Below, piece by piece: positions 1 through 64,000 of a stretch of 64,000 nt of DNA. The stretch spans positions 1-64,000 of IMG/VR virus record IMGVR_UViG_3300028394_000066, one strand, 5' to 3'. This stretch comes from a virus. A program made the position numbers and the translations under genes. Within the stretch, counting starts at the first letter, position 1. The number at the start of each line of letters is the position of its first letter. Below the pieces are notes generated by a model. That model was not told where the DNA came from and did not search any database. It saw nothing but the letters and a program-made list of their open reading frames with translations.

Positions 1-195
1 CGTTATTCGCGATACGCATTGCCACGCGTAAGTGCCTAAGCGTTACGCGCGTGCGTGAGCGCGTGAGCGAGCGTTCCGTTCCAGCGCGTTCGGGGCTGGC
101 GATACCCCTAGCCTAGCACGCCATAGGCATTACACCCGTTACCGCTAAGGCGAAATGGAATGACCAGGTGAGAAACACGGTTGAGGCCCTACAGA
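1..195. other. gene-free left edge, GC-rich with short tandem repeat
   Basis: No credible coding frame is seen. Positions 45-75 are visibly richer in G+C than the rest of the window and hold a tandem 8-mer, GCGTGAGC at 53-60 and again at 61-68, followed by a related GAGCG. The stretch lies beyond the stop codon of the minus-strand HNH gene, so it would contain the 3' end of that transcript. No clear terminator hairpin with a T-run was found. Confidence 0.5.
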
Positions 196-624
196 CTAGG
201 CAGTAGCCCATTTCTTTTGATTGCAATACGCGTGCGAAGGACGAACATTGTCGAGGTCGTCTTTTCCGCCACGTGACAAGCTGATTACGTGGTCGGGTTG
301 AAAACCAAGCTCCCAACCAGGTTGGCCCACCTTAGAAGGTGCTTCAAGGTTGACTTCTGTTCCACAGATGTGACACTGTGTTCCATAGAGCTCAATGATT
401 TCATCTTTGTGTTGACTCCAGTGAATACCTGTCGTGCGGTTATTGCGGCGACGCCACAATCGGCGGCGAGAGTTAATTTCATCGGCGCGGAGGATACGCT
501 GTTTGCGCCAATGGAGAGAGGATGCCTCACGGCATAAAGTACAGGGTTCCTCTTTCGTTTGTCGCGTGTGCCAGTCGTATCCAGACTTAGTGCCACATTC
601 GGGCTTAGTTCGGTACTGATTCAT
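196..624 (-). CDS. HNH endonuclease, zinc-finger type
   Basis: 142 residues. The C-terminal half carries a full HNH core: C84-x2-C87, the catalytic-type D111-H112, N126 within DLDN, H131, then C134 followed by Asn-Gln-Lys-Lys. A further Cys pair (C28, C31) and C10 suggest an extra zinc site in the Lys/Arg-rich N-terminal half. HNH proteins of this kind nick or cut DNA, either as free-standing homing endonucleases or in packaging; being alone on the minus strand at the left edge, with its own promoter, this looks like a free-standing mobile gene rather than the packaging partner of terminase. Not known: its target site. The ATG at 624 has no Shine-Dalgarno sequence, consistent with a very short or absent leader. 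Confidence 0.85.
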   Translation of the reverse strand: MNQYRTKPECGTKSGYDWHTRQTKEEPCTLCREASSLHWRKQRILRADEINSRRRLWRRRNNRTTGIHWSQHKDEIIELYGTQCHICGTEVNLEAPSKVGQPGWELGFQPDHVISLSRGGKDDLDNVRPSHAYCNQKKWATA

Positions 625-630
625 GTTTAT

Positions 631-659
631 AATCTAGTCGTAGTAGCCGAAATAGTCAA
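631..659 (-). promoter_or_regulatory. sigma70-like promoter of the HNH gene
   Basis: Read on the minus strand: TTGACT, 17-base spacer, TAGATT. The -10 lies 6 bases before the start codon, so transcription would begin at or within a base or two of the ATG, giving a leaderless message. Leaderless messages are common in Actinobacteria (general knowledge). Confidence 0.5.
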
Positions 660-673
660 TAGGGCTATGCATA

Positions 674-683
674 AAACGCCCCT
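674..683 (+). repeat. AAACGCCCCT motif, copy 1
   Basis: First of four copies of AAACGCCCCT confined to the first 2.8 kb. It lies 21 bases before the ATG of the next gene, next to a TATATT (693-698) that could serve as a -10. Confidence 0.5.
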
Positions 684-704
684 ACTTTCCTGTATATTTG
701 TTAT

Positions 705-953
705 ATGACTGATGACCCTTACGACTGGAATAACCCAGCGAATATTAACATTCCTGAAGAGTCTGCTTTATCTAAAAAAGAGCGAGAAGCCAAAGAGGAC
801 GATTCTGATGAAAATTACTACGCACGCGAAATAGCCAAAAGCGAAGTAATAGATAAAGGCATGCGCTGGTATCAGAATAAGCTCCGAAAAAAGATAGTTG
901 CCCTATCAAGTAAGCAGTTTAACCGAAAAGGCCCAGAGAACCGATTCGATTAG
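705..953 (+). CDS. small charged protein of unknown function
   Basis: 82 residues, not recognised. The first half is rich in Asp, Glu and Asn/Pro (begins MTDDPYDWNN) and the second half is basic, ending in a run with several Lys and Arg. No membrane segment or Cys motif. There is no Shine-Dalgarno sequence before the ATG; a TATATT 6 bases upstream suggests a leaderless start. It opens the run of small rightward genes. Confidence 0.6.
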   Translation: MTDDPYDWNNPANINIPEESALSKKEREAKEDDSDENYYAREIAKSEVIDKGMRWYQNKLRKKIVALSSKQFNRKGPENRFD

Positions 954-963
954 GTTAAACTAA

Positions 964-973
964 AAACGCCCCT
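964..973 (+). repeat. AAACGCCCCT motif, copy 2
   Basis: Exact second copy, 10 bases after the stop of the preceding gene and 17 bases before a TATATAG stretch (989-995) that could be the -10 for the next gene. Confidence 0.5.
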
Positions 974-1013
974 ATAGTTATGTCACAATATATAGAGAAC
1001 AGAAGGAGCCAAC

Positions 1014-1256
1014 ATGGCTAAGAAAGACCCTATGCGTATGACGCAAGCTGCCAAAGAGAACATTGGTTACGGAGCAGCAGCGGCGGCTCTTCCCGTTATG
1101 GCTATGGTTGGTCCTACCCCAGGCCATGCACTTGTTGCTGGTGGTATTGCAGCTGGCATCGGCGCTGGATACGGCGCAATCAAGACTATGCGCGATGCTT
1201 CAAAGGCCCGCAAGCAGGCTAAGCACGATGCTCTAAACCCCAATCAGTTCAAATAG
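1014..1256 (+). CDS. small Gly/Ala-rich membrane protein
   Basis: 80 residues with a strong ribosome site (AGAAGGAG, 5-base gap). Residues about 18-56 are two Ala/Gly-rich hydrophobic segments separated by a Pro-Thr-Pro-Gly turn, with GxxxG-like spacing; the tail is basic (KARKQAKH). This predicts a helical-hairpin membrane protein with a cytoplasmic basic tail. A holin-like or membrane-modifying role is possible, but it is far from the lysin genes; function unknown. Flanked by oppositely oriented copies of the AAACGCCCCT motif. Confidence 0.65.
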   Translation: MAKKDPMRMTQAAKENIGYGAAAAALPVMAMVGPTPGHALVAGGIAAGIGAGYGAIKTMRDASKARKQAKHDALNPNQFK

Positions 1257-1257
1257 C

Positions 1258-1267
1258 AGGGGCGTTT
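1258..1267 (-). repeat. AAACGCCCCT motif, copy 3 (inverted)
   Basis: AGGGGCGTTT on the plus strand, one base after the stop codon of the preceding gene and inverted relative to copies 1 and 2. Confidence 0.5.
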
Positions 1268-1278
1268 AAAGGATAAAA

Positions 1279-1455
1279 ATGGAGCAAGTACCAGATAGGT
1301 CTAAAGACGAGAACCGTAAGGTAGACCCTAGCGACCCCACTCTCCCAGGCAACAGACAATGCTGGGGTAGCCCCAATGGCCACAAGTGGGTCGGACACAG
1401 TAATCCCACTGGAATAGTTTGCACAAAATGCGGAATCCGCGGAAGAGGTAGATAA
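1279..1455 (+). CDS. 58-residue zinc-ribbon-like protein
   Basis: Short gene starting MEQVPDR. It holds one Cys-x-x-Gly... His cluster (QCWGSPNGH) and, about 20 residues later, C-x2-C in VCTKCG, a pattern fitting one small zinc site; it ends in Arg/Gly. An AAAGGA ribosome site sits 4 bases before the ATG, and the TAA stop overlaps the next ATG (TAATG), so it is translationally coupled. Function unknown; many phage genes of this size bind zinc and act as adaptors. Confidence 0.65.
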   Translation: MEQVPDRSKDENRKVDPSDPTLPGNRQCWGSPNGHKWVGHSNPTGIVCTKCGIRGRGR

Positions 1456-1709
1456 TGAACGAAGTACCGAACAGAGCCAACCACCCAAATCGACAGGTTC
1501 CTTACTCTCCAATTGCTAACATAGAGGACAGATACCACTACGCTAGCCAAGTTGCCAACATCAAACAAGCGGGGTATGACGCCGACAACTACGAAGAAAT
1601 AACGGGCGGTACTCGAGAAGACTCTAATTCTTACGATAAAGTTCAGGGCGCTATTCGTGACGCTATTGCTGTACGCAAAGAAAGAGACAGAGTTAGAAGG
1701 AGCAAGTAA
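1455..1709 (+). CDS. small hydrophilic protein of unknown function
   Basis: 84 residues, Asn/Tyr/Asp-rich in the first 60 and Arg/Lys-rich at the end (RKERDRVRRSK). The start overlaps the previous stop and its own stop overlaps the next start, so the four genes from 1279 to 2289 form one coupled unit. It shares with the following protein the opening VPNRA.H pattern near the N terminus, suggesting the two are distant duplicates. Not recognised. Confidence 0.6.
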   Translation: MNEVPNRANHPNRQVPYSPIANIEDRYHYASQVANIKQAGYDADNYEEITGGTREDSNSYDKVQGAIRDAIAVRKERDRVRRSK

Positions 1710-1918
1710 TGAAACCAGTTCCTAATCGGGCTGCACACCGAGATGCTATTCTTACTAGCATGGGTGTTCCAGTAACAGAAGCTGGCGAACGCGCTGAAGT
1801 AGCAGAGCGTGCTAAGTGGGCAAAGGCTGGAGTCTACGGACCTGTGTATAACGCTAAGCCCATTACTGACGCTGATTACATTCCCACCAAAGAACCCAAG
1901 AAGAAAGGCAAGAAATAA
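1709..1918 (+). CDS. small basic-tailed protein of unknown function
   Basis: 69 residues, starting MKPVPNRAAHRD, with a Lys-rich end (KEPKKKGKK). The PNRA(A/N)H motif near the N terminus resembles that of the preceding gene product. Coupled on both sides through TAATG overlaps. Function unknown. Confidence 0.6.
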   Translation: MKPVPNRAAHRDAILTSMGVPVTEAGERAEVAERAKWAKAGVYGPVYNAKPITDADYIPTKEPKKKGKK

Positions 1919-2289
1919 TGCCAAGTGGACCCAATGCAGAGAATGCAAAGAACCTTTACCCAAGAGGACCGTTTAACGACATGGCTCCTCTCGTAGACAG
2001 CCTTAAAGGACTGTCCGCCTATGGAGCGCCTACACCAAAACCTCGCCCAGGCGAGATGGCTCTTCGTATCAGTGGAGACATTGGTACCCGTGTAGGACAA
2101 CCCGAAGTTCCTTACAAGAACGCAATGACTCACGAAGACATTGACCGTATGTACAAAGAACACATCGGTACACCCGAACCAGGTAGCCTTATGGAAAGCA
2201 ACCTCAAGGCGCAACACGACGAACTTGACAGGCTGAACGCCCCCAAGTACTCCGACCGTGTTAAGGCACGTCGCAAAGCACGCCCTTAA
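1918..2289 (+). CDS. Pro-rich hydrophilic protein of unknown function
   Basis: 123 residues, rich in Pro, Gly and charged residues, with a basic C terminus (RVKARRKARP). No recognisable domain, membrane segment or Cys motif; probably flexible. Last gene of the coupled run starting at 1279. Confidence 0.6.
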   Translation: MPSGPNAENAKNLYPRGPFNDMAPLVDSLKGLSAYGAPTPKPRPGEMALRISGDIGTRVGQPEVPYKNAMTHEDIDRMYKEHIGTPEPGSLMESNLKAQHDELDRLNAPKYSDRVKARRKARP

Positions 2290-2342
2290 TCAAAAAATAA
2301 GGCTGGGCCGTAAAAATAATGGCCCCCCGTCGTTAGGACAGT

Positions 2343-2714
2343 ATGGCAGAGAAACCAATAGACCCTAAGTGGACTAGATGGCACAACTCTGTGAGTAAGT
2401 GTACCTCTTGTGGTGCAGAGCCTCAGGACAGAGTCAAGAACCGCTATTGGCGCAAACAAGTTTCTGACCACGGACATGGGTTTCCTCCAGCTAAGTACAT
2501 AAAGCCAACTGAGGTACTCAGCAAGGCGCAGGACGCAGTTAAAGAGACCCCCAAGGAAAAAGACCCTAACGTTCTATTTGAAGACGAAGACATGGGCATG
2601 GAGCCTCAAGAGCCCAAAGTAGCGGGTGCGGCTAAAAAGCGTCAGTTACGGGAATGGGAACACTTCCACTACCTTCCCGAATCTACGAAGAAGTTTGCTA
2701 CTAGCGAAGACTAG
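2343..2714 (+). CDS. small protein with CxxC motif, unknown function
   Basis: 123 residues. An N-terminal C-x2-C (CTSCG, residues about 20-24) sits among Trp, Arg and His; the rest is acidic and Pro-rich, ending with a Trp/His/Tyr-rich stretch. A single CxxC with nearby His could bind a metal. Its stop is followed 6 bases later by the fourth AAACGCCCC-type motif. Not recognised. Confidence 0.6.
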   Translation: MAEKPIDPKWTRWHNSVSKCTSCGAEPQDRVKNRYWRKQVSDHGHGFPPAKYIKPTEVLSKAQDAVKETPKEKDPNVLFEDEDMGMEPQEPKVAGAAKKRQLREWEHFHYLPESTKKFATSED

Positions 2715-2720
2715 ACAGCT

Positions 2721-2729
2721 GGGGCGTTT
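2721..2729 (-). repeat. AAACGCCCC motif, copy 4 (inverted, 9 of 10 bases)
   Basis: GGGGCGTTT on the plus strand just after a stop codon, like copies 2 and 3. It lies 10 bases before the -35 of the Hsp20 promoter. Confidence 0.45.
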
Positions 2730-2739
2730 TAAGGGTAGC

Positions 2740-2768
2740 TTGGAATAATTCACTTTTTGTGATACATT
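2740..2768 (+). promoter_or_regulatory. candidate promoter for the Hsp20 gene
   Basis: TTGGAA, 17-base spacer, TACATT. Each box matches the sigma70 consensus at four of six positions. Confidence 0.45.
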
Positions 2769-2776
2769 AGTTAATT

Positions 2777-2797
2777 GAACACGCCAATTGGGTGTTC
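2777..2797. promoter_or_regulatory. 21-base palindrome, operator candidate
   Basis: GAACAC, one base, CCAATTGG, one base, TGTTC: a near-perfect dyad in the leader between the promoter and the Hsp20 ribosome site. Its position just past the transcription start suits a repressor site. It does not match the CIRCE (HrcA) or HAIR (HspR) heat-shock consensus. Confidence 0.45.
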
Positions 2798-2827
2798 GTA
2801 ACTAACATTCACGTCTAAGGAGTGAAA

Positions 2828-3349
2828 ATGAACTACTATCCAAATGACCCCTGGGGAAAGTGGCCCAACCCGCACAAGAACCAGGACTACAAAAAGCAGG
2901 TCCCTTCACCTAAGCCTGTCACTATTGACTCGCTGTTCCCGAACCTTGACCGTTTCACCATTGGTTGGGGAACTCTTCTCGATGACCTTCAGACGGTCAC
3001 CAAGACTCGCACGTCGTACCCTCCGTACGACATCGTTGAGCTTGACGACAACAAGTACGTTGTTAACGTAGCTGTTGCGGGATTCCGTCGCGAAGACATC
3101 ATCATCACGTCTGAGGACTCAACGCTCTCCATCACTGGGTCGTACGGTCTTAAGAAAGAGCAGGATGAGAGTTCTCTTGAGGAGAAGTTCATCCACAACG
3201 GTATTGCGCGCCGTGACTTCAATCTGAACTTCATGCTCGCTGAGCACGTTGAGATTGAGTCCGCAAAGTTGGAGGACGGCGTTTTGTCCGTTCACTTGTT
3301 CAAGAACACGCCTGAAGAGAAGTTGCCTAAGGTAATTGACATTCAGTAG
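2828..3349 (+). CDS. Hsp20 / alpha-crystallin small heat-shock protein
   Basis: 173 residues. A Pro/Asn/Lys-rich N-terminal arm (about 1-60) precedes an alpha-crystallin domain (about 65-160) with the typical order: PPYDIVELDDN strand, VAVAGFRREDI, a SITGSYG segment, an R-R-D-F-N loop and the ending GVLSVHLFKN. Small heat-shock proteins hold unfolded proteins as large oligomers; in phages they may assist capsid or tail folding. An AAGGAG site 5 bases before the ATG at 2828 decides the start over a GTG two codons upstream that overlaps it. It has its own promoter, operator-like palindrome and downstream hairpin, so it is a separate unit. Confidence 0.9.
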   Translation: MNYYPNDPWGKWPNPHKNQDYKKQVPSPKPVTIDSLFPNLDRFTIGWGTLLDDLQTVTKTRTSYPPYDIVELDDNKYVVNVAVAGFRREDIIITSEDSTLSITGSYGLKKEQDESSLEEKFIHNGIARRDFNLNFMLAEHVEIESAKLEDGVLSVHLFKNTPEEKLPKVIDIQ

Positions 3350-3370
3350 TAATTCTGTAAACTGAACGTA

Positions 3371-3410
3371 GCTGGGTGGGGGGTTTCCTCCTTTCTTTTC
3401 CCCACCCAGC
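3371..3410 (+). terminator. hairpin terminator after Hsp20
   Basis: Perfect 11-bp inverted repeat GCTGGGTGGGG / CCCCACCCAGC with an 18-base pyrimidine-rich loop. No T-run follows, so it may be a terminator or a processing hairpin before the tRNA that starts 6 bases later. Confidence 0.6.
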
Positions 3411-3415
3411 GTCTA

Positions 3416-3495
3416 GGGCCAGAAATGGTGTCGATTGGCTGTAAATCCCGCAAGTCGGAGCCGTCAAGACCCCAGTTCGATTCTGGGCTGGTCCA
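3416..3495 (+). tRNA. tRNA-like gene, possibly tRNA-Tyr(GTA), atypical
   Basis: 80 bases. The acceptor stem GGGCCAG / CTGGTCC (one G-U pair) and T arm CCCAG-TTCGATT-CTGGG abut exactly as in a tRNA, with discriminator A; CCA is not encoded. The middle is unusual: a CTGTAAA string identical to the classical tRNA-Tyr anticodon loop is present at 3439-3445, but its flanks do not make a five-pair stem, and the region before it is too short for a normal D arm. The length would suit a class II tRNA with a variable arm (CCG-CAAGT-CGG can pair). The amino acid is therefore uncertain. Confidence 0.55.
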
Positions 3496-3503
3496 CAAGT
3501 AAA

Positions 3504-3541
3504 GCCCCCCACACTAACTGTGTGAGGGGCCTACTTATTTT
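3504..3541. terminator. bidirectional terminator
   Basis: GCCCCcCACAC / GTGTGaGGGGC stem with a five-base loop, followed by a T-rich stretch (ctacttatttttg) and preceded by A-rich sequence. It separates the rightward Hsp20/tRNA unit from the convergent minus-strand gene that ends at 3544 and can serve both. Confidence 0.75.
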
Positions 3542-3543
3542 TG

Positions 3544-4275
3544 TTAGATAGAGATTGCTTTAGCGAATACTACGCGAGAAGCCATCTTTGAAGCGCTAAT
3601 AATAGCGATGGGTGCCGACATTGCTAGCACTAACCCCGCCCACATACGCGGTTCAAGGAAGTCGTAGTCCCAGTAGTTGATGGTGTGGAACCCGTTAGCA
3701 AGAACTGCTACTAGTCCAAACCCTACCATTCCCAGAATCGCACCAAAGGTGCGCTCCTTCTTGCCGTTTTCTTGGATGCGAGACGCCAGAATGAGGTACG
3801 CAACAAGGAAGAGCAAGTACATCAACTCAATGAAGAAGAAGAACAGGCCCCCCATCCAAGGAACGGTTAGTCCAACGAATTCGGCAACTGCAGTGATTCC
3901 GTTGTAAGACACAATTGCGGATGCAATAAATGCAATAGTAATTCCAACAATCCAAATGTAAAGAACAACTTTCTGGTCAATCTGAACTCCTGGTGCTCGA
4001 GCGGCCTCTTGACGCTCATAGCGAGCCTCTTGCTGCTCACGGTTGCGCTCACGAGATGTCTTGCCTCGTCGCGCCCTAGGGGCCTTTACGGGCTCCTCAG
4101 AGGGCTCTACGCCCTTCATCCACTCTAAAACTTCTGGTGTAGTGGGTTCTGCCATGTCTTCCTCTTTCTTTTGTCCGCTGTTGTTTCGTACAACGGAATC
4201 ACTGTCATTTGGCATTGGTGTTTTCTCTTTCCCTATATATCGTAGCCGATTTCGGCTCTCATCAGTGTATGACAT
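3544..4275 (-). CDS. four-helix membrane protein with charged N-terminal tail
   Basis: 243 residues. Residues 1-100 are hydrophilic, with a basic RARRGKTSRERNRE block and a coiled-coil-like EQQEARYERQEAAR; then four hydrophobic segments at about 103-125, 137-163, 175-195 and 211-231. The layout recalls the DUF2637-type membrane proteins of actinobacterial phages and plasmids, but the match is by eye only. Start choice: ATG 4275 has AAAAAGG 7 bases upstream; Met21 and Met41 are possible alternatives, the latter with GAGGAA close by. As one of only two minus-strand genes, insulated by a terminator, it may be expressed early or during prophage-like states, e.g. in superinfection exclusion; that is inference. 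Confidence 0.75.
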   Translation of the reverse strand: MSYTDESRNRLRYIGKEKTPMPNDSDSVVRNNSGQKKEEDMAEPTTPEVLEWMKGVEPSEEPVKAPRARRGKTSRERNREQQEARYERQEAARAPGVQIDQKVVLYIWIVGITIAFIASAIVSYNGITAVAEFVGLTVPWMGGLFFFFIELMYLLFLVAYLILASRIQENGKKERTFGAILGMVGFGLVAVLANGFHTINYWDYDFLEPRMWAGLVLAMSAPIAIISASKMASRVVFAKAISI

Positions 4276-4294
4276 TCGATACCTTTTTCAAAAT

Positions 4295-4316
4295 AACCCT
4301 TGTTATCAGAAGGGTT
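4295..4316. promoter_or_regulatory. inverted repeat, operator candidate between divergent genes
   Basis: AACCCTT, eight bases, AAGGGTT: a perfect 7-bp dyad located between the divergent membrane-protein and nrdB genes and overlapping the -35/spacer of the nrdB promoter. It could bind a repressor controlling one or both directions. Confidence 0.45.
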
Positions 4317-4329
4317 CTCTATAGATAAT
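4300..4329 (+). promoter_or_regulatory. candidate nrdB promoter
   Basis: TTGTTA, 18-base spacer, GATAAT (five of six consensus bases in the -10). The inverted repeat at 4295-4316 covers its upstream half. Confidence 0.45.
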
Positions 4330-4376
4330 GATACTCTAAATACTTACCCAACACAAACAATTGGAAAGAGGTTACT

Positions 4377-5357
4377 GTGGCAATTCTCGGCACAGGTATT
4401 CAGGACGGACTGCTCCTCAAGCCAGTCAAATATCAATGGGCAATGGACCTTTACAACCAAGCGGTTGCAAACACATGGTTTCCCAACGAAATTCAACTCG
4501 GTGAGGACATTGCCGATTTTAAAAAGATGTCGGATGAAGAGCAGCACGCTATTACATTCCTCATGTCCTTCTTCAACCCTTCGGAACTGATTGTCAACAA
4601 GGCACTGGCGTTTGGCGTCTACCCCTACCTCAACGCCGCCGAGGCACACCTGTACCTCGCCAAACAGATGTGGGAAGAAGCGAATCACTGCATGTCGTTC
4701 GAGTACATCCTCGAGACGTTCCCCGTGGACCGTGAAAAAATCTATGCGCAGCACGTAGAGCACCCCGCAATTGCCAACAAGGAAGCTTTTGAAGTTAAAT
4801 ACATCAAGCGCATGTCCGACGAGCGTCTTGACATCACTACGGTTGAGGGCAAGCAGGACTTCGTCCGCAACCTCATCGCGTACAGCGTCATCATGGAAGG
4901 TATCTGGTTCTACACAGGGTTCATGGTCGCCTTGTCGTTCCGCCAGCGCAACCTGCTCCGAAACTTCGGTTCGCTCGTTGACTGGATTGTTCGTGACGAG
5001 TCGCTCCACCTCAAGTTCGGAATCAACCTCATCCTCACGGTGTTGGAAGAAAACCCAGAGATTGTTACCGACGACTTTGTGGGCGAGGTTAAGATGATGA
5101 TTCTTGACGCTGTGGACATGGAGGTTGAGTACAACAAGGCTATGCTCCCCAACGGTATTCTCGGCCTTAACCATGACTACATCAGCACTTACACTAAGTA
5201 CATTGCTGACCGTCGTCTTGAGGAACTTGGCTTTGCGCCGCACTACAACGTCAGCAATCCCGCAAAGTGGATGGCTACGGCTAACGACACTCTGCAGTTG
5301 GTTAACTTTTTCGAGAGCACAAACACCTCGTATGAGGTCAACGGGGCAACCAAATAA
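4377..5357 (+). CDS. nrdB: ribonucleotide reductase beta subunit, class Ic-like
   Basis: 326 residues. The beta subunit houses the dimetal cofactor that starts reduction of ribonucleotides to deoxyribonucleotides by the alpha subunit. Metal ligands align well with E. coli NrdB spacing: E70, then E101-x2-H104 (31 residues on), E174, and E208-x2-H211 (34 residues after E174). Two changes stand out: the first ligand is Glu rather than Asp, and F108, four residues after H104, stands where the radical Tyr normally is. Both are hallmarks of the Mn/Fe class Ic enzymes of the Chlamydia type. The C-terminal tail ends with a Tyr (SYEV) as needed for radical transfer. GTG start with GAAAGAGG upstream. 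No alpha subunit is in the window; it may be elsewhere in the genome or supplied by the host. Confidence 0.9.
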   Translation: MAILGTGIQDGLLLKPVKYQWAMDLYNQAVANTWFPNEIQLGEDIADFKKMSDEEQHAITFLMSFFNPSELIVNKALAFGVYPYLNAAEAHLYLAKQMWEEANHCMSFEYILETFPVDREKIYAQHVEHPAIANKEAFEVKYIKRMSDERLDITTVEGKQDFVRNLIAYSVIMEGIWFYTGFMVALSFRQRNLLRNFGSLVDWIVRDESLHLKFGINLILTVLEENPEIVTDDFVGEVKMMILDAVDMEVEYNKAMLPNGILGLNHDYISTYTKYIADRRLEELGFAPHYNVSNPAKWMATANDTLQLVNFFESTNTSYEVNGATK

Positions 5358-5377
5358 TTAACCTAAACTTAACCCTC

Positions 5378-5407
5378 TTGACATATGAATATTTGTTAAT
5401 GTAGCAT
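5378..5407 (+). promoter_or_regulatory. sigma70-like promoter of the acidic protein gene
   Basis: Perfect TTGACA, 18-base AT-rich spacer, TAGCAT. An AGAGGA ribosome site and ATG follow at 5431-5445. Confidence 0.5.
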
Positions 5408-5442
5408 TGTAGTACTTATCCCCCCATATGAGAGGAATCACC

Positions 5443-5607
5443 ATGTCAGAAATCGATGAGACCGTAGAGGTCGAAATTGACGAAATCGAAGAGGCCGACG
5501 AGACCGTAGAGGTCGAAGAGGTCGAAGAGGTCGAGGAAGCTGAAGAAGCCGAAGAGGCTGAAGAAGTTGACGCAGACGAAGAGGACGCAGCAGAAGACGC
5601 TGAGTAA
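5443..5607 (+). CDS. 54-residue poly-acidic protein
   Basis: Nearly all residues are Glu, Asp, Val, Ala or Ile, with no Lys, Arg or His at all; the segment ETVEVE occurs twice and EEVEEVEEAEEAEEAEEV forms a low-complexity run. Such extreme charge could mimic the DNA backbone, as known for the Ocr, Gam- and DMP-type phage proteins that block restriction or nucleoid proteins; here this is only a suggestion from composition. Preceded by AGAGGA and a TTGACA promoter and followed at once by a strong terminator, so it forms a one-gene unit that may be highly expressed. Simple acidic linker or spacer protein is the alternative. Confidence 0.7.
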   Translation: MSEIDETVEVEIDEIEEADETVEVEEVEEVEEAEEAEEAEEVDADEEDAAEDAE

Positions 5608-5615
5608 TCTTTAAC

Positions 5616-5650
5616 CAATAGGACTCCCAGAAATGGGGGTCCTATTGTTT
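5616..5650 (+). terminator. rho-independent terminator
   Basis: 13-bp stem CAATAGGACTCCC / GGGGGTCCTATTG (one G-T pair), six-base loop, then TTTT. Ends the acidic-protein unit. Confidence 0.85.
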
Positions 5651-5656
5651 TACCTA

Positions 5657-5684
5657 TTGACATCTTTTACTTATTTGGTATAGA
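5657..5684 (+). promoter_or_regulatory. sigma70-like promoter of tRNA-Asn/holin unit
   Basis: TTGACA, 16-base spacer, TATAGA, placed 13 bases before the tRNA-Asn gene. Confidence 0.6.
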
Positions 5685-5697
5685 GTAGAGCGAGTAG

Positions 5698-5769
5698 TCC
5701 CCGCTAGCTCAATGGCAGAGCACCGCACTGTTAATGCGTAGGTTCGTGGTTCGAGTCCACGGTGGGGAG
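5698..5769 (+). tRNA. tRNA-Asn(GTT)
   Basis: 72 bases. Acceptor TCCCCGC / GTGGGGA, D arm with GCTC/GAGC-like pairing, anticodon loop CTGTTAA with GTT at 5730-5732, T arm CGTGG-TTCGAGT-CCACG, discriminator G, CCA not encoded. Confidence 0.93.
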
Positions 5770-5804
5770 CGGGCATTTGCCCATAAATAACTAAGGAGAA
5801 GTAC

Positions 5805-6008
5805 ATGAACTGGTTCACCCCAGAACGTCGCTTGGCGACGTACAACACCGTCGCAAGCCTTGTCGGAGTTGCTATCGCACTAAACGTCATTGACCAGACA
5901 ATGGGCAATGACATCCTCAACCTGGTTACTCAGATTGTTAGTTCAGTAGCTACTATCGGAGCTCTTGTAGCTCCGTTGCTTGCACGCCTTCACGTACCAA
6001 AGCAGTAA
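5805..6008 (+). CDS. holin-like two-helix membrane protein
   Basis: 67 residues. A short N-terminal amphipathic stretch (MNWFTPERR) precedes two hydrophobic helices at about 14-32 and 39-61 and a short basic tail. Size and topology fit the small class II-like holins of actinophages, which permeabilise the membrane so that the lysin reaches the wall. AAGGAG ribosome site. It is cotranscribed with tRNA-Asn and ends in a terminator, 2 kb ahead of the M23 lysin; a second two-helix protein follows that lysin, so which one is the holin is open. Confidence 0.6.
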   Translation: MNWFTPERRLATYNTVASLVGVAIALNVIDQTMGNDILNLVTQIVSSVATIGALVAPLLARLHVPKQ

Positions 6009-6013
6009 GGGAC

Positions 6014-6035
6014 GGGCCCCTTAGGGGGCCCTTTT
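6014..6035 (+). terminator. rho-independent terminator
   Basis: GGGCCCC-tta-GGGGGCCC followed by TTTT, 5 bases after the holin-like stop codon. Confidence 0.8.
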
Positions 6036-6037
6036 CT

Positions 6038-6110
6038 CCCTCCATAGCTCAGGGGATAGAGCATCGGCCTTCTAATCCGTGTGTCGCTGGTTCGATTCCA
6101 GCTGGGGGGA
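6038..6110 (+). tRNA. tRNA-Arg(TCT)
   Basis: 73 bases. Acceptor CCCTCCA / TGGGGGG, D stem GCTC/GAGC, anticodon loop CTTCTAA with TCT at 6071-6073, T arm GCTGG-TTCGATT-CCAGC, discriminator A. The anticodon stem has C-T and T-T mismatches at its two ends, leaving three firm pairs. TCT reads AGA, a codon common in this phage's genes. Confidence 0.87.
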
Positions 6111-6113
6111 CAT

Positions 6114-6186
6114 GCCTCAATAGCTCATCTGGTAGAGCATCTCACTTGTAATGAGAAGGTGGCGGGTTCAAGTCCTGCTTGAGGCT
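6114..6186 (+). tRNA. tRNA-Thr(TGT)
   Basis: 73 bases. Acceptor GCCTCAA / TTGAGGC, D stem GCTC/GAGC, anticodon stem TCTCA/TGAGA with loop CTTGTAA and TGT at 6147-6149, T arm GCGGG-TTCAAGT-CCTGC, discriminator T. Four bases after tRNA-Arg. Confidence 0.93.
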
Positions 6187-6204
6187 CGCCTAGAAAGGAA
6201 ACAA

Positions 6205-6372
6205 ATGGCAACGTATGACTACAAATGCCGAGTGTGTGATGACATAGTTACTGTGTCTCACTCGGTTAATGACAAACCCACTATAATCTGTGGAAAATGC
6301 ACGGCTAAACGCATCAAGGTATTTTCCGCACCTGCGGTAGAGTTTAAGGGCTCTGGGTGGGGAAAGGACTAG
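6205..6372 (+). CDS. FmdB-type zinc-ribbon protein
   Basis: 55 residues, start MATYDYKC with AAAGGA 5 bases upstream (a longer frame would run into the tRNA and is rejected). C-x2-C in CRVCDD and C-x2-C in CGKCTA bracket about 23 residues, as in the FmdB/Zn-ribbon_8 family; the tail PAVEFKGSGWGKD is also typical of that family. These proteins are thought to be small regulatory or adaptor proteins; precise role unknown. Confidence 0.85.
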   Translation: MATYDYKCRVCDDIVTVSHSVNDKPTIICGKCTAKRIKVFSAPAVEFKGSGWGKD

Positions 6373-6381
6373 ACACCCTGC

Positions 6382-6426
6382 CTACTGGATGGTGCATGAC
6401 TGGATACCACCAAACCTGCCCAGTAG
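6382..6426 (+). terminator. hairpin after the zinc-ribbon gene
   Basis: CTACTGG / CCAGTAG outer stem enclosing GGTG / CACC pairing. No T-run, so termination is uncertain; it may instead shape the 5' leader of the next gene. Confidence 0.4.
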
Positions 6427-6492
6427 ACGTAACTTATTCAATGACAAATACAGTCGAGCGCTGTGTATGTAACTGCCACAAGGAGGAGCAAA

Positions 6493-6804
6493 ATGAAACA
6501 AAAGATAAAAACCCCAAGGATTGATGATAACTGGGATATCTCTGAAGAACTAAACATAAATGGTCGCAAGGTGTTTCCAGGTACCGAATTGAAAATATCG
6601 GGTGTACGGGGCCGCTTCCGCTTTATTAAGCACGTAAATACAGGTGAAGCGGAGTGGATTGACGTTTGGGGAGGAACCAAGGGCTCTGAGAGCTGGCGCT
6701 CATTCCGCCCAGAACGGGTACAAACTGTGCACTATAAAAACAAAACTGTAGAAAATCTTGCAGTTCAGTACAAAGAAAAACGTAAATTACTTAAAGCTTC
6801 TTAG
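6493..6804 (+). CDS. small basic protein of unknown function
   Basis: 103 residues from MKQKIKT, chosen because AAGGAGGAG precedes this ATG by 5 bases; an upstream in-frame ATG lacks a ribosome site. The central part (about 20-75) looks like a small beta fold with IKHVNTGEAEWIDVWGG, and the C terminus is basic. It resembles short conserved actinophage proteins of unknown function with the FRPERV/T pattern; not assigned. Confidence 0.65.
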   Translation: MKQKIKTPRIDDNWDISEELNINGRKVFPGTELKISGVRGRFRFIKHVNTGEAEWIDVWGGTKGSESWRSFRPERVQTVHYKNKTVENLAVQYKEKRKLLKAS

Positions 6805-6815
6805 TAGGTTGATGT

Positions 6816-6840
6816 CCTACCTCGTATGTGGTAGGCTTTA
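6816..6840 (+). terminator. weak hairpin terminator
   Basis: CCTACC / GGTAGG six-base stem with an eight-base loop, followed by CTTTA. Confidence 0.45.
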
Positions 6841-6916
6841 ACCCATAACTAAATAACTGTCTCCAAGACAATAAACGACCCCAGTACTAACTACCAAGGA
6901 AAGGTAAGGTCGCAAA

Positions 6917-7558
6917 ATGAAATGGATGATTGCAACAATGCTAGTCGGCTCAACAGCAGTCGGCGGAGCAGCAATTGATACTAGTAAGACCATGGGGGTT
7001 GAGCCCCCCGCAGTAACACAGGAAATAGAATCTAACGGCTATTTCCCAGGCGAGGTCATTAGTGACGCCGCTATAAATCCCAGTATGCTTCTTAATGCCT
7101 GGGATACTCTCAGCCCCAAACAACAGGCGGAATGGCAAAATGCCCATGACAAGCTTGTAACCGAGGCTCAAATCGCACATGACAAGGCAGTTCGAGAAGC
7201 TCGAATAGCCAAATTGAATGACGTTCTTGATAAAGTCAAGAGTTACGTAGGAAAGACACCTTATGTCTTTGCTGGAGCATCCCCGAGAGCATGGGACTGT
7301 AGTGGTCTTGTTCTATGGACTTACGCCCAACTCGGCATCGAGCTACCACACAGTGCAACAGCACAGCTTTCCGCAGGGAAGCACGTCAAAGACCCCCGAC
7401 CTGGCGACATTGTCGTTTGGAACGGAGGCTCCCATTCAGGTATCTACATCGGTAATGGTAAGGCGGTTAACGCCTTAAACCCTAACGTCGATACTAATAT
7501 CCTAGGAGTACATTCGCTCGGACTTTCCGTGACGTATGTTCGCGCCTACGACTACTAA
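6917..7558 (+). CDS. NlpC/P60 peptidoglycan hydrolase
   Basis: 213 residues. N-terminal MKWMIATMLVG...A looks like a weak export signal or anchor; residues about 60-105 are a charged coiled-coil-like stretch; residues 105-213 form the NlpC/P60 domain with catalytic Cys128 in WDCSGL and His173 in SHSGIYIG, the third polar residue lying about 15 residues on. The family cleaves gamma-D-glutamyl-diamino acid links in wall peptides. It could be an exported wall-remodelling enzyme or the endopeptidase half of the lysis system, together with the M23 lysin at 8160. Ribosome site AAGGAAAGGTAAGG lies a little far from the ATG. Confidence 0.9.
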   Translation: MKWMIATMLVGSTAVGGAAIDTSKTMGVEPPAVTQEIESNGYFPGEVISDAAINPSMLLNAWDTLSPKQQAEWQNAHDKLVTEAQIAHDKAVREARIAKLNDVLDKVKSYVGKTPYVFAGASPRAWDCSGLVLWTYAQLGIELPHSATAQLSAGKHVKDPRPGDIVVWNGGSHSGIYIGNGKAVNALNPNVDTNILGVHSLGLSVTYVRAYDY

Positions 7559-7571
7559 CCGCAACAGTTTA

Positions 7572-7596
7572 GGGGGCCATCCGCTGGGTGGTCCTC
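7572..7596 (+). terminator. hairpin after the NlpC/P60 gene
   Basis: GGGGGCCATCC / GGGTGGTCCTC, 11 pairs with three G-T, three-base loop; the T-rich TTGTTTTAT starts about 7 bases later, so partial termination is plausible. Confidence 0.55.
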
Positions 7597-7627
7597 TACA
7601 CTTGTTTTATAGACTTAAGGAGCCAAC

Positions 7628-7795
7628 ATGGGTGCAGACTGCATGAGTGCGTCTCAATACGGACAGTCACGTTCGGGCTCGGCATCTGAAGACCCCCGTT
7701 ACGACGGGGATAGTTCTGACGATGAAAAGTTTGAGGGAGACTACAGCAAGTCGGGAGATAATCCCCATATTGGTGAACGGGGTTGGGGTTCCTAA
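7628..7795 (+). CDS. 55-residue acidic protein, unknown function
   Basis: Starts MGADCMSASQ, with AAGGAG 5 bases upstream, and is rich in Ser, Asp and Gly with no hydrophobic segment; likely disordered. Its stop overlaps the next ATG (TAATG). Not recognised. Confidence 0.6.
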   Translation: MGADCMSASQYGQSRSGSASEDPRYDGDSSDDEKFEGDYSKSGDNPHIGERGWGS

Positions 7796-8106
7796 TGCAA
7801 AAGCAGAGGAAACTTACTGACAAGACTCGAGGAATGTTTGCAGGCCCTAGAGGCATGTACGGACAAAACGTAGAAGGTAAATCGGCCCTTACAAGCGGCA
7901 CAACATACGGTGGTCAGGGCCTAGGTTGGTTCTGGCAGGGATACCCAGCAGTTACTGGTGGTCTTACCGAGTACGACCCAAGAGCTCTTCAGCCTGGGTC
8001 CAATCTAAGTGCTGTACAGATGGGTTCAGACGCAGTAGCTTTTGACGCTGGTCTAGGTGATGGAACAGCTACAGGCGCATCAGTTGGTGGAACCGCAGGA
8101 TATTAA
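7795..8106 (+). CDS. Gly-rich small protein, unknown function
   Basis: 103 residues from the ATG that overlaps the previous stop. Basic N terminus (MQKQRKLTDKTRG), then Gly/Ala/Tyr-rich sequence with GLGWFWQGYPAVTGG; ends GTAGY. Aromatic/Gly composition would suit a virion or surface protein, but there is no domain match by eye. Confidence 0.6.
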   Translation: MQKQRKLTDKTRGMFAGPRGMYGQNVEGKSALTSGTTYGGQGLGWFWQGYPAVTGGLTEYDPRALQPGSNLSAVQMGSDAVAFDAGLGDGTATGASVGGTAGY

Positions 8107-8159
8107 TCCTGTAAATTTAAAGCAATTAATTTACACTAGAAAAGACTTAAGGAGTCTTA

Positions 8160-8945
8160 ATGAGCGCGCAGTATGCAATCCAGGGAAAACCTGGCAAAGG
8201 TTGGAAAGTTACATCGTACATGGGTTGGCGTATGCACCCCATCTACAAAGAAAAGCGTTTCCACAATGGCACCGACATTTGGTCGAGTAACGAGCCTTGT
8301 GTGATTGAAGCCCCGTATGCGGGCAAAGTTTTGGCTGTTACAAATAACCCTTCAGGATTTGGTAACTGCGTTGTTATTCGTCACAAGATTAACGGCAAAG
8401 ACTACACAACTCTTTACGGTCACATGGCTAACGGTTCGGTAAAGGTAAAAGCTGGTCAGCGAGTAGACGCAGGAACCGCTATTGGCAAAATGGGTTCGAC
8501 GGGTATGTCGACTGGAAAGCACCTTCACTGGGAGCTCCAAAAAGGAAAGACCCACATATGGAGCGCAACAGGTAAAAACTACATTGAGCCCGTAAAGTTC
8601 TTTGAGCACCTCATTGAACTGGAAAAGTCAATTGCAAGTGCTCCCGTTGAGGCCAAGCCAGAAGACCCGATTATTCCGACGGTAACCTACGAAACTGGCA
8701 AACCAGTTGTTGTAGTTGTACCCAAGCCCACCGATACCGAGGCAGCAGTTGTTGTTGCGGCTCGTAAGGTAATCAAGCTTGATTCAACTGGCGTTGACGT
8801 AAAGTATTTGCAGAAAAAACTCGGTATCACTGCTGACGGTGACTTTGGACCAAAAACTAGGGCAGCAGTCGTAGCATTTCAAAAAAAGCACGGACTGACC
8901 GCTGATGGCATCGTTGGTCCAAAAACATGGAAAGCAGTTGGCTAA
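8160..8945 (+). CDS. M23 endopeptidase endolysin with peptidoglycan-binding domain
   Basis: 261 residues. The M23 (LytM-type) zinc peptidase covers about 10-155, with ligands H35 and D39 in HNGTD, H88 in YGHM and H121-x-H123 in HLHWE. A linker rich in Pro/Val (155-205) leads to a PG_binding_1 domain (about 210-261) with two DG.(F/V)GPKT repeats. It cleaves peptide cross-bridges of the host wall. AAGGAG ribosome site 5 bases before the ATG. It is followed directly by a membrane protein, the usual lysin/holin arrangement. Confidence 0.93.
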   Translation: MSAQYAIQGKPGKGWKVTSYMGWRMHPIYKEKRFHNGTDIWSSNEPCVIEAPYAGKVLAVTNNPSGFGNCVVIRHKINGKDYTTLYGHMANGSVKVKAGQRVDAGTAIGKMGSTGMSTGKHLHWELQKGKTHIWSATGKNYIEPVKFFEHLIELEKSIASAPVEAKPEDPIIPTVTYETGKPVVVVVPKPTDTEAAVVVAARKVIKLDSTGVDVKYLQKKLGITADGDFGPKTRAAVVAFQKKHGLTADGIVGPKTWKAVG

Positions 8946-9230
8946 ATGACAATTATGGAACGTGTGAAAGAAGTTCTTGGAGTTTTCTGGGAACTCATCT
9001 GGCGTGGATTCGGCCTCTTTCTCTTTATTCTTGGTTCCGCGGCTGGAGTTGGTTCTCTCGTCACGGGTGACCCCATCACGGGAATCGTAATTGCCTGGGG
9101 AACATTGATGCTCGGAGTAATTGGTGCTATTGGATACGCTATTGCCATTACTGGTAAAGCTTCCAAGTCCACCGTTGCCAAGGGCGTTCAGGACGCAGTC
9201 CAGAAGTTCGAAGAAAAGAACGACCAGTAA
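8946..9230 (+). CDS. two-helix membrane protein, holin candidate
   Basis: 94 residues. Hydrophobic segments at about 20-40 and 45-68 with Gly-rich faces, N terminus with one Trp-rich amphipathic helix, and a charged C-terminal tail (KFEEKNDQ). It begins one base after the lysin stop. Topology and position fit a holin; the alternative is the 67-residue protein at 5805. Confidence 0.6.
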   Translation: MTIMERVKEVLGVFWELIWRGFGLFLFILGSAAGVGSLVTGDPITGIVIAWGTLMLGVIGAIGYAIAITGKASKSTVAKGVQDAVQKFEEKNDQ

Positions 9231-9231
9231 C

Positions 9232-9420
9232 ATGCAGGCGCGAAAGCCTCTCGTACCTAATAACCGTAAGGTTTCCTTGACTAAGGAGTTTAAAGGTACG
9301 GGGGGCTCTCGCAAAGCTTCCTACGCAAAAGACCAAAGGATTGTTAGTTGGCCCAATACTGGACGACAAAACAGCGAAGGTTTCGGCGGCGGGTATAGAA
9401 TATTAAGGAAAGGCCAATGA
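9232..9420 (+). CDS. 62-residue basic protein, unknown function
   Basis: Begins MQARKPLVPNN; rich in Arg, Lys, Gly and Ser with no hydrophobic segment. Its TGA overlaps the next ATG (ATGA). It fills the gap between two membrane-protein genes and keeps their spacing typical of a coupled operon, supporting that it is real. Confidence 0.55.
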   Translation: MQARKPLVPNNRKVSLTKEFKGTGGSRKASYAKDQRIVSWPNTGRQNSEGFGGGYRILRKGQ

Positions 9421-9767
9421 CTGTTGACCAAATACAAATGTGGGCTGGGTTTGTTGTAATAGTGGCCGCAGCTATTGCCGTAGTTTGGAAATTAATTTCT
9501 CCCTTGTTTAAAAGGACTAAGCACCTTTTAGACTCTCTTAGTAGATTTACTGTTGACTGGTTTGGAGAAGAAGCTGCGCCAGGTCGAGACGCTGTTCCAG
9601 GAGTAATGGAGCGACTTAACAATATTGACGGTGAATTGAAACATAATGGAGGTTCTACGATGAAGGACGCCATTAAGCGAATTGAGAACAAACTTAAACT
9701 TATTGACTCTAGACTTAAAGAGGGCGATGAAACTTTTGCCCGCATAGAGGGGAAGTTAGAAAAGTAA
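9417..9767 (+). CDS. membrane-anchored coiled-coil protein, DUF2746-like
   Basis: 116 residues. One N-terminal transmembrane helix (about 8-28), a linker, then HNGGSTMKDAIKRIENK with a coiled-coil continuation to the C terminus. The NGGS(T/S)..DA..RIE signature after a single helix is characteristic of DUF2746-like proteins that lie next to actinophage lysis genes. Possible roles are a spanin-like or holin-regulating partner. Coupled by ATGA and TAATG overlaps. Confidence 0.7.
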   Translation: MTVDQIQMWAGFVVIVAAAIAVVWKLISPLFKRTKHLLDSLSRFTVDWFGEEAAPGRDAVPGVMERLNNIDGELKHNGGSTMKDAIKRIENKLKLIDSRLKEGDETFARIEGKLEK

Positions 9768-10258
9768 TGCTTAACACTACTCAATTTAACATGCCCCTAA
9801 GTTCTGGAAAAACAGAACTAGGTAGGCTAGTAAAATCAGCAGATAAATTGCGAGGACAGTTTCAAAAAATAGAGTCTAACAAAGAGGCCTCTTTAAGTGC
9901 TCAGGCGGTTGAAGATAGCAACGCCTCGTGGGCTACCAGCAAAGGTTATACAGAGCAAAAACGTAACGACTTAGGATTTAGTACTTACTCGCAACTTAAA
10001 AAGTGGCATGAGTCCCAAGAAACAAACATTGCTAGAACAACACAGCGCGCTGCTATTCGTAAATCAAACCCCGCTGTAAAGTCTGCTGTTACAAACGCAA
10101 AAAGACGCCAAGCAGCTGCTGCTAAAAGAGCAGCATCGCCCAAACCCGTTACCCCTACTTGGAACCCCTTAAAGAATGTTAGAGCCAAGGCAGCTACACC
10201 TATGGCACCAAAGCCCGTTCCAAAACCAAAGGTTAGCCGTACAAAAGCTGTCAAATAG
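9767..10258 (+). CDS. Lys/Ala-rich basic protein, unknown function
   Basis: 163 residues. The first 70 have an alternating-charge helical look; from about 75 on it is strongly basic with Ala-Lys-Arg clusters and Pro-rich PKPVTPTWNP and KPVPKPKVSR segments. Composition fits a nucleic-acid-binding tail of a virion or nucleoid-type protein, but no family is recognised. Start overlaps the preceding stop. Confidence 0.6.
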   Translation: MLNTTQFNMPLSSGKTELGRLVKSADKLRGQFQKIESNKEASLSAQAVEDSNASWATSKGYTEQKRNDLGFSTYSQLKKWHESQETNIARTTQRAAIRKSNPAVKSAVTNAKRRQAAAAKRAASPKPVTPTWNPLKNVRAKAATPMAPKPVPKPKVSRTKAVK

Positions 10259-10293
10259 GGCATCCTTTTATTAAGAACATATAGGAGTAATAG

Positions 10294-10437
10294 ATGGTCA
10301 AGATGACACCGCCTTGCGCAAATTGCAGGACACAATCGTCGTACTATCACGAGATTTCAAACACGTACTATTGTGCGAAATGTCTTCCTAAGTTCTTACG
10401 AACTGCCAAAGGTTTAAAATTAGTAGTTGAAATTTAA
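10294..10437 (+). CDS. 47-residue zinc-ribbon protein
   Basis: Starts MVKMTPPC; C-x2-C (CANC) and C-x2-C (CAKC) are 16 residues apart, a complete four-Cys ribbon in a tiny protein. The ATAGGAGTAAT site precedes the ATG and the TAA overlaps the next ATG. Function unknown. Confidence 0.7.
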   Translation: MVKMTPPCANCRTQSSYYHEISNTYYCAKCLPKFLRTAKGLKLVVEI

Positions 10438-10670
10438 TGCCCATAATTAGAACTTTTGCAAAACAAGGCCACGCAGTCCCTAAAGGGCCACACAGCCCTC
10501 GAGGACCTTTTCCACCAGAACTATTTCAGGCAGCTGAAATAGCACAAGGTGACTCAATACACGGAGATTCACTACACGAAGCTTTGGATGATATCCGAAT
10601 GTTTCGATGCAAGGACTGTCACGACATCCTTTACTTGGATGAACTTGATGACCACGAATGCGAAGAATAA
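10437..10670 (+). CDS. 77-residue protein with C-terminal zinc finger
   Basis: Pro/Gly-rich N-terminal half, then an acidic region ending in C-x2-C (CKDC) followed by DELDDHEC, i.e. C-x2-C ... H-x-C, a plausible single zinc site. Coupled to the previous gene by TAATG. Two adjacent small zinc proteins immediately upstream of the head genes. Function unknown. Confidence 0.65.
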   Translation: MPIIRTFAKQGHAVPKGPHSPRGPFPPELFQAAEIAQGDSIHGDSLHEALDDIRMFRCKDCHDILYLDELDDHECEE

Positions 10671-10672
10671 GT

Positions 10673-10693
10673 TTTCCTCCGTGCACGAGGAAA
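10673..10693 (+). terminator. hairpin upstream of head gene
   Basis: TTTCCTC / GAGGAAA with a seven-base loop. Lacks a downstream T-run and overlaps the purine-rich stretch before the next gene, so a processing or regulatory role is also possible. Confidence 0.4.
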
Positions 10694-10723
10694 GAAACAA
10701 ATCACTCTAGAGAAAGATAAATC

Positions 10724-11380
10724 ATGGCAACAAATGAAAACGGAAACCTGCTCGATAGTTCAGGTCAAGTCGCCGTTGACTTCGTGTGGGGAAATTTTCC
10801 TCTCCAGCCGAACGACGACCGTCTTGAGAACGGTGGAGCAAACCTCGACCCCGCCCTTGACAACCACGAAATCGCTTACCAGAACTGGAACGGTTACCCG
10901 ATTTACACGCCCAACACCGCAGGTGCTGAGGGTGCTGGATACGTCATAGTTCCTAGCGTACTCGGTCTGGCTACCGCACTGGCAAGCCGCATCCTTGTGG
11001 ATGACGGATTTGTCGTCACTACTGCGTCTGGCGCAACCAACACCGCTACGCAGCCTACGCGCATCAACGTCACGACAACGACTGCCGCAACGGTCACCAT
11101 TGCTGGCGGAACTGGTACTTGGGCAGTTGGAACCAAGGTCACCATCACGGCTGGTACGGGTATCCCCGCAGCACTGGTTGGTACTTGGACTGTCACAGGC
11201 GGAAGCGGCTCAACCCTCATCATCGCGGGTACTGGCTGGACTGTCGCTGACTCAGGCGCAATCACACCTGGTACACAACTTAAGGGTGCGGCAGCAACCA
11301 TCAAGGCTCAGTCGGTCGCCGCTGGCGCTGACACGATTGCAGTTGGCGCAGCCATCACAATCACTCCTTGGGCTGCTTAA
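10724..11380 (+). CDS. probable virion protein (head decoration or fibre)
   Basis: 218 residues. The N-terminal third has the conserved phage signature VAVDFVWGN(F/I)PLQP(N/D)DDR ... LDPALDNH, seen next to terminase in many actinophages and usually annotated as a structural protein. The remaining two thirds (about 85-218) are Thr/Ala/Gly-rich, low-complexity beta sequence with TVTIAGGTGTW-type strands, as in capsid decoration or adhesive modules. Position at the head of the packaging block supports a virion role; exact location in the particle is unknown. Confidence 0.65.
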   Translation: MATNENGNLLDSSGQVAVDFVWGNFPLQPNDDRLENGGANLDPALDNHEIAYQNWNGYPIYTPNTAGAEGAGYVIVPSVLGLATALASRILVDDGFVVTTASGATNTATQPTRINVTTTTAATVTIAGGTGTWAVGTKVTITAGTGIPAALVGTWTVTGGSGSTLIIAGTGWTVADSGAITPGTQLKGAAATIKAQSVAAGADTIAVGAAITITPWAA

Positions 11381-11393
11381 TCCAAGATAGCTA

Positions 11394-12308
11394 ATGGCTA
11401 ATCCCACCCCCGTAGGAAATGGGGGCTCCTCTAACGGAGCCTCTAGCCTGGCACGAGCCAGACTTCTTACGGGGGTGGTTCTTAATGAAATAAACACTTT
11501 TCAAGACCAAGACAAAATTAGACGGTCATTGGAAGCAGCAAACGACGTTTATCACGAGTACGACTACCTTTCGGCTATCTCTAGTCGACGGGTCGCGCCC
11601 GCACAAACTGGTCGTCTGGCACAAGCTAAAGCTATTTTTGAAACCGACTTTGGAAACGATGAGGAAGACAACTCTTTTCTTGAACAAGTTCTCTTAGACT
11701 CTGGTTTGCCAAACTTTTTACCAAAAGAAGGCCTTGTTGCGTCACAGTTTTACAATCCAACTGATTACCAAGTTTTGGATATTGCGCAACGCGCGGCTGC
11801 ACTGTCCGACATCCCTACCTCTTCTTCTAACTACCGAAAACCACGAACAGTTGGAGCTGGTTGGGACCCCGATACAAACGTTCTGACAGTAGTGTTTCGT
11901 GACGGAACTTTCTGGAATTATTACGACGTAGCCCCTAGTGAGTGGGCTAAGTTCCACTTTGCGTTTAGTAAGGGGCCACTACTTGTCGGAAAAGATGAGG
12001 CCGCGGTTCGCGGTATTGCTATGGGGTCAATCGCTGCTCACACAAACGGACCCGCCGATGTTTCTATGCTTGGGGAGTACGCAAGAGAGCAGCTGTATAG
12101 AATTGCTAGAACAGCGCAAATCCTAAACCGAGAAGGTTTTAGAAGAACAAAAAACGTTACTACTGGAGAGAAGTACAGAACTAGAGGAACTCCTGGCGCT
12201 CAAGGCGGAGGTAACAGGGCAGCAAGGGCAACTAGAGCTAGCCGTACCGCCCTGGGGTCGTCTGCAAATCCAGCAAAAAATTTAGGTAAAAATACAACTA
12301 AGAAATAG
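11394..12308 (+). CDS. protein with KTSC domain
   Basis: 304 residues. Residues about 140-205 match a KTSC domain (TVGAGWDPDTNVLTVVFRDG, FWNYYDV, then a W/F-rich helix and S.G...), a fold first noted at the C terminus of some lysyl-tRNA synthetases and common in phage structural or morphogenesis proteins. The N-terminal 130 residues are helical and acidic; the C-terminal 60 are Arg/Ala-rich and basic. No ribosome site is evident before the ATG. It lies just upstream of terminase; possibly a head or packaging-associated protein. Confidence 0.7.
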   Translation: MANPTPVGNGGSSNGASSLARARLLTGVVLNEINTFQDQDKIRRSLEAANDVYHEYDYLSAISSRRVAPAQTGRLAQAKAIFETDFGNDEEDNSFLEQVLLDSGLPNFLPKEGLVASQFYNPTDYQVLDIAQRAAALSDIPTSSSNYRKPRTVGAGWDPDTNVLTVVFRDGTFWNYYDVAPSEWAKFHFAFSKGPLLVGKDEAAVRGIAMGSIAAHTNGPADVSMLGEYAREQLYRIARTAQILNREGFRRTKNVTTGEKYRTRGTPGAQGGGNRAARATRASRTALGSSANPAKNLGKNTTKK

Positions 12309-12313
12309 GAACA

Positions 12314-12634
12314 ATGCCAAAGGTACATAACATTGGAAAAAATAGATTTACACAACTAATAGATTTTCCTGTAAAGTGGGAAGGCAAGGTTGTGGTTCGA
12401 GGATGGTCGCAAGAAACCTCGGAACCATTTAGAACTTCTGAACCACTTATATTCAGACTTCCGTTTCATAAGGCGGTAGTATTTGGAAAGTGGACAGGCA
12501 CACAACCTGATGAAGAATCGGCACTCAATAACGCTATACAAGGACGGGTATTAACAGATGAAGATTTTCAAGAAGGATGGGAACCCCCCGCTTACCAAGC
12601 TGGAGAAGAGGGTAGCGAGTATACCTACTCATGA
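12314..12634 (+). CDS. 106-residue protein of unknown function
   Basis: Mixed beta-type sequence with several Trp/Phe (WEGKVVVRGWSQE, PLIFRLPFHKAVVFGKW) and an acidic tail. Its 3' end overlaps the next gene by 77 bases in another frame. Position before terminase is where a small terminase could lie, but there is no helix-turn-helix visible, so it is left unassigned. Confidence 0.6.
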   Translation: MPKVHNIGKNRFTQLIDFPVKWEGKVVVRGWSQETSEPFRTSEPLIFRLPFHKAVVFGKWTGTQPDEESALNNAIQGRVLTDEDFQEGWEPPAYQAGEEGSEYTYS

Positions 12635-12785
12635 ACTTATCGGTTGGGCCGAGAATGCCCTGTTTGAAATTGGTAAGGGCTTGACAAGAAGCCTGCATGA
12701 CAGGAACCCTGACGTTCTTGCAGAGCTTGAGATGGGTGCAGAGGCGCTCCTTGCTATAACTAAAGAGATTCGGAAACGAGTCTAA
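12558..12785 (+). CDS. small helical protein upstream of terminase
   Basis: 75 residues, predicted all-helical, with EKRVASIPTHELIGWAENALFEIGKGL and an EMGAEALLAITKEIRKRV end. It is coupled to the terminase gene by a TAATG overlap. A small helical protein directly before TerL might be a terminase small subunit or a packaging adaptor, but it is shorter than usual; unproven. The ATG at 12558 lies inside the preceding gene and no better in-frame start was found. Confidence 0.6.
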   Translation: MKIFKKDGNPPLTKLEKRVASIPTHELIGWAENALFEIGKGLTRSLHDRNPDVLAELEMGAEALLAITKEIRKRV

Positions 12786-14374
12786 TGGAAGAATACGACG
12801 AAGACGAGTTTCAGTTTGAGGAGATTACTCCCGAGTTCTTTGAAAACTTTAATGAAGAAGAAGAGGACGAGGGAGATTCTGAAGAAGACGAGTTATCTCA
12901 AGAGTTTGTAGGAAGACTCGTCGATAAGATGATGACTTTCATGGATGTCCTTGTTGGACACTCTCTCCACCCTTATCAGGCTCCTTTTGCTAGAAGAATT
13001 ATGCAGTCAGTAATTACTGGTGATGGTTCTGAAATTACCGCATTAGCGTCTCGTCAATCAGGAAAGTCGGAGACTATTGCAAACACAGTAGCTACCCTAA
13101 TGATTCTTCTTCCTAAGCTTGCAAAGCTGTACCCAGACCTCCTTAATAAATTTAAAGATGGTATTTGGGTGGGGTTGTTTGCTCCTACAGAGGGACAGGC
13201 TGAAACACTCTTTGGTAGAACAGTAACTCGTCTGACATCTCCTAGAGCAGTAGAGATTCTTGGGGACCCCGAAATTGACGACAGCGCTGCCAGAATTGGT
13301 GGGGTTACCCGAATGATTAGGCTCAAGAACTCGGGTTCTTCGATTACTATGATGACCGCAAACCCTAGAGCAAAGATTGAGTCCAAGACCTTCCACCTCA
13401 TTGTTATTGACGAGTGTCAGGAAGCCGACGACTTTGTCGTTAACAAGTCTATTTCTCCTATGATGGCGTATTACGCTGGAACTATGGTTAAGACAGGAAC
13501 TCCTACTAGCAAAAAGAACGACTTTTATAAGTCTATTCAGCTCAACAAACGAATTCAAACTGGTAGGGGTAAGAAACAAAACCATTTCCAGTGGGACTGG
13601 CGGGATGTCTCCAAGGTAAACTCAGATTACGCAAAGTTTATTAAAAAAGAAATGCTTCGTATTGGAGAGGATTCTGATGAGTTTCAGATGTCGTATAACT
13701 GCAAATGGCTTCTTGAGCGAGGAATGTTCGTCACGTCTAACACCCTGGATGAACTTGGTGACACATCTCAAGAACTCGTCAAAGTCTGGCATAAAACCCC
13801 TGTTGTGGTCGGAATCGACCCTGCTAGAAAAATGGACTCCACTGTCGTCACAGTGGTCTGGGTTGACTGGGACAGACCTGATGAGTTCGGCTATTTTGAC
13901 CACAGAGTTCTTAACTGGCTTGAACTCCAAGGAGACGACTGGGAAGAACAATACTTCCAGATTGTCAACTTTCTTTCAAACTATGACGTTCTGGCAATAG
14001 GTGTAGACGCAAATGGTGTGGGTGACGCAGTAGCACAACGTTTGAAGCTATTGATTGGTAGGGCCGAGGTAGTTCCTCTTACATCTTCTCCTACAGAGCA
14101 ATCAAAACGGTTTAAGCATCTTCAAGCTCTTATTCAACGTCAAGCTCTCTCTTTCCCTTCTCACGCAAAGACTCGACGCCTTCGTGTCTACAAGCGGTTC
14201 TACCAACAGATGACTGACGCCGAGGTCCAATATAAAGGAGCAAACTTTATGGTTGCTGCTCCAAATGAAACTTATGCCCACGATGATTTTGTAGACTCCT
14301 TAGCAATTGCTTGTTCTTTAACTCAAGAACTTGTAATGCCTGAGATAGAAGTAAGCAACTCGTCTTTTTTCTAA
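12785..14374 (+). CDS. terminase large subunit
   Basis: 529 residues. After a strongly acidic N-terminal 45 residues comes the ATPase: Walker A SRQSGKSE (89-96) and Walker B LIVIDE (205-210) followed by CQE. The RNase H-like nuclease has D345 in VVVGIDPA, D408 in AIGVDANG and the D500/D501...D504 cluster in AHDDFVDS. It pumps DNA into the prohead and cuts the concatemer. SRQSGKS is the deviant P-loop usual in phage terminases. The acidic N-terminal extension is unusual and could contact the portal or another basic partner. Confidence 0.95.
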   Translation: MEEYDEDEFQFEEITPEFFENFNEEEEDEGDSEEDELSQEFVGRLVDKMMTFMDVLVGHSLHPYQAPFARRIMQSVITGDGSEITALASRQSGKSETIANTVATLMILLPKLAKLYPDLLNKFKDGIWVGLFAPTEGQAETLFGRTVTRLTSPRAVEILGDPEIDDSAARIGGVTRMIRLKNSGSSITMMTANPRAKIESKTFHLIVIDECQEADDFVVNKSISPMMAYYAGTMVKTGTPTSKKNDFYKSIQLNKRIQTGRGKKQNHFQWDWRDVSKVNSDYAKFIKKEMLRIGEDSDEFQMSYNCKWLLERGMFVTSNTLDELGDTSQELVKVWHKTPVVVGIDPARKMDSTVVTVVWVDWDRPDEFGYFDHRVLNWLELQGDDWEEQYFQIVNFLSNYDVLAIGVDANGVGDAVAQRLKLLIGRAEVVPLTSSPTEQSKRFKHLQALIQRQALSFPSHAKTRRLRVYKRFYQQMTDAEVQYKGANFMVAAPNETYAHDDFVDSLAIACSLTQELVMPEIEVSNSSFF

Positions 14375-14468
14375 AAGTTAACTTTTACCGTGTGAATACT
14401 AACAAAATACGTCACACTTTTAAGAGGAATCACTCGAGTTTCCATTCCCCATTTATTAAGGAGTACCC

Positions 14469-14864
14469 ATGGGTATTGCACCTGCACCCCAGTTCCCCGA
14501 ACGGGCGCCTCACATGTACGAAATGAAGGTTGCTGAAAATGACGAGCGTCGCGGACCCCTCCGCTTTGAAGAGGGTGTTGCTACTGACACCGACGTTCCC
14601 AATGAATTTCAGAAGGGAATCATGAGCGGTTTTGCTGCTGCTCCTGGTCGCCCCAACCGTAACGCACCTGTTTGGCAGAAGTCCGCTGCTGAGACGCTCT
14701 CCGAGCGCGCTCACGTCGGTTCCGCCTCCTGGACTGAAGCACCTACGTTCCTCGGTGAGTTTGCTCACGGCTCGTTCTCGAACAACGCCGAGCAGATTGT
14801 CGAAACAAAGGTTGTTTCGGGTGGACGCACAATGCGTTTGAACCCGACTGTCGTAAACGATTAA
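14469..14864 (+). CDS. putative head-associated protein
   Basis: 131 residues, with AAGGAG 5 bases ahead of the ATG. Pro/Ala/Asn-rich, mostly extended sequence with a conserved-looking QKSAAETLSERAHVGSASW and a final TMRLNPTVVND. Proteins of this size and composition often lie between terminase and portal in actinophages and are of unknown, probably virion, function. Preceded by an untranslated gap (14375-14468) with a weak GTGTGA/TCACAC hairpin and TTTT that may end the terminase unit. Confidence 0.6.
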   Translation: MGIAPAPQFPERAPHMYEMKVAENDERRGPLRFEEGVATDTDVPNEFQKGIMSGFAAAPGRPNRNAPVWQKSAAETLSERAHVGSASWTEAPTFLGEFAHGSFSNNAEQIVETKVVSGGRTMRLNPTVVND

Positions 14865-14875
14865 TTACGTTTAGC

Positions 14876-14914
14876 AACCTATCCTTATCCTCTTTAGTAG
14901 GGTAAGGGTAGGTT
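14876..14914 (+). terminator. strong 15-bp hairpin before the portal operon
   Basis: AACCTATCCTTATCC / GGGTAAGGGTAGGTT with G-T pairs and a nine-base loop. There is no T-run; likely an RNA-stabilising or attenuating hairpin between two structural units. Confidence 0.5.
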
Positions 14915-14934
14915 CTAACGGTTAAGGAGACGCG

Positions 14935-15234
14935 GTGGAAAAGCCCACTAACGAAAAGCTTTACGCCATGGTTGTATTCCAGGCTAAAGCTAAGTACCGC
15001 ATCTACCCCTCTCCTGGAGCATCTCACTGGGTTCACAGAAGATATCTTGAGCTTGGCGGAACTTTTGAAGACTCAACTGAACAGACTCGTAAAGAAAAAA
15101 TATTTAAGAGGATGGCGGAAGCAAGAATGCTGGAACGTAGAGGTCATAAAGACCATAGCGCTAAAAAGGATGAAGAGCTTCACAAGAAGCGTACTGGGTA
15201 TGACAAAGACGACAAGGAACGCGGAGATAAGTAA
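14935..15234 (+). CDS. small conserved protein before portal
   Basis: 99 residues, GTG start with AAGGAG upstream. N-terminal KLYAMVVFQAKAKYRIYPSP and ASHWVHRRYLELGG are followed by a very charged tail (KDHSAKKDEELHKKR). The KLY.M(V/A)..QAK.K(Y/F)...PS..A..WVH pattern is common next to phage portals or capsid genes, function unknown. Its stop overlaps the portal start (TAATG). Confidence 0.65.
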   Translation: MEKPTNEKLYAMVVFQAKAKYRIYPSPGASHWVHRRYLELGGTFEDSTEQTRKEKIFKRMAEARMLERRGHKDHSAKKDEELHKKRTGYDKDDKERGDK

Positions 15235-16955
15235 TGTCATTTACTGATTTCTCTCCCCCCAGCTATAGGGCCGCTTCTTCCGACCTAACAATCAGCATTT
15301 CGCCCCTTGGGCTTGTAGAGCTGGCTGATGAAGAGTTTGAGGTTCACGGTCCTCGCCTAAACCGTTACTCGCTAAACTGGGCCATGTACCTTGGTCACCA
15401 CTGGGGTTACCGACGTGAGCAAGGCGAAATGCAAATTGCGATTAATTACTACCGCGCCTTCATTGATTACCTCGCTAGGTTTACTTTTGGTAATGGAGTG
15501 CATTTCCGCGCTCCTAGATACACGGAGGGCATTGTTCCCGACCGTCTTGCTAGAGTATGGGAAGTAGACAATGACAAACAAAGAGTTCTCTACGAAATGG
15601 CACAGCTTGGTGGAATCACTGGCGACTGCTTCGTCAAAGTGGCTTATGAAGAGCCCTGGGAGGATTCGATTGGCCGAGCACATCCAGGCCGCGTCCGTAT
15701 TCTTCCCCTAAACTCGGCTTTTTGTTTTCCCGAGTTTCACCCTCACGACCGTACCCGTCTGCTTCGTTTTAAACAAAAGTACCGTTTCTGGGGTACTAGC
15801 CTTGAGGGAACCCGTCAGGTATTTACTTACACGGAAATCCTTACGGACGACATTATTGAGGAGTACATTAACGATGAGCTTATTGACTCGCGGCCTAATC
15901 CGCTTGGGCTTGTTCCTGTTGTTCATATTCCTAACGTTCCTATTTCTGGTAGCCCGTGGGGTCTTTCCGACGCACACGACATTATCACAATTAACCGTTC
16001 GTACAACGAAATTGCAACGGACATTGCAGACATCATCAACTACCACGCAGCTCCCGTCACAGTAATAGTCGGAGCTAAAGCTTCAAACCTTGAAAAAGGT
16101 GCAAAGAAGGTATGGGGTGGACTCCCCAAGGACGCCCAGGTATTCAACCTTGAAGGTGGTGGCGCTGGAATTCAGGGCGCACTGCAATACCTAGAGACTT
16201 TAAAGCGCTCTATGCATGAACTCATGAACATTCCCGAGACAGCCCTTGGACAATCGCAGCCTGTATCGAACACCTCAGGTGTTGCACTTCAGGTGCAGTA
16301 CCAGCCACTCATGAACCGTTGGGCGCAGAAGTCCGCACAGTACGGCTCTGGCATTGAAACCATCAACGAGTTGGTTCTTCTTAACCTGGCTATTAAAGAA
16401 CCCGAAATGTTCCAGTGGAACCCCAATGTTGACGGTCCTCTTGAAGAAGGTCAGGCAGAGATGCTGGATGTTAATGACCCAATGACTTTTATTACTTACA
16501 CGCACTTTCCTCCGCCCCTCCCCCTTGACAAAATTGTTCTTCTTAACGAACTTTCTCAAAAGATTTCTATGGGACTGGAGTCTAAGGCTGGTGCTCTCCG
16601 TGCTCTTGGAGAAGAATTCCCTCTTGAGAAGCTGAACGAAATCCGTAAGGAAAGCCAAGATGACGCTATGTCTGAGGGCGCGCTTAACCTGGTTAAGGTT
16701 CAGGTACAAAAGCAGATTATGGATATGACTGGCTTTATGGCTGGACCTGATGGAACAGCTACTCCTATTGACCCGATGATGATGGGTGACGGAGACGTAA
16801 TGGGCGACGGACAGCTAGGCCCCCAGGGCTCTGACCCCGAAGCAGGCGACGTTGAGCAAGATAATTTGATGGCTGAATCGAACATTCGTAACACTTTGGT
16901 AGAGGAAGCGTTCGGAGATAATCCTCCGCCAATGCGACCAGTTGACAAAGATTAA
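15234..16955 (+). CDS. portal protein
   Basis: 573 residues. Portal-type features in order: an N-terminal membrane-of-head region, INYYRAFIDYLARFTFGNGVHF near 75-95, GGITGDCFVKVAYE (about 125-138), a central crown with PLGLVPVVHIPN, the stem helix region around SYNEIATDIADIINYH, GTSGVALQVQYQP-like helix (about 340-360) and an acidic Met/Gly/Asp-rich C-terminal tail. Dodecamers form the DNA channel, motor dock and tail joining site. It follows terminase and precedes scaffold and capsid genes in standard order. The tail (about 500-573) is low-complexity and acidic. Confidence 0.9.
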   Translation: MSFTDFSPPSYRAASSDLTISISPLGLVELADEEFEVHGPRLNRYSLNWAMYLGHHWGYRREQGEMQIAINYYRAFIDYLARFTFGNGVHFRAPRYTEGIVPDRLARVWEVDNDKQRVLYEMAQLGGITGDCFVKVAYEEPWEDSIGRAHPGRVRILPLNSAFCFPEFHPHDRTRLLRFKQKYRFWGTSLEGTRQVFTYTEILTDDIIEEYINDELIDSRPNPLGLVPVVHIPNVPISGSPWGLSDAHDIITINRSYNEIATDIADIINYHAAPVTVIVGAKASNLEKGAKKVWGGLPKDAQVFNLEGGGAGIQGALQYLETLKRSMHELMNIPETALGQSQPVSNTSGVALQVQYQPLMNRWAQKSAQYGSGIETINELVLLNLAIKEPEMFQWNPNVDGPLEEGQAEMLDVNDPMTFITYTHFPPPLPLDKIVLLNELSQKISMGLESKAGALRALGEEFPLEKLNEIRKESQDDAMSEGALNLVKVQVQKQIMDMTGFMAGPDGTATPIDPMMMGDGDVMGDGQLGPQGSDPEAGDVEQDNLMAESNIRNTLVEEAFGDNPPPMRPVDKD

Positions 16956-17086
16956 AGCTTAAATCCATAGAATAATGGAGTTAAGAAACAAATACTGTAC
17001 ATTTTGTACTTTACTTGTTTTGAATACAGTTAAGGTCATGTGGCATTAATTCGGAAAACGACCCATAGAATGAAAAGAGAATCATA

Positions 17087-17860
17087 ATGGAAGATAACCA
17101 AGAGGTTGCAGAGACAACCGAAGACGCATCCATGGCAGCGTTTAGTGACGCCGCTGAGGAAGTAACTTCTCAGCCCACCCCCCAGTTCAGTGCAGAAGAT
17201 ATTTCGAAGGCACGAGCTCAGGAAAAGGCGAAGCTCTACCCACAGGTAGAAAAGCTTCAGGAGGAGCTCTCCGTTCTTAAGAAGGAACGAGAGGAACGCG
17301 CAGCACTTGAGGCTGAGCGTGCAGCAAAGCGACAGGAAAGAGAATCTGTTCGTCTTGCCGAAAAGAAAGCACTTGAAGAAGAAGAAATGGGCTTCAAGGA
17401 ACTTCTTAAGGCAAAGGAGCAGGAGTTTCAGTCGCAGCTTGAAGCTGAGCGCACAGAGCGTGAGAAGGCATTTGCCCTTCTTGACCGCGAACGTGAGTTC
17501 CAGGAACTTCAGCAGTACCGTCAGGCTCGTATTGAGCAAGAGCGGGACAATATTATCCCTGAACTAATTGACCTTATTTCGGGAAACACGCAAGATGAAA
17601 TTGAATTGAGCGTTGCAAACCTTAAAGAACGCAGCTCTCGCATTTTCGAATCCGTTGCCCAAGTGGGTCAACAGGCTAGAAAAGATATGGTAGGAACGCG
17701 AACGACGCTTCCTGCCTCTGGACCCCTCGACAATGATTCGGAACAACGTTCGTTTACACCTGAGGCCATCGCACAGATGTCTGCATCAGAGTACGCGAAG
17801 AATCGCGCCAAGCTTCTTGGCAGTGCTGGAACTAACCGTGGACAAGGGTTGTTCGGGTAA
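17087..17860 (+). CDS. capsid scaffold protein
   Basis: 257 residues. Acidic N-terminal tail, then a long highly charged coiled coil (about 45-160, full of EEL, KKER, EAER heptads), and a small C-terminal domain ending GTNRGQGLFG. Scaffolds of this build guide capsid assembly and leave before packaging. It lies between portal and capsid genes. The 131 bases before it (16956-17086) are AT-rich, hold no gene and could contain a promoter. No separate prohead protease gene is visible next to it. Confidence 0.85.
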   Translation: MEDNQEVAETTEDASMAAFSDAAEEVTSQPTPQFSAEDISKARAQEKAKLYPQVEKLQEELSVLKKEREERAALEAERAAKRQERESVRLAEKKALEEEEMGFKELLKAKEQEFQSQLEAERTEREKAFALLDREREFQELQQYRQARIEQERDNIIPELIDLISGNTQDEIELSVANLKERSSRIFESVAQVGQQARKDMVGTRTTLPASGPLDNDSEQRSFTPEAIAQMSASEYAKNRAKLLGSAGTNRGQGLFG

Positions 17861-17893
17861 TCCCAACCATTAACCTCTATTAAGGAGACCACC

Positions 17894-19027
17894 ATGGCTT
17901 CAGCCATTACAGGTTCGTCGCAGCTCGCTTCTGCACCTACCGCTTATTCAGGGTCTAATAGCTCGCTCTCGCAGGCTATTCAGACTATCTGGTCGAAGGA
18001 AATCCTCTTCCAGGCAATGCCCATCCTCCGCTTTGAGCAGTTCGCTGTTAAGAAGACTGAGCTTGGAGTTTCGCCTGGTTTGCGCGTTAACTTCCTCCGT
18101 TACAAGAACTTCGCAGTGGACCCCTCGCCGCTGACCGAAGGTGTCCGTATGACCACCAACGCATTGACCGCAGAGCAGATTGCTATCACGGTTGCCGAGC
18201 ACGGCTACGCCGTTGCTGTTTCGGAGCTTCTCCTCAACAGCTCGTTCGACGACATCATGGCTTCGGCTTCGCGTCTTCTTGGTCGCCACATGGCGCAGTA
18301 CCTCGACCTTCAGGCTCGTAACACGCTGTCGGCTGCTACTTCGGCTTCGTTCGGTTACGACCGCACAGGCATCACAGGTGGCGCTTTCACGAACTACGAC
18401 GAAGGTTCCGTTGGTACCAGCATCGGTGCGCTTGACGGAAACCACAAGCTGACCACGGGTGCCATCAAGGACTCGGCCCTTGTTCTTGCTTCAAAGAACA
18501 TTCCGAGAATTGGTGAGACTTACGTACAGTTCATCCACCCGAAGCAGTCGCGTGACCTTCGTTCGAACCCCGAGTTCATCGAAGTTACGAAGTACGCTGC
18601 TCCTGGTAACTTCATGCTCGGTGAAATTGGTCGTCTCTACGACGTCGTCTTCATCGAAACGACTCAGGTAAACAAGCTTGCTGCATCGCAGGCTGGCTAC
18701 ACCACTTCGACCAACGTCGGCGCTCCTGCTACACAGGTAACCGTTCCCGTCAAGGCGAACACGGCTCCTGGTTCGGGTGGAAACCCCATTTCGGCTGACT
18801 ACACTGCTGAAAAGGGTTACCTCACCTCGGCAACAGGCAACACTGCTGACGTTTACGAGTCCATCATGATTGGTGACAACGCATTCGGTCACGCAATCTC
18901 GCTCCCCGTTGAGCTCCGTGACGGTGGCGTCCTCGACTTCGGTCGTGAGCACGCTCTCGCATGGTACTCCATCTGGGGCCTCGGTATCATCACCGACCAG
19001 GCTATCAACAAGGTTTACACCAACTAA
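17894..19027 (+). CDS. major capsid protein (HK97-fold type)
   Basis: 377 residues. N-terminal 30 residues are Ser/Ala/Thr-rich, then SKEILFQAMPILRFEQFAVKK (about 35-55), LGVSPGLRVNFLRYKNF, EGVRMTTNALTAEQIAITV, the spine helix around LGRHMAQYLDLQARNTLS, and a C-terminal GVLDFGREHALAWYSIWG typical of N4-gp56-like/HK97-fold capsid proteins. Codon choice is visibly more GC-rich and uniform than in neighbours, as expected of a highly expressed gene. AAGGAG ribosome site; strong terminator 18 bases after the stop. Confidence 0.92.
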   Translation: MASAITGSSQLASAPTAYSGSNSSLSQAIQTIWSKEILFQAMPILRFEQFAVKKTELGVSPGLRVNFLRYKNFAVDPSPLTEGVRMTTNALTAEQIAITVAEHGYAVAVSELLLNSSFDDIMASASRLLGRHMAQYLDLQARNTLSAATSASFGYDRTGITGGAFTNYDEGSVGTSIGALDGNHKLTTGAIKDSALVLASKNIPRIGETYVQFIHPKQSRDLRSNPEFIEVTKYAAPGNFMLGEIGRLYDVVFIETTQVNKLAASQAGYTTSTNVGAPATQVTVPVKANTAPGSGGNPISADYTAEKGYLTSATGNTADVYESIMIGDNAFGHAISLPVELRDGGVLDFGREHALAWYSIWGLGIITDQAINKVYTN

Positions 19028-19044
19028 TAGCCAAACCTCGTGGA

Positions 19045-19068
19045 GGGGGGCCCCGCAAGGGGCTCCCC
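19045..19068 (+). terminator. terminator after the major capsid gene
   Basis: GGGGGGCCCC-GCAA-GGGGCTCCCC, ten pairs (one G-T) closed by a GCAA tetraloop. No T-run; probably an efficient stabiliser of capsid mRNA or partial terminator. Confidence 0.6.
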
Positions 19069-19104
19069 AACACAAACAAAATAACCTAACAGGAAGAAAA
19101 CATC

Positions 19105-19485
19105 GTGCCAACTAAACCAACCAGTCCTCAGGACGCAACAGGTAGAGCAGCTGAAGAAGCTGCCAAGCGTAACGCTAAGGAACTTGCAGACCGCAAAGAC
19201 GAGATGTCTCTCGCACGTGCCGTCGAGGAAGAGCTCTTAGAAACAGGCGTATTTGACGCCAAAACATCTGACAAGCCCGTTCTTATTGATGAGATTGAGG
19301 AAGTCGGAATTTCCGTTAATAACGAGAAGATTGTTATTCGCACAATCTCCGATATTGATGACATGACTTACGGAGTAGTAAACGGGGCACCGCAGAGCTA
19401 CACGTTTAAATCTGGGGTGAAGTACTTGGTCCCTAAAGACCTCGCTCTTTACCTCCAGGGTCTCGGTTATCTTTGGATTGCCTAA
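19105..19485 (+). CDS. small virion-region protein
   Basis: 126 residues, GTG start with AGGAAGA upstream. The first 55 residues are a charged helix (AAEEAAKRNAKELADRKDEM), the rest a beta-rich domain with NNEKIVIRTISDIDDMTYG and YTFKSGVKYLVPKDLALYLQGLGYLWIA. The latter half resembles small head-tail joining or capsid-stabilising proteins that follow phage capsid genes. Not firmly assigned. Confidence 0.65.
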   Translation: MPTKPTSPQDATGRAAEEAAKRNAKELADRKDEMSLARAVEEELLETGVFDAKTSDKPVLIDEIEEVGISVNNEKIVIRTISDIDDMTYGVVNGAPQSYTFKSGVKYLVPKDLALYLQGLGYLWIA

Positions 19486-19499
19486 CCCTTAACTAAACT

Positions 19500-19546
19500 G
19501 TCCGCCCTGCTGGTACCGCCCTCCTCGCCAGCAGGGTGGACTTTTT
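19500..19546 (+). terminator. strong rho-independent terminator
   Basis: 14-bp stem GTCCGCCCTGCTGG / CCAGCAGGGTGGAC (one G-T) and TTTTT. It ends the head transcript. The 58 bases to the next gene hold AT-rich sequence with TATAGA and GATAAT elements that could be a -10. Confidence 0.9.
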
Positions 19547-19604
19547 GCTATGTATTTCATTCCTTTATGAGACAATATAGATACAGATAATCTTCGGAGG
19601 ATTT

Positions 19605-21095
19605 ATGGCTACCCTTTCCAGCCTTACGGATAGAGTTCGCGTTGAGCTAGGCGACCTCGGTAAATCCTTTGTGACTCAGTTTGTTGCTGATGGAACAACC
19701 AATAGATTTAAGCTCCACTATTCTCCTTTAGACGGTACTGGAGTAATGGTGTTTAAGGACGGCGTTGATGTCTCTAACGCTTGTTCCGTAGAGGAATCTA
19801 CTGGAGTCCTTGTTACCGACACACTTCCCGCGGATGGGGCAGAGTTTACTGTTAGCGGAAATTATTACCGCTACTTTACGCAAACTGAAATGAATACGCT
19901 CATTAATGACGCGCTTGTTCAGCACACCGCTCACGCACGGGATTCAATTGGAAGACAGATTACTCTTGATAATCTTCCCGTTATTGAAGAGTACCCTGTA
20001 GCCATCTACGCGGTCACCTTAGCGCTTTACACGCTTGCTACCGACTCCGCCTTTGATATTGACATTCAGGCCCCTGACGGGGTGACTATACCCCGCGCAG
20101 AGCGCTTCCGTCAGCTCATGGACATGGTAAACACCCGCCGTGAGCAATACCGCGAGCTGTGTACCCTTCTTGGTGTGGGTATGTACAAGATTGACGTGTT
20201 CTCTCTTCGTAGAATTTCTTTGGCTACTGGACGATACATCCCCGTTTACAAGCCTCAAGAGGTCGATGACCGCTCGTTCCCCGAACGCGTGGACCTTCCT
20301 ATTCCTGTTTACGGAGACTACGAGACTCCTTGGCCTACACAATCATCCGAGCTTACTGCGTACCAGGGTCGCGAATACTACTCAGAGATTCCCTTTACTG
20401 CTAGCCTTTACCTTTCTGCTACAGTCACTAACGTTACTGGTTCGGGAACTGCGGTCACCTACACTGCTGCAAACAACTACGCTGTTGGTCAAGCAGTAAC
20501 AATCACTGGTGTAACGCCTACTGCTTACAACTTGACAAACGCGGTTATAACTTCGGCAACAGCCACTACATTCACAGTTTCCAGTGCTGTTACTGGAACC
20601 TATGTTTCAGGTGGAATTGTCGACAAGAGTGCAGCCGTTACCCTGGCTACAGGTACTGGAGCCACGATTACTTACACCGCAAATAACAAGTTTGCTGTTG
20701 GCGACCGAGTGACTGTTTACGGGGTTTCTCCATCCGAGTACAACCTTACTGGTGCGTATGTTACAGCAGCAACGTCTACTACCTTCAAGGTTGAAGGTGC
20801 AGCCAAAGCAGCGTTTGTTTCTGGTGGAACAGCGCTTCGTATTGGAAACGGCGTTATTGCTAGAGCCCTGCCGCAGCGTGGTGCCCCTCTGGCAGCGCAG
20901 AACTTTACTCTTACGGTAACAGATAACTACAACGGAACCTACGTTGCTAAGATTAGCCTTACCTCCAGCCAAACACTTATTATGGCAAACCGAACTTACT
21001 GGCAGATTGCTACTGTTGACCCTATAACAGACGTAAAGACAGAAGTTCTTGGAGGAAATTTTTTCACTGTTCGTAGAAGCCAGGCTATGGTCTAA
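19605..21095 (+). CDS. neck/connector-type virion protein with two repeat modules
   Basis: 496 residues. The N-terminal 240 residues (starting [13 protein letters not shown]) have the look of a phage head-tail connector: helix, beta insertion with [17 protein letters not shown], then [17 protein letters not shown] and long helices. Residues about 270-405 are two tandem beta modules of about 68 residues, each with T.TYTA.N.(Y/F)AVG..VT(I/V).GV.P..YNLT and TTF.V, similar to the E1_FCCH-type phage module; a final beta domain follows. The same module recurs in the sheath and wedge proteins of this phage. Ribosome site GGAGGA. Confidence 0.7.
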
Positions 21096-24000
21096 TGCCG
21101 ATTAACCCAGATGCACCTATTTATCCCGAAGCGGATACAAGCCTGCTGCAAAATGGAGCAGAGCCGATTACTACTGTACCTGCGCCTCCATATAGCAGCC
21201 CAGATTACCAAGTTCCTAATGACCAGGTTCAGCCTGAAGTAGACATTGCTCTTCTTCCTGGAGTTCCCAATCAAAGAGGTCCCGCAGGTCCCACTGGTTC
21301 TACAGGACCAACTGGACCAATTGGGGCAGCCAGTACGGTAACTGGACCAACTGGTCCCACAGGAGCGACAGGGCTAACAGGCGCTACGGGTGCTACTGGT
21401 GCTACTGGTGCTACTGGGTTGCAGGGTGTGCAGGGCGTAACTGGTCCTACAGGCGCACAAGGAATTCAAGGTTCTCAAGGTATTCAAGGAAATATAGGAC
21501 CGACAGGTGCTCAGGGACCGACAGGTGCCGCGTCTACTGTCACGGGACCGACAGGTCCTACTGGTGCCGCGTCAACAGTTACTGGTCCAACTGGACCTAC
21601 TGGACTTGTTGGTGCAACTGGTCCGACAGGCGCGACGGGAGCAACTGGGGCAGCGTCGCAGGTTACGGGTCCAACTGGTGCGACAGGTGCCGCTTCAACG
21701 GTTACAGGTCCGACTGGACCTACAGGTGCTCAGGGTATTCAAGGACCGACAGGTTCTACAGGTATTACTGGTCCGACTGGTCCGACTGGTGCCGCTTCGA
21801 CTGTGACAGGTCCGACAGGTGCAACTGGCGCAACAGGAGCAGCGAGCACTATCACTGGTCCAACGGGTTCCACGGGTTTAACTGGGCCTACTGGACCCAC
21901 TGGTTCTCAGGGTGTGACTGGACCTACAGGTCCTACAGGCGCACAAGGTATCCAAGGACCCACTGGCACTCAAGGACCTACTGGTGCTCAAGGAACACAG
22001 GGCATTCAAGGTGTCACAGGTCCTACTGGACCTACAGGTGCTATCGGTGCGACTGGACCAACAGGTGCTTTAGGACCGACTGGTGTCAATGGTGACAGTT
22101 TTCAATTCCGAGGTGCTTACGGTGGCGCAGGGATTATTTACAACCTCAACGATGTAGTCGCATACAACGGCTCTTCGTACATTTGTCTAAACAACAACAC
22201 CAGTGGCTATCAACCAGACTCACTAATATCTTGGGATATTTTTGTAGAAAAAGGGGCAACTGGTCCTACTGGCGCTACTGGTGGAACAGGCGCTCAAGGA
22301 GTCACGGGACCCACTGGTCCCACTGGCGCAACAGGGGCGCAAGGACCCACTGGTTCGACAGGACCAACAGGCGCAGCAAGCACTGTCACAGGTCCCACGG
22401 GTCCAACTGGTGCAACAGGAAATGCTTCAACAGTTACAGGACCGACTGGCCCAACAGGACCTACTGGCGCAACAGGCGCAGCGAGTACAGTTACTGGTCC
22501 AACTGGTCCAACTGGTGCTCAAGGTGACGCTTCTACAGTCACTGGTCCCACTGGACCAACAGGTGCTACGGGAGCAAACAGCACTGTCACAGGTCCAACT
22601 GGACCAACAGGTCCGACTGGAGCCACAGGCGCAGCGAGCACTGTAACTGGTCCAACAGGTCCGACTGGAAATACTGGCGCTACTGGTCCAACAGGAGCAA
22701 ACTTCACGGGCTATGACTATGAAATTCACGTTAGTCAAGTAGATGGAAATGATACTACTGGTAATGGTGATTTGCTTACTCCAGTTGCTTCTATTACTAA
22801 GGCATTGACTTTAGTAGATTCACAGCGTAAAACCATTATTGTTCACCCAGGAACGTACACTGAAAGTCCATCGATAACTACCCAATACACAACCTTGACT
22901 GGCCCAGGGCTTCTTGGCGGAAACATTGTAATCTCTGGAACGGTAAGCACAAGTACTGGCTGTACTATCTCAGGCATAAAGATGACAAACCTTACTGTCA
23001 CTACGCCCACTGGTACAGGAAACGTAAACATCCTCAACTGTGAAGTTTCTGGAACTTTTACAAAGAGCAGTAATGCTGACTACACCGTTCTTCGTTTGTG
23101 TGATTTTAATGCCGCAAGTATTACTGGGGCTGGATTACTGGCTATCTTTGGTGGCAATCCAAACTTTATAACCGTCAACAATGCCAGTGCAAATGTAATT
23201 GTTAAGAGTGCCGTTACCGTCTCTCCAGTCCTAACTGCTGGAACACTGAGCCTTGTAGATTCTGTAGTCGGTGCTGCTGTGACCAATGCCGTGACATCTG
23301 CTGCTTCAAGCGTCATTACCTTAGCAAACTGCCAATTACTGACCTCAGCACTAAACAATGTCGCACCAGTTGTTTTAAGCGGCTTCTACTCAATCCTCAA
23401 CTGTGTATACGATAAGCCAAACTCAACCTTAGTTGCTTCGTCTGGTACTGGTGGCACAACAAACGCCGTTGATTACTTCCAATACATCAACGCAGATAAG
23501 TTCATCACTCAAGGTGGAACTTCATCTCAGTTTGTGAAGGGTGACGGCTCTCTTGACTCCACGGGACCTGTTTCGCCAACAGGTCCAACTGGACCAACTG
23601 GCGCAACAGGTCCCACAGGAGCCACTGGCGCTGCTAGTACGGTGACGGGTCCGACTGGACCAACTGGTGCGGCGTCAACTGTAACTGGTCCAACGGGTGC
23701 GACTGGCGCAGCGAGCACGGTTACTGGACCCACAGGTCCCACAGGAGCCACTGGCGCAGCCTCGACTGTCACAGGTCCGACAGGTGCCACTGGCGCAACT
23801 GGCGCAACAGGTCCAACAGGACCAACTGGCGCAACTGGACCAACAGGGGCGGCGTCTACAGTTACGGGTCCGACGGGTGCTCAGGGCGATAAGGGTGGAC
23901 TCAAATACTACTTTAACTCAGACATTTCGTGGGAGAATGACGTAAATTCAGGAAATATCAGATTTTTTGCCGATACCGCAGCAACAACTAATAGTATTGA

Positions 24001-25243
24001 CGTCTCTCTGACTACATATGACGGAGCAACAGTAACAACATACCTTTCGACGTGGGCAGACTCCACTAGTACTGTCAAGGGTCAACTCATCGTAAAAAGC
24101 AACACAAATGGTGACAACACCTACGCTATTTTTAACATTACAGGGATAAGTCTTGTTGCTGGTGCGGGATATCGACTCGGAGTTACATATGTCTCGGGAA
24201 CAGTCCCATCTAATGCTGAACTGGTTGTTGTAGAGTTTATTCGTACAGGAGATAAGGGAAACACGGGTCCTACTGGGGCAACTGGGGCAACTGGACCAAC
24301 AGGTCCCACGGGTGCGACTGGAGCAGCGTCCACAGTTACAGGTCCAACTGGACCCTCTGGAACCCTCACTCTTCAGCAAACTATTACTGCAACTGGACCT
24401 CAATCTCCTACTTTGACTGGTGCTCCTGCCCTCGTCTTTGCTGTAGTTATCGGAGCAGGTGGCGGTGGTGGTAACGGAAACAACGTCAACTACCAAGTAG
24501 GTGGCGGTGGAGGTGCTGGAGCCGTAGTCTGCGGTTGGGTCCCTAAACAATCAACGTGCTTTATTGGTACTGGTGGCTCTGGCGCAACTGGCGCGACTGC
24601 GGCTACTACTGGTGGCTCGTCTTACTACGCAGGTCTTTTTGCTCAAGGTGGTCTTCTTGGCGGTTCTGCTGGTGGAGGTGGTACGTCCAGTAACGGTGCT
24701 GGTGCGGGCGGTTCGGGAACGACCACAACCGCTGGGTCAACAACTGGTGCTGCTGGTTCCTCGCTGGGGTACTCAGTCGGGGGTGCTGGTGGTTCGGCAA
24801 CTACTGCAACTTCTACAGGAACTGGGAGCGCTGGTAGCGTCGGTGTCTCTGGAGGTGGAGGTGGAGGTCGAGTAGTCATCACTACCGCAGCAAGTTCTCC
24901 GACAGGTGGCGCTGGTGGAGCAGGACAAGTCGGCGGGGGTGGCGGGTCGGCGGCGTCTAGCGTCACATCTGCTACAGGACAGGCTACTGGCGGTGCTGGC
25001 GGAGAAGGTGCTTATGGTGCTGGAACAGCAGCGACAGCAACTACTGGAACTGCAACAGGAAAACAGTCTGGCGGGGCAGGTGGAACTGGCTATCTCGGTG
25101 CTGGGACAACAGGTACTGCTGGAACTGGCACCACCGCTCGTACAGGAGGCGCTGGAGGCTCTGGTGGGGGCGGTGGTGGAGCCGCGACTTCTGGAGGAAC
25201 TGGAGGCGCTGGCGGTAACGGTGCTGTACTGATTTACTGGTAG
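21095..25243 (+). CDS. collagen-like tail fibre / adhesin
   Basis: 1382 residues. A 55-residue N-terminal attachment region is followed by Gly-Pro-Thr/Gly-Ala-Thr collagen triplets (about 64-330 and 390-540), broken by an island (about 330-385) with [14 protein letters not shown], like carbohydrate-binding modules. Residues about 545-820 form a right-handed beta-helix-like domain ([10 protein letters not shown] start). More collagen (about 830-925), a jelly-roll-like island (about 930-1050), a short collagen stretch, then a Gly-rich tip (about 1090-1382) full of GGGG clusters. Collagen triplets would give a trimeric shaft; the Gly-rich end is built like receptor-binding tips of the T4-type gp38 adhesin. 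TAATG overlap with the preceding gene. Confidence 0.85.
21275..22705 (+). repeat. collagen-triplet coding repeat
   Basis: Degenerate 9- to 18-base repeats of GGT-CCN-ACN and GGN-GCN-ACN codons, with a recurring [13 protein letters not shown] unit. Related shorter blocks lie at about 23570-23890 and 24255-24365. Third-base variation keeps the DNA repeats imperfect. Confidence 0.85.
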
Positions 25244-25252
25244 GAGTGAACT

Positions 25253-26158
25253 ATGCCTAACCTTTCTCATATTGTTCCAAAGGGCATGTCCCTTCGCCAA
25301 ACTATCTCCACTGCTGGAACGCAGTCCGTCACTCTAACTGGTGCGCCATATATTGTGTTTGCCGTTGTCGTGGGCGGGGGTGCTTCAGCGTCGCTTGGAT
25401 ACGTGACTGGTACACAAGCAACAGGGGGAGGCGGTGGTGGAGCAGTCGTTTGGGGGTTGGTTCCCGCAAGAAACACTGCAATTATTGGTGCGGGGGGTAG
25501 TGGCGGGTCGAGTGGCGTAACATCCCGCTACTCTACGCTCTTTGCTCAAGGCGGTGGAAACTATCCAGGTTCTGGAGGTCAGGGTACGCCTACTTACGCT
25601 GGAAGCGCAGGTGGAGGTTCTCCTGGTAACGGGTCGGCGCTATTTCAATCAGTTGGAGGGTCTGGTGGTGGCCCCAACATCTACGATACCGACAATGAGA
25701 TATATACCTCGGTGGCTGACAATGGAGAAAATGGTACTTCTGGGGGTGGGGGTGGCGGCTCTGCCCCAGTAGATTACACGAGTACGGGCGGAAACGGAGG
25801 GAGCGGTTTAGTCGGTGGAGGCGGTGGCGGTGCTACTGTCTCCCTCCCGTATACCTTCCTTACTGGGGGAACTGGGGGAAACAGTGGCTCATACACGGGA
25901 GGTGCTCCGTATACTCGCACTGCTACGGGTCACGCTGCAGGAGGTGGGGGTGCTGGTCTTCTCGGAAACGGACAAGATGCGTACCTAGCGTTTGACCCTA
26001 GTCAAGGCGCCTCTGGCGGATACGCTCCGTATGGCGGAAACGGAGGCGTCGGTGGCGGTGGCGGTGGGGGTACTGGTGGAGGCTATCAAGATTCTATAGG
26101 AAACTCCCTTTATTACGGCGGTTCAGGCGGCGTCGGTTGTGTACTTATTTATTGGTAA
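25253..26158 (+). CDS. glycine-rich adhesin tip protein (paralogue of fibre C terminus)
   Basis: 301 residues. An N-terminal about 25 residues (MSLRQTIS...SVTLTGAP) followed by IVFAVVVGGGASA, GGGGGAVVWGLVPAR, and FAQGGG segments parallels the last 290 residues of the preceding fibre ([39 protein letters not shown]). Both end in GVLIYW/AVLIYW-type sequence. It lacks the collagen shaft, so it may be an alternative or accessory tip, analogous to T4-type gp38, or a remnant of tip exchange. Gly-rich clusters hint at a polyglycine-II-type sandwich. Confidence 0.75.
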   Translation: MPNLSHIVPKGMSLRQTISTAGTQSVTLTGAPYIVFAVVVGGGASASLGYVTGTQATGGGGGGAVVWGLVPARNTAIIGAGGSGGSSGVTSRYSTLFAQGGGNYPGSGGQGTPTYAGSAGGGSPGNGSALFQSVGGSGGGPNIYDTDNEIYTSVADNGENGTSGGGGGGSAPVDYTSTGGNGGSGLVGGGGGGATVSLPYTFLTGGTGGNSGSYTGGAPYTRTATGHAAGGGGAGLLGNGQDAYLAFDPSQGASGGYAPYGGNGGVGGGGGGGTGGGYQDSIGNSLYYGGSGGVGCVLIYW

Positions 26159-26169
26159 GGAGGAAATAA

Positions 26170-26343
26170 ATGAACGAATTTAACGCAATATGCCGAACAA
26201 CGGGATGTCCTAACTTCATTGTGCCGTCTCGCATATCGTCAGAAGGGCTAACGCCAATCAATGTAACATGTGGCTCATGTGGACAACAGATTACAGAGTT
26301 TGTGCTAATCAACGCTGAAGCATTGGTACAGCCAGACAACTAA
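26170..26343 (+). CDS. 57-residue zinc-ribbon protein
   Basis: Starts MNEFNAIC with AAGGAGGAAAT upstream. C-x4-C (CRTTGC) and C-x2-C (CGSCG) about 20 residues apart form one zinc site. A protein of equal length and the same Cys spacing is encoded at 47493, after the spike gene, so the two are likely paralogues. Function unknown; position suggests a virion adaptor. Confidence 0.65.
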   Translation: MNEFNAICRTTGCPNFIVPSRISSEGLTPINVTCGSCGQQITEFVLINAEALVQPDN

Positions 26344-26367
26344 CAATAAATCGGGAAGAATACGTAT

Positions 26368-27411
26368 ATGAAGATTGCGGCATACACGATTGCGCTAAAC
26401 GAAGAACAATTCGTAGAACGCTGGTATGAATCAGCCAAAGATGCTGATTACCTCCTTATTGCCGATACAGGCTCAACAGACAAAACTGTTAAACTAGCAA
26501 AGAAACTAGGTATAAATGTCATTTCTATTGCTATTAGTCCTTGGCGTTTTGACGATGCTCGTAACGCCGCTCTTTCTTCTATTCCTTTGGACGTTGATTA
26601 TTGCATTGCACTGGACATGGACGAAGTTCTCATCGAAGGATGGCGTGACAAGCTTGAGGGACTGGCTGAATCAGGTGTAACTAGGCCACGGTATAAGTAC
26701 ACCTGGTCCTGGAAAGAAGACGGAACTCCTGGCCTTCAGTATGGCGGCGATAAGATTCACGCTCGCAAGGGATACCGCTGGAAACACCCCGTTCACGAAG
26801 TAATTACTTCGGACCGAATCACCGAAGTTCAACAGTGGGTAGAGTTAGAGGTTCACCACTACCCAGATAATACCAAGTCTCGTGGGCAATACTTTCCGTT
26901 ACTGGAGTTGTCTGTAAAGGAAGACCCTATGGATGACCGTAATGCGTACTATCTTGCTCGTGAGTACTTTTTCTATAATCGCCTAGAGGAAGCGGCAAAA
27001 GAGTTTCGTCGACATTTGTCTCTGGAAAAAGCCGTTTGGAAACCCGAACGAGCAGCGTCTATGCGTTATTTGGCTAAGTGTGAGCCAGAAAATACAATGC
27101 TGTGGCTGCATGCCGCGGTATCAGAAGACCCAGGTCGAAGAGAGGCTTTAGTAGAGCTTGCCCTACACGGATACAAGTTTGAGGACTGGCAACTGTGTAA
27201 AGCTAGGGCGGAAGAGGCGCTGGCTATAACTGAAAAGCCCCTTGATTATCTTTGCGAAGAATTTGCGTGGGGATGGATTCCTTACGACCTTGCAGCACTG
27301 GCCTCATATAAACTTGGTTTTATGAAAGACGCAAAAATTTATGGGGAAGAAGCTGCACGGTTAAACCCCACGGATGAACGGCTAAAGGATAACCTGAAAT
27401 TCTATTTGTAA
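26368..27411 (+). CDS. glycosyltransferase family 2 protein
   Basis: 347 residues. The N-terminal domain (1-about 190) shows GT-A features: IALNEEQFV, ADTGSTDKT at 32-40, and the metal-binding D83-x-D85 in ALDMDEVL. The C-terminal part (about 190-347) is helical with TPR-like pairs (YYLAREYFFYNRLEEAAKEFRRHL). It should transfer a sugar from a nucleotide-sugar donor. Located among fibre genes, it may glycosylate a virion protein (the Thr-rich collagen fibre is an obvious candidate) or alter a host surface polymer; the substrate is not shown. Confidence 0.85.
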   Translation: MKIAAYTIALNEEQFVERWYESAKDADYLLIADTGSTDKTVKLAKKLGINVISIAISPWRFDDARNAALSSIPLDVDYCIALDMDEVLIEGWRDKLEGLAESGVTRPRYKYTWSWKEDGTPGLQYGGDKIHARKGYRWKHPVHEVITSDRITEVQQWVELEVHHYPDNTKSRGQYFPLLELSVKEDPMDDRNAYYLAREYFFYNRLEEAAKEFRRHLSLEKAVWKPERAASMRYLAKCEPENTMLWLHAAVSEDPGRREALVELALHGYKFEDWQLCKARAEEALAITEKPLDYLCEEFAWGWIPYDLAALASYKLGFMKDAKIYGEEAARLNPTDERLKDNLKFYL

Positions 27412-27448
27412 TAGAGGAAAATAGTATTAACAAGCTTAAGGAATTCAA

Positions 27449-27940
27449 ATGACTAAAATCCAAGTTAGACGTGGAACGCAAGCAGGCGGCGCTAATTCAT
27501 GGTCCAACGGAACAGTGTTATCTTCGGGTGAAATAGGTTTTGAGACAGATACTGGAAAGTTTAAAATTGGAGATGGAGCTACTGTCTGGAGTTCACTGCA
27601 GTATTTTGTTCCTGGAGCGTCCTTCAACACGTCTAGTAGTCTTACCCTTGGCACAAATATAACGGCCACGACGGGCACTAGCCCTTGGAATGGTTCATCA
27701 GGAATTACTATTGACCTTCCTTCCAGTCTTACTGGAGTTAACTCTTCTACTGCAACAGCTTTGGCTACTTCTAGAAACATTAATGGTGGGGCCTTTAACG
27801 GAAGCGCAAACGTAATTGTTGGCGGAGCGGTCTATGGGCAGGCAGCAACCGCTACTGCAGATTTTCGTAACATCTACGTTTCTGCTACAGCATCCCCCCC
27901 TACCGCCCCTGTTAATGGGGACGTTTGGATTAGTTTTTAA
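27449..27940 (+). CDS. tail fibre protein with Mtd-like N-terminal domain
   Basis: 163 residues. Begins with the widely shared phage fibre unit IQVRRGT ... LSSGEIGFETDTGKFKIGDG ... W..LQY (residues about 3-52), as in the N-terminal domain of the major tropism determinant, which attaches fibres to the baseplate. The rest is Ser/Thr/Asn-rich beta sequence, ending DVWISF. TAATG overlap with the next gene. Confidence 0.8.
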   Translation: MTKIQVRRGTQAGGANSWSNGTVLSSGEIGFETDTGKFKIGDGATVWSSLQYFVPGASFNTSSSLTLGTNITATTGTSPWNGSSGITIDLPSSLTGVNSSTATALATSRNINGGAFNGSANVIVGGAVYGQAATATADFRNIYVSATASPPTAPVNGDVWISF

Positions 27941-29064
27941 TGGCTGGAAAAAGTGGAACTTTTGCCCTTGACATCACCAGCAGTGGTGGTATAACGGGGC
28001 GTATTTCCTGGGTAGAAACTACCGACTCTGTAGCTAATACTTCTTCTGTTAGAGCGCAATTCCAGGTGTCTAAATCTTCAAGCAATATTTACATTACTAC
28101 ATATGGAACGTTTAACGGGTACATTAGTATTGACGGCTCCAAGGAAACCTGGAGTGGGTACGTAACTATTAAACCAGGAGCAAGCAACCAGACTCTTTTT
28201 ACAAAAACTATAAAGGTCTACCATTCTTCGGATGGGTCTGCGGATAACATTGAATTTAAAGCTGATGGACAAATTCCTGGGACAAGCTACTCGGACTCTC
28301 TAACTACAAAGTCTATTGACTTAACTCAATTTGACAGAGCTCCCAGCCAACCATCAGGAGCTCCTACTTTTACTAGAGTTTCTCCTGGAACTACTATTGG
28401 AATAACATCAGGAACAGCTACTTCCTCGGCAATAATTAGTAGCTATGAATACCAACAAAGTACAACTACAAGTTTTACTGGAGCTACTGCGGTATCTATG
28501 GGCGATAGCTTAACCGCAACTATTACAGTAGCTGATGGAGGCCAAACCTACTACTACCAAACTAGAGCCGTTAGCGCTAACGGAAACGGTGCCTGGTCAT
28601 CCACGGGAACCAGCTTGGGAATCATTGGAAATGTTTCCGCCTATGCTGTTCCTACTCAAGCTTTTTTAACAATTCCATACGTAGGACAAGTGACATTTTC
28701 TACTTCAGGTGTCTTTGCTGTTGCAGCACCATCTGGTTCTCCAGGGGGTACTTCTGGTCTTCCTCCTGGGTTAACTTTGAATACCAGCACAGGGGCAATT
28801 ACGGGAACCCCAACTACAATAGGAAACTACTTTTTCAGAGTTTCTTTAAATGGAACTGCTTACGCCCCCTCAGCTACAACTAACTACAATATTACTGTAA
28901 GTAATGCTGGCCCCAAGGTTGTAACAGGAACTTCTCCTCTAGCTACTACTAGGTCTTCTTTAAAGGTTCGCAATGCTAACACATGGGTAAACGCCTACAT
29001 GCGAATTTATGATTCAACCTATAATAACCCAGATGACGGAAGTCACTGGAGACAGATTACCTAA
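27940..29064 (+). CDS. tail protein with Ig-like modules
   Basis: 374 residues. N-terminal 125 residues form a beta sandwich-like region; about 130-230 resembles a fibronectin type III module (SSYEYQQS..., TYYYQTRAVSANGNGAW); about 235-325 is a putative Ig (He_PIG) module with LPPGLTLNTSTGAITGTPTT. It ends in a short GTSPLATTRSSLKVRNANTWV segment. Such modules are surface-exposed and bind carbohydrates or stabilise fibres. Coupled to the preceding fibre gene. Confidence 0.7.
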   Translation: MAGKSGTFALDITSSGGITGRISWVETTDSVANTSSVRAQFQVSKSSSNIYITTYGTFNGYISIDGSKETWSGYVTIKPGASNQTLFTKTIKVYHSSDGSADNIEFKADGQIPGTSYSDSLTTKSIDLTQFDRAPSQPSGAPTFTRVSPGTTIGITSGTATSSAIISSYEYQQSTTTSFTGATAVSMGDSLTATITVADGGQTYYYQTRAVSANGNGAWSSTGTSLGIIGNVSAYAVPTQAFLTIPYVGQVTFSTSGVFAVAAPSGSPGGTSGLPPGLTLNTSTGAITGTPTTIGNYFFRVSLNGTAYAPSATTNYNITVSNAGPKVVTGTSPLATTRSSLKVRNANTWVNAYMRIYDSTYNNPDDGSHWRQIT

Positions 29065-29072
29065 GGAGACCC

Positions 29073-29675
29073 ATGAGAGGCACTAAGCTTCAGGGCAGAT
29101 TCAACATGGATTACGAAAGTAAGTCCATGTATGAAGGCATTGCCGAAGACCTCGGTGGGACCGTGGGTGTTGAGGTCGACTGGTTCCGTTGGAGAGAAGA
29201 CTACTTCCAAGCTAACTATACGGACATTGTTGATGACATTTACGATGTTAGCTCCTCTGTTCCTACAAAGGGTAAGCGCTGGATGCTTCCGTTCAAGATG
29301 CCTGTTGTTATGGCCCAGTTTATTCGTGGAACTAACGTCATGAACGAACGTGGTTTCTACGTTGCCGATACTCTGCGTCTGGTTATGAACGTCGGAGATG
29401 TGCAGCGCATGATTCCAGAAGTACTTACAGACCCTAACCAGCAAATTAAAGATAGAATTATGTATCGTGGTCAAGTATTTGTTCCTACACGAGTTTTGCC
29501 TCGCGGTTCATTTGGATACCGTTGGGCCGTAGTAACAATTGACTGCAACCAGGTCAACCCTGAGGAACTGGTCAACGACCCACAGTTCCAGCCCCAAGCT
29601 TCTCCGTCTGTTTCGGAGAATAGAACGTACGGCTACGGAGCTGCTGGCTTCGGAGCAGACCTTTACGGAGAGTAA
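29073..29675 (+). CDS. neck / head-completion protein
   Basis: 200 residues, beta-rich, with DWFRWREDYFQANYTDIVDDIYD at about 38-60 and LPFKMPVVMAQFIRG, YVADTLRLVMN, and VLPRGSFGYRWAVVTIDC later. This arrangement resembles phage head-tail connector or neck proteins. Last 30 residues are Gly/Tyr-rich. AAGGAG ribosome site. Separated from the capsid genes by the whole fibre region, which is unusual. Confidence 0.6.
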   Translation: MRGTKLQGRFNMDYESKSMYEGIAEDLGGTVGVEVDWFRWREDYFQANYTDIVDDIYDVSSSVPTKGKRWMLPFKMPVVMAQFIRGTNVMNERGFYVADTLRLVMNVGDVQRMIPEVLTDPNQQIKDRIMYRGQVFVPTRVLPRGSFGYRWAVVTIDCNQVNPEELVNDPQFQPQASPSVSENRTYGYGAAGFGADLYGE

Positions 29676-29677
29676 AA

Positions 29678-29893
29678 ATGCCACTTGTTAAACCAACTAT
29701 TAACGCAATGAGCTGGGGGGCTACCCTCAACACAGCTTTAGACTACCTAGACACAAAGGTAGGCCCTTGGGTTGCAGTTCCTGCTACCGCCACTTCTACG
29801 GGAGTTGCGGGACAAGTGGCGTACGCCTCAGGGTTCTTGTATGTATGTGTTGCCACTAACACCTGGAGACGAACCGCTCTGAGTAGCTGGTAG
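29678..29893 (+). CDS. 71-residue small virion-type protein
   Basis: Short protein with TATSTGVAGQVAYASGFLYVC, the G.AGQ.A...(G)FLYVCV..NTW pattern found near the ends of many phage fibre and baseplate proteins, where it forms a small trimeric cap or attachment motif. The first 30 residues are helical. Probably a structural accessory. Confidence 0.6.
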   Translation: MPLVKPTINAMSWGATLNTALDYLDTKVGPWVAVPATATSTGVAGQVAYASGFLYVCVATNTWRRTALSSW

Positions 29894-29895
29894 TT

Positions 29896-30027
29896 ATGCC
29901 TTTTAAATCAAAAGCGCAACAAAAAATGATGTGGGCAACTAATCCCAAGTTAGCCGCTAAATTTCAATCAGAAACACATGGTAAACTACCTGACAAGGTA
30001 AAGAAGAAAAAGGGAAAGAAGAAATAA
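29896..30027 (+). CDS. 43-residue basic protein, first of the small-gene cassette
   Basis: Starts MPFKSKAQQKMMWA and ends in a Lys-rich VKKKKGKKK tail. The MPFKS.AQ...(M/L)(W/F)A..P..A..(F/W) pattern is shared by many small phage and bacterial proteins of unknown function. TAA overlaps the next ATG. It opens a tight run of eleven genes to 32176, eleven products of 13-98 residues, nearly all strongly basic. Confidence 0.75.
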   Translation: MPFKSKAQQKMMWATNPKLAAKFQSETHGKLPDKVKKKKGKKK

Positions 30028-30314
30028 TGGCAGAGAAGAAGAAAGACCCCAGACTTGCTAGAGCTGGAGTGTCTGGATATAACCAGCCCAAAGCAACCCC
30101 TGGAGCAAAGAAGTCTCATGTGGTGGTTGCCAAAGAAGGCGACCAAATTAAACTGATTCGTTTTGGTCAGCAGGGTGTTAAAGGTTCTCCTAAGAAGGAA
30201 GGCGAGTCCAAAGCTTACGCTGCTCGTCGTAAGGCTTTCCAGGACCGTCACGCTAAGAATATTGCTAGAGGCAAGATGTCTGCTGCTTACTGGGCCAACA
30301 AGGTGAAGTGGTAG
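30027..30314 (+). CDS. 95-residue basic protein, conserved viral family
   Basis: The core HVVVAKEGDQIKLIRFGQQG, SKAYAARRKAFQDRHAKNI and SAAYWANKVKW matches a conserved family of unknown function present in diverse phages and large DNA viruses (recognised by its YWANKVKW end; family name not certain). Basic N-terminal extension. Both ends overlap neighbours (TAATG, TAGTG). Biochemical role unknown; basic charge would allow DNA or RNA binding. Confidence 0.75.
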   Translation: MAEKKKDPRLARAGVSGYNQPKATPGAKKSHVVVAKEGDQIKLIRFGQQGVKGSPKKEGESKAYAARRKAFQDRHAKNIARGKMSAAYWANKVKW

Positions 30315-30547
30315 TGGCTAAAGTTACAGCTGGAGGATTGAAGCACAAGGTCACTAAAAAGAAAGTTGACCGAGGTGCAGGTGATAAGGGCGACATTATT
30401 GTTCAGCAGACCGCTAAGAATGGTAAAGCTCAAAGAATGAACCTAACTAAACTTGCTGGCTCAAAGACAGTCAAGCAGGGAGTTAAAGAAACACGGGCGT
30501 ACCACAAGAAGCACCCAGAGATTGGTAAAGAAGGTCGCAGGAAATAA
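30314..30547 (+). CDS. 77-residue basic protein
   Basis: GTG start overlapping the previous TAG (TAGTG) is chosen over an in-frame GTG two codons earlier. Lys-rich N terminus (KHKVTKKKVDRG), a middle with DIIVQQTAKNGKAQRMNLTKLAG, and GVKETRAYHKKHPEIGKEGRRK at the end. Unknown function; part of the small-gene cassette. Confidence 0.65.
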   Translation: MAKVTAGGLKHKVTKKKVDRGAGDKGDIIVQQTAKNGKAQRMNLTKLAGSKTVKQGVKETRAYHKKHPEIGKEGRRK

Positions 30548-30750
30548 TGGCTACTAAGAAACCTGCTGCTAAACCCAAGACAAAGTCGCGGGTTAATGAG
30601 GCTGGAAACTACACAAAACCAGCCCTTCGTGAGAGCCTCTTTAAGAAAATTAAAGCAGGAACTAAGGGCGGAGACCCTGGGGAGTGGTCTGCCCGTAAAG
30701 CCCAGCTCCTTGCTTCCGAGTACAAGAAGGCTGGCGGAGGTTACAAGTAA
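30547..30750 (+). CDS. 67-residue basic protein, conserved small family
   Basis: Basic leader, then YTKPALRESLFKKIKAG..GG.PGEWSARKAQLLASEYKKAGGGYK: the (Y/F)TKP..R..(L/I)F..IK.G..GG..G.WSARKAQ.L...YK..GGGY pattern is conserved in small phage and bacterial proteins of unknown function. TAATG overlaps on both sides. Confidence 0.75.
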   Translation: MATKKPAAKPKTKSRVNEAGNYTKPALRESLFKKIKAGTKGGDPGEWSARKAQLLASEYKKAGGGYK

Positions 30751-30992
30751 TGCCTAAGGCAGCTCCCCAGAAATCCCTGGACAAGTGGACCAAAGAGAAA
30801 TGGACTACCTCAGACGGTAAGCCGTCTAATGGTAAAAAGCGGTATCTTCCCAAGAAGGCTTGGGCAGACCTTACTCCAGCAGAAAAGAAGGCCACGAACG
30901 CCGCTAAGGCAAAGGGTGATGGCGGTAAGCCAGGAAAACAATTTGTTGCTCAACCTAAAAAGGTTGCTAAGAAGACTGCGAGACACCGATAA
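30750..30992 (+). CDS. 80-residue basic protein, conserved small family
   Basis: SLDKWTKEKWTTSDGKPS, KRYLPKKAWADLTPAEKKATN, and a final PKKVAKKTARHR: a pattern of a conserved viral and bacterial family (DUF5872-like by memory; name not certain) of unknown function. Trp-rich and very basic, suiting nucleic-acid binding. TAATG overlaps both neighbours. Confidence 0.75.
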   Translation: MPKAAPQKSLDKWTKEKWTTSDGKPSNGKKRYLPKKAWADLTPAEKKATNAAKAKGDGGKPGKQFVAQPKKVAKKTARHR

Positions 30993-31255
30993 TGGCTGGA
31001 AAATCACAAAGACCTGTAGTTAAACAAATTCAGAAGAAGTCGGCAGAGGCCGCTAAAAAGCGCCTTACTGACCCACTAAACTCTGGAAAACCAGGGCAGC
31101 AGGCTGGGGCAAAACTTAGAACTTCAGGAGTCAAACTTAACGGAACCTTGGGAACGGATAACACTATCCCAAAGATTCGTAAAAGAATTAACCAATCTTT
31201 AGTTTCTAAAGGAAAAAAGCCTATTGCTACATACAGAGGTAAAAATAATGGCTGA
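30992..31255 (+). CDS. 87-residue basic protein of unknown function
   Basis: Lys/Gln-rich N terminus (KQIQKKSAEAAKKRLTD), Gly-rich middle, and a final RKRINQSLVSKGKKPIATYRG. No family recognised. Its last 8 bases overlap the next gene. Confidence 0.6.
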   Translation: MAGKSQRPVVKQIQKKSAEAAKKRLTDPLNSGKPGQQAGAKLRTSGVKLNGTLGTDNTIPKIRKRINQSLVSKGKKPIATYRGKNNG

Positions 31256-31544
31256 TATTAAAATTGGAACTAGAAAGAAATTTGGACCCTACAAGGGTTC
31301 TGCCCAAAATGGTGGGCGAGAAATCTACGTTTGGAAAGTCAAAACCGCCGCTGGGTGGAAGACTGAGACCAAGAACAAGGCTCGTGAAGATTACGAGAAG
31401 AGTTCTGGGAGGAAACTTCCCAAGAGCGTGGATGTAGACCACAAAAATAACAAACACTCTGATGACCGTAAAAGCAACTTGCGCCCCATGAAGCACGGAG
31501 CAAATACGGCTAAGGAGAACAAACGGAGAGCAGGTAAGAAGTAA
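31248..31544 (+). CDS. HNH-like nuclease-fold basic protein
   Basis: 98 residues from ATG 31248 (the frame is open further upstream but overlaps the previous gene). C-terminal half reads DVDHKNNKHSDDRKSNLRPMKHGANT: D-x-D-H ... N-K ... D(D)R.SNLR ... H-G-A-N, matching the beta-beta-metal HNH core of phage homing-type nucleases but with no zinc Cys. N-terminal half is a small beta region with GGREIYVWKVKTAAGWK. Could be an active nicking enzyme or a DNA-binding relic embedded in the basic cassette. Confidence 0.75.
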   Translation: MADIKIGTRKKFGPYKGSAQNGGREIYVWKVKTAAGWKTETKNKAREDYEKSSGRKLPKSVDVDHKNNKHSDDRKSNLRPMKHGANTAKENKRRAGKK

Positions 31545-31705
31545 TGGTAGTTAAGAAACCCTGTACTTGTGGGACCTGTCCTGCTTGTAAAACAAAAAAG
31601 AATCCCAATATGGAGCGCACTCAAAAGATTAGCGACCGACGCAAGAACTCTATCGGTAAAATGAAGAGTTCGGCTAACCTAGTTAAAAAGGCTGGTAAAA
31701 AATAA
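31544..31705 (+). CDS. 53-residue cysteine-cluster protein
   Basis: MVVKKP followed by C-x-C-x2-C-x2-C (CTCGTCPAC, residues 7-15) and then a Lys/Arg/Asn-rich tail. The compact C-x-CG-x-C-x2-CK unit recurs in the three following genes. It could bind one zinc ion or an Fe-S cluster. TAATG overlaps both neighbours. Confidence 0.7.
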   Translation: MVVKKPCTCGTCPACKTKKNPNMERTQKISDRRKNSIGKMKSSANLVKKAGKK

Positions 31706-31746
31706 TGTGTAACGGAAATTGCACCTGTGGTAAGGAAAAGAAATAA
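31705..31746 (+). CDS. 13-residue cysteine micropeptide
   Basis: MCNGNCTCGKEKK, three Cys in eight residues. It is a complete start-to-stop frame whose ATG overlaps the upstream TAA and whose TAA overlaps the downstream ATG, exactly like its larger neighbours, and its Cys/Lys content matches theirs. Far below normal gene-calling limits; either a true micropeptide or a coupling relay left by deletion of a larger family member. Confidence 0.55.
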   Translation: MCNGNCTCGKEKK

Positions 31747-31919
31747 TGGCTGAAAAGAAAATGACTCCTAAGCAGATGAAGCTTGCTGCTATGTCGGGAG
31801 ATAAAAAGAAGATTACTAGGGGCGACGTTATTACTGCCGCTAAGATGAAGGGTTCTTCTGCTAAGTGTTCCACTGGAAAATGCGGCAAGTGTGCCTCATG
31901 TAATCGAAAGAAGAAATAA
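31746..31919 (+). CDS. 57-residue basic protein with C-terminal Cys cluster
   Basis: Helical Lys-rich N terminus (MAEKKMTPKQMKLAAM), then AKMKGSSAK and a C-terminal C-x4-C-x2-C-x2-C (CSTGKCGKCASC) followed by NRKKK. The same CGKC.(A/S)C core as in the adjacent gene, here moved to the C terminus. TAATG overlaps on both sides. Confidence 0.7.
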   Translation: MAEKKMTPKQMKLAAMSGDKKKITRGDVITAAKMKGSSAKCSTGKCGKCASCNRKKK

Positions 31920-32176
31920 TGGCAATGTGTAAATGTGGTAAGTGTGGTGCTTGTAAAAAGCGCATGGCAGCAAAGTCTGCTCCCGCAAAGAAGTACATTG
32001 GTTCTGCTGCTGACAAGAAGCAAGATGCCAAAACAACTAAGGGCATGAGCCCAGCTCAAAAAGCTATCTTCGGAAAAGCTGACGCCAAGATGGACAAGAA
32101 CAAGAGCATGACTAAAGCGCAGGATACTAAGAAAGACAACGCGCTCGCTCGACGTATTAAGTCTGGCAAGAAGTAA
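31919..32176 (+). CDS. 85-residue basic protein with N-terminal Cys cluster
   Basis: MAMCKCGKCGACKKR: C-x-C-x2-C-x2-C at residues 4-12, then a long Lys/Ala-rich tail with MSPAQKAIFGKADAKMDKNK. Last gene of the cassette; a terminator follows. N-terminal Cys knot plus lysine-rich tail makes a bipartite metal/nucleic-acid-binding design likely, but this is inference. Confidence 0.7.
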   Translation: MAMCKCGKCGACKKRMAAKSAPAKKYIGSAADKKQDAKTTKGMSPAQKAIFGKADAKMDKNKSMTKAQDTKKDNALARRIKSGKK

Positions 32177-32192
32177 TCCAACACAAACATTC

Positions 32193-32220
32193 GGGACCCT
32201 TGCTAGGCAGGAGTCCCTTT
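32193..32220 (+). terminator. terminator after the small-gene cassette
   Basis: GGGACCCTTGC / GCAGGAGTCCC (one G-T pair, one C-A mismatch) with a three-base loop and TTTGTT. Confidence 0.7.
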
Positions 32221-32226
32221 GTTATT

Positions 32227-32604
32227 ATGGGGAGTATGTCTGAGACTCAACGACACAAGCTAACAGAAATTGATGCGGAAAACCGACTTGCATTCTGTTT
32301 GAAGTGTGACACTATGGTAAAAATTCGACCTACGTATGCTCCTGAGGGTAGGCAGCAATGGCGCTGTAAAAAGGGCTATAACCATGCTTGGGCCAAGAGT
32401 CAGCGTCCATACACGCTGTATAAAAAAGAAGTATGTGAAGAATGTGGGTTCTTTGCAAAACACCCCTCTCAACTACATGTTGACCATATAGATGGGGATA
32501 GGAAAAACAACAACGAGGAAAACCTTAAAACTCTCTGTGCTAACTGCCATGCGTATAAAACAGCTATGAATGCGGACTGGATTCCCAAGAAGTTTAGCCA
32601 GTGA
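32227..32604 (+). CDS. HNH endonuclease, zinc type
   Basis: 125 residues (start uncertain: ATG 32227 or 32236; neither has a good ribosome site). An N-terminal C-x2-C (C24, C27) plus C47 precede the HNH core: C70-x2-C73, D86-H87, N99 in EENLKTLC, and C104-x2-C107-H108. Free-standing nuclease of the homing type, inserted between the small-gene cassette and the tail-completion genes. Confidence 0.85.
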   Translation: MGSMSETQRHKLTEIDAENRLAFCLKCDTMVKIRPTYAPEGRQQWRCKKGYNHAWAKSQRPYTLYKKEVCEECGFFAKHPSQLHVDHIDGDRKNNNEENLKTLCANCHAYKTAMNADWIPKKFSQ

Positions 32605-32633
32605 CAAGCCTGATTAATGCCTATTCTTAAAGG

Positions 32634-32680
32634 GTAGGAACTCATGCGGGTTTCTGCCTACATTTATGTAGCCCTGCGCC
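32634..32680 (+). other. structured leader with alternative hairpins
   Basis: Between the HNH gene and the gene at 32698. GTAGG (32634-32638) can pair with CCTAC (32657-32661), while CTACAT/ATGTAG (32658-32671) forms a competing hairpin; a GCGGG/CCCTGC outer pairing is also possible. May be a terminator or a switchable leader. Confidence 0.35.
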
Positions 32681-32697
32681 TGTAATAAGGATTTGCG

Positions 32698-32904
32698 ATG
32701 TCTTCTCAAGATTTCACGCCCTGGTGGAAGAAAGTTAATAACTATCTTTCATTCGAGGAGCGCCAAGAGTTTTTGAGGGGAGCTAGTGGGTATAAGCCCA
32801 ATCTGCCCCTTGATGTACTAGTTGGTATGCTCAGCTCAGGCTATGTAAATAACAAATTCGAGAAGCCGCAATCCCATACAGGAAAGCAGAATGGCGAAAA
32901 CTAG
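32698..32904 (+). CDS. 68-residue protein of unknown function
   Basis: Starts MSSQDFTPWWKKV with AAGGA 8 bases upstream; helical, with FEERQEFLRGASGY and PLDVLVGMLSSGYV, and a hydrophilic end. Overlaps the next gene by 14 bases. Location suggests a tail or neck accessory; not recognised. Confidence 0.6.
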   Translation: MSSQDFTPWWKKVNNYLSFEERQEFLRGASGYKPNLPLDVLVGMLSSGYVNNKFEKPQSHTGKQNGEN

Positions 32905-33235
32905 ACTCTTTTTGACCAACTCGCTTAATAAGGCGATTGATAAGGTCACCGCTCAGATGACTCCTGCAGTCAGACTAGCGGCTATTAACGCGGGTTGGGA
33001 CAGAGCCGCCGCCAACGAAATTATTGTTTTGCATAAACCCAACACCATTAAAGGCACCGCTAAGGTAGATAAGTTTACAGCTTCTCTTGATGAAAACGCC
33101 GCCATTGAAGAGTACGGTACTCAAGAAAATTCTCCCAGAGGAACTGTTCGTAAATTCATGCATAACAACAGGCCTTGGGAAAAAACTGTGGCTAAAGTTT
33201 GGGAGAAAGAAACTTTTAAGGGAGGCCGTAAATGA
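32891..33235 (+). CDS. putative tail-completion / neck protein
   Basis: 114 residues. Helical, basic N terminus (LTNSLNKAIDKVTAQMTPAVRLAAINAGWDRA) and a region with AAIEEYGTQENSPRGTVRKFMHNN; the EYG...P...(R/K)FM pattern is reminiscent of HK97 gp10-like neck proteins. Followed by an ATGA-coupled tail-terminator-like gene. Confidence 0.6.
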   Translation: MAKTRLFLTNSLNKAIDKVTAQMTPAVRLAAINAGWDRAAANEIIVLHKPNTIKGTAKVDKFTASLDENAAIEEYGTQENSPRGTVRKFMHNNRPWEKTVAKVWEKETFKGGRK

Positions 33236-33912
33236 CGTTCCTTCTTTCTGAAGACAAAGCTCTAAGAGAAAAACTTCAAGGCCTTGTTGTACACGACCAA
33301 GTTGCCGATGGCTCTTCTAAGCCTCGCCAAGTTGGAGTTTGGTTTGGGCAGCCTGACCAGGAAATTCGCTCACAGTCTTACCCGTATATCACTATTGATA
33401 TGGTTGATATTCAGCGCGATTCTATGAGAGAAATGCGTGGAATTACCGATGCGGAGTACTTAAAGCCCGCAGACTTTAGCACTAGTGGAGCAACCGAGTT
33501 TCTTGTTGACCTTCCTATCCCCGTCAATATTGACTACCAAATTACAACGTATTCTCGCCACCCTCGTCATGACCGACAGATTCTGTCGCAGCTCATGATT
33601 AGTAGGCTCCAAAGATTTGGCTATCTAGAAATCGTAGAGAAAGATGTGACAGTCGACAACGTCGAAACTATCACGTCTACTTTCCGACGTATGGATGTCA
33701 TTAACGTTGCAAAGCGCGACGTAACCGAGCAGGCAAAGCGCCTGTTCGTCAACGCAATCACTGTACGTGTTTCTTCGGAAATGGTACAGACTGCATTCCG
33801 AGCAATCTACAAGGTCCTTGAAGTACACGTCGATATGCCTACAGCTGGGCGAGAGCTCATCTGGGACGGTATTGGCGAGTTTGTACTAGTTCCACCAATC
33901 GTAACCCCCTGA
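33232..33912 (+). CDS. tail terminator / sheath-completion-like protein
   Basis: 226 residues. DQEIRSQSYPYITIDMVDI and LPIPVNIDYQITTYSRHPRHDRQI(L) are typical of the tail-completion proteins (gp15/tail terminator type) encoded just ahead of the sheath in contractile-tailed phages; they cap the tail tube and sheath and join to the neck. ATGA overlap with the previous gene. Confidence 0.7.
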   Translation: MTFLLSEDKALREKLQGLVVHDQVADGSSKPRQVGVWFGQPDQEIRSQSYPYITIDMVDIQRDSMREMRGITDAEYLKPADFSTSGATEFLVDLPIPVNIDYQITTYSRHPRHDRQILSQLMISRLQRFGYLEIVEKDVTVDNVETITSTFRRMDVINVAKRDVTEQAKRLFVNAITVRVSSEMVQTAFRAIYKVLEVHVDMPTAGRELIWDGIGEFVLVPPIVTP

Positions 33913-33941
33913 AATAATCAACCTCTAGTTAGGAGACACCA

Positions 33942-36206
33942 ATGGCGAATTACAATCGTCCTGGAGTTTATATCAATGAACTCCCTCTGACTGCAGCCCC
34001 CATTACTGGTACAGCTGCAGCCAACGCTGCTGGTGCCGTTCTCGCCGCATTCTCGCAAGGTCCCGACACAGTAACACTTGTTACTTCGTGGTACGACTTT
34101 GTAAAGACATTCGGTGGTTACAGCGCCACATACCCCGCAACATTCTCGGTTGGCTCATTCTTTAAGAATGGTGGAACTGAGCTCTATGTTAAGCGGATTC
34201 TTCCCACTGCCGCTAGGAAAGTCGCAAAAGTCAACATTCTCTCAAGCGCGCAAGCCTTCTCGGAACTAACAATTTCCAAAGGTTCAAAAGTTGGAACTAC
34301 GGCAAAAATTAAGACAACTGCGGTCCACGGCCTTGAGCAAGGGGACACGGTTACTGTCACAGGTTTGACCGCTATCACCCAGAAGTCAATTTTATTGGCT
34401 GCAAAAACTGGAACCACGGCTACCGTTACAACCTCAGCTGTTCACGGCCTTGTGACTGGAGATGTTGTTACAGTTAGCGGACTTACTTCTAGTGGAACTG
34501 ACTGGACAGTTTTTAACGCTGCTTCAGTTACCGTTACAGTTACTGCTACTAACAAGTTTACCTATACTGTTGTTTCTAGCGGAACAATTGCTGAAGCTAC
34601 TCCTACGGGTACAGGCCTCGTTGTTGGTGCTGGAGTTACTGGCGGAATTGACTGGACTGTTTTCAACAAGGCTGGCGCAGTCGTCACTGTAGTAGACTCA
34701 ACTACTGAGTTTTCTTACGAGGTAACTACTCCAGGAACAGTGGCGGAAGCTACTCCCCGCGGTACAGGTAAGGTAAACGGAACTAGTGGAGTTCCCGTTA
34801 TGACTATTGCTGCAAAGAACCGTGGACTTGATGGAAACGGAATTCGTGTTGAGTTCTCGGCTTCACGTGCGGTTCGTCAATCTGGATACTACGACATCAC
34901 GGTTTACCGCGAAGCTGGCGTCCCCGATACTGTTACTAACGGTGTCGTTGTTGCTAACTCTGGTGATGATACTGTTGTTGAACAGTTTAGCGGAGTAGTT
35001 ATTGACGACCCAAACTCTGGTGACTACATCACAACTGTTCTTGATTTCAACTCTAGCTATATCAGGGTTCTTGAAGGAGCCGTAACAGAATACGATTCAA
35101 ATGGCGCTGCTATTAACCCCGTGGTTACCTACACAATAAATGCGGCTGTAGAGCCTCTTTTGAACACCATCTTCCCTCTTTCTGGTGCACCTTCTCCCGA
35201 AACTGCTCTTACGTATCTTGATTACACGGGCAACTCCGTGTATGACCCTTATGACGTAAGCCCTGGAACATTTGATGTAGATGATTGTGAACTTTTCAAA
35301 GAGTTTGAAATCATTGAGCAGCCGCTTGTGTTTTTCCTTCCCGATGTAATTTCCAAAATTGCTGGAACTCCTAATACAGAAGTTCTTGGGTGGGACCAAG
35401 CACAGTACGTGTACAGTGCCCTTATTGAGTGGGTTGAAGCACCTTCCACTGCTGGACGTAACTTTGTTATTGTTGAAACGTCAGGCGGTATTTCAGTCGA
35501 TGCCGCCTTGAATGAGGCGGGCTCGTACCCTGAAAGCAGCCGCGCGGCGGTGTACTACCCTCACGTGTTCATTAAGGACCCGATTGGTCGTTCTGGCGCA
35601 TCAGTTCGTAAAATTGGTCCTTCAGGCGCAGTCGCAGGCCTGTACCTTTACTCCGACCGCCAGAATGGGCCTTTTAAGGCTCCTGCTGGAATTGGAACCA
35701 AGGTTGTAGACGCAATTGCTCTTGAGCGTGCGTTTAGCTCCGCAGACTTAGACAACCTTAACACGGGTGTTGACTCGGGAGGCGATACTGCAGGCAACAA
35801 TGTCATTAACGCTATCCGTAATATTCCTGGTGCAGGAGTAGTCGTTATGGGTGGTCGTACACTGAAACAAGATGGAACGGCAAATCGCTACATCTCAATG
35901 CGCCGTTCGTTGACGCACATTGAAACCCGCCTCAAGGACATTGCTCAGTTTGCAGTGTTTGAGAACAACACAGAAACTCTGTGGGCTCGTTTAATTACTG
36001 TTCTGGGAGTATTCCTTAACGAATACCGTAACCAGGGCGGCCTTCGAGGCACCACGGTTGACGAGTCGTTCTACATCAAGTGTGATGGCGAAAACAACAC
36101 CGCTGCTTCGATTCAAGCTGGGGAGGTCCACATCGAAGTTGGTGTGGCTCTTGAGTACCCTGCTGAGTTCGTTGTAATCAACCTCAGTCAGAAGACTGCA
36201 GAATAA
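33942..36206 (+). CDS. tail sheath protein
   Basis: 754 residues. N terminus NRPGVYINELPL ... AAAFSQGP..V.LV.SW.DFVKTFGG ... FFKNGGTELYVKRI (1-85) and the C-terminal domain with TLWARLITVLGVFLNEYRNQGGLRGT and EVHIEVGVALEYPAEFVVINLS (about 680-750) are diagnostic of the contractile sheath. Residues about 105-285 are inserted beta modules with HGL..GD.VTV.GL and WTVFN repeats, not part of the core fold; similar modules occur in the proteins at 19605 and 43362. AGGAGA ribosome site. Confidence 0.95.
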   Translation: MANYNRPGVYINELPLTAAPITGTAAANAAGAVLAAFSQGPDTVTLVTSWYDFVKTFGGYSATYPATFSVGSFFKNGGTELYVKRILPTAARKVAKVNILSSAQAFSELTISKGSKVGTTAKIKTTAVHGLEQGDTVTVTGLTAITQKSILLAAKTGTTATVTTSAVHGLVTGDVVTVSGLTSSGTDWTVFNAASVTVTVTATNKFTYTVVSSGTIAEATPTGTGLVVGAGVTGGIDWTVFNKAGAVVTVVDSTTEFSYEVTTPGTVAEATPRGTGKVNGTSGVPVMTIAAKNRGLDGNGIRVEFSASRAVRQSGYYDITVYREAGVPDTVTNGVVVANSGDDTVVEQFSGVVIDDPNSGDYITTVLDFNSSYIRVLEGAVTEYDSNGAAINPVVTYTINAAVEPLLNTIFPLSGAPSPETALTYLDYTGNSVYDPYDVSPGTFDVDDCELFKEFEIIEQPLVFFLPDVISKIAGTPNTEVLGWDQAQYVYSALIEWVEAPSTAGRNFVIVETSGGISVDAALNEAGSYPESSRAAVYYPHVFIKDPIGRSGASVRKIGPSGAVAGLYLYSDRQNGPFKAPAGIGTKVVDAIALERAFSSADLDNLNTGVDSGGDTAGNNVINAIRNIPGAGVVVMGGRTLKQDGTANRYISMRRSLTHIETRLKDIAQFAVFENNTETLWARLITVLGVFLNEYRNQGGLRGTTVDESFYIKCDGENNTAASIQAGEVHIEVGVALEYPAEFVVINLSQKTAE

Positions 36207-36223
36207 CCGAAGGAGAATAGTAA

Positions 36224-36853
36224 ATGGCTGGCCCAACTATTATCAATAACCGTTCGTCTCTTGAGACGGACCCGATTCGTAACTTTAGATTTTTGGTTAC
36301 GTTTAAGCCCCTTACAGGCGGACAGCCTGGCGGAGGCAACTGGTTGAAGAACACAAAGGTCACAATTGGATTCACCTCGGTTTCGGGTCTGTCGGTTAAC
36401 ACTGACAGCATCCCCTACCGTGAAGGTGGTTACAACACGACCGTGCACCAGATTCCTGGTCAAACGACGTTCTCTCCAATCACCCTTCAGCGAGGTGTCG
36501 TTCTCGGCACCCCGCAGCACTGGGACTGGATGCGGAAGCTCTTTGCAACGGTTCAGAACGGGAGTACTTCCACTACTGGAGAAAACTTCCGCGCTGACGT
36601 TGAGATTGAGGTCCTCACTCATCCCATTGCTGGTTCGGGTGGAAGCGCAGAGTTGACCGTCGGTAACTACAAAGACCACGTTTCTGCTCGCTTCCAGGTC
36701 TACAATGCATGGCCGACTTCGGTTGCGTACTCAGACCTTAACGCCGCGGACAACGCACTTCTCGTAGAGCAGCTTACGCTGGTTCACGAAGGGTTTGATA
36801 TGAAGTGGGGAACTGACCTCAGTAGTACTGGTTCTGCAGGTAAGTTCCAGTAA
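36224..36853 (+). CDS. tail tube protein (T4 gp19-like)
   Basis: 209 residues: DPIRNFRFLVTFKPL, GFTSVSGLSV..D.IPYREGG and KLFATVQ fit the T4-type tube fold used by contractile tails; hexameric rings form the inner tube pierced by the tape measure. Good AAGGAGA ribosome site, 18 bases after the sheath stop. Confidence 0.92.
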   Translation: MAGPTIINNRSSLETDPIRNFRFLVTFKPLTGGQPGGGNWLKNTKVTIGFTSVSGLSVNTDSIPYREGGYNTTVHQIPGQTTFSPITLQRGVVLGTPQHWDWMRKLFATVQNGSTSTTGENFRADVEIEVLTHPIAGSGGSAELTVGNYKDHVSARFQVYNAWPTSVAYSDLNAADNALLVEQLTLVHEGFDMKWGTDLSSTGSAGKFQ

Positions 36854-36876
36854 TAAACAAACTATAGGAGAATAAA

Positions 36877-37689
36877 ATGGATAGCGTAAAGAGTGCTACT
36901 GCTAACGAAGTCAACAATAATCTTATTGAAGAGGCGTTGGGTAGCTCTGAAGTACAAGAAGATACAAAGTTTAAGGTCAAGGCTCCTTCGGATACTTTGG
37001 TGACTCTCCCCGCTGGGTTTATTAACTCAGACGGGGAGGTCATCAATACCGCGGAAGTTCGTGAGCTTAACGGGTATGACGAGGAAGCCATCTCTAAGAC
37101 GGGAACACCTGGTAAAGCCCTCACAACCATCATTAATCGTGCAACTGTAAGTATTGGCGAGCTAGATGCGACTGAAGATATTTTGGACAGACTGCTCTCG
37201 GGTGACCGCGACATGCTTCTTCTGGGAATCTTTAAAGCAACTTTTGGTAACGTTGCAGAGATTCCTGGCTTTTGCGGTACTTGTAATGACTTTAAAACTG
37301 CTGAGGTAGACCTCAACAAAGATGTAAAAGTAAAGGCGCTCCTTGACCCTGTTGAAGACCGAACCTTTACTGTTAATGGTAAGACTAGAGACTACCTTGT
37401 TACACTGCCTAATGGTAGAGCGCAACGAGAAATCTCTTCTGGCGAAGATAAAACGGGACCCGAACTAACAACTATTTTGCTAAATAATACGGTCTTGGAA
37501 ATTGGGGGACAGCCTGTGCTTGGAAAAACTCAACTGCAGGGGCTTTCTGTGCCTGACAGGCGAGCTATCTCAGAGGCTATTTCCGACCGTCTCCCTGGAC
37601 CGCAGTTTGACGATATGGTGCTTGACTGCCCAGATTGTAATGGAGAGGTTGTGGTTCCGTTTAGTCTCGGAGCTTTGTTTCGATTCTAG
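36877..37689 (+). CDS. tail assembly chaperone / hub assembly protein, short form
   Basis: 270 residues. An N-terminal segment with a conserved PAGF...G..I....VRELNGYDEE (about 40-70), a helical middle (GDRDMLLLGIFKATFG), FCGTCND (C-x2-C, about 147-150) and a second C-x2-C near the end (CPDC) followed by VVVPFSLGALFRF. This layout is that of myovirus baseplate hub/tail assembly chaperones with a zinc site. It ends at TAG 37687; the frame +1 to it carries a chaperone-like C-terminal extension, see below. AGGAGA ribosome site. Confidence 0.75.
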   Translation: MDSVKSATANEVNNNLIEEALGSSEVQEDTKFKVKAPSDTLVTLPAGFINSDGEVINTAEVRELNGYDEEAISKTGTPGKALTTIINRATVSIGELDATEDILDRLLSGDRDMLLLGIFKATFGNVAEIPGFCGTCNDFKTAEVDLNKDVKVKALLDPVEDRTFTVNGKTRDYLVTLPNGRAQREISSGEDKTGPELTTILLNNTVLEIGGQPVLGKTQLQGLSVPDRRAISEAISDRLPGPQFDDMVLDCPDCNGEVVVPFSLGALFRF

Positions 37690-37843
37690 AGGAAACCGCT
37701 ACTCTGGTTTTTTTACAGAAGTGCTTGAATTAACCACCGCCTACCCAGGCTGGACTCTAACTGAGATAAAAGAGCTTTCCGTAAGGGAACGCAAAAATTG
37801 GCTAGAAGCTGCTGTAGCTTCTAAAAAGTTAGTTAGGAATTAG
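37640..37843 (+). CDS. tail assembly chaperone extension, +1 frame
   Basis: Open from 37640 (ATG without any ribosome site) to TAG 37843. From residue 16 it reads SRGNRYSGFFTEVLELTTAYPGW and ELSVRERKNWLEAA, a (F)..V..L......W......LPVRER..WL pattern found as the C-terminal domain of tail/hub assembly proteins. The lack of a start signal, the frame relation and the position favour production as a fusion to the preceding gene by +1 frameshifting (or a natural split). Confidence 0.6.
   Translation: MERLWFRLVSELCFDSRGNRYSGFFTEVLELTTAYPGWTLTEIKELSVRERKNWLEAAVASKKLVRN
37678..37684 (+). promoter_or_regulatory. candidate +1 frameshift site (TTT-CGA-T)
   Basis: In the short frame the codons are GCT TTG TTT CGA TTC TAG. 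tRNA-Phe on UUU can re-pair with UUC after a one-base forward slip, putting GAT in the A site and entering the downstream frame; CGA, a slow codon in many bacteria, and the nearby stop would favour pausing. Confidence 0.45.
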
Positions 37844-37846
37844 TAG

Positions 37847-40243
37847 ATGCCCGAAATTGACGGCTTTGATAGTTTAGTTACTAAGCTAAACCAGGCTAAG
37901 ACCTCGTCAAAAGAGCTCGAAAAGACCTGGGAAAAGATTAACACCCACGCCAAGGATGCCGTAAAGAATCTTGGCAAGATGGGGGTGGGCTCTGGGGGAG
38001 GAGCTTTTGGTGGTAGCGGCAGTGGCGGTACGGGCGGAGGCATGCCCAGCCAAGGGGACATGGATTCAAAGAGCCTTAAAAATGCTAAGGCTCCGAAGAC
38101 AGACATCACCAGTGGTGCAAACTTTTCAATTGGTGACGTTGCCACATATATGGGTGAGATGTCGGGGGCGTTTAACACGTTCCTTCCTGACGTAAAGTCA
38201 ACCATGAATCGCGCCACTGGCTACTACAATGCTGGTGTATACGGTGGAAGTTCGATGTCTCGAACAAAACTCCAAAAGGCTACTTTTGGAACCCTTAGCC
38301 AAATGCAGGGCCTTTCTTCTAAGGGCTCTGATGCTAACGTGGCACAGTTCCTTGGCCAAAGAGGCATGACTGCAAGTTCGGGAGTTAATAGCACTTATCA
38401 GCAAACTTTGCGAACGGTTGGTAACGCCGCTCGTTATATGAACATTTCCAACGAAGACGCAGCAGCTTCTGTTGAGGGGTTAACTAACGCCAGCGGTGCC
38501 GCTAGCATGCTTAAAAACTTTGGTATTTACACTGCTGATTTAGGCACAGGTAAAGAAAAGACTCAGGGACAAATCTTTGAGGAACTTGCCCAAAGGCTTA
38601 CGGCTGGGCGAGGACAAGCTAACGTAGAGCAAACTCAATCGTCTATTCGACGCGGAGCTCTTGGTGTTACTATTGACTCGTTCTTCAAGGGTGACCAACA
38701 GGGCGGCCAAATGTTCAAGCAGTACATGATTGAACGTGCCCGTGGAAAGAACATGGACTTTTCTGCTACTGGTGATACTGCTAGTAAAATTGGAATTAGT
38801 TCTAATATTAATCCTCTAAATGCGCAGATGGCTTTGGCTGCTTCAGATACTGGGGCAATGCAGGCTTCTGAAGAACAGTTTATAAAAGGAATTAACTCCG
38901 CAACAGGTGCGCTTATGATTCTTAACCAGGCAGCTGGTTTCTTAGGAAGCACTATTGGTTCCGTTGCATCCCTTATGCAAACCCTTTTGGGAGCGGGTAC
39001 TGTTCAAGGAGCACTTCAGGGAGCAACAAGTACTGTAGGTATGGTTGGAAAAGCTGCTGCGGACGCTACAAGCAAATTTGCTCAGTCTAATCCTATTGCT
39101 GCGGGTGTAGCTGGTGTTGCAATTGCCGCGGCTGGGGCGGGTGCACTTGCTCTCGGAATGAACGCTTTTGGTGGAAAAATTCCTGGAGCGCCTACTTCTA
39201 CTGGTGGTACTGGTGGTACTGGTGGTGGGGGTGGTACTGGAGGCGGGTCTTCTTACTACGGTTCTCCTACAAGCACAGACTACACTTACGGCAGTACCAA
39301 CACTGGAGCAACTAGCGGAAGGCCTGGAGCTCCTGGAGCCCCAGGAGCGGGGGTTACTGGTTCTGGAAATGCGGGCCGTCCAGGCAAACTTTTTGATATT
39401 AGCATTGTTGCTCAAGGGCACAATGTAACTGCCGCATTTGGTAGTAACGCAGGTGTTCACTCTGGACGGGGCCATAGAGGAACGGACTACGCGTACGCCG
39501 AGGGGACACCCGTTAAAGCTATTGCTGACGGAAAAGTAATTGTTGTTAGGAGTGGGGCAAAAAATACGTACGATGAAGGGCCTCGAAGCCTAGGTAACTA
39601 CGTGGGAGTACTAAGCACGTCTTCAAAGGGCGTTCAGTACACGGTATTTTATGGACACTTGTCTAAACCTAAAGTGGCCCTTAATTCATCTGTTGTGCGG
39701 GGTCAGACAATTGGTCTATCGGGAAACACAGGGTTTTCTACGGGCCCTCACCTTCACCTTGAAGTTGTTAAAGGAAAAGTAACAGTTCCTGGTACTGGTA
39801 CTGCAATTAGCCTTAGTGGTGCTGCAAAAGTTACTGGAACCACCTCGCTTTCCAATGGCTCAACCACCACTGTTCCTGCTAATCAATCGGGTCAAAAAGA
39901 CGTTAACGCACTTTTAGGTTCTGCGGGCAATAGCTCGGCACTTCTCAGTGGTTTTTACTCTGGAGATAAGAGCGCTATTTTGGCTTCTGTTGGGGCAATG
40001 GCAAGCTCTGTGGGAATTAACAATTTTCAAAAACAATTAAACGACGCTAATGGCTCTTACTTATCTGGACCTGGAACTCCTGGGGGAAACCCATCCAATC
40101 CTGGCGGTGGAGGAGGGGGAGGAAATGTGAACATTACTGTTCAAGTTCCAGATGTGACCGCTGCGGATGCTGTAAAATTTGCTCAGCTGGTAAAGCAGTA
40201 CTTAGACAATGACTCACTGATTTCTAACACAGGAAGTTTCTAA
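37847..40243 (+). CDS. tape measure protein with M23 peptidase domain
   Basis: 798 residues. An N-terminal helical and Gly-rich region, long Ala/Gln/Ser-rich helical part (about 110-430, ending in hydrophobic Ala/Gly segments), a Gly/Thr linker, then an M23 zinc peptidase at about 525-655 with HRGTD (near 543), YGHL (near 602) and HLHLE (near 634), and a C-terminal tail with poly-Gly and a last helical domain. It sets tail length and threads through the tube; the peptidase would cut the wall during DNA entry. It is short for a tape measure, predicting a short tail. Position after the chaperone supports the call. Confidence 0.88.
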   Translation: MPEIDGFDSLVTKLNQAKTSSKELEKTWEKINTHAKDAVKNLGKMGVGSGGGAFGGSGSGGTGGGMPSQGDMDSKSLKNAKAPKTDITSGANFSIGDVATYMGEMSGAFNTFLPDVKSTMNRATGYYNAGVYGGSSMSRTKLQKATFGTLSQMQGLSSKGSDANVAQFLGQRGMTASSGVNSTYQQTLRTVGNAARYMNISNEDAAASVEGLTNASGAASMLKNFGIYTADLGTGKEKTQGQIFEELAQRLTAGRGQANVEQTQSSIRRGALGVTIDSFFKGDQQGGQMFKQYMIERARGKNMDFSATGDTASKIGISSNINPLNAQMALAASDTGAMQASEEQFIKGINSATGALMILNQAAGFLGSTIGSVASLMQTLLGAGTVQGALQGATSTVGMVGKAAADATSKFAQSNPIAAGVAGVAIAAAGAGALALGMNAFGGKIPGAPTSTGGTGGTGGGGGTGGGSSYYGSPTSTDYTYGSTNTGATSGRPGAPGAPGAGVTGSGNAGRPGKLFDISIVAQGHNVTAAFGSNAGVHSGRGHRGTDYAYAEGTPVKAIADGKVIVVRSGAKNTYDEGPRSLGNYVGVLSTSSKGVQYTVFYGHLSKPKVALNSSVVRGQTIGLSGNTGFSTGPHLHLEVVKGKVTVPGTGTAISLSGAAKVTGTTSLSNGSTTTVPANQSGQKDVNALLGSAGNSSALLSGFYSGDKSAILASVGAMASSVGINNFQKQLNDANGSYLSGPGTPGGNPSNPGGGGGGGNVNITVQVPDVTAADAVKFAQLVKQYLDNDSLISNTGSF

Positions 40244-41388
40244 TGGCTCTTAGAAGAAAAATTAAATCGGCTAGAGAAAAAGCTCGAGCAAATAGGCTTT
40301 TGTTTGAAGAGGCCCAGGTAAATCTTCAAAAAATTGATACTAATTCTTTTGATGAAAAAATTGTGGCATTAAGCGTGGAGCTTGCTGCTCTTGACGCGCT
40401 TATTTCTAGTAGGCAAAAAGTTTACGACACTAGCAGTACTAAAGCTAATAAAAAACTTTTAAATGAGGTAATTGCGCTAAGAGCCCCTATTGTAGAAGAA
40501 CTTGTTAAAGCTCAAAAACAAAGTGTAGATTCTAAAAAAACTAATGAATCAACTTCGTCTAATGAAGCAACTGATGGTGTTGAAGAGATTGGTACTGGAG
40601 TTGTTGCTTCAAACCAAAGAACAACTGCCCTGGAGTACAACGCCAGTGGAGTTAAGGAGCTTCTTTTTAGTGAGAGAACTGCTTTTTCAAAAAGGCTTAT
40701 GTCATCTCCAAATGAGCCTCGTCAAATTCGTGCTGCAAATGATTTGTGGAAAACTGCCCAAGCCAGTAAAGGGATGATTGTAACTTCAGAACAAGTTTTA
40801 AAATCGTGGAATACTGGTTCAACTAAAATTCCTGGTGGAGTAAAGAACTACGGCTTTCAATTTCAATACAATCCTGGAACTGTTGGAATGTCGTATTTTA
40901 CGTCCCCCAATGTTGACGTTACCCTCATGACTTCTGGTCAGGAAATGTTTAACCTGGCGGGAACTTCTGGGTCTCAAGGCGCTGTTAGTTTTCAAATTAT
41001 TATAAATAGAATTTTTGACATGCAGTACTACACTCGTAAGGGATTTATTGATAAAAAGTACAATCCCAGAAAGCTTTACTCAAAACCTCCTGCAGGCCCA
41101 ACAGAAGAACAGCTCATTTACAACAAGGGCACTATGTACGACGTAGAGTACTTTTTGAGGACTCTCATGGGAACAACCATGAAAAGCTACCTTCGTGGAG
41201 AGGATACGGCAGATATGGGCTGGTTGCCAGCAATCCCAGTAGAGCTTCACCTTGGTAACAAACTTCGATATCTTGGAACAATTAATACCATACAGTTAAA
41301 CCACATTATATTTAACGAACGAATGGTTCCGCTGTTTACTACAGTAGATGTTCAGTTCACTCGCCTTCCCGACTATCCCTCAAAGTAG
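40243..41388 (+). CDS. baseplate hub-type protein
   Basis: 381 residues. N-terminal 160 residues are a Lys-rich coiled coil; about 190-381 is a beta-rich domain with YGFQFQYNPGTVGMSYF, AVSFQIIINRIFDMQYYT, and a final VELHLGNKLRYLGTINTIQLNHIIFNERMVPLFTTVDVQFTRL. The last part follows the layout of hub/CIS-type tube-initiator proteins that connect tube and baseplate. TAATG overlap with the tape measure. Confidence 0.65.
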   Translation: MALRRKIKSAREKARANRLLFEEAQVNLQKIDTNSFDEKIVALSVELAALDALISSRQKVYDTSSTKANKKLLNEVIALRAPIVEELVKAQKQSVDSKKTNESTSSNEATDGVEEIGTGVVASNQRTTALEYNASGVKELLFSERTAFSKRLMSSPNEPRQIRAANDLWKTAQASKGMIVTSEQVLKSWNTGSTKIPGGVKNYGFQFQYNPGTVGMSYFTSPNVDVTLMTSGQEMFNLAGTSGSQGAVSFQIIINRIFDMQYYTRKGFIDKKYNPRKLYSKPPAGPTEEQLIYNKGTMYDVEYFLRTLMGTTMKSYLRGEDTADMGWLPAIPVELHLGNKLRYLGTINTIQLNHIIFNERMVPLFTTVDVQFTRLPDYPSK

Positions 41389-41395
41389 GAAAAAA

Positions 41396-41671
41396 ATGAT
41401 TTTTGCAGACAGTAGATACTCAAACGGTAACGTTACTAAAGTTCAAGACCCAAGAACGGAAACGTACCGACTTGCGGTGTACCGTAAATTCCCAGCTTCA
41501 AAGGCGACGTTTTATTATTACACTTGGGTAGAGAATGACAGAATTGACAAAGTAGCTACGGACCTTTTGGGCAGCCCTACATTTTGGTGGAAGATTATGG
41601 ATTTTAATCCAGAGTACACCAACCCGTTTAGTATTCCTGTAGGAGCCGACATTAGGATTCCAAGTGTCTAA
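41396..41671 (+). CDS. LysM-like baseplate protein (T4 gp53-like)
   Basis: 91 residues from ATG 41396 (TAGGA upstream). Sequence ...VENDRIDKVATDLLGSPTFWWKIMDFNPEYTNPFSIPVGADIRIPSV has the LysM-like order: GDR.D.LA...LG.P..WW.I.D.NP....P..I..G..IRIP. Such proteins join the hub and wedge in myovirus baseplates. It overlaps the next gene by 8 bases. Confidence 0.8.
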   Translation: MIFADSRYSNGNVTKVQDPRTETYRLAVYRKFPASKATFYYYTWVENDRIDKVATDLLGSPTFWWKIMDFNPEYTNPFSIPVGADIRIPSV

Positions 41672-42962
41672 CCTTGTAACAAATAAATACAGGAGAGGAA
41701 CATCTACCTCAACATCCTTTCCCACTTTACCGTCTCTTACGGTTCAACCAAGGCGCGTTGACCTTATTCAAAAAATGTACAATCATGACATTTTACTGCT
41801 AGAGTTTCCTGCCGAGAGCACACTGTGGTTTGAAACTCTTAAAACAGGTGTTCCTGTTCAGTTTAGCTTTAGGCAAGATACTTTAAGTAAAAACTGGATT
41901 GGCTATGTTTCTTCGGTCTCTAAAGTTAACGCTCCTCAAAGAACCAATATTATGCAGATTATGTGTGTTGGAACTTCTTTTGTTTTGAAAGAGCGCGCCA
42001 CAAGAATTTTTAAAAACCACACAATTCCTGAAGTTATTCAAATTATTGCTGAAGAATTTGGTTTTAATGTAATTCTTGATAACCACCCGCAAAAGTTTTC
42101 TCAGTTAAATATGACGGCAGTATCCTACTGGGAGTGGATGGTTGAGCAAGCAAAAAGAATTGGTTATGGGCTTGTCATTGACGGTATGGACTTTTATTTT
42201 AAACCGTTAGATAAACTAATTGATTTAGGGTTCTCTAATGCAGCAGTTTTATCTTTAGGAAATGCTGGGCCTTCGTTTAATACTCAACTATTGGACAGAA
42301 CTTTGGATGAGTTTAAGGTTATCTATGGAGATAGCGTAGAAGATACCACTAATTTTAGGGCAACCAAGAATGTTGGAGGTGTGAGTCCCTTCAGCAAGGA
42401 AGTGCTGCTGTCAAATTCAACACCCACCGATACTGGAACTCCTCTTCGAACTGACGTTAGTCCCACCCTTTTTCAAGAGTATAGAACTGACCGAGTTGTT
42501 AACAGCAAAAGTGACGCCGATGAAGCCGCTAAAGGAGCAGCACAATTAGCTAGATTTAGTATTCCTGCTACAGCCAAAGCTCAAGGTGACCCACGAATTC
42601 ACCCTTTTGGCAGTGTTTATATTGCTGGAACAGGGGCCATAACAGACGGTTTTTGGGTAGTTCGCGAGTCCCACCATATGTTTCACAAAATTGGGGAGTA
42701 CCAACTGCAATTAAAAGTTGCTACTGACGGTATTGGGGACGCTGTTGTTTCTACCCCATTTAGAACTAGAAAAGATTTAACTGCGGTTATCCCAACAGGG
42801 GGTACCCTTGGCACGATAAACTTAAATGAAGCACTTGCTAATGGAACAGGGCTGTTTAACTTTGAGTTGAGTTCCGTTAAAAGAGTAAACAGCGATAGCG
42901 TAAGTTTTGAAAGTAATCAAGGGTTTACAAGAACCCCAACTGTTTGGAGAAAGGCTGGTTAA
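41664..42962 (+). CDS. baseplate hub protein (gpD / gp27-like)
   Basis: 432 residues, GTG start overlapping the previous gene. The central region LLEFPAESTLWFETLKTGVPVQFSF, NWIGYVSSVSK, IAEEFGFNVILDN and YWEWMVEQAKRIGYGLVIDGMDFYFKPL has the layout of P2 gpD/T4 gp27-type hub proteins that hold the spike and receive the tube. C-terminal half is another beta domain. Confidence 0.82.
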   Translation: MSNLVTNKYRRGTSTSTSFPTLPSLTVQPRRVDLIQKMYNHDILLLEFPAESTLWFETLKTGVPVQFSFRQDTLSKNWIGYVSSVSKVNAPQRTNIMQIMCVGTSFVLKERATRIFKNHTIPEVIQIIAEEFGFNVILDNHPQKFSQLNMTAVSYWEWMVEQAKRIGYGLVIDGMDFYFKPLDKLIDLGFSNAAVLSLGNAGPSFNTQLLDRTLDEFKVIYGDSVEDTTNFRATKNVGGVSPFSKEVLLSNSTPTDTGTPLRTDVSPTLFQEYRTDRVVNSKSDADEAAKGAAQLARFSIPATAKAQGDPRIHPFGSVYIAGTGAITDGFWVVRESHHMFHKIGEYQLQLKVATDGIGDAVVSTPFRTRKDLTAVIPTGGTLGTINLNEALANGTGLFNFELSSVKRVNSDSVSFESNQGFTRTPTVWRKAG

Positions 42963-42963
42963 T

Positions 42964-43365
42964 ATGTCCGAGATTTCATTAGCTCTTCCGTTTAGCCTCG
43001 ACTCCTCAGGTAATATCCGAGTTACTTCTGACCAGGCTACAATTTGGTCCAATAGAGTTAGAAGTGCTGTTGGAACTGCTCTTGGAGAAAGAGTTATGCG
43101 CCCAAATTACGGAACGGAAGTTCCTAGACTGTTATTTGATACAGTTAGTGCAATGGAGGAAGGAATTTCCCTGGAAGTTGGAAAAGTATTTTCAGCGTCA
43201 CTTCCCCTCTTAACTTTAAATTCTGTTGTTTCTTTACACAACGAATTTACGAATACACTTACGGCAGAAATTAACTATTCCCTGCCAAATAAGAAAGATG
43301 CGACTACTGTTGTAGGTAATATTACAGTTTCACTTACCAACCCGCCATACGAGGAGCTTACATGA
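42964..43365 (+). CDS. gp25/GPW-like baseplate wedge protein
   Basis: 133 residues from ATG 42964. LALPFSLDSSGNIR, TIWSNRVRSAVGTALGERVMRPNYGTEVPRLLFD and a C-terminal beta strand set match the gp25 family (lysozyme-related wedge component linking sheath to baseplate). A longer in-frame start inside the previous gene is rejected. ATGA overlap with the next gene. Confidence 0.9.
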   Translation: MSEISLALPFSLDSSGNIRVTSDQATIWSNRVRSAVGTALGERVMRPNYGTEVPRLLFDTVSAMEEGISLEVGKVFSASLPLLTLNSVVSLHNEFTNTLTAEINYSLPNKKDATTVVGNITVSLTNPPYEELT

Positions 43366-46300
43366 CTTCCCCCGCTAATAAGACGCCACTATCCGTAGAC
43401 TACACGGGTAGAGACTACTACGCTCTAAGAGAAGAGCTTATTGCTCGAGTAAAAGAGCGCACCGCACAACAGTGGCAAGGAACTGACGAAAATGACTTTG
43501 GTCTTGCTTTAGTTGAGTCTTTTGCGTACATGGGTGACTTGCTTAACTACTACATTGACCGTGTAGCTAACGAGTCGTATATTCTTACCGCCACTCAGCG
43601 AGAATCTCTTATAAATATTGCAAATATGTACGGATACAGGCCCGCAAATTACGTTAGCTCTCTTGTAGACCTAACTATGTTAAACAGTGACGGGTACATT
43701 GGACAAATTGGCGCAGCAACAATCGAAGATGGAACGGTCGGTGCGGCAACGGGCCACTTTGCAAAAATTATTGTTCCTTCAGACCACCCGTTTAGTGCGG
43801 GAGACTATCTTGTGGTTAAAGATGTTCCTTCAGAGTATGCGGTTACTGAGGGCGACACTACTGTAACGTATAACCCCTCAGTTCTTAACGGAACTTTTCC
43901 AATTTCGTATGTTGGGTACAACGGTATTGGTTCTAATGTCCTTTGGTATCGACCAAGCGAAACTATTACGAATATTGTTCCCGATGGGACCACGTTTACT
44001 CTTACACTTTCTGGACTGGGAACTATGACTATCGATGAGTTGGTATCTCCTACTCAAAGTGTTTACATTAGTGGAGTTACTTCCGATGGAAATGGTTATA
44101 ACGGAAATTGGGTTATTTCCGATGTTCCTGCAACAAGCACTGCCGCAGCTCCTCAAATTAAAATTGATGCTGCCGAAAATACAGCAGTAATTAGAAACGC
44201 GGTAGTTCAGAGCTCTAACTTTGTTTACTCTTCGTGGAATAACCTTGTAGCAGGACAAAAAGTAGCTATTACAGGAGTAAAAAGCTCTGCTAATACTGGC
44301 GGTACTGCCAATACTGGCTATAACTTTTCTACTGCTACAATTACGGCAGTTAAGAATCAGTTTGCGTCAATCTTTGGTTTAACTTCTAACGGCACCAATG
44401 TAGTCTTTGATTCTAGCGTTTTGTTTGCAGTAAACGACATTGTTAGCGTCTATGGGATTACCAGTGTTGGAAACACTACTGGAGCGGCTGGAGCTGGGTT
44501 TAACTTTGCGGACAAAGCTGTTTCTGCGGTTGGCTCTGTAGACACGGCTATTTCTTCAGTTACTCCTGACTCTGGTACAGGTGAGATTGCTTACACCACG
44601 GCCTCTGCGCACACATTCCAGGTAGGTGATTATGTAACTATTAGTGGAGTTAGCCCTAATGTTTACAATATTTCAAGTGCCAGAATTACGGCTGTGCCAT
44701 TATCTACAAAATTTATTGTTGAAGGGTACTGGACCGATGCGTTTAACGCTGGAGCGTCTAGTTTGGCGAAAGCAACTACCTATACCTTTACTATTGCTAG
44801 CTCAGAAAACAGCAATGTAATAAGCAGCTCAGCAGCAGCTATTTGCCGACAATTTACTGTCTCTGGAGGAGGTAGGACTCCTGGTACTTTTGCTACTTCT
44901 GTAACTCCATTGATGACTCCCCTTATTGGGGGAGTTGAAACTCTGTCTGCATCTAGCGAAGTAGTCTACTCAGACATTCCTCCTATTATTTTTACTGGAG
45001 CTACGCTGGAATCTTCTGCAAAAGTGATTAATATAGGTGATGTTACGGTACCTCAAGGAACGCAGTTAACTACGCAGGTAGCTTTTGATGGTGGTACCAA
45101 AGACCTTATATTTTCAACACAGTCGGATGTAACCGTTCCTTTTAAAGGAACTGCAACTGTTACGGCTATTCATGGAGAAGATATTTCTTTAAGAACTGAA
45201 AATGCGCCAAATACCGCAGGCATTGCTTACGACATTGCTGGTGAACTCTTGGGGTACTCCACTGGTAAGGCAAATCAATCCTTTGCTATTTCTGAAGTTC
45301 AAGTTGCTCTTCGCTCTATTCGCATATTTGTTGATACTGGACTTGAGTGGGAGGAATGGGCTCAAGTAGAGCACGTTCAAGATTACGCCCCTTACTCTAA
45401 AGTCTTTCAAGTAGACGTTTCTGCATCAGGAATAGTTTCGGTATCATTTGGCGATGGGGTGTCTGGGTTGATTCCTAACACTGAAGGCGGAATTAAAGCC
45501 ACGTATATTGCTGGTGGAGGGTTGATTGGAAATGTTGGAGCAGATACTATTAAAACATTTGGGGCAATTCCTGCAAACACCACCGAAATTGAAGAAAATA
45601 TTCGGACATATGTAACTGTTACAAATGAACTTAACGCAACAGGCGGGGCAGACCCCGAAACGGATAACTCAATTAGGTACAACGCTCCAAGAGCACTGCG
45701 TTCTTTGAGCCGTGCTGTTACTCTTGAAGATTTTGCAAATCTTGCTCTTTCCGTTGATGGGGTTGCCAAGGCTAAAGCAATTGCTTCATCAAGAAGTTCT
45801 GTAACTGTTTACGTTTCTCCAGTGTCTGGAGATAACAGCGGAGAGCAAGTTCCAGGATACTACGGTGATATAACTGATTATTCTCAAGAAACTGAACAGA
45901 TGGTTTACACTCGTGGATTAGTTACAGAATACCTTGCTGAAAAAGTGCAGATTGGAACAGCAGTAACAATACTTCCTGCAACTTACACGGGGGTCAATGC
46001 TGCAATTTCTTACAGCAGAATGCCCCAGTATTCCCAATCTTCTGTTGAGATTGCTATAAAAAAGGCTCTATTAAACGATTTTTCTTACAACAATGTGGAT
46101 ATGGAAGATGTTATTACCCCCGAAGAACTAGAGTTTAGACTTCGTCAAGTAGACGGGGTGTCTAACGTTACTGTGACGGCGCTTTTCCGTGAAGGTGGGG
46201 CTGGAAGAAACAGTCTGGTAGGTTTCTCTGACGAAATCTTTGTATTCACTGAATCTAAAATTACACTCACGGAATTGGCAACTAATGCAGCTATTACTAG

Positions 46301-46604
46301 CGCTACATTTGCTCCCAAGACCGACGCAAACGCAAGTACAGGTTCTGCAACTATTCTTCCTGCGTTTAGTTCAACGATTTATTCTTACAATGTCTCTTTG
46401 CCTGCCACAACAACTAGAGTTACTGTAGGTTCTGGTCTTTCGGATGCTGACGGGTCCATGACAATTAACGATAAGGCGGGAACCTCTAGTACTGTTCAAC
46501 TTGTTTCGGATGCTGTACAAACAGTTAACACCGTTATCATCACTGCAACTGCTGAGGACGGTGTAACGGTTAAGTCTTACAAGTTCAAGGTAACCATCGC
46601 GTAA
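43362..46604 (+). CDS. baseplate wedge protein (J / gp6-like) with added modules
   Basis: 1080 residues. N terminus VDYTGRDYYALREELIARVKER ... W...ENDFGLALVESFAYMGDLLNYYIDRVANE (1-70) and a middle-to-late region with YNAPRALRSLSRAVTLEDFANLALSVDGVAKA and a VDVED..TPEELEFRLRQVDGVSNV-type end of the J fold (about 760-955) identify the family. Between about 100 and 560 lies an insertion of several beta modules; a C-terminal about 80-residue cadherin-like sandwich (IYSYNVSLPATTTRVTV ... ITATAEDGVTVKSYKFKV) ends the protein. It forms the inner ring that triggers sheath contraction. Confidence 0.88.
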   Translation: MTSPANKTPLSVDYTGRDYYALREELIARVKERTAQQWQGTDENDFGLALVESFAYMGDLLNYYIDRVANESYILTATQRESLINIANMYGYRPANYVSSLVDLTMLNSDGYIGQIGAATIEDGTVGAATGHFAKIIVPSDHPFSAGDYLVVKDVPSEYAVTEGDTTVTYNPSVLNGTFPISYVGYNGIGSNVLWYRPSETITNIVPDGTTFTLTLSGLGTMTIDELVSPTQSVYISGVTSDGNGYNGNWVISDVPATSTAAAPQIKIDAAENTAVIRNAVVQSSNFVYSSWNNLVAGQKVAITGVKSSANTGGTANTGYNFSTATITAVKNQFASIFGLTSNGTNVVFDSSVLFAVNDIVSVYGITSVGNTTGAAGAGFNFADKAVSAVGSVDTAISSVTPDSGTGEIAYTTASAHTFQVGDYVTISGVSPNVYNISSARITAVPLSTKFIVEGYWTDAFNAGASSLAKATTYTFTIASSENSNVISSSAAAICRQFTVSGGGRTPGTFATSVTPLMTPLIGGVETLSASSEVVYSDIPPIIFTGATLESSAKVINIGDVTVPQGTQLTTQVAFDGGTKDLIFSTQSDVTVPFKGTATVTAIHGEDISLRTENAPNTAGIAYDIAGELLGYSTGKANQSFAISEVQVALRSIRIFVDTGLEWEEWAQVEHVQDYAPYSKVFQVDVSASGIVSVSFGDGVSGLIPNTEGGIKATYIAGGGLIGNVGADTIKTFGAIPANTTEIEENIRTYVTVTNELNATGGADPETDNSIRYNAPRALRSLSRAVTLEDFANLALSVDGVAKAKAIASSRSSVTVYVSPVSGDNSGEQVPGYYGDITDYSQETEQMVYTRGLVTEYLAEKVQIGTAVTILPATYTGVNAAISYSRMPQYSQSSVEIAIKKALLNDFSYNNVDMEDVITPEELEFRLRQVDGVSNVTVTALFREGGAGRNSLVGFSDEIFVFTESKITLTELATNAAITSATFAPKTDANASTGSATILPAFSSTIYSYNVSLPATTTRVTVGSGLSDADGSMTINDKAGTSSTVQLVSDAVQTVNTVIITATAEDGVTVKSYKFKVTIA

Positions 46605-46606
46605 AC

Positions 46607-47500
46607 ATGATAAAGGACTCCTACGGAAATACCCGATTCTTTGGGACTTATCGGGGAATTGTTGTTGACAATAAAGACCCGTTAATACGCAATAGACTCC
46701 AACTAAAAGTTCCACAAATATTTGGTAATATTTCTACTGAATGGGCTTGGCCTGTAGTTCCTTCGGGGGCTTTATTTGCTACTCCCGCAATTGGTGACGG
46801 TGTTTGGGTTCAGTTTGAGGGTGGGGATGCTTCTTTTCCAATTTGGGTGGGAACATTTGAGGGTGTCGGCGCTGCCCCAACGGGGGGGCTCGTCGGTCCG
46901 ACTGGTCCTACAGGGCCTGCTGGAACTAGCGGAACAAACGGAACAAACGGAGACACTGGTCCGCAGGGTCCCGCTGGAATTGCAAGCGCTACGTCACCAA
47001 TTACAGTAACTGGTCCCACTGGAGCTCAAACTATTGGAATTAATCAATCTGCAATTGCTATTGCTGCGTCACAGGTAACTTCTGGACTTTCTGGAACGTA
47101 TGCTCCGTTGGCTTCACCCGCATTAACGGGCACACCAACAGCCCCGACTGTGGCACTGACAAACGACTCAACTCAAATTGCTACAACAGCATTTGTAAAG
47201 AATGTTATTCCGTACGCAATTGCCGCAGGAACGGCAACTATGGACGGGGATGGAACATCTAGTCTTACGGTAACTATTACTTTCCCTGCACTTGAGTTTA
47301 CTCAACCGCCTATTGTTACGGTTGGTTCGGGTAACGGGCTTCTGAACGCCTCAGTTCAAAGCATCACTACATCGGGTGCAACAGTAATTCTGGCCCATAT
47401 AAACGCCAGTAACTGGAGTGCTATTTACTATCTGCAGTGGATAGCCATTCAAATGACATCTAGTTCGGCAAGCGGGGGGCTGGGGTATAACAGTGTCTGA
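46607..47500 (+). CDS. baseplate spike protein (gp5/gpV OB-fold) with collagen-like segment
   Basis: 297 residues. An N-terminal OB-fold (about 8-85): GTYRGIVVDNKDPLIRNRLQLKVPQIFG ... WAWPVVP.GA...PAIGDGVWVQFEGGD..FPIWVGTFEG. This is followed by a [13 protein letters not shown] collagen-like stretch (about 97-125), a GTPTAPTVAL..DSTQIATTAFV attachment-type motif and a C-terminal beta domain. The OB-fold sits at the hub tip; the collagen segment is probably a trimeric stalk to a small receptor-binding head rather than a needle. Confidence 0.82.
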   Translation: MIKDSYGNTRFFGTYRGIVVDNKDPLIRNRLQLKVPQIFGNISTEWAWPVVPSGALFATPAIGDGVWVQFEGGDASFPIWVGTFEGVGAAPTGGLVGPTGPTGPAGTSGTNGTNGDTGPQGPAGIASATSPITVTGPTGAQTIGINQSAIAIAASQVTSGLSGTYAPLASPALTGTPTAPTVALTNDSTQIATTAFVKNVIPYAIAAGTATMDGDGTSSLTVTITFPALEFTQPPIVTVGSGNGLLNASVQSITTSGATVILAHINASNWSAIYYLQWIAIQMTSSSASGGLGYNSV

Positions 47501-47666
47501 GCTAATTTTTATTAATTATGTGGTTACTTGTCACACTAATACTTGTAGTAACTCGGAAGTGCCCATTAATATTACTGCGCCTAGTATTAACCCGCGCTTT
47601 ATGTGTGGGGTGTGTTCACAAGAGATAGCGGATGTTCAACCTGTAAACCCTGAAGTAACCCCGTAA
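47493..47666 (+). CDS. 57-residue zinc-ribbon protein
   Basis: GTG start overlapping the previous gene by 8 bases. C-x4-C (CHTNTC) and C-x2-C (CGVC) about 20 residues apart. Equal in length and Cys pattern to the product at 26170, with short shared stretches (MxE at the start, C(G)xC.Q(E/Q)I). Likely paralogues, both directly after a fibre or spike gene. Confidence 0.65.
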   Translation: MSELIFINYVVTCHTNTCSNSEVPINITAPSINPRFMCGVCSQEIADVQPVNPEVTP

Positions 47667-47702
47667 ATACGAGATAATAGATAAAGAGACTTAGGAGTTA
47701 AT

Positions 47703-48017
47703 ATGGCAGCGACTTACCCAGGAGGAATTGCCTCCTTTACAAGAAAAATTGACAATGTCGATACCGTCATTGCCTCTGACGTAAATGTTATTTACGACGA
47801 AGTTGAAGAGATTGAACGCCAATTAAGTGGTGTTAATAACCCGTCTTATGGTGGGGCGCTTGCTACGAGTTCCGTTTGGGGTTCTGGAAATATGATTACA
47901 AACCGAACTGACTGGTATCAGTTTGGTGGTCTTGCTGGTCGCATTCAAAACATTGAGCACGGTGTGTACAAAGCGGTAACAGCTATTGATGGAGGAACCG
48001 CGGCTTCTAATGCCTAA
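47703..48017 (+). CDS. 104-residue tail-type protein
   Basis: Starts MAATYPGGIASFTRK. The N-terminal part is the PGG...F..KVDNVDTVI(A/D)ASDVN...DEV..IE..LG-type motif often seen at the start of phage fibre and baseplate-decorating proteins. Overlaps the next gene by 8 bases. Probably a baseplate or fibre adaptor. Confidence 0.65.
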   Translation: MAATYPGGIASFTRKIDNVDTVIASDVNVIYDEVEEIERQLSGVNNPSYGGALATSSVWGSGNMITNRTDWYQFGGLAGRIQNIEHGVYKAVTAIDGGTAASNA

Positions 48018-50265
48018 GTATAGCCAGTCCGTTTATAACACTGCCCTTTATGGAATCAAGGCAGTGCTGCCATTTAGCGCAGAACCAATGACTGCAATTG
48101 CGCTGTTGTACAGTGCTGTTACTTTGGAGTTTGCGTCTCCTTCTGGCAGTTACATTGAATTTAGAATTGTTAGAAGCCAAGAAGGTTACCCGCAATCTCA
48201 AGAAGACGGGGCTGTTATTTATCAGTCTCAGGGGATTCCTGGACAAACTAGAATCTTTGATGGAAAATACTCAGACAAAGGCTCCGTAACCTCGTACGCC
48301 AATCTTCCCACTACGGCGTCTGTTAACGACCAGTACACGGTTAAATCTTTGGGGGCTGTTACTGGCACTTCTTATGTTTGGAATGGATACGAGTGGCGCA
48401 ATTTGTCACCCCTTGTGTCTGGTAAGTTTGTTTATTACCGTGCGTGGATTCGAGCGTCGGCCACGTCTAGCTGGGTTAGGGCGGGTACTACGTTTACTTT
48501 AATTCCACAAATTGACTCGTTGTCTGTAGGGCGCGACACCGTGTACACAGCCAGCACTACTCCTACACAAGATAAACTTGTTTACGCTCTTAACGGCGGA
48601 GAGTCGTTGCTCTCAACTACACACGAACGATTTATGGCGACAATTCCGTCAGTGTTTGTTTCCGCAACTAACGGCTCGTTTGACCTCCCTAATGACGTGT
48701 ACGACCCTTCCGTCGATAAAAGTGGTATCCGAGAGAACTCTCTCATCTCCACATTTCTTTCAGCTTTTTCGTACACAATTGATGAGTTTATAACTTGGGC
48801 AAGAGGCGTCTACCCCGACAATCAAAATCACCGAGCTGGTGAGGCCGCCCTTATTTTTAAGACCCATGAGTTGGGCATGAAACCCGACTACGAGGGTGTG
48901 ACCACTACGCAAAAAAAGCTTCTCAGTAATGCGGTTGAAATTTACCGAAGTAAAGGAACTAAGGGGGGCCTAGGTCTTTTTGTTAAAAGTGTTACGGGGT
49001 ATGCCGCAGAAGTTTCGGAAACAAGAAATCTCCTTTTGTCTCACGAAGATAGCACTTTTGATATCCCTGGTTGGACTTCTGGGTCTGTGGGCAACTGGTT
49101 TTCTCTTTCTGGCACGCCCACTCTTACCGTAAGCAATTCCCAGGCGACCGCTGCGGGTGTCACTGATTCTTTAGATGCCAACTTTTCTTTAAAAGTAACG
49201 ACTGGGGGCACGGGTAAGTATATTTCCCTGGGAACAACGAGCCCAATTACAAACGGAATTCCAGTAACTGCGCTGAGTTATTACTCTCTTTCTTTTTATG
49301 CTCAAAACTCTGCTAGTTCAAACGTTACTGCGGAAATTAGATGGTACGACCGAGCGGGTGTTCTTCTTTCCACAACGGCTGGTACCGCTACTGCAACCGC
49401 AGCAACGTTCACAAGAATAAGTCTTATAAATAAGCAAGCCCCAACTGGCGCTGTTTACGCGGCCATTGCGATTAAGTTTGCAACTAGCGCGGACTACTAC
49501 ATTGATATGGTTCAGTTTGAAAAATCTGCAACTGTAACTGCGTATCAAGAGCCCCGTGGGGCGGTTGTTACTCTAAGTCCCACAAAGACAAACTTGATTG
49601 TTAATCCTTCTTTTGAGGTTAACGCAACTGGTTGGTCTGGAACAAACGCAACACTTGCTGGCTTTCTTACTACTGTTGCAGCTCACTGCGGAGAGAAGCA
49701 CGGGTCTATTACCGCGTCATCAACGGCTGTGGTAACTTGTCAAACAACAGACTACATTACGGTAACTGCTGGAAAAAAGTACAGCGCATCCGCATACTTA
49801 AAGGACAAAGATTCTTCTAAATCTTACGTTGCTGGAATTATTTTTTACAACAGCTCAAGTGCAGCCATCGGCAGCGGAGAGTTTGTCGGTTCGGCAACTC
49901 CTCTTTCTACTTCTGCTTGGACTAGAGTTTTTGTAAGTGGTCTTGCTCCCGCTACTGCAGTAAAAGCTAAGGTGTACATAAAGTCCACAACAGCGGTTAC
50001 CTCTACAAAAGCCGTGTATATTGACGCCGTGCAATTTGAGCAGAGTGAAACTCCAACCGACTACTTTGATGGCTCTTTAGAAGTAAGTGGAGCTAATTGG
50101 GCTGGTACCGCAAATAATTCCGTATCTTATTACTACCTTGCCTTATCAAATAGAGTCAGTAGACTTCAAGAAGAGATTACAGAATACATTGGTTTGAATA
50201 CTCCTTATTACATAAAATTTTCTGGAAATCCAGCTATTACAGGCTCGCTTTCTGGCATAGCGTAG
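48010..50265 (+). CDS. baseplate protein (gpI-like) with two carbohydrate-binding-like modules
   Basis: 751 residues from ATG 48010. The middle part (about 220-340) has VDKSGIRENSLISTFLSAFSYTIDEF and GTKGGLGLFVKSVTGYAAEV, as in tail-protein I/wedge-type proteins. Two following modules of about 150 residues (about 345-515 and 520-695) share the order ...GW..., FSLKVT/GSITAS, Y.(S/T).(S/A)FY(A)/SAYLKDK, YYIDMVQFEK / VYIDAVQFEQS, each ending with a CBM4_9-type VQFE signature; the second starts NLIVNPSFE. These may bind sugars on the host wall. Ends with a Leu/Ser-rich tail (to 751). Confidence 0.72.
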   Translation: MPKYSQSVYNTALYGIKAVLPFSAEPMTAIALLYSAVTLEFASPSGSYIEFRIVRSQEGYPQSQEDGAVIYQSQGIPGQTRIFDGKYSDKGSVTSYANLPTTASVNDQYTVKSLGAVTGTSYVWNGYEWRNLSPLVSGKFVYYRAWIRASATSSWVRAGTTFTLIPQIDSLSVGRDTVYTASTTPTQDKLVYALNGGESLLSTTHERFMATIPSVFVSATNGSFDLPNDVYDPSVDKSGIRENSLISTFLSAFSYTIDEFITWARGVYPDNQNHRAGEAALIFKTHELGMKPDYEGVTTTQKKLLSNAVEIYRSKGTKGGLGLFVKSVTGYAAEVSETRNLLLSHEDSTFDIPGWTSGSVGNWFSLSGTPTLTVSNSQATAAGVTDSLDANFSLKVTTGGTGKYISLGTTSPITNGIPVTALSYYSLSFYAQNSASSNVTAEIRWYDRAGVLLSTTAGTATATAATFTRISLINKQAPTGAVYAAIAIKFATSADYYIDMVQFEKSATVTAYQEPRGAVVTLSPTKTNLIVNPSFEVNATGWSGTNATLAGFLTTVAAHCGEKHGSITASSTAVVTCQTTDYITVTAGKKYSASAYLKDKDSSKSYVAGIIFYNSSSAAIGSGEFVGSATPLSTSAWTRVFVSGLAPATAVKAKVYIKSTTAVTSTKAVYIDAVQFEQSETPTDYFDGSLEVSGANWAGTANNSVSYYYLALSNRVSRLQEEITEYIGLNTPYYIKFSGNPAITGSLSGIA

Positions 50266-50279
50266 TGTAGGCTGTCCGT

Positions 50280-50537
50280 ATGGACACATTAATTTGGATT
50301 ATTATTTCGGGAATGGCAGTGGCCTTCTCAACAGAACTACTTATTCGTATTCTTCAATGGTGGGTTGAACCTCGAAACGTTCGCGTGTGGGGAACAGTGC
50401 CCCTCTCTCTTGGTGCATGCTATTTAGTTGGCATCCCCTTCCCAAGTATCGTCGTAGCCACATTGGCGGTCGGGTTTTTTTCGACCACCCTATTGCTAAT
50501 TATCGACCGTGCCTCTATAGTTAGTATTCGTCGTTAA
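50280..50537 (+). CDS. small membrane protein
   Basis: 85 residues with three hydrophobic segments (about 4-24, 40-57 and 60-77), an aromatic RILQWWVEPR link and a basic end (IVSIRR). Last gene of the structural block; function unknown. No clear ribosome site beyond weak purines. Confidence 0.6.
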   Translation: MDTLIWIIISGMAVAFSTELLIRILQWWVEPRNVRVWGTVPLSLGACYLVGIPFPSIVVATLAVGFFSTTLLLIIDRASIVSIRR

Positions 50538-50559
50538 ATTAACTTAGAGAGGGCATCGC

Positions 50560-51441
50560 TTGGAGGGCTTGTTAGCACGTGAGGTGACTCTGCTTTCTGT
50601 TTTGTCAGAGAATGTAGACCGCTGGGGTGATATCAAATTGACTATGGTCGAGTTGGTCGGAATGACTGGTTCGAGCCGTACGACTCTGTGGCGTGCCCTC
50701 ACAAAGCTGAACGAGATGGGTCTTGTCCAGACGACTCGAACAAAACGTAATCTTGGTAAGTTGTACAAGAACCGTTACCGACTTGGTGAAACATCAACAG
50801 CTGGCCAAGGTGGCTATGATGACATATCTACTACAGGTACAGTAACTACAGAAGTAAAGAATACTTCGTATTCTTTGGGGGCCGAGGGCCCCGCGAAAGG
50901 AAAAACAATGGTGAACAAATGGAGTGACGATGACGAGGGCATTGCGGGCTTTGGTTTGCTTGAAGAAAAAACCGTCGAGCCAGTAAATGTAAAGAGGAAT
51001 GACCCGAAGACCCGCTATCTGCGGCCTCAGAATGAGTGGACGGCATGGGATGTAGCCTCGGAATTTGCGGTGCGAGCGTATGACGTTGTGCGTGGAACAC
51101 CTGGGATTGTGAATACGAAAGCGTTGGCGGGGGCTTTGCGAGCCAATCGGACTAAGTTTGGAATTACCGCCGAGCAAGAGGTGACTCTGCTGGATAAGTT
51201 CTTTGCGGACACTCGGAACCATGTGAAGATGCGGAAATTCCCCAAGGGCACTCACGGTATGTACTTGAACTTCATCACCAGCAACATATCGGACGTCTCC
51301 AACTTGGTGACTGTTGAGGACGCTCTTGCGTTGGTCGAATCTTTGGAGTATGTTATTGCTTCTGATGGTCGTAAGTTTGACAACTCAATGCCAGGCCGTT
51401 CGGCTTTGGCTCGTTACGAAGAAAAATTGAAGGGGGCATAA
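50560..51441 (+). CDS. DNA-binding protein with winged helix, replication region
   Basis: 293 residues, TTG start with GAGAGGG 6 bases upstream. Residues about 5-75 form a winged-helix domain (LVGMTGSSRTTLWRALTKLNEMGLV). A Ser/Thr/Gly-rich linker leads to a C-terminal helical domain (about 150-290) including LAGALRANRTKFGITAEQE. It stands at the head of the replication operon, ahead of a DnaC-like loader and DnaB-like helicase, so an origin-binding or primosome-starting role is plausible, but a transcription regulator is equally possible. Confidence 0.65.
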   Translation: MEGLLAREVTLLSVLSENVDRWGDIKLTMVELVGMTGSSRTTLWRALTKLNEMGLVQTTRTKRNLGKLYKNRYRLGETSTAGQGGYDDISTTGTVTTEVKNTSYSLGAEGPAKGKTMVNKWSDDDEGIAGFGLLEEKTVEPVNVKRNDPKTRYLRPQNEWTAWDVASEFAVRAYDVVRGTPGIVNTKALAGALRANRTKFGITAEQEVTLLDKFFADTRNHVKMRKFPKGTHGMYLNFITSNISDVSNLVTVEDALALVESLEYVIASDGRKFDNSMPGRSALARYEEKLKGA

Positions 51442-51620
51442 TGCTTTACGAATTAGGATTTACGGAAAATATGCGCGACAAGATTAACGATGAGCAAGTT
51501 CGCAAGGAAGAGCGCGAGCGTATTATCAAAGCGATTGAAGATGCACCACCAGCAATGGACTTCTTTGGCCCATACATCGCCAAGGATAAACTGATTGCTC
51601 TTATTAAGGGAGAAAACTAA
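51441..51620 (+). CDS. 59-residue charged protein
   Basis: Starts MLYELGFTEN and is largely one helical charged segment (RKEERERIIKAIEDAPP) followed by FFGPYIAKDKLIALIKGEN. The RERI...IED...D...LI.LI pattern is repeated in the next protein, so the two may be related. Overlaps both neighbours by TAATG. Confidence 0.6.
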   Translation: MLYELGFTENMRDKINDEQVRKEERERIIKAIEDAPPAMDFFGPYIAKDKLIALIKGEN

Positions 51621-51814
51621 TGGACTCTTGGAAAGAAGAAATGGAAAAAGAGTTTCAAGTAATACAAGGGCTTGTTGTAGAAGCTGGAGCACAGGGAGCC
51701 AAGCGTGAGAGGGAGCGCATTCTCGCGATACTTGCACGCCTACACGACTCTGAGTACGAAGAAATAATGACACACGATGACTTAATAGAACTTATCCAGG
51801 AAGAAAACTCATGA
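51620..51814 (+). CDS. 64-residue charged helical protein
   Basis: A single helical protein (KEEMEKEFQVIQGLVVEAGAQGAKRERERILAIL) ending in HDDLIELIQEENS. Same RERI(L).I..ARL...L(I)ELI arrangement as the preceding product. Overlaps the next ATG by 4 bases. Function unknown. Confidence 0.6.
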   Translation: MDSWKEEMEKEFQVIQGLVVEAGAQGAKRERERILAILARLHDSEYEEIMTHDDLIELIQEENS

Positions 51815-52533
51815 CGTATGACATTGCGGAACTATCTCCAATGAAGCGACACTGGCTTCTTCGCGGCTCTAACATTCCACGAAGGTTCCTTGGAATTGAA
51901 CCCGAAGATTTGATTAAGCGCACAGGCGGATTCCCGTACGAGATTACGGACTGGCTTGAGCAGGTATTAGAGGGAAAGATTATCAAAGAAATTGGCGGGC
52001 TCTCAGTAACGGGAACTGGCCTCTTGTTTGATGGTTCCCCTGGACTGGGCAAGACTACGCATGCGGTTACGGCATTGATGGAATTTGTACGCCATCTCCC
52101 AGAAGAGTCCGACAAGGCACGTGAGATTCTTGCAATAACAGCGGAAGATTACGGCCTTTATTCTCGTCCCGTTTACTACATGACTTTTCCCGAGTTCTTG
52201 TCACGCAAGAAAGCCATGTTTGATGCCGACCCCGACACAAAGAAAGAGATGTTTCATGAGATGGAGGGCTTTCATGGTCGTGCCAAAGAGGACCACCTAA
52301 ACGTCCGTCTTCTTGTCTTAGATGACTTGGGAAAAGAGTACGGTTCAAAGTATGATGACACATCATTTGACGAAATTTTGCGCGCAAGGTATGATAAAGC
52401 TCTACCTACTATTATTACAACAAACGTAGAGCGCGAAAAGTGGTCTGCCCAGTATGGTGAAGCTATGGGGAGTTTCGCCCACGAAGCCTTCACTCGAGTG
52501 CGTATCCTGGGAGAGGACAAGCGTAAAAAATGA
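51811..52533 (+). CDS. DnaC/IstB-like helicase loader ATPase
   Basis: 240 residues. An AAA+ core with Walker A GSPGLGKTT (about 75-83), Walker B LLVLDDLG (about 167-174), a sensor-like PTIITTNVERE (about 205-215) and an R-finger-like AFTRVRI near the end. Loads the replicative helicase onto DNA; the helicase gene lies 0.7 kb downstream. ATGA coupling to both neighbours. Confidence 0.87.
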   Translation: MTYDIAELSPMKRHWLLRGSNIPRRFLGIEPEDLIKRTGGFPYEITDWLEQVLEGKIIKEIGGLSVTGTGLLFDGSPGLGKTTHAVTALMEFVRHLPEESDKAREILAITAEDYGLYSRPVYYMTFPEFLSRKKAMFDADPDTKKEMFHEMEGFHGRAKEDHLNVRLLVLDDLGKEYGSKYDDTSFDEILRARYDKALPTIITTNVEREKWSAQYGEAMGSFAHEAFTRVRILGEDKRKK

Positions 52534-52838
52534 AAGAAGTCAATATGCACATTTCGTGGAGAACAGTTCAAATGTTCTTGGATGATGCTGGTGTTTTTGA
52601 GGTTGAAATTGACCAAGACAATAAGTCTAAAATTCGTTGTAGCTGCCCAGCGTTTTTTAAGTCCGCTAAATGCAAACACGTTAAGTATGTCCGTGACCAG
52701 ATGTCTACTAATCAAGGGCACTACTCTATTCAGATTCCCCTTGACATTGACGAAACTGAAGCAATCGCGGCAATTGACGACCCCGACCAGTTTCGTAGTT
52801 TTGTAATCAAGTATGGTAAGGTCGAAGTAATTGATTAA
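52530..52838 (+). CDS. small SWIM-type zinc-finger protein
   Basis: 102 residues. C37-x-C39-x8-C48-x-H50 within RCSCPAFFKSAKCKHVKY is a textbook SWIM signature; the flanking parts are beta strands (N-term) and an acidic end. SWIM fingers bind DNA or proteins and occur in recombination factors and transposases. It lies between a helicase loader and helicase, suggesting a replication or recombination adaptor. Confidence 0.8.
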   Translation: MKEVNMHISWRTVQMFLDDAGVFEVEIDQDNKSKIRCSCPAFFKSAKCKHVKYVRDQMSTNQGHYSIQIPLDIDETEAIAAIDDPDQFRSFVIKYGKVEVID

Positions 52839-53244
52839 AGGCGATATCTCAAATGAAACCCCGCCCCGCATCATAGTTTTGATGGATGTAGTGGCCGAGG
52901 TTACTTTTGAGGAATCGCGCAAAGGTCTTCGCAAGATTATAATTCCAAAGGTCAAGTGGAAGAATGAAAACCTCAACCACCTTTGGAACATTAGCTACAA
53001 GTTTGGTTTAGCCATTGAATTAGCAGGCATTGCAGACGAGGGCTGGACAGAAGACTTACTTTACAATATGATGAACAAGCTTGACAATCGTGGGGGTAAT
53101 CCGTTTAACTACTCCTGGGTGTATGATGACTTTCAAGAACTGATTGATGAACTTCCATACAAAGCAAACTTTAAAGGCATCATTGCCAACCCTGGGACCG
53201 TAGCTCGTTTTGGTTCATGGGGCATAGAGATTCAAAACATCTAA
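52831..53244 (+). CDS. 137-residue protein of unknown function
   Basis: Probable TTG start overlapping the previous stop (an ATG at 52882 is an alternative). Begins with IIVLMDVVAEVTFEE; middle is helical with WNISYKFGLAIELAG; ends with an ANFKGIIANPGTVARFGSWG loop. Not recognised. Position between SWIM protein and helicase. Confidence 0.6.
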   Translation: MIKGDISNETPPRIIVLMDVVAEVTFEESRKGLRKIIIPKVKWKNENLNHLWNISYKFGLAIELAGIADEGWTEDLLYNMMNKLDNRGGNPFNYSWVYDDFQELIDELPYKANFKGIIANPGTVARFGSWGIEIQNI

Positions 53245-53262
53245 CAAACGCTGGAGGGCAAA

Positions 53263-54522
53263 ATGGCGGCAGACAACGAATACCGCTTACTGAGTAAGGT
53301 CATTCTTGACCGCAACATTATTCCCGTAATTGAAAACGGGATTAAAGACGACTGGTTTGTAGACGACGACTTACGTCGTGTGTACAAGTTTGTGCGTGAG
53401 CACTACGCTTCATACCGCGAAGTCCCCACAGCGATAGCAGTTAACGATAATTTTCCTAATTTCAAGACACTCAAGGTTGAGGATACTCTCGAGTACTTGA
53501 TTGACAAGATGGTAGAGTTTCGTCGCCGTACCTTGACTCGCAACGGTGTTGCTGACGTAGTGGAATCGCTGAACAACAACGACCACGAAGCCGCGCTACT
53601 TGAAATGAGCAAGGCAATAAGCCTTGTTAATGAACAGGGCATAATTGGTACCACACACATTGACCTCACTAAGAATCCCGACCAGTTCTGGGAAGACTAC
53701 GAGAACGTACAGAACCACAAACTTCTTGGGGTTGCCACAGGATTTGAAAAGATTGATGAGGCAACCGCAGGTCTCCAGGGCGGACAGTTAATTACTATTA
53801 TTGCTCCACCTAAGACGGGTAAGTCCCAGATTGCTTTGCGAATGGCCACCAACGTCCACGAAATTGGACTTGTTCCTATGTTCCAGTCTTTTGAAATGAA
53901 CAACCATGAGCAGGCCATGCGACACAACGCTATGCGTGCGCAACTCTCTAGCAAGCGCCTCCGCATGGGAACCCTTGAGACTGCAGAAGAAGACCGTATG
54001 CTTAAGATGCTTGACCACATGAAGACCGCAAAGCCGTTTCATCTTGTAGACGCGGTTAACGGTCTTACGGTAGACGCACTTGTAGCAAAAGCGGAACAGC
54101 TTAACCCCGACATTATCTTTGTTGACGGTGTTTATCTTATGCTTGATTCCGTTACTGGAGAGGCTAACACGCCACAGGCCCTTACAAACATCACTCGCGC
54201 ACTTAAACGTGTTGCGCAAAAGCTTGACATACCAGTAGTAATCACAACCCAAACTCTTCTGTGGAAGATGAAGGGCGGTAAGGTATCCGCAGACTCGATT
54301 GGCTATTCCTCCTCTTTCTTCCAAGACTCAGACGTAATCCTTGGACTCGACCCAATTGATGGGGACGAACGTCACCGTAACCTGCGCGTTGTTCAGTCGC
54401 GTAACAGCGGTCCTGAAAATAACTCTATTACCTGGAACTGGGATACTGGATGTTTTCACGACGAGATTAAAGAAAACTCGTGCAAATACTGCACGCCGTT
54501 TGCAGGAAGCATGAAGATATGA
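53263..54522 (+). CDS. DnaB-like replicative helicase
   Basis: 419 residues. N-terminal helical domain (1-about 130), then a RecA-like motor with Walker A IIAPPKTGKSQ (about 180-190), Walker B IIFVDGVYLM (about 285-295), and a QSRNSGPENN-type end. A GGQ-loop preceding the P-loop (GLQGGQLITII) is typical of DnaB. It unwinds DNA 5' to 3' at the fork. Ends in a Cys-containing tail (SCKYCTPF). Stop overlaps the primase start. Confidence 0.9.
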   Translation: MAADNEYRLLSKVILDRNIIPVIENGIKDDWFVDDDLRRVYKFVREHYASYREVPTAIAVNDNFPNFKTLKVEDTLEYLIDKMVEFRRRTLTRNGVADVVESLNNNDHEAALLEMSKAISLVNEQGIIGTTHIDLTKNPDQFWEDYENVQNHKLLGVATGFEKIDEATAGLQGGQLITIIAPPKTGKSQIALRMATNVHEIGLVPMFQSFEMNNHEQAMRHNAMRAQLSSKRLRMGTLETAEEDRMLKMLDHMKTAKPFHLVDAVNGLTVDALVAKAEQLNPDIIFVDGVYLMLDSVTGEANTPQALTNITRALKRVAQKLDIPVVITTQTLLWKMKGGKVSADSIGYSSSFFQDSDVILGLDPIDGDERHRNLRVVQSRNSGPENNSITWNWDTGCFHDEIKENSCKYCTPFAGSMKI

Positions 54523-55496
54523 TGCTAGATGTTCCTTTGGCGCTAGAGGCGCTAGGGATGGAGTATGACGAGCGTGGGCACGAGGCAAACGCCCTCTGCC
54601 CTGCACACCTCGCCCGTACTGGCAAGAACGACAACTCTCCTTCGTGGTGGATAAACCTCGAAACAGGGCAACACATCTGTTTCTCCTGTGGGTACAAAGG
54701 CAACCTGGCACAACTTGTCTGCGATGTAAACGAGTTCTACCTCAAGACCTGGGACAACAAGTACGCGTACGATTACGACACGGCGCGGACCTGGTTGGCC
54801 GAGGTGTCCGCAATTCCCGTGGAGCGTTTGCTAGAGATGATGAAGGCTCTACCTAACCGCATCGAGCCTATTCCCAAGCCTTTAGAAATGTCAGAAGCCC
54901 GCCTTGCCGTATTTGAGTCGCCCCCCGCAGAGGCGTTAGCTTCACGGAACATTACTGCTGAGGCTGCGGATAAGTACGGCGTATTGTGGGATACTAAAAA
55001 AGCTACATGGATTCTTCCTCTGCGTGAACCTCACTTTAACCGCTTGATTGGTTGGCAAGAAAAAGGTACACTTAATCGCACGTTCTTTAATCGCCCCGCT
55101 GGACTTCAGCGGGCTAAAACACTGTTTGGAGCTGATGTACAAAATGGAGATATTGCTGTTCTTGTTGAGTCTCCTCTTGATTGTTTGCGCGTTTATAGCG
55201 CTGGACAAGTTGGAGCGATGGCTAGTTGTGGTACAACTATCTCAGAAGACCAAGTCCGCCTCTTACGTCGGTCCGACCGAATCGTCTGCGCCTTCGACAA
55301 CCCAAAATTAGACTCTGCTGGTAAAAAGGCATCCGCAGAGATGGTAAGACTGGGCCGTAAATACGGACTAAACTTGTTCTTTTTCAACTATGGTGATACT
55401 GGGAAGAAAGACCCAGGAGACCTCACCAATGAAGAGATTGTGTGGGGAATTCAAAACGCACAATCCGCAGTACTTGGTGAAATGGCTTATGTTTAA
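54519..55496 (+). CDS. DnaG-type primase
   Basis: 325 residues from ATG 54519, which overlaps the helicase stop and has AGGAAG upstream; a longer in-frame start would lie inside the helicase gene. CHC2-type zinc site: C27-x2-H30 and C54-x2-C57. The Toprim catalytic half (about 215-300) shows VLVESPLDCLRV and IVCAFDNPK, where E and D residues bind Mg. Makes RNA primers; coupled to the next gene by 8 overlapping bases. Confidence 0.88.
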   Translation: MMLDVPLALEALGMEYDERGHEANALCPAHLARTGKNDNSPSWWINLETGQHICFSCGYKGNLAQLVCDVNEFYLKTWDNKYAYDYDTARTWLAEVSAIPVERLLEMMKALPNRIEPIPKPLEMSEARLAVFESPPAEALASRNITAEAADKYGVLWDTKKATWILPLREPHFNRLIGWQEKGTLNRTFFNRPAGLQRAKTLFGADVQNGDIAVLVESPLDCLRVYSAGQVGAMASCGTTISEDQVRLLRRSDRIVCAFDNPKLDSAGKKASAEMVRLGRKYGLNLFFFNYGDTGKKDPGDLTNEEIVWGIQNAQSAVLGEMAYV

Positions 55497-57060
55497 TGGA
55501 ACTCTGAAACCGTATCAGGTTGAGGCTGTCGATAAGATGGTCGAAAAGAAAAAGATTCTTGTAGCTTATGAGATGGGTCTGGGTAAAACTCCTATGACCA
55601 TTGCCGCAATTGAGCGGCTTAGAAGTAGCGGTGAGATAACAAAGCCTGTACTAGTCCTATGCCTGGCTTCTTTGAAGTATCAGTGGCAAAAAGAGATTAC
55701 AAAATTCAGCGACTCGGACTCAACTGTTATTGACGGAACTCCATCAGTTCGAGCAAAGCAGTACGTAGATGCTCCAAGGCACGAGTACATCATTATGAAC
55801 TACGAACAAGTTCTTAGAGACTGGGAGACAGTTAAGCTGATTGAGTTTAGTGCCGTAATATGCGACGAAGCAACGGCCATCAAAGGATTCAGAGCAAAAA
55901 GAGCTAAGAAGGTAAAGGAGCTCTCAAAGAATATCCCGATTAGATTTGCTCTTACAGGAACTCCCATAGAAAACGGACGTCCAGAAGAAATCTTTTCAAT
56001 CATGCAGTTTGTGGATAACAAAGTTCTAGGTAGATTTGACATCTTTGACAAGACGTTTATTGTCCGCAATCATTTCGGCGGGGTTCAGCGGTACCGCAAT
56101 CTTCCTACATTAAACAAGACTTTAATGGAGAGCACAGTTCGTAAGGCCCAAAAAGACGAGGACGTTAGCCCGTATCTTCCCGACGCAATTTATCGCGAGC
56201 CAATTGTAGTTAAATTAGATAAAGGAAGCCAGCTCGTGTACAACACAATGGCAGAGCACCTAGTGGCCTTCCTAAACGAAGCAAAAGAGATGTTTGGAAC
56301 ATCCTTTAGCGTCGCCGCGCACTACGGACAGTCCTACCAGCCCGATGACCCCGCAACACAGATGCGCGGAGAAATTATGTCTCGTATTTCTGCAATGAGA
56401 ATGCTGTGCTCAAGCCCCAACGTAGTTAAGGCAAGTTACAACAGATACGAGGATAGCCGAGGCACCGAAGGTAGCGCGTATATTCACGCCCTAGATGACC
56501 TCCTTAACGGAATCAGCAAAACACCTAAGATGGACGTTGCCATCTCGTATCTATCAGAACACCTAGACATTGACGAGAGCTACAAGGCCGTTGTGTTTGC
56601 GTCTTATTTGGATTCCGTGTCGGAGCTTGTTGATAGACTTAATGAGAAGGGATACGGAGCTGTTTCCTACACTGGAGAAATGAACGCAGTTAAGAAAGAA
56701 GCCGCAAAGGTTAAATTTCAAACCATGCCTAACGTCAGAGTGTTGGTAAGCAGTGACGCTGGAGGATACGGGGTAGATTTACCTCAAGCAAATCTTTTAG
56801 TAAACTATGACCAGCCCTGGAGTTCGGGAATGTTAGTCCAAAGAAACGGGCGAATCAACCGAACATCCAGCGAGTGGACAACTATTACAATTCAAGATAT
56901 ACTTATTAAAGACTCAATCGAAGAGCGCCAGTTCGAAGTATTGAGACAAAAGAAAGATGTAGCATTAGCAATCCTTGACGGAGAGAATATAAACTCCAAA
57001 GGGGGAGTTGACTTAACAGTCGGAAGTCTGTTAGATTTTATTACAACCAAATTAATCTAG
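55489..57060 (+). CDS. SNF2/DEAD-like helicase
   Basis: 523 residues from ATG 55489 (the frame is open further upstream but overlaps the primase gene). Motif I YEMGLGKTPM (about 26-35), motif II CDEAT (about 124), motif III ALTGTPIENG, motif V-VI SDAGGYGVDLPQAN and QRNGRINRTSSEW (about 465-470). SF2 ATPases of the SNF2 group remodel or translocate on DNA in replication, repair or recombination. Ends LLDFITTKLI. Confidence 0.88.
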   Translation: MFNGTLKPYQVEAVDKMVEKKKILVAYEMGLGKTPMTIAAIERLRSSGEITKPVLVLCLASLKYQWQKEITKFSDSDSTVIDGTPSVRAKQYVDAPRHEYIIMNYEQVLRDWETVKLIEFSAVICDEATAIKGFRAKRAKKVKELSKNIPIRFALTGTPIENGRPEEIFSIMQFVDNKVLGRFDIFDKTFIVRNHFGGVQRYRNLPTLNKTLMESTVRKAQKDEDVSPYLPDAIYREPIVVKLDKGSQLVYNTMAEHLVAFLNEAKEMFGTSFSVAAHYGQSYQPDDPATQMRGEIMSRISAMRMLCSSPNVVKASYNRYEDSRGTEGSAYIHALDDLLNGISKTPKMDVAISYLSEHLDIDESYKAVVFASYLDSVSELVDRLNEKGYGAVSYTGEMNAVKKEAAKVKFQTMPNVRVLVSSDAGGYGVDLPQANLLVNYDQPWSSGMLVQRNGRINRTSSEWTTITIQDILIKDSIEERQFEVLRQKKDVALAILDGENINSKGGVDLTVGSLLDFITTKLI

Positions 57061-57069
57061 GAGGGCATT

Positions 57070-57513
57070 GTGGCACGAGTATTTGAAGAAGAAGGCACCC
57101 GCTTCACCGACCCTGAGTCGCTTGAAGCACAAGTCCGTGAATACGGGAAGATTAAAACTTCCATGGAGATTCTCGAGACCCGTTCAAAAGAACTTCGCAC
57201 CAAGTTGTTTGAGTACCTCGACACTGAGGGCGAGGAAGACGACAAGGGCAACGTTCAGCTTGAGCTCCCTGCGTCTATTGACGGAATCACTCGTCTAGAA
57301 AAGCAGCGACGAGTAACCCGTAAGCTTGACGAAATGACCGCAGAAACAATCATTGACCAGACAGGTCTTGCAGAAGAGGTCTACGAAATGAAGCGCGTAA
57401 TCAACGAGGACGCACTCATGGCCGCTTACTACGAAGGTAAGATTACCGAAGAGCAGCTTGACGAGATGTTCCCAACTAGTATCATTTGGGCACTACGTAC
57501 CATCAAGAAGTAG
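57070..57513 (+). CDS. acidic helical protein in replication operon
   Basis: 147 residues, GTG start with AGGAGG 5 bases upstream. Strongly charged, mostly helical (LEAQVREYGKIKTSMEILETRSKELRTKL) with ARVTRKLDEMTAETIIDQTG and an ending TIKK. This type lies in many actinophage replication operons without a known function. Confidence 0.65.
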   Translation: MARVFEEEGTRFTDPESLEAQVREYGKIKTSMEILETRSKELRTKLFEYLDTEGEEDDKGNVQLELPASIDGITRLEKQRRVTRKLDEMTAETIIDQTGLAEEVYEMKRVINEDALMAAYYEGKITEEQLDEMFPTSIIWALRTIKK

Positions 57514-57519
57514 GTTTGA

Positions 57520-57993
57520 ATGGTAGGGATGCGCGGTGACGACGAGATTCTCAAAGCCTTTGAGGGTCTCGACCGCGCGCCTGGTTCAAAACAAAAACGA
57601 CGAGAAACCACTGCAGTAGCAGACAAGCGTCGCAAGAAAATCCTGGGGCAGTCTAACGGCTGGGATGAAAATCCCATAGTTAAAACGCTCAAGGGGGTAG
57701 AGACCGAGGTGTTTACTATCGGAGCCTTTGCGGAGGCTCTAGAAAAACAAATCGTAACTATCCGCTTATGGGAGAAGAAGGGATACATCCCAATTGCTCC
57801 CTACCGTTTGCGCTCAAAGAGCTTAAATGGTAAAAAGGTAAATGGTAATCGTGTGTATACACGAGCACTGATTGAAATCACAATTGAAGAATTCGCAAAT
57901 CGTGGGCTTCTAGGTACTGCCCGCGTGGAGTGGAAACAGCATACAGACTTGACAGAGGTACTTGTGCACCGCTGGAAAGATGCGCTAAACTAA
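57520..57993 (+). CDS. MerR-like DNA-binding protein
   Basis: 157 residues. Basic N-terminal tail, then a helix-turn-helix with wing: VFTIGAFAEALEKQIVTIRLWEKKGYIP (about 67-95), the I..FA..L....T.R.WE..G.IP pattern of the MerR family, then R.Y...L (NRVYTRALIE). It may regulate phage or host genes; the usual effector domain is absent and the C terminus (about 120-157) is short. Confidence 0.75.
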   Translation: MVGMRGDDEILKAFEGLDRAPGSKQKRRETTAVADKRRKKILGQSNGWDENPIVKTLKGVETEVFTIGAFAEALEKQIVTIRLWEKKGYIPIAPYRLRSKSLNGKKVNGNRVYTRALIEITIEEFANRGLLGTARVEWKQHTDLTEVLVHRWKDALN

Positions 57994-57997
57994 ATAC

Positions 57998-58038
57998 GTG
58001 GTCGAAAGACCCACTGCCAACAAAGTAGCCGCAAGGCT
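57998..58038 (+). promoter_or_regulatory. two GNRA-tetraloop hairpins in the ssDNA-binding gene leader
   Basis: GTGGTC-GAAA-GACCCAC (57998-58014, one bulged C) and AGCC-GCAA-GGCT (58027-58038), followed by a purine-rich, weakly structured stretch without a strong ribosome site. Confidence 0.45.
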
Positions 58039-58061
58039 CATAACCGAAAGATAAAAAGCCC

Positions 58062-58709
58062 ATGATTGAAAACCCATCCGTCGAAGCAGAACACTACCTT
58101 GCTGAAGACACCGTCGAATCCGACCCGAAGCACGGTACCACTGTGCAGGCAGGTTGGGGAGCCGCAAAGGACGTTCTGAAGAGCTCGTCTAACTCGGACT
58201 ACCCCACCGACTTCCGCTTCTCTGACCAAGCTCAGCTCGTCCGCTTTATGGAAGACGAGCCGTTTGCTGTTTACGAGTCGCACTGGATTGAGCGCGAAGG
58301 TAAGAAGTCCTTCGTTTGCCTTGGCGATGAATGCCCTTTGTGCACCATTGCTGGCGACAAGCCCCGTCCAAAGTTCGCATTTAACATCATCTCGCTTTCT
58401 GATGGTGAGCCCAATGTTCAGATTATGACCGCACCGCCTTCGTTTGCGCGTCAGCTTCAAGCAGCCAACGAGGACCCTCGTCGCGGCCCGCTTACGAAGT
58501 ACTACTGGGCAATCTCTCGCACAGGTACAGGTAACAAGACGCTGTTCACGCTTGACCGCGTTCGTGGTACCGACCTTGCGGAAGAGTGGGAGTTGGACGC
58601 CAACTCGGTTGACGAGTTTGCAATGACAGCTGTGTCGTACGACACTTCTGCAGTGTACGTGAGCCCTCGCGACGAGCTGTTGAAAATCGCACGCACGCTG
58701 GTTTCCTAA
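58062..58709 (+). CDS. single-stranded DNA-binding protein
   Basis: 215 residues. N-terminal acidic tail, DFRFSDQAQLVRFMEDEPFAVY.SHWI.REGKKSFVC (about 50-85), a Cys pair cluster C-x4-C-x2-C (CLGDECPLC) and a basic PRPKFAFNI segment, as in actinophage ssDNA-binding proteins with an OB-fold and zinc site (gp32-like role). Placed between a helicase and the polymerase. Codon choice and structured leader suggest high, controlled expression. Confidence 0.82.
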   Translation: MIENPSVEAEHYLAEDTVESDPKHGTTVQAGWGAAKDVLKSSSNSDYPTDFRFSDQAQLVRFMEDEPFAVYESHWIEREGKKSFVCLGDECPLCTIAGDKPRPKFAFNIISLSDGEPNVQIMTAPPSFARQLQAANEDPRRGPLTKYYWAISRTGTGNKTLFTLDRVRGTDLAEEWELDANSVDEFAMTAVSYDTSAVYVSPRDELLKIARTLVS

Positions 58710-58721
58710 CCACTCACCCCT

Positions 58722-58771
58722 GCGGGGGACCAGGCTTTGTTTATCCTTTCGTGTTACGCCTGGTCTCCCGC
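58722..58771 (+). terminator. 14-bp hairpin before the polymerase gene
   Basis: GCGGGGGACCAGGC / GCCTGGTCTCCCGC with a 22-base loop. No T-run; likely a partial terminator or a stabiliser of the ssDNA-binding mRNA. Confidence 0.6.
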
Positions 58772-58793
58772 ACATTACTTTTAGAGGGCTTAT

Positions 58794-60797
58794 ATGAACG
58801 TCATTACTACTAAAGAACAACTCGACGAGTTTGTTCAGTATTACGCCAAGGTTGAAGCATTCGCCTGGGACGTAGAGACCATCGGGGATAACCGTCTGTA
58901 CCCCGTTATCAACGACGTTTGTTGGATTTCTTTTGCGACCGATGGCCGTGTAGATGTTATTCCCATGGGCCACCCTAACGGTGAGCTTGAAGGCCACGAC
59001 AAGCCTTTACTTCTTCCTGGACAACGACGACTCGCGGAAGGAAAACCCATCCTTGACTCGCACTACTCTAAAGACCAGCGTAAATGGACTGCTAAGTTTG
59101 GTGAAGCACCAGAGCAACTTACCCCTCGCCAAATCTTTGACGCTATTGAGCCGCTTATGTTTGGTCCCGCCTTAAAGATTGCGCACAACGCCAAGTTTGA
59201 CTTAAAGTCAGTCGCAAAATACTACAAGGGGAGTGTTCCCGCAAAACCCCATTTTGATACCCTGATGGCTGCTTTTATCATCAACAACATGAACAAGTTT
59301 GACCTTGGACTTGCTGCTTGCGTAAAACGCGAATTAGGCATAGTGGTGGAGAAGGGTGTGGGAGAAAACGTCGCTCTACACGCGTTCTCAGAGGTAGCAA
59401 AGTATTCAGGTATAGACGCTGAGGTTACTTGGAAACTTTATCAAGCCCTTGCCCCTAAGATTACTGGCAACCTACAAAAGGTTTGGCGTCTTGAAACTGA
59501 CGTGCTAGCTGCTCTCTGTGACATGGAATTAACTGGTGCTTACTTAGACCAAGCAGCCCTCAAGACACTCGCAGAAGAGGTGGAAAAGGGCAAGATTGAT
59601 GCCGAGGCCAAGTGCTACAAAGAAGCAGGAAAAGCCTTCTCTATCAACTCAGTTCCCGCCAAGCAGATGCTTTTGTTTGGGTCTGAGAACGGCCAGAAGC
59701 CCCGTCTGCCAGCCCCAAACCCTAAGTTTAAGACTGTGCTCACCCCTAAAGGACAAGCGGCTCACAAGGCTCGTGAGGCCCTTACACACATTCACTATTC
59801 TGTTTCAGCAGAAGCCCTCGAGTTTCATCGTGGCAAAGATGCTTTGGTTGACGCACTCCTTGAGTACCAAGACCTCAATAAACTTATGACTACCTACGTA
59901 ACTCCGTATACAGGTGGGGACGTTAAGCGCGTCACCAATGGTAAAGAAAAAATTACTAAGCGTAAGAGCCTCCTTATCAATGGACGAGTACACACTAACT
60001 TCAAAGCCCACGGTGCCGAGACGGGACGGTTCTCGTCATCCGAACCAAACCTTCAAAACATTCCTTCATCAGGAGAATACGGAAAACTAGTACGCAATCT
60101 TTTTGTAGCTCCTCCTGGGTATAAGCTGGTTGTTGCAGACTACTCTCAGATAGAGCCAAGAATTATTGCATCTTTCTCAAAAGACCCAGTTATGCTGGAG
60201 AACTACATGACTGGAGGAGATATCTATACTACAATTGGTGATACGATGGGCGTCGACCGTCAGGCTGGAAAAGTCTTGGTCCTCGCAATCTCATACGGGG
60301 TAGGTCCCGACAAGATTGCAGCGTCTGTTGGGTGTACTGTAAAGGAAGCTAAAGACCTCCTTAACCGCTTTGAAGCAAAGTTTGCTTCCATTGCGCAGTA
60401 CAAAGCCAAGGTAATTCGTATGGCAAAGCAGGCGGGGCCCATCCCGTTTGTTGAAACAATGTTTGGACGCCGCCGCTACATTCCCGACCTTAAATCCTCA
60501 GAGTTTGGATTGCTGGGTAGGGCCGAACGTCAGGCGTTTAACACAATGATTCAGGGGTCAGCTGCTGACCTCATGAAACTGGCTTTAGTTCGTGCACACT
60601 CGTGTTTTGTAAATGAGCCAGATATAAACTTAATTCTCACAGTACATGATGAACTTGTGACAATTTCGCCAGAGAATAAAGCTACTGAAGTTGCCGAGGC
60701 AATTCGTGAATCTATGGAGGGTATACAGTTGTCTAATATTACTGTTCCGCTAATTGCAGACGTTAAAATTGTAGACAAGTGGGGTGAAGCAAAGTAA
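58794..60797 (+). CDS. PolA-type DNA polymerase with 3'-5' exonuclease
   Basis: 667 residues. Exonuclease domain with AWDVET (about 23-28), IAHNAKFDL (about 125) and YSGIDAEV (Exo III). Polymerase motifs: A VVADYSQIEPR (about 447-457), B D-R-x3-K-x7-YG (about 480-497), and C TVHDE (about 616). The position equal to E. coli Phe762 is Leu. No 5'-nuclease domain. It is the replicative polymerase. Start has GAGGG 5 bases upstream. Confidence 0.95.
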   Translation: MNVITTKEQLDEFVQYYAKVEAFAWDVETIGDNRLYPVINDVCWISFATDGRVDVIPMGHPNGELEGHDKPLLLPGQRRLAEGKPILDSHYSKDQRKWTAKFGEAPEQLTPRQIFDAIEPLMFGPALKIAHNAKFDLKSVAKYYKGSVPAKPHFDTLMAAFIINNMNKFDLGLAACVKRELGIVVEKGVGENVALHAFSEVAKYSGIDAEVTWKLYQALAPKITGNLQKVWRLETDVLAALCDMELTGAYLDQAALKTLAEEVEKGKIDAEAKCYKEAGKAFSINSVPAKQMLLFGSENGQKPRLPAPNPKFKTVLTPKGQAAHKAREALTHIHYSVSAEALEFHRGKDALVDALLEYQDLNKLMTTYVTPYTGGDVKRVTNGKEKITKRKSLLINGRVHTNFKAHGAETGRFSSSEPNLQNIPSSGEYGKLVRNLFVAPPGYKLVVADYSQIEPRIIASFSKDPVMLENYMTGGDIYTTIGDTMGVDRQAGKVLVLAISYGVGPDKIAASVGCTVKEAKDLLNRFEAKFASIAQYKAKVIRMAKQAGPIPFVETMFGRRRYIPDLKSSEFGLLGRAERQAFNTMIQGSAADLMKLALVRAHSCFVNEPDINLILTVHDELVTISPENKATEVAEAIRESMEGIQLSNITVPLIADVKIVDKWGEAK

Positions 60798-61204
60798 TGT
60801 TTTTTAAAAAGAAAAAGAAGACCCTTACTTTACGCGACATCAACAACCGCATTCGCGGGTTTATCTTGGATTCACAAATTCAGAATGCTCATGAACTAAG
60901 CGTAATTTTGGGATGTTCCAATATTAGCAGTGAAGTTCAAGAGCGTGAAGAAGAGGAGAGCGACAAACGCATCGAAAAAATTTCATATTTAGTTCCACTA
61001 CTATACGCTCACGTTCACCTTTTGGCAGAAGGAGCAGTGGAATACCAGAAGAGCACTCTACCTGAAGAATTTAAAGATTTTCCAGATGAGATTTGGATGG
61101 AAAGCCGTAGGATGATGGAACAAGTCGCCATATCAACACTCGTGGGGTCTGTGTCACAACTTATTGACATGGGGCTCATTGATATTCCAAGAAAGCACAA
61201 GTAA
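60797..61204 (+). CDS. 135-residue helical protein after polymerase
   Basis: MFFKKKKK start, helical, with HELSVILGCSNISSEVQE and a central ISYLVPLLYAHVHLLAEGAVEYQ; ends in DIPRKHK. TAATG overlap with the polymerase gene. Unknown function; proteins of this size follow the polymerase in several actinophages. Confidence 0.6.
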   Translation: MFFKKKKKTLTLRDINNRIRGFILDSQIQNAHELSVILGCSNISSEVQEREEEESDKRIEKISYLVPLLYAHVHLLAEGAVEYQKSTLPEEFKDFPDEIWMESRRMMEQVAISTLVGSVSQLIDMGLIDIPRKHK

Positions 61205-61208
61205 ACTA

Positions 61209-61298
61209 ATGAATGAATACACAACAACCGACGCTGTAGACGGTTACGCCTGCCCCATCGACCCGATGGAAGCACTTCAGTGCGAGAGCTGCCAGTAA
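61209..61298 (+). CDS. 29-residue cysteine microprotein
   Basis: Starts MNEYTTTDAV; contains ACPIDPMEALQCESCQ, i.e. C-x9-C-x2-C at the very C terminus. Short (C-P-(I/V)-D-P-(M/L)-(D/E)-A-L-x-C-x-x-C-Q) peptides of this kind recur in actinophage genomes (from memory, not searched). Between the polymerase-linked gene and a zinc-ribbon gene. No ribosome site is evident. Confidence 0.5.
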   Translation: MNEYTTTDAVDGYACPIDPMEALQCESCQ

Positions 61299-61313
61299 TA
61301 CTATAGGAGTAAA

Positions 61314-61691
61314 ATGAGTAACGCGGATTGGTGGGCCCAAAAACTGGGCAATACACAACCAGTACAGCAGGGGCGACCCGTTCCTAATATTCCTATGCCG
61401 CCGTCTCAACAACCTATGACGCCGATGCCCACGTTTCAGCAGCAACCGTCTGCTGGGCGTGCGCAAAGCGCATCTCAAGTCTTATCCTGTCCTGAATGCG
61501 GTTCAGGAAACTATATGTCTGTAGCAGGAACAGCGCCCCGTTGTTTTGATTGCGGGTACCCCATCGAGCAGTCGGGCTCCCGATACGGTAATTTATCTAC
61601 CGCTCGAGTTGAAGGAGCAGCCCAATCCGCTCGCGGCAATGACACAAAAAGTAATTGGAATCCCCAAGGAATTATCGGAACTATAAATTAA
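61314..61691 (+). CDS. protein with C-terminal zinc ribbon
   Basis: 125 residues. N-terminal Gln/Pro-rich disordered part, then LSCPECGSGNYM... and RCFDCGYP: C-x2-C with 18-residue spacing to C-x2-C (about 59-85). AGGAG ribosome site. Function unknown; just before recA. Confidence 0.72.
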   Translation: MSNADWWAQKLGNTQPVQQGRPVPNIPMPPSQQPMTPMPTFQQQPSAGRAQSASQVLSCPECGSGNYMSVAGTAPRCFDCGYPIEQSGSRYGNLSTARVEGAAQSARGNDTKSNWNPQGIIGTIN

Positions 61692-61720
61692 CCTACCCAA
61701 CTAAAACAAGGACTACTAAA

Positions 61721-62764
61721 TTGATAAACCCAGATGCATTAAAAGTTATGGCCCAAATTAACAAACGCTTTGGAGGCGATACTGTTGTTATTGGCGGAGA
61801 TATTCGTAACGACCTTATTCCTCGTGTTACTACTGGCTCTACTACTTTTGATTACGTTCTTGGTGGGGGTTTTCCTGCTAATCAGTGGAATGAACTCATC
61901 GGAGAACCTAGCCACGGCAAAACGGCTATCGCGCTCAAAGTCATCGCAGCAAACCAGGCGCTAAATCCAGACTTTACTACCGTATGGATTGCGGCAGAGC
62001 AGTGGGTTCCCGACTACGCAGCAATGTGTGGTGTCGATGCCAGCCGTGTAATCGTAGTTGAAACTAACATAATGGAAGAGGCGTACGACGCCGCCATTGC
62101 TTTTGCAGAATCAAAAGCGGTAGACGCTATTGTTATTGACTCATTGCCCGCTCTTGTTCCTGGGCCTGAAAATGAAAAAAACATGGACGAAATGACCGTT
62201 GGTCGTGGAGCTCTCTTGACTAACAAGTTTTTCCGTAAAGCTGGCGCTGCTATGAAACGCTCACTTACCGAAGAAGAGCGCCCCATCATGGGGCTCATCA
62301 TTAACCAGTGGCGCATGAAGATTGGGGTCATGCATGGAGACCCCCGCACTACTCCTGGTGGAGTAGGAAAAGACTACGCGTACTTTACCCGCTCAGAAGT
62401 TCGTCGTGACGAATGGATTGAAACTGGTTCTGGAGATAACAAAGTTCGTGTAGGACAGCGTATCAAAATTCGTGTCACCAAGAACAAGACTGCCCCGCCA
62501 CAACAGATTGCGTACGTGGATTTCTACTTTAAAGACCACTCAATCTACGAGGCAGGAGACTACGACACGGCTAAGGAAGTTGCCGCCATGTCTATTGTTA
62601 AACAAATTGTTGACCGACGAGGTGGTTGGGTCTACTACGGTGAGCGTAAGTGGCAGGGCCTAGAGGCCCTTGTGAACTCTATCCGTGAAGAGGTAGACTT
62701 ATTTGAAGAGCTACGAGATAAGGTTCTCGAAGACTCACCCCAGATTCCTATTGTAACGGAGTAA
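61721..62764 (+). CDS. recA: RecA-like recombinase
   Basis: 347 residues from TTG 61721, chosen because AAGGA lies 8 bases upstream and the longer frame overlaps the previous gene. Walker A GEPSHGKTA (about 62-70), Walker B IVIDSLPALVP (about 145-155), GVGKDYAYFTRSEVRRDEW and a C-terminal YFKDHSIYEAGDYD region. Filament-forming strand-exchange ATPase used in recombination-dependent replication. UvsX is another name used for such phage proteins. Confidence 0.88.
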   Translation: MINPDALKVMAQINKRFGGDTVVIGGDIRNDLIPRVTTGSTTFDYVLGGGFPANQWNELIGEPSHGKTAIALKVIAANQALNPDFTTVWIAAEQWVPDYAAMCGVDASRVIVVETNIMEEAYDAAIAFAESKAVDAIVIDSLPALVPGPENEKNMDEMTVGRGALLTNKFFRKAGAAMKRSLTEEERPIMGLIINQWRMKIGVMHGDPRTTPGGVGKDYAYFTRSEVRRDEWIETGSGDNKVRVGQRIKIRVTKNKTAPPQQIAYVDFYFKDHSIYEAGDYDTAKEVAAMSIVKQIVDRRGGWVYYGERKWQGLEALVNSIREEVDLFEELRDKVLEDSPQIPIVTE

Positions 62765-62767
62765 TAC

Positions 62768-63088
62768 GTGAAAAGCGAAGGTCAGAAGCAGTCCCAGAAA
62801 CACGAGAAACGTCTCGCAAAAGCTGTAGGAGGGCAAACCACAGCCGCTTCTGGGGCCTTCTGGTCTCGCAAAGGCGATGTACGAAGCCCCACGCTTCTTA
62901 TAGAACACAAGTGGACTGGAAAGAAAACCAAAACTATTAGCTCAACAGAGCTTAAGAAAATTACCAACGAAGCAATAATGGACGGAAGACTCCCAGTGTT
63001 TGGGATTCACCTAGACGGGGAAGATTATGTAGTCCTTCTCGAGACAGATTTCCTCGAACTTTGGGACAAATTACATGCTGCGAACTGA
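62768..63088 (+). CDS. Holliday-junction-resolvase-like nuclease
   Basis: 106 residues, GTG start. Basic N terminus, then ASGAFWSRKGDVRSPTLLIEHKWT: a PD-(D/E)XK active-site pattern with GDV and LLIEHKWT (E-x-K), as in the small phage resolvase-type nucleases. It may resolve recombination junctions made by RecA. Overlaps WhiB by 14 bases. Confidence 0.75.
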   Translation: MKSEGQKQSQKHEKRLAKAVGGQTTAASGAFWSRKGDVRSPTLLIEHKWTGKKTKTISSTELKKITNEAIMDGRLPVFGIHLDGEDYVVLLETDFLELWDKLHAAN

Positions 63089-63404
63089 CTACGAGCACTG
63101 GACCGACCAAGCTCGGTGCTCTGGGATTGAAAACCCTGACATATTCTTTCCCCCCCGTGACAAAGACCTTTATAAAAAAATAGCAACAGAGGCGAAAGCC
63201 ATGTGCTCAGGAGTCAAAGGTTCAAGTCCTTGCCCAGTTAGAACCCAATGCTTGTGGACCGCAATCGAGGACGACGAGCAACATGGAATCTGGGGAGGCT
63301 TAAGCCACCGTGAACGAAACGCCGTAGTACGTAAGTGGAGTCGAAACTTCAAAAGTAAGATGACACTAAAGGAATACATATTCCAACTAAACAAGGAGAA
63401 CTAA
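63075..63404 (+). CDS. whiB: WhiB-type Fe-S regulator
   Basis: 109 residues. Cysteines C15, C44, C53 and C59 and the GIWGGLSHRER motif (about 71-81) identify the WhiB family, found only in Actinobacteria and their phages; they bind a [4Fe-4S] cluster and interact with the main sigma factor. Here C44 and C53 are eight residues apart, instead of the usual two (C-x2-C). C terminus is basic. Phage WhiB proteins can repress host whiB genes and block superinfection (known for mycobacteriophage TM4). Confidence 0.92.
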   Translation: MLRTDYEHWTDQARCSGIENPDIFFPPRDKDLYKKIATEAKAMCSGVKGSSPCPVRTQCLWTAIEDDEQHGIWGGLSHRERNAVVRKWSRNFKSKMTLKEYIFQLNKEN

Positions 63405-64000
63405 ATGGTAGTAATGAAATCGGACTTGAAAAAGTTCCTTGATGCAAAAGCAAAGCCTAGTCGTCTTCTTGGGGATATTGAACGACACCTCCAGAAGCGT
63501 CCCGTAGGAGACCGCTCAACTACTGTGCTTCACCCCTCGGAGATTATCAAGAAAGATTTCTGCCGACGAGGTTCGTACTTCCTGTTGAGTGGCCACACCA
63601 AGATTGCCGAGAAGCCTGCTCTTCGCCTACAGTCTATATTTGACGAGGGACACGCAATCCACGCCAAGTGGCAACGCTGGTTCCAAGAGATGGGCGTTCT
63701 TCACGGCAAGTTTTACTGTTCAGTTTGTGAGCACAGCACCTGGGGCACCTCTCCCGAGGCCTGTGAGAGCTGTGGGGCGCCTTGGACTAAGTTGACCTAT
63801 GACGAGGTCACCCTTCACGATGACGCCCTGCGTATCAAGGGACACACCGACGGATGGATTAAAGGTATTGGTGACGATACTCTGATTGAAATCAAGTCAG
63901 TGGGTCCAGGCACAATTCGTTCAGAATCTCCTGGCCTGTTTATGGATGCCGATGGAGATTTCATGAAAGCGTGGAGCAACGTACGACGACCTTTCTCGAC
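63405..64000 (+). CDS. PD-(D/E)XK exonuclease (Cas4/RecB-like), truncated by window edge
   Basis: About 198 residues read before the sequence ends. N-terminal region with LHPSEIIKKDFCRRGSYF (a Cys-containing Cas4/RecB-type lead), a four-Cys zinc site (CSVCEHS ... CESCGAPW), then GHTDGWI and LIEIKS: D, E-x-K of the nuclease core. Such RecB-like nucleases process DNA ends in recombination. Preceded by AAGGAG and coupled to WhiB by a 1-base gap. Confidence 0.85.
   Translation, partial: MVVMKSDLKKFLDAKAKPSRLLGDIERHLQKRPVGDRSTTVLHPSEIIKKDFCRRGSYFLLSGHTKIAEKPALRLQSIFDEGHAIHAKWQRWFQEMGVLHGKFYCSVCEHSTWGTSPEACESCGAPWTKLTYDEVTLHDDALRIKGHTDGWIKGIGDDTLIEIKSVGPGTIRSESPGLFMDADGDFMKAWSNVRRPFS

Follow-up and report, generated by a model that had tools for sequence, protein, structure and literature searches.

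A cassette of eleven small basic genes in a phage virion operon and its conserved core related to a bacterial DUF5872-like protein

The window (the whole 64,000-nucleotide stretch that was analysed, positions 1 to 64,000 of IMG/VR record IMGVR_UViG_3300028394_000066) contains eleven plus-strand frames in series at 29896-32176 (Table 1). Recounting of coordinates and overlaps confirmed what a sequence-only reading had described, eleven tiny genes of 13 to 98 codons with ten overlapping joints, nine of them by one base (eight TAATG, one TAGTG) and one, between g6 and g7, by 8 bases (31248-31255). All eleven products are basic, with a net charge of +2 to +19 and a pI of 8.6 to 11.5, and the Cys clusters reported for the last four were also found (4, 3, 4 and 4 cysteines in g8 to g11). 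Basic charge of this kind is also compatible with binding of RNA or another polyanion. The upstream transcription unit has the cassette as its 3' end, closed by a terminator-like hairpin; such a hairpin was located 3' of the last cassette gene in 43 of 73 slots compared to 2 of 157 internal positions. No excess of sigma-70-like promoters and no Rfam RNA was found at the cassette.

Table 1. Genes and other features of the cassette and its flanks (relatives are counted out of 73 unless otherwise given)
Feature	Description	Position	Strand	Recurrence or basis	Median omega
Left flank	conserved 200-aa protein, virion operon, probably neck	29073..29675	+	A1 alignment, 354 viral-contig relatives	
71-aa gene	adjoins cassette; matches end of phage tail proteins	29678..29893	+	phrog_17312 residues 734-792/792	
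g1	43 aa, MPFKS-AQ-family small basic protein	29896..30027	+	38/73	0.25
g2	95 aa, phrog_7595	30027..30314	+	19/73	0.15
g3	77 aa, basic, GTG start	30314..30547	+	41/73	0.18
g4	67 aa, phrog_17747; like N-terminal half of bacterial DUF5872-like protein	30547..30750	+	32/73	0.09
g5	80 aa, phrog_14910; like C-terminal half of bacterial DUF5872-like protein	30750..30992	+	36/73	0.10
g6	87 aa, basic	30992..31255	+	weakest support, 6 copies in 5/73	
g7	98 aa, HNH_3-like small nuclease-like protein	31248..31544	+	43/73	0.17
g8	53 aa, CxCGxCxxC box at N-terminus	31544..31705	+	16/73	
g9	13-aa Cys peptide MCNGNCTCGKEKK	31705..31746	+	15/73	
g10	57 aa, Cys box at C-terminus	31746..31919	+	clusters with g11	
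g11	85 aa, N-terminal Cys box and near-universal last cassette domain	31919..32176	+		0.22
Terminator-like hairpin	GGGACCCTTGCTAGGCAGGAGTCCC then TTTGTTAT; closes cassette	32193..32217	+		
HNH endonuclease gene	separate, 3' of terminator	32236..32604	+	Pfam PF01844, 2.5e-7	
Right flank	68, 114 and 226 aa, then tail sheath and tube	32698..33912	+	conserved in relatives	

The left-flank protein was the query by which the relatives were found. The 71-aa gene is represented in relatives by versions of 130-752 aa, and the separate HNH endonuclease gene was present in 20 of the 73 relatives. The earlier placing of the cassette between neck and tail-completion genes held in part: tail sheath (33942) and tube (36224) were identified by Pfam, with the neck and tail-completion labels resting on position and three flank genes (29073-29675, 32891-33235 and 33232-33912) giving no match in a PHROG search. 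The cassette in the window lies approximately 10 kb away from the capsid genes and adjoins the tail genes.

The eleven frames are genes. They are not chance, since blind calling of the gene chain in 73 relatives yielded the same families. Ten of the eleven, including the 13-codon g9, were seen in at least 15 of the 73 relatives, with g6 in five and the joint g10/g11 family in 66. Median omega (dN/dS) was 0.09-0.25 where measurable, not near one, with g10 and g11 measured together; g6 provided no usable pairs and g8 five pairs, and these are the weakest-supported genes. Both refuting conditions set by the sequence-only reading, a lack of homologues and a dN/dS near one, therefore turned out in its favor. 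Full-length PHROG matches for g2 (1.8e-36), g4 (8.5e-34) and g5 (9e-32) bore out the description of several products as members of conserved families of unknown function. The match of g7 to Pfam HNH_3 (1.2e-4) reached 22.1 bits against a curated cut-off of 24.8, with the D-H...N...N-L pattern present. Searches of g2, g4 and g5 against Pfam and PDB sequences found no known DNA-binding fold, HU/histone or nucleoid protein, and a PDB fold search with the predicted model of g2 gave no match. A Protoglobin match of g2 (0.0075, under cut-off) was rejected as chance, and PDB matches at a weak 0.24-0.85, to the ribosomal proteins L24/L21, were judged compositional. NCBIfam returned weak unrelated matches only, and a literature search on lysine-rich cassettes or the DUF numbers had a genome list entry as its sole result.

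The lineage consists of water-dwelling, tail-contracting phages, and the 73 relatives share a fixed slot that holds 4-14 small basic or Cys genes each (median 9) from more than 20 families. Slot content and order turn over strongly and positive charge is kept, each of the 73 phages having a summed slot charge between +47 and +174 (median +109). Conservation of total positive charge while families change is what a bulk polycation would show, a protamine-like neutralization of packaged DNA charge in which sequence is nearly irrelevant. This explanation, a form of which the sequence-only reading had offered, was weakened and is highly improbable. Purifying selection on g4, g5 and g2 (omega 0.09-0.15) is strong, and stronger than on the neighboring virion-operon gene o114 (omega 0.20); g4 has 31 invariant columns among 22 diverse sequences, a conservation that extends across unrelated phages; and the eleven products, at one copy each, amount to approximately +158 charges compared to approximately 158,000 phosphates in a 79-kb genome.

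Association of the core genes is not random. With g4 comes g5, in 32 of 32 cases in the lineage and in 71 of 72 unrelated viral loci, and g5 is located directly after g4 in 30 of 32 slots and 63 of 72 loci outside the lineage. The third place is taken by g2 or by DUF6321 (PF19846), and as intact genes these two never occur together (0/73 in the lineage, 0/72 outside). The window has g2, and no window gene matched DUF6321 in a Pfam search, whereas DUF6321 takes the place of g2 in the same slot and in unrelated phages; the F6 gene, which replaces g2 in other cassettes of the slot, matches DUF6321 at 5.9e-26. Homology of g2 and DUF6321 is not supported, since in an hhalign comparison the likeness was limited to a short RRxSFxxR stretch (probability 19%). 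Homology between g4 and g5 was likewise given no support by hhalign. Mutual exclusion was also observed for g9 and F11, the other short Cys peptide family. Exclusion rules imply specific roles, a further point against a bulk polycation. As the counts are drawn from related contigs, Fisher p-values computed from them overstate significance. The combination of g4-g5 with g2 or DUF6321 recurs in roseophages, pelagiphages, methylophages and 72 sampled contigs outside the lineage, so that the earlier view of the cassette as no standard phage module stands for the long eleven-gene version, which is special to the lineage, but not for its core. Cassette homologues lie near structural genes in MEP401, the cyanosiphovirus S-CBS2 (where g1 adjoins g2), HMO-2011 and the P22-like MW202867, and in MEP401 the terminase gene is directly downstream of g4-g5.

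These rules also bear on a homing-endonuclease hotspot, in which HNH genes (g7 and that at 32236-32604) would shuffle the slot and the basic genes would be loosely selected accessories without shared function. Two HNH genes at the slot, the strong turnover and chimeric remnants at its edge (L091, L122) are consistent with such shuffling. We nevertheless consider it very unlikely, as the retained genes are almost all basic or Cys-box (net charge at least +5 in 547 of 589 small non-flank slot genes of at least 35 aa), and as unrelated phages that lack the slot again show both the g4-g5 linkage and the g2/DUF6321 exclusion.

Judged from sequence, g4 and g5 of the phage are a single chromosomal DUF5872-like protein split in two. 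In many bacteria (Myxococcus, Hymenobacter, Acidobacteria and others) g4 and g5 form one ORF in the same order as in the phage. The bacterial fusion matches DUF5872 (PF19197) with both halves (best 1.1e-5; 26.4 bits compared to a cut-off of 27.5), covering positions 2-94 or 4-101 of the 116 in the model, and a homologue on an Azospirillum plasmid carries the RefSeq name DUF5872. The phage version differs in being split into two adjacent genes, colinear with the fusion, and neither g4 alone nor g5 alone matched PF19197 in Pfam. DUF5872 has also been reported from an algal virus (PMC12085832). The neighborhoods of the bacterial fusion genes are varied, with no common theme and no shared DNA-related neighbors. 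The fusions bear K/A/P- or R-rich tails, and the lysine-rich ones can be likened to histone H1. That two of the three core genes correspond to one bacterial chromosomal protein suggests a shared DNA-coating job, which in the phage would probably be carried out in the head.

Core domains, and a CW-GY motif, are also fused to head and virion proteins. The g2 domain sits between the portal and MuF domains of CL131 ORF012, a portal protein detected in purified virions (PMC6293099), and also within the ICP1 capsid protease gp125. DUF6321 is contained in the 'structural protein' of cyanophage T4-GC119 and in S-CREM2 gp137, from which four peptides were obtained from CsCl-purified virions (PMC10665884 Table 3), and a CW-GY motif lies within the XkdF-type head protease of HSTV-1. 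The protein of the cyanomyovirus T4-GC119 combines DUF6321 and weak CW-GY (0.01) modules in a single chain of 460-530 aa, whereas the cassette consists of separate tiny genes. A g5-like SL-W-SDGK segment was noticed in it by eye, and Pfam and the g5 profile did not recover this segment. A domain in a fused virion protein could serve differently than in a stand-alone product. No report of a stand-alone cassette product in a virion was found, the published proteomics covering large fused proteins (PMC10665884, PMC6293099). That such domains occur within a portal, a capsid protease and virion proteins lends indirect support to packaging of the products in the head. The products may also form a metal-dependent nucleoprotein, another option named in the sequence-only reading.

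Two other roles were weighed against these fusions. Nucleoid-like proteins could act in the infected cell, where they would condense the host DNA or push it aside, or protect phage DNA under replication, late in infection, a role with which the chromosomal g4-g5 fusions of many bacteria, their histone-H1-like tails and the lack of any reported stand-alone product in a virion agree. We consider this unlikely in view of the fusions to head and virion proteins, of the position in the late virion operon in the lineage and of the nearby structural genes in the four other phages named above. Alternatively, the products may be head-assembly or packaging helpers that bind portal, scaffold or protease in the procapsid, help DNA packaging to start or to finish and leave before maturation, with the HNH protein and terminase acting together as in HK97-type phages. 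Points in favor are the portal-MuF protein and the capsid protease that contain the g2 domain, the XkdF-type protease that contains CW-GY, the g4-g5 pair directly upstream of the MEP401 terminase and the HNH-like g7 in 43 of 73 slots. It is nonetheless quite unlikely, because the window cassette lies far from the capsid genes and beside tail genes, the cellular fusions need no phage assembly, and S-CREM2 gp137 and the CL131 portal stay in mature virions.

We tentatively favor, at close to an even chance, small nucleic-acid-binding proteins that would be co-assembled into the head, with a sequence-specific role beyond mere charge; DNA binding, virion presence of the stand-alone products and a role in DNA organization are what we infer. 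The earlier observation was confirmed and its interpretation partly supported. The products would be made late, alongside the virion genes, would join the head during assembly, sit there on the packaged DNA or organize it, and may accompany it into the cell. The functional core would be a three-part module in which g4 and g5 are joined by a third subunit, either g2 or DUF6321. The remaining lysine-rich genes and the Cys-box peptides would be exchangeable accessories, gathering just ahead of the terminator where the transcription unit ends. The T4 internal head proteins (IPI-III, Alt) are small, basic, late and packed in the head. Their likeness to the cassette is by idea only; no sequence relation between them was found, and unlike them the cassette has homologues in cells and is built on a fixed trio. 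A wider reading, which we hold to be doubtful, is a chromatin-like virion system of tailed phages, in which the trio (split DUF5872 with g2 or DUF6321) would organize packaged DNA and would have its counterparts on bacterial chromosomes and possibly in eukaryotic large DNA viruses, lineages like the present one adding swappable lysine-rich and Cys-box subunits.

The analysis joins DUF5872, DUF6321, DUF6496 and three PHROGs in one rule-governed module of abundant marine and freshwater phages and of bacteria. The g4-g5 split or fusion and the g2/DUF6321 exclusion yield clear genetic predictions, and the cellular version carried by Phaeobacter and Myxococcus makes the function open to laboratory study. 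Overlooked tiny 'hypothetical proteins' thereby become a testable candidate for the handling of packaged DNA in some tailed phages.

The eleven overlapping plus-strand frames (g1-g11) that the sequence-only reading had singled out as a cassette of tiny genes were re-derived from the sequence, with sizes, overlaps, charge and cysteine clusters all as it had stated. The whole record is a virus contig of 79,213 bases, and a recognisable terminase large subunit, portal, capsid protein, tail sheath and tail tube identify a myovirus. PHROGs families were matched along the length of g2 (phrog_7595), g4 (phrog_17747) and g5 (phrog_14910), with no strong PHROGs or Pfam match for the remaining frames.

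A search with the conserved 200-aa protein left of the cassette returned 354 viral-contig relatives, of which 80 were fetched; 77 loci had both flanks, leaving 73 slots once duplicate contigs were dropped. A dynamic-programming gene chain blind to gene families produced 963 genes in 203 clusters and returned exactly the eleven genes of the window. Homologues were present for every frame (g1 in 38 of the 73 slots, g2 19, g3 41, g4 32, g5 36, g6 5, g7 43, g8 16, the 13-codon g9 15, and g10/g11 jointly 66), bearing out the claim that the frames are genes. Median dN/dS was likewise well away from one (g4 0.09, g5 0.10, g2 0.15, g7 0.17, g3 0.18, g10/g11 0.22, g1 0.25, compared to 0.20 for the flanking gene o114), these values being approximate as synonymous sites were near saturation in many comparisons; the set leaves out g6, and g8 has five pairs.

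Each slot held 4-14 small genes, basic or with a Cys box (median 9), whose net charges added up to +47 to +174 (median +109), and 547 of 589 small non-flank genes (at least 35 aa) had a net charge of at least +5. In a sister group (L137, L139, L142, L143, L149, L151, L153, L156, L157, L159-L162) an acidic gene of 46-54 codons (net approximately -8) lay in or next to the slot, opposite in charge to all other cassette genes. A short Cys box was found in 61/73 slots, 32 as a stand-alone peptide and 27 on a g10/g11-type protein. Some cassettes included a DUF6496 protein (5.5e-11), a family also known from bacteria. The commonest joint was a one-base TAATG-type overlap (350/653), and 451 of 603 cassette genes over all slots, about three quarters, had at least two K/R among their last four residues; A/G-rich codons ahead of TAATG may also serve as the ribosome-binding sequence for the next gene. 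Terminator-like hairpins stood after the final gene of the cassette in 43/73 slots compared to 2/157 internal positions, indicating that the upstream transcription unit ends with the cassette; in the window, the HNH gene comes after the hairpin. The 71-aa gene that directly precedes the cassette matches the C-terminal stretch of tail proteins; versions in relatives are 130-752 aa with the same start, and the window copy therefore looks like a shortened fibre-like gene.

Features in the window and in related loci
Feature	Locus	Position	Remark
Cassette g1-g11	window	29896-32176	plus strand
71-aa gene	window	29678-29893	
Terminator-like hairpin	window	32193-32217	closes cassette
HNH gene	window	32236-32604	beyond hairpin
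HU-type protein	L084 (CL131 phage)	7067-7354	
DUF6496 protein	L055	5999-6181	in cassette
DUF6496 protein	L115	10429-10611	in cassette

Cassette genes were exchanged between slots around a core that follows rules. Outside the lineage, g5 was present in 71 of 72 viral loci with g4 (adjacent in 63), and these 72 loci held g2 in 47 cases, DUF6321 (PF19846) in 20 and both in none. Lineage slots held g2 in 19, DUF6321 in 37 and both in none. Fisher tests gave p-values of 5e-8 and 2e-13, which exaggerate the significance since the contigs are not independent but relatives of one another. L091 and L122 look like exceptions but hold just a short g2 N-terminus fused to another gene's end. This 41-codon chimera (family F55) joins the g2 start to the end of the 71-aa gene immediately left of the cassette, in slots carrying DUF6321 and not g2, and is a recombination footprint at the slot edge. 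Both the exclusion and the g4-g5 linkage persist among phages with unrelated capsids. The cultured phages MEP401 (where the genes adjoin the terminase) and HTVC034P carry DUF6321, g4 and g5, CRP-9 and HMO-2011 carry g2, g4 and g5, and S-CBS2 carries g1-g2; a P22-like phage has g2 between homologues of gp4 and gp10.

Relatives of cassette products were found fused to virion and head proteins. In CL131 ORF012 the g2 domain is flanked by a portal part and a MuF part, and LC-MS/MS of purified virions detected this portal protein (PMC6293099). The ICP1 capsid protease also has the g2 domain, as its C-terminal part. Shortly downstream of its portal gene, the CL131 phage encodes an HU-type protein. 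DUF6321 lies within a cyanophage T4-GC119 protein annotated 'structural' and also makes up the C-terminal end of S-CREM2 gp137 (3.5e-10), a protein that proteomics of CsCl-purified virions listed with four unique peptides (PMC10665884 Table 3). The CW-GY motif, otherwise found in sister cassettes, occurs in the HSTV-1 head maturation protease. Proteomic records yielded no stand-alone cassette product, the virion-detected proteins being fused relatives. A 1022-aa phage protein annotated ParB/Sulfiredoxin (BFVD A0A6J5PCY7) also contains a g4-like domain (55% identity).

AlphaFold models were of moderate confidence for g2 (pLDDT 79; beta hairpin and helices) and g4 (pLDDT 72; two helices). The g2 model matched predicted structures of the ICP1 protease and an XkdF-type protein (probability 1.0, E-values 1e-3 to 3e-3), and a PDB fold search returned no solved fold resembling it. 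Foldseek also gave weak to moderate resemblance to small uncharacterised proteins of giant eukaryotic DNA viruses (Tunisvirus V9SE36, Chloriridovirus W8QE68, CeV-01B A0A0N9R3E1).

When bacterial and archaeal genomes were scanned, g4 and g5 turned out to form a single ORF in members of Acidobacteriaceae as well as in Myxococcus, Corallococcus, Hymenobacter, Spirosoma, Fibrella, Fibrisoma, Sphingomonas and others; the fused protein usually starts with a tail rich in K/A/P or in R. Both halves of the bacterial fusion matched Pfam DUF5872 with a score slightly below the cut-off, and a plasmid homologue carries that RefSeq name; DUF5872 has been reported in an algal virus (PMC12085832). DUF6321 lay close to the cellular fusion in some contigs (L204, L219, L230, L234), with nothing else remarkable among the neighbouring genes. 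Several short contigs in the same collection carry g4 and g5 as separate genes and are probably phage contigs binned with genomes.

The cassette parts belong to families already known, though functionless, and may be grouped with small head-associated or nucleoid-like phage proteins. The open-licence papers searched contained no description of their organisation as one cassette, of g4/g5 as a split cellular protein or of the g2/DUF6321 exclusion. Pure neutralisation of DNA charge, one role the sequence-only reading had offered, is unlikely given selection on specific residues, with 31 invariant g4 columns over 22 diverse sequences. We infer instead that the cassette products would be DNA-associated proteins co-assembled into the head, where a specific trio (g4 and g5 with g2 or DUF6321) may form the core and the basic accessories would be exchangeable around it.
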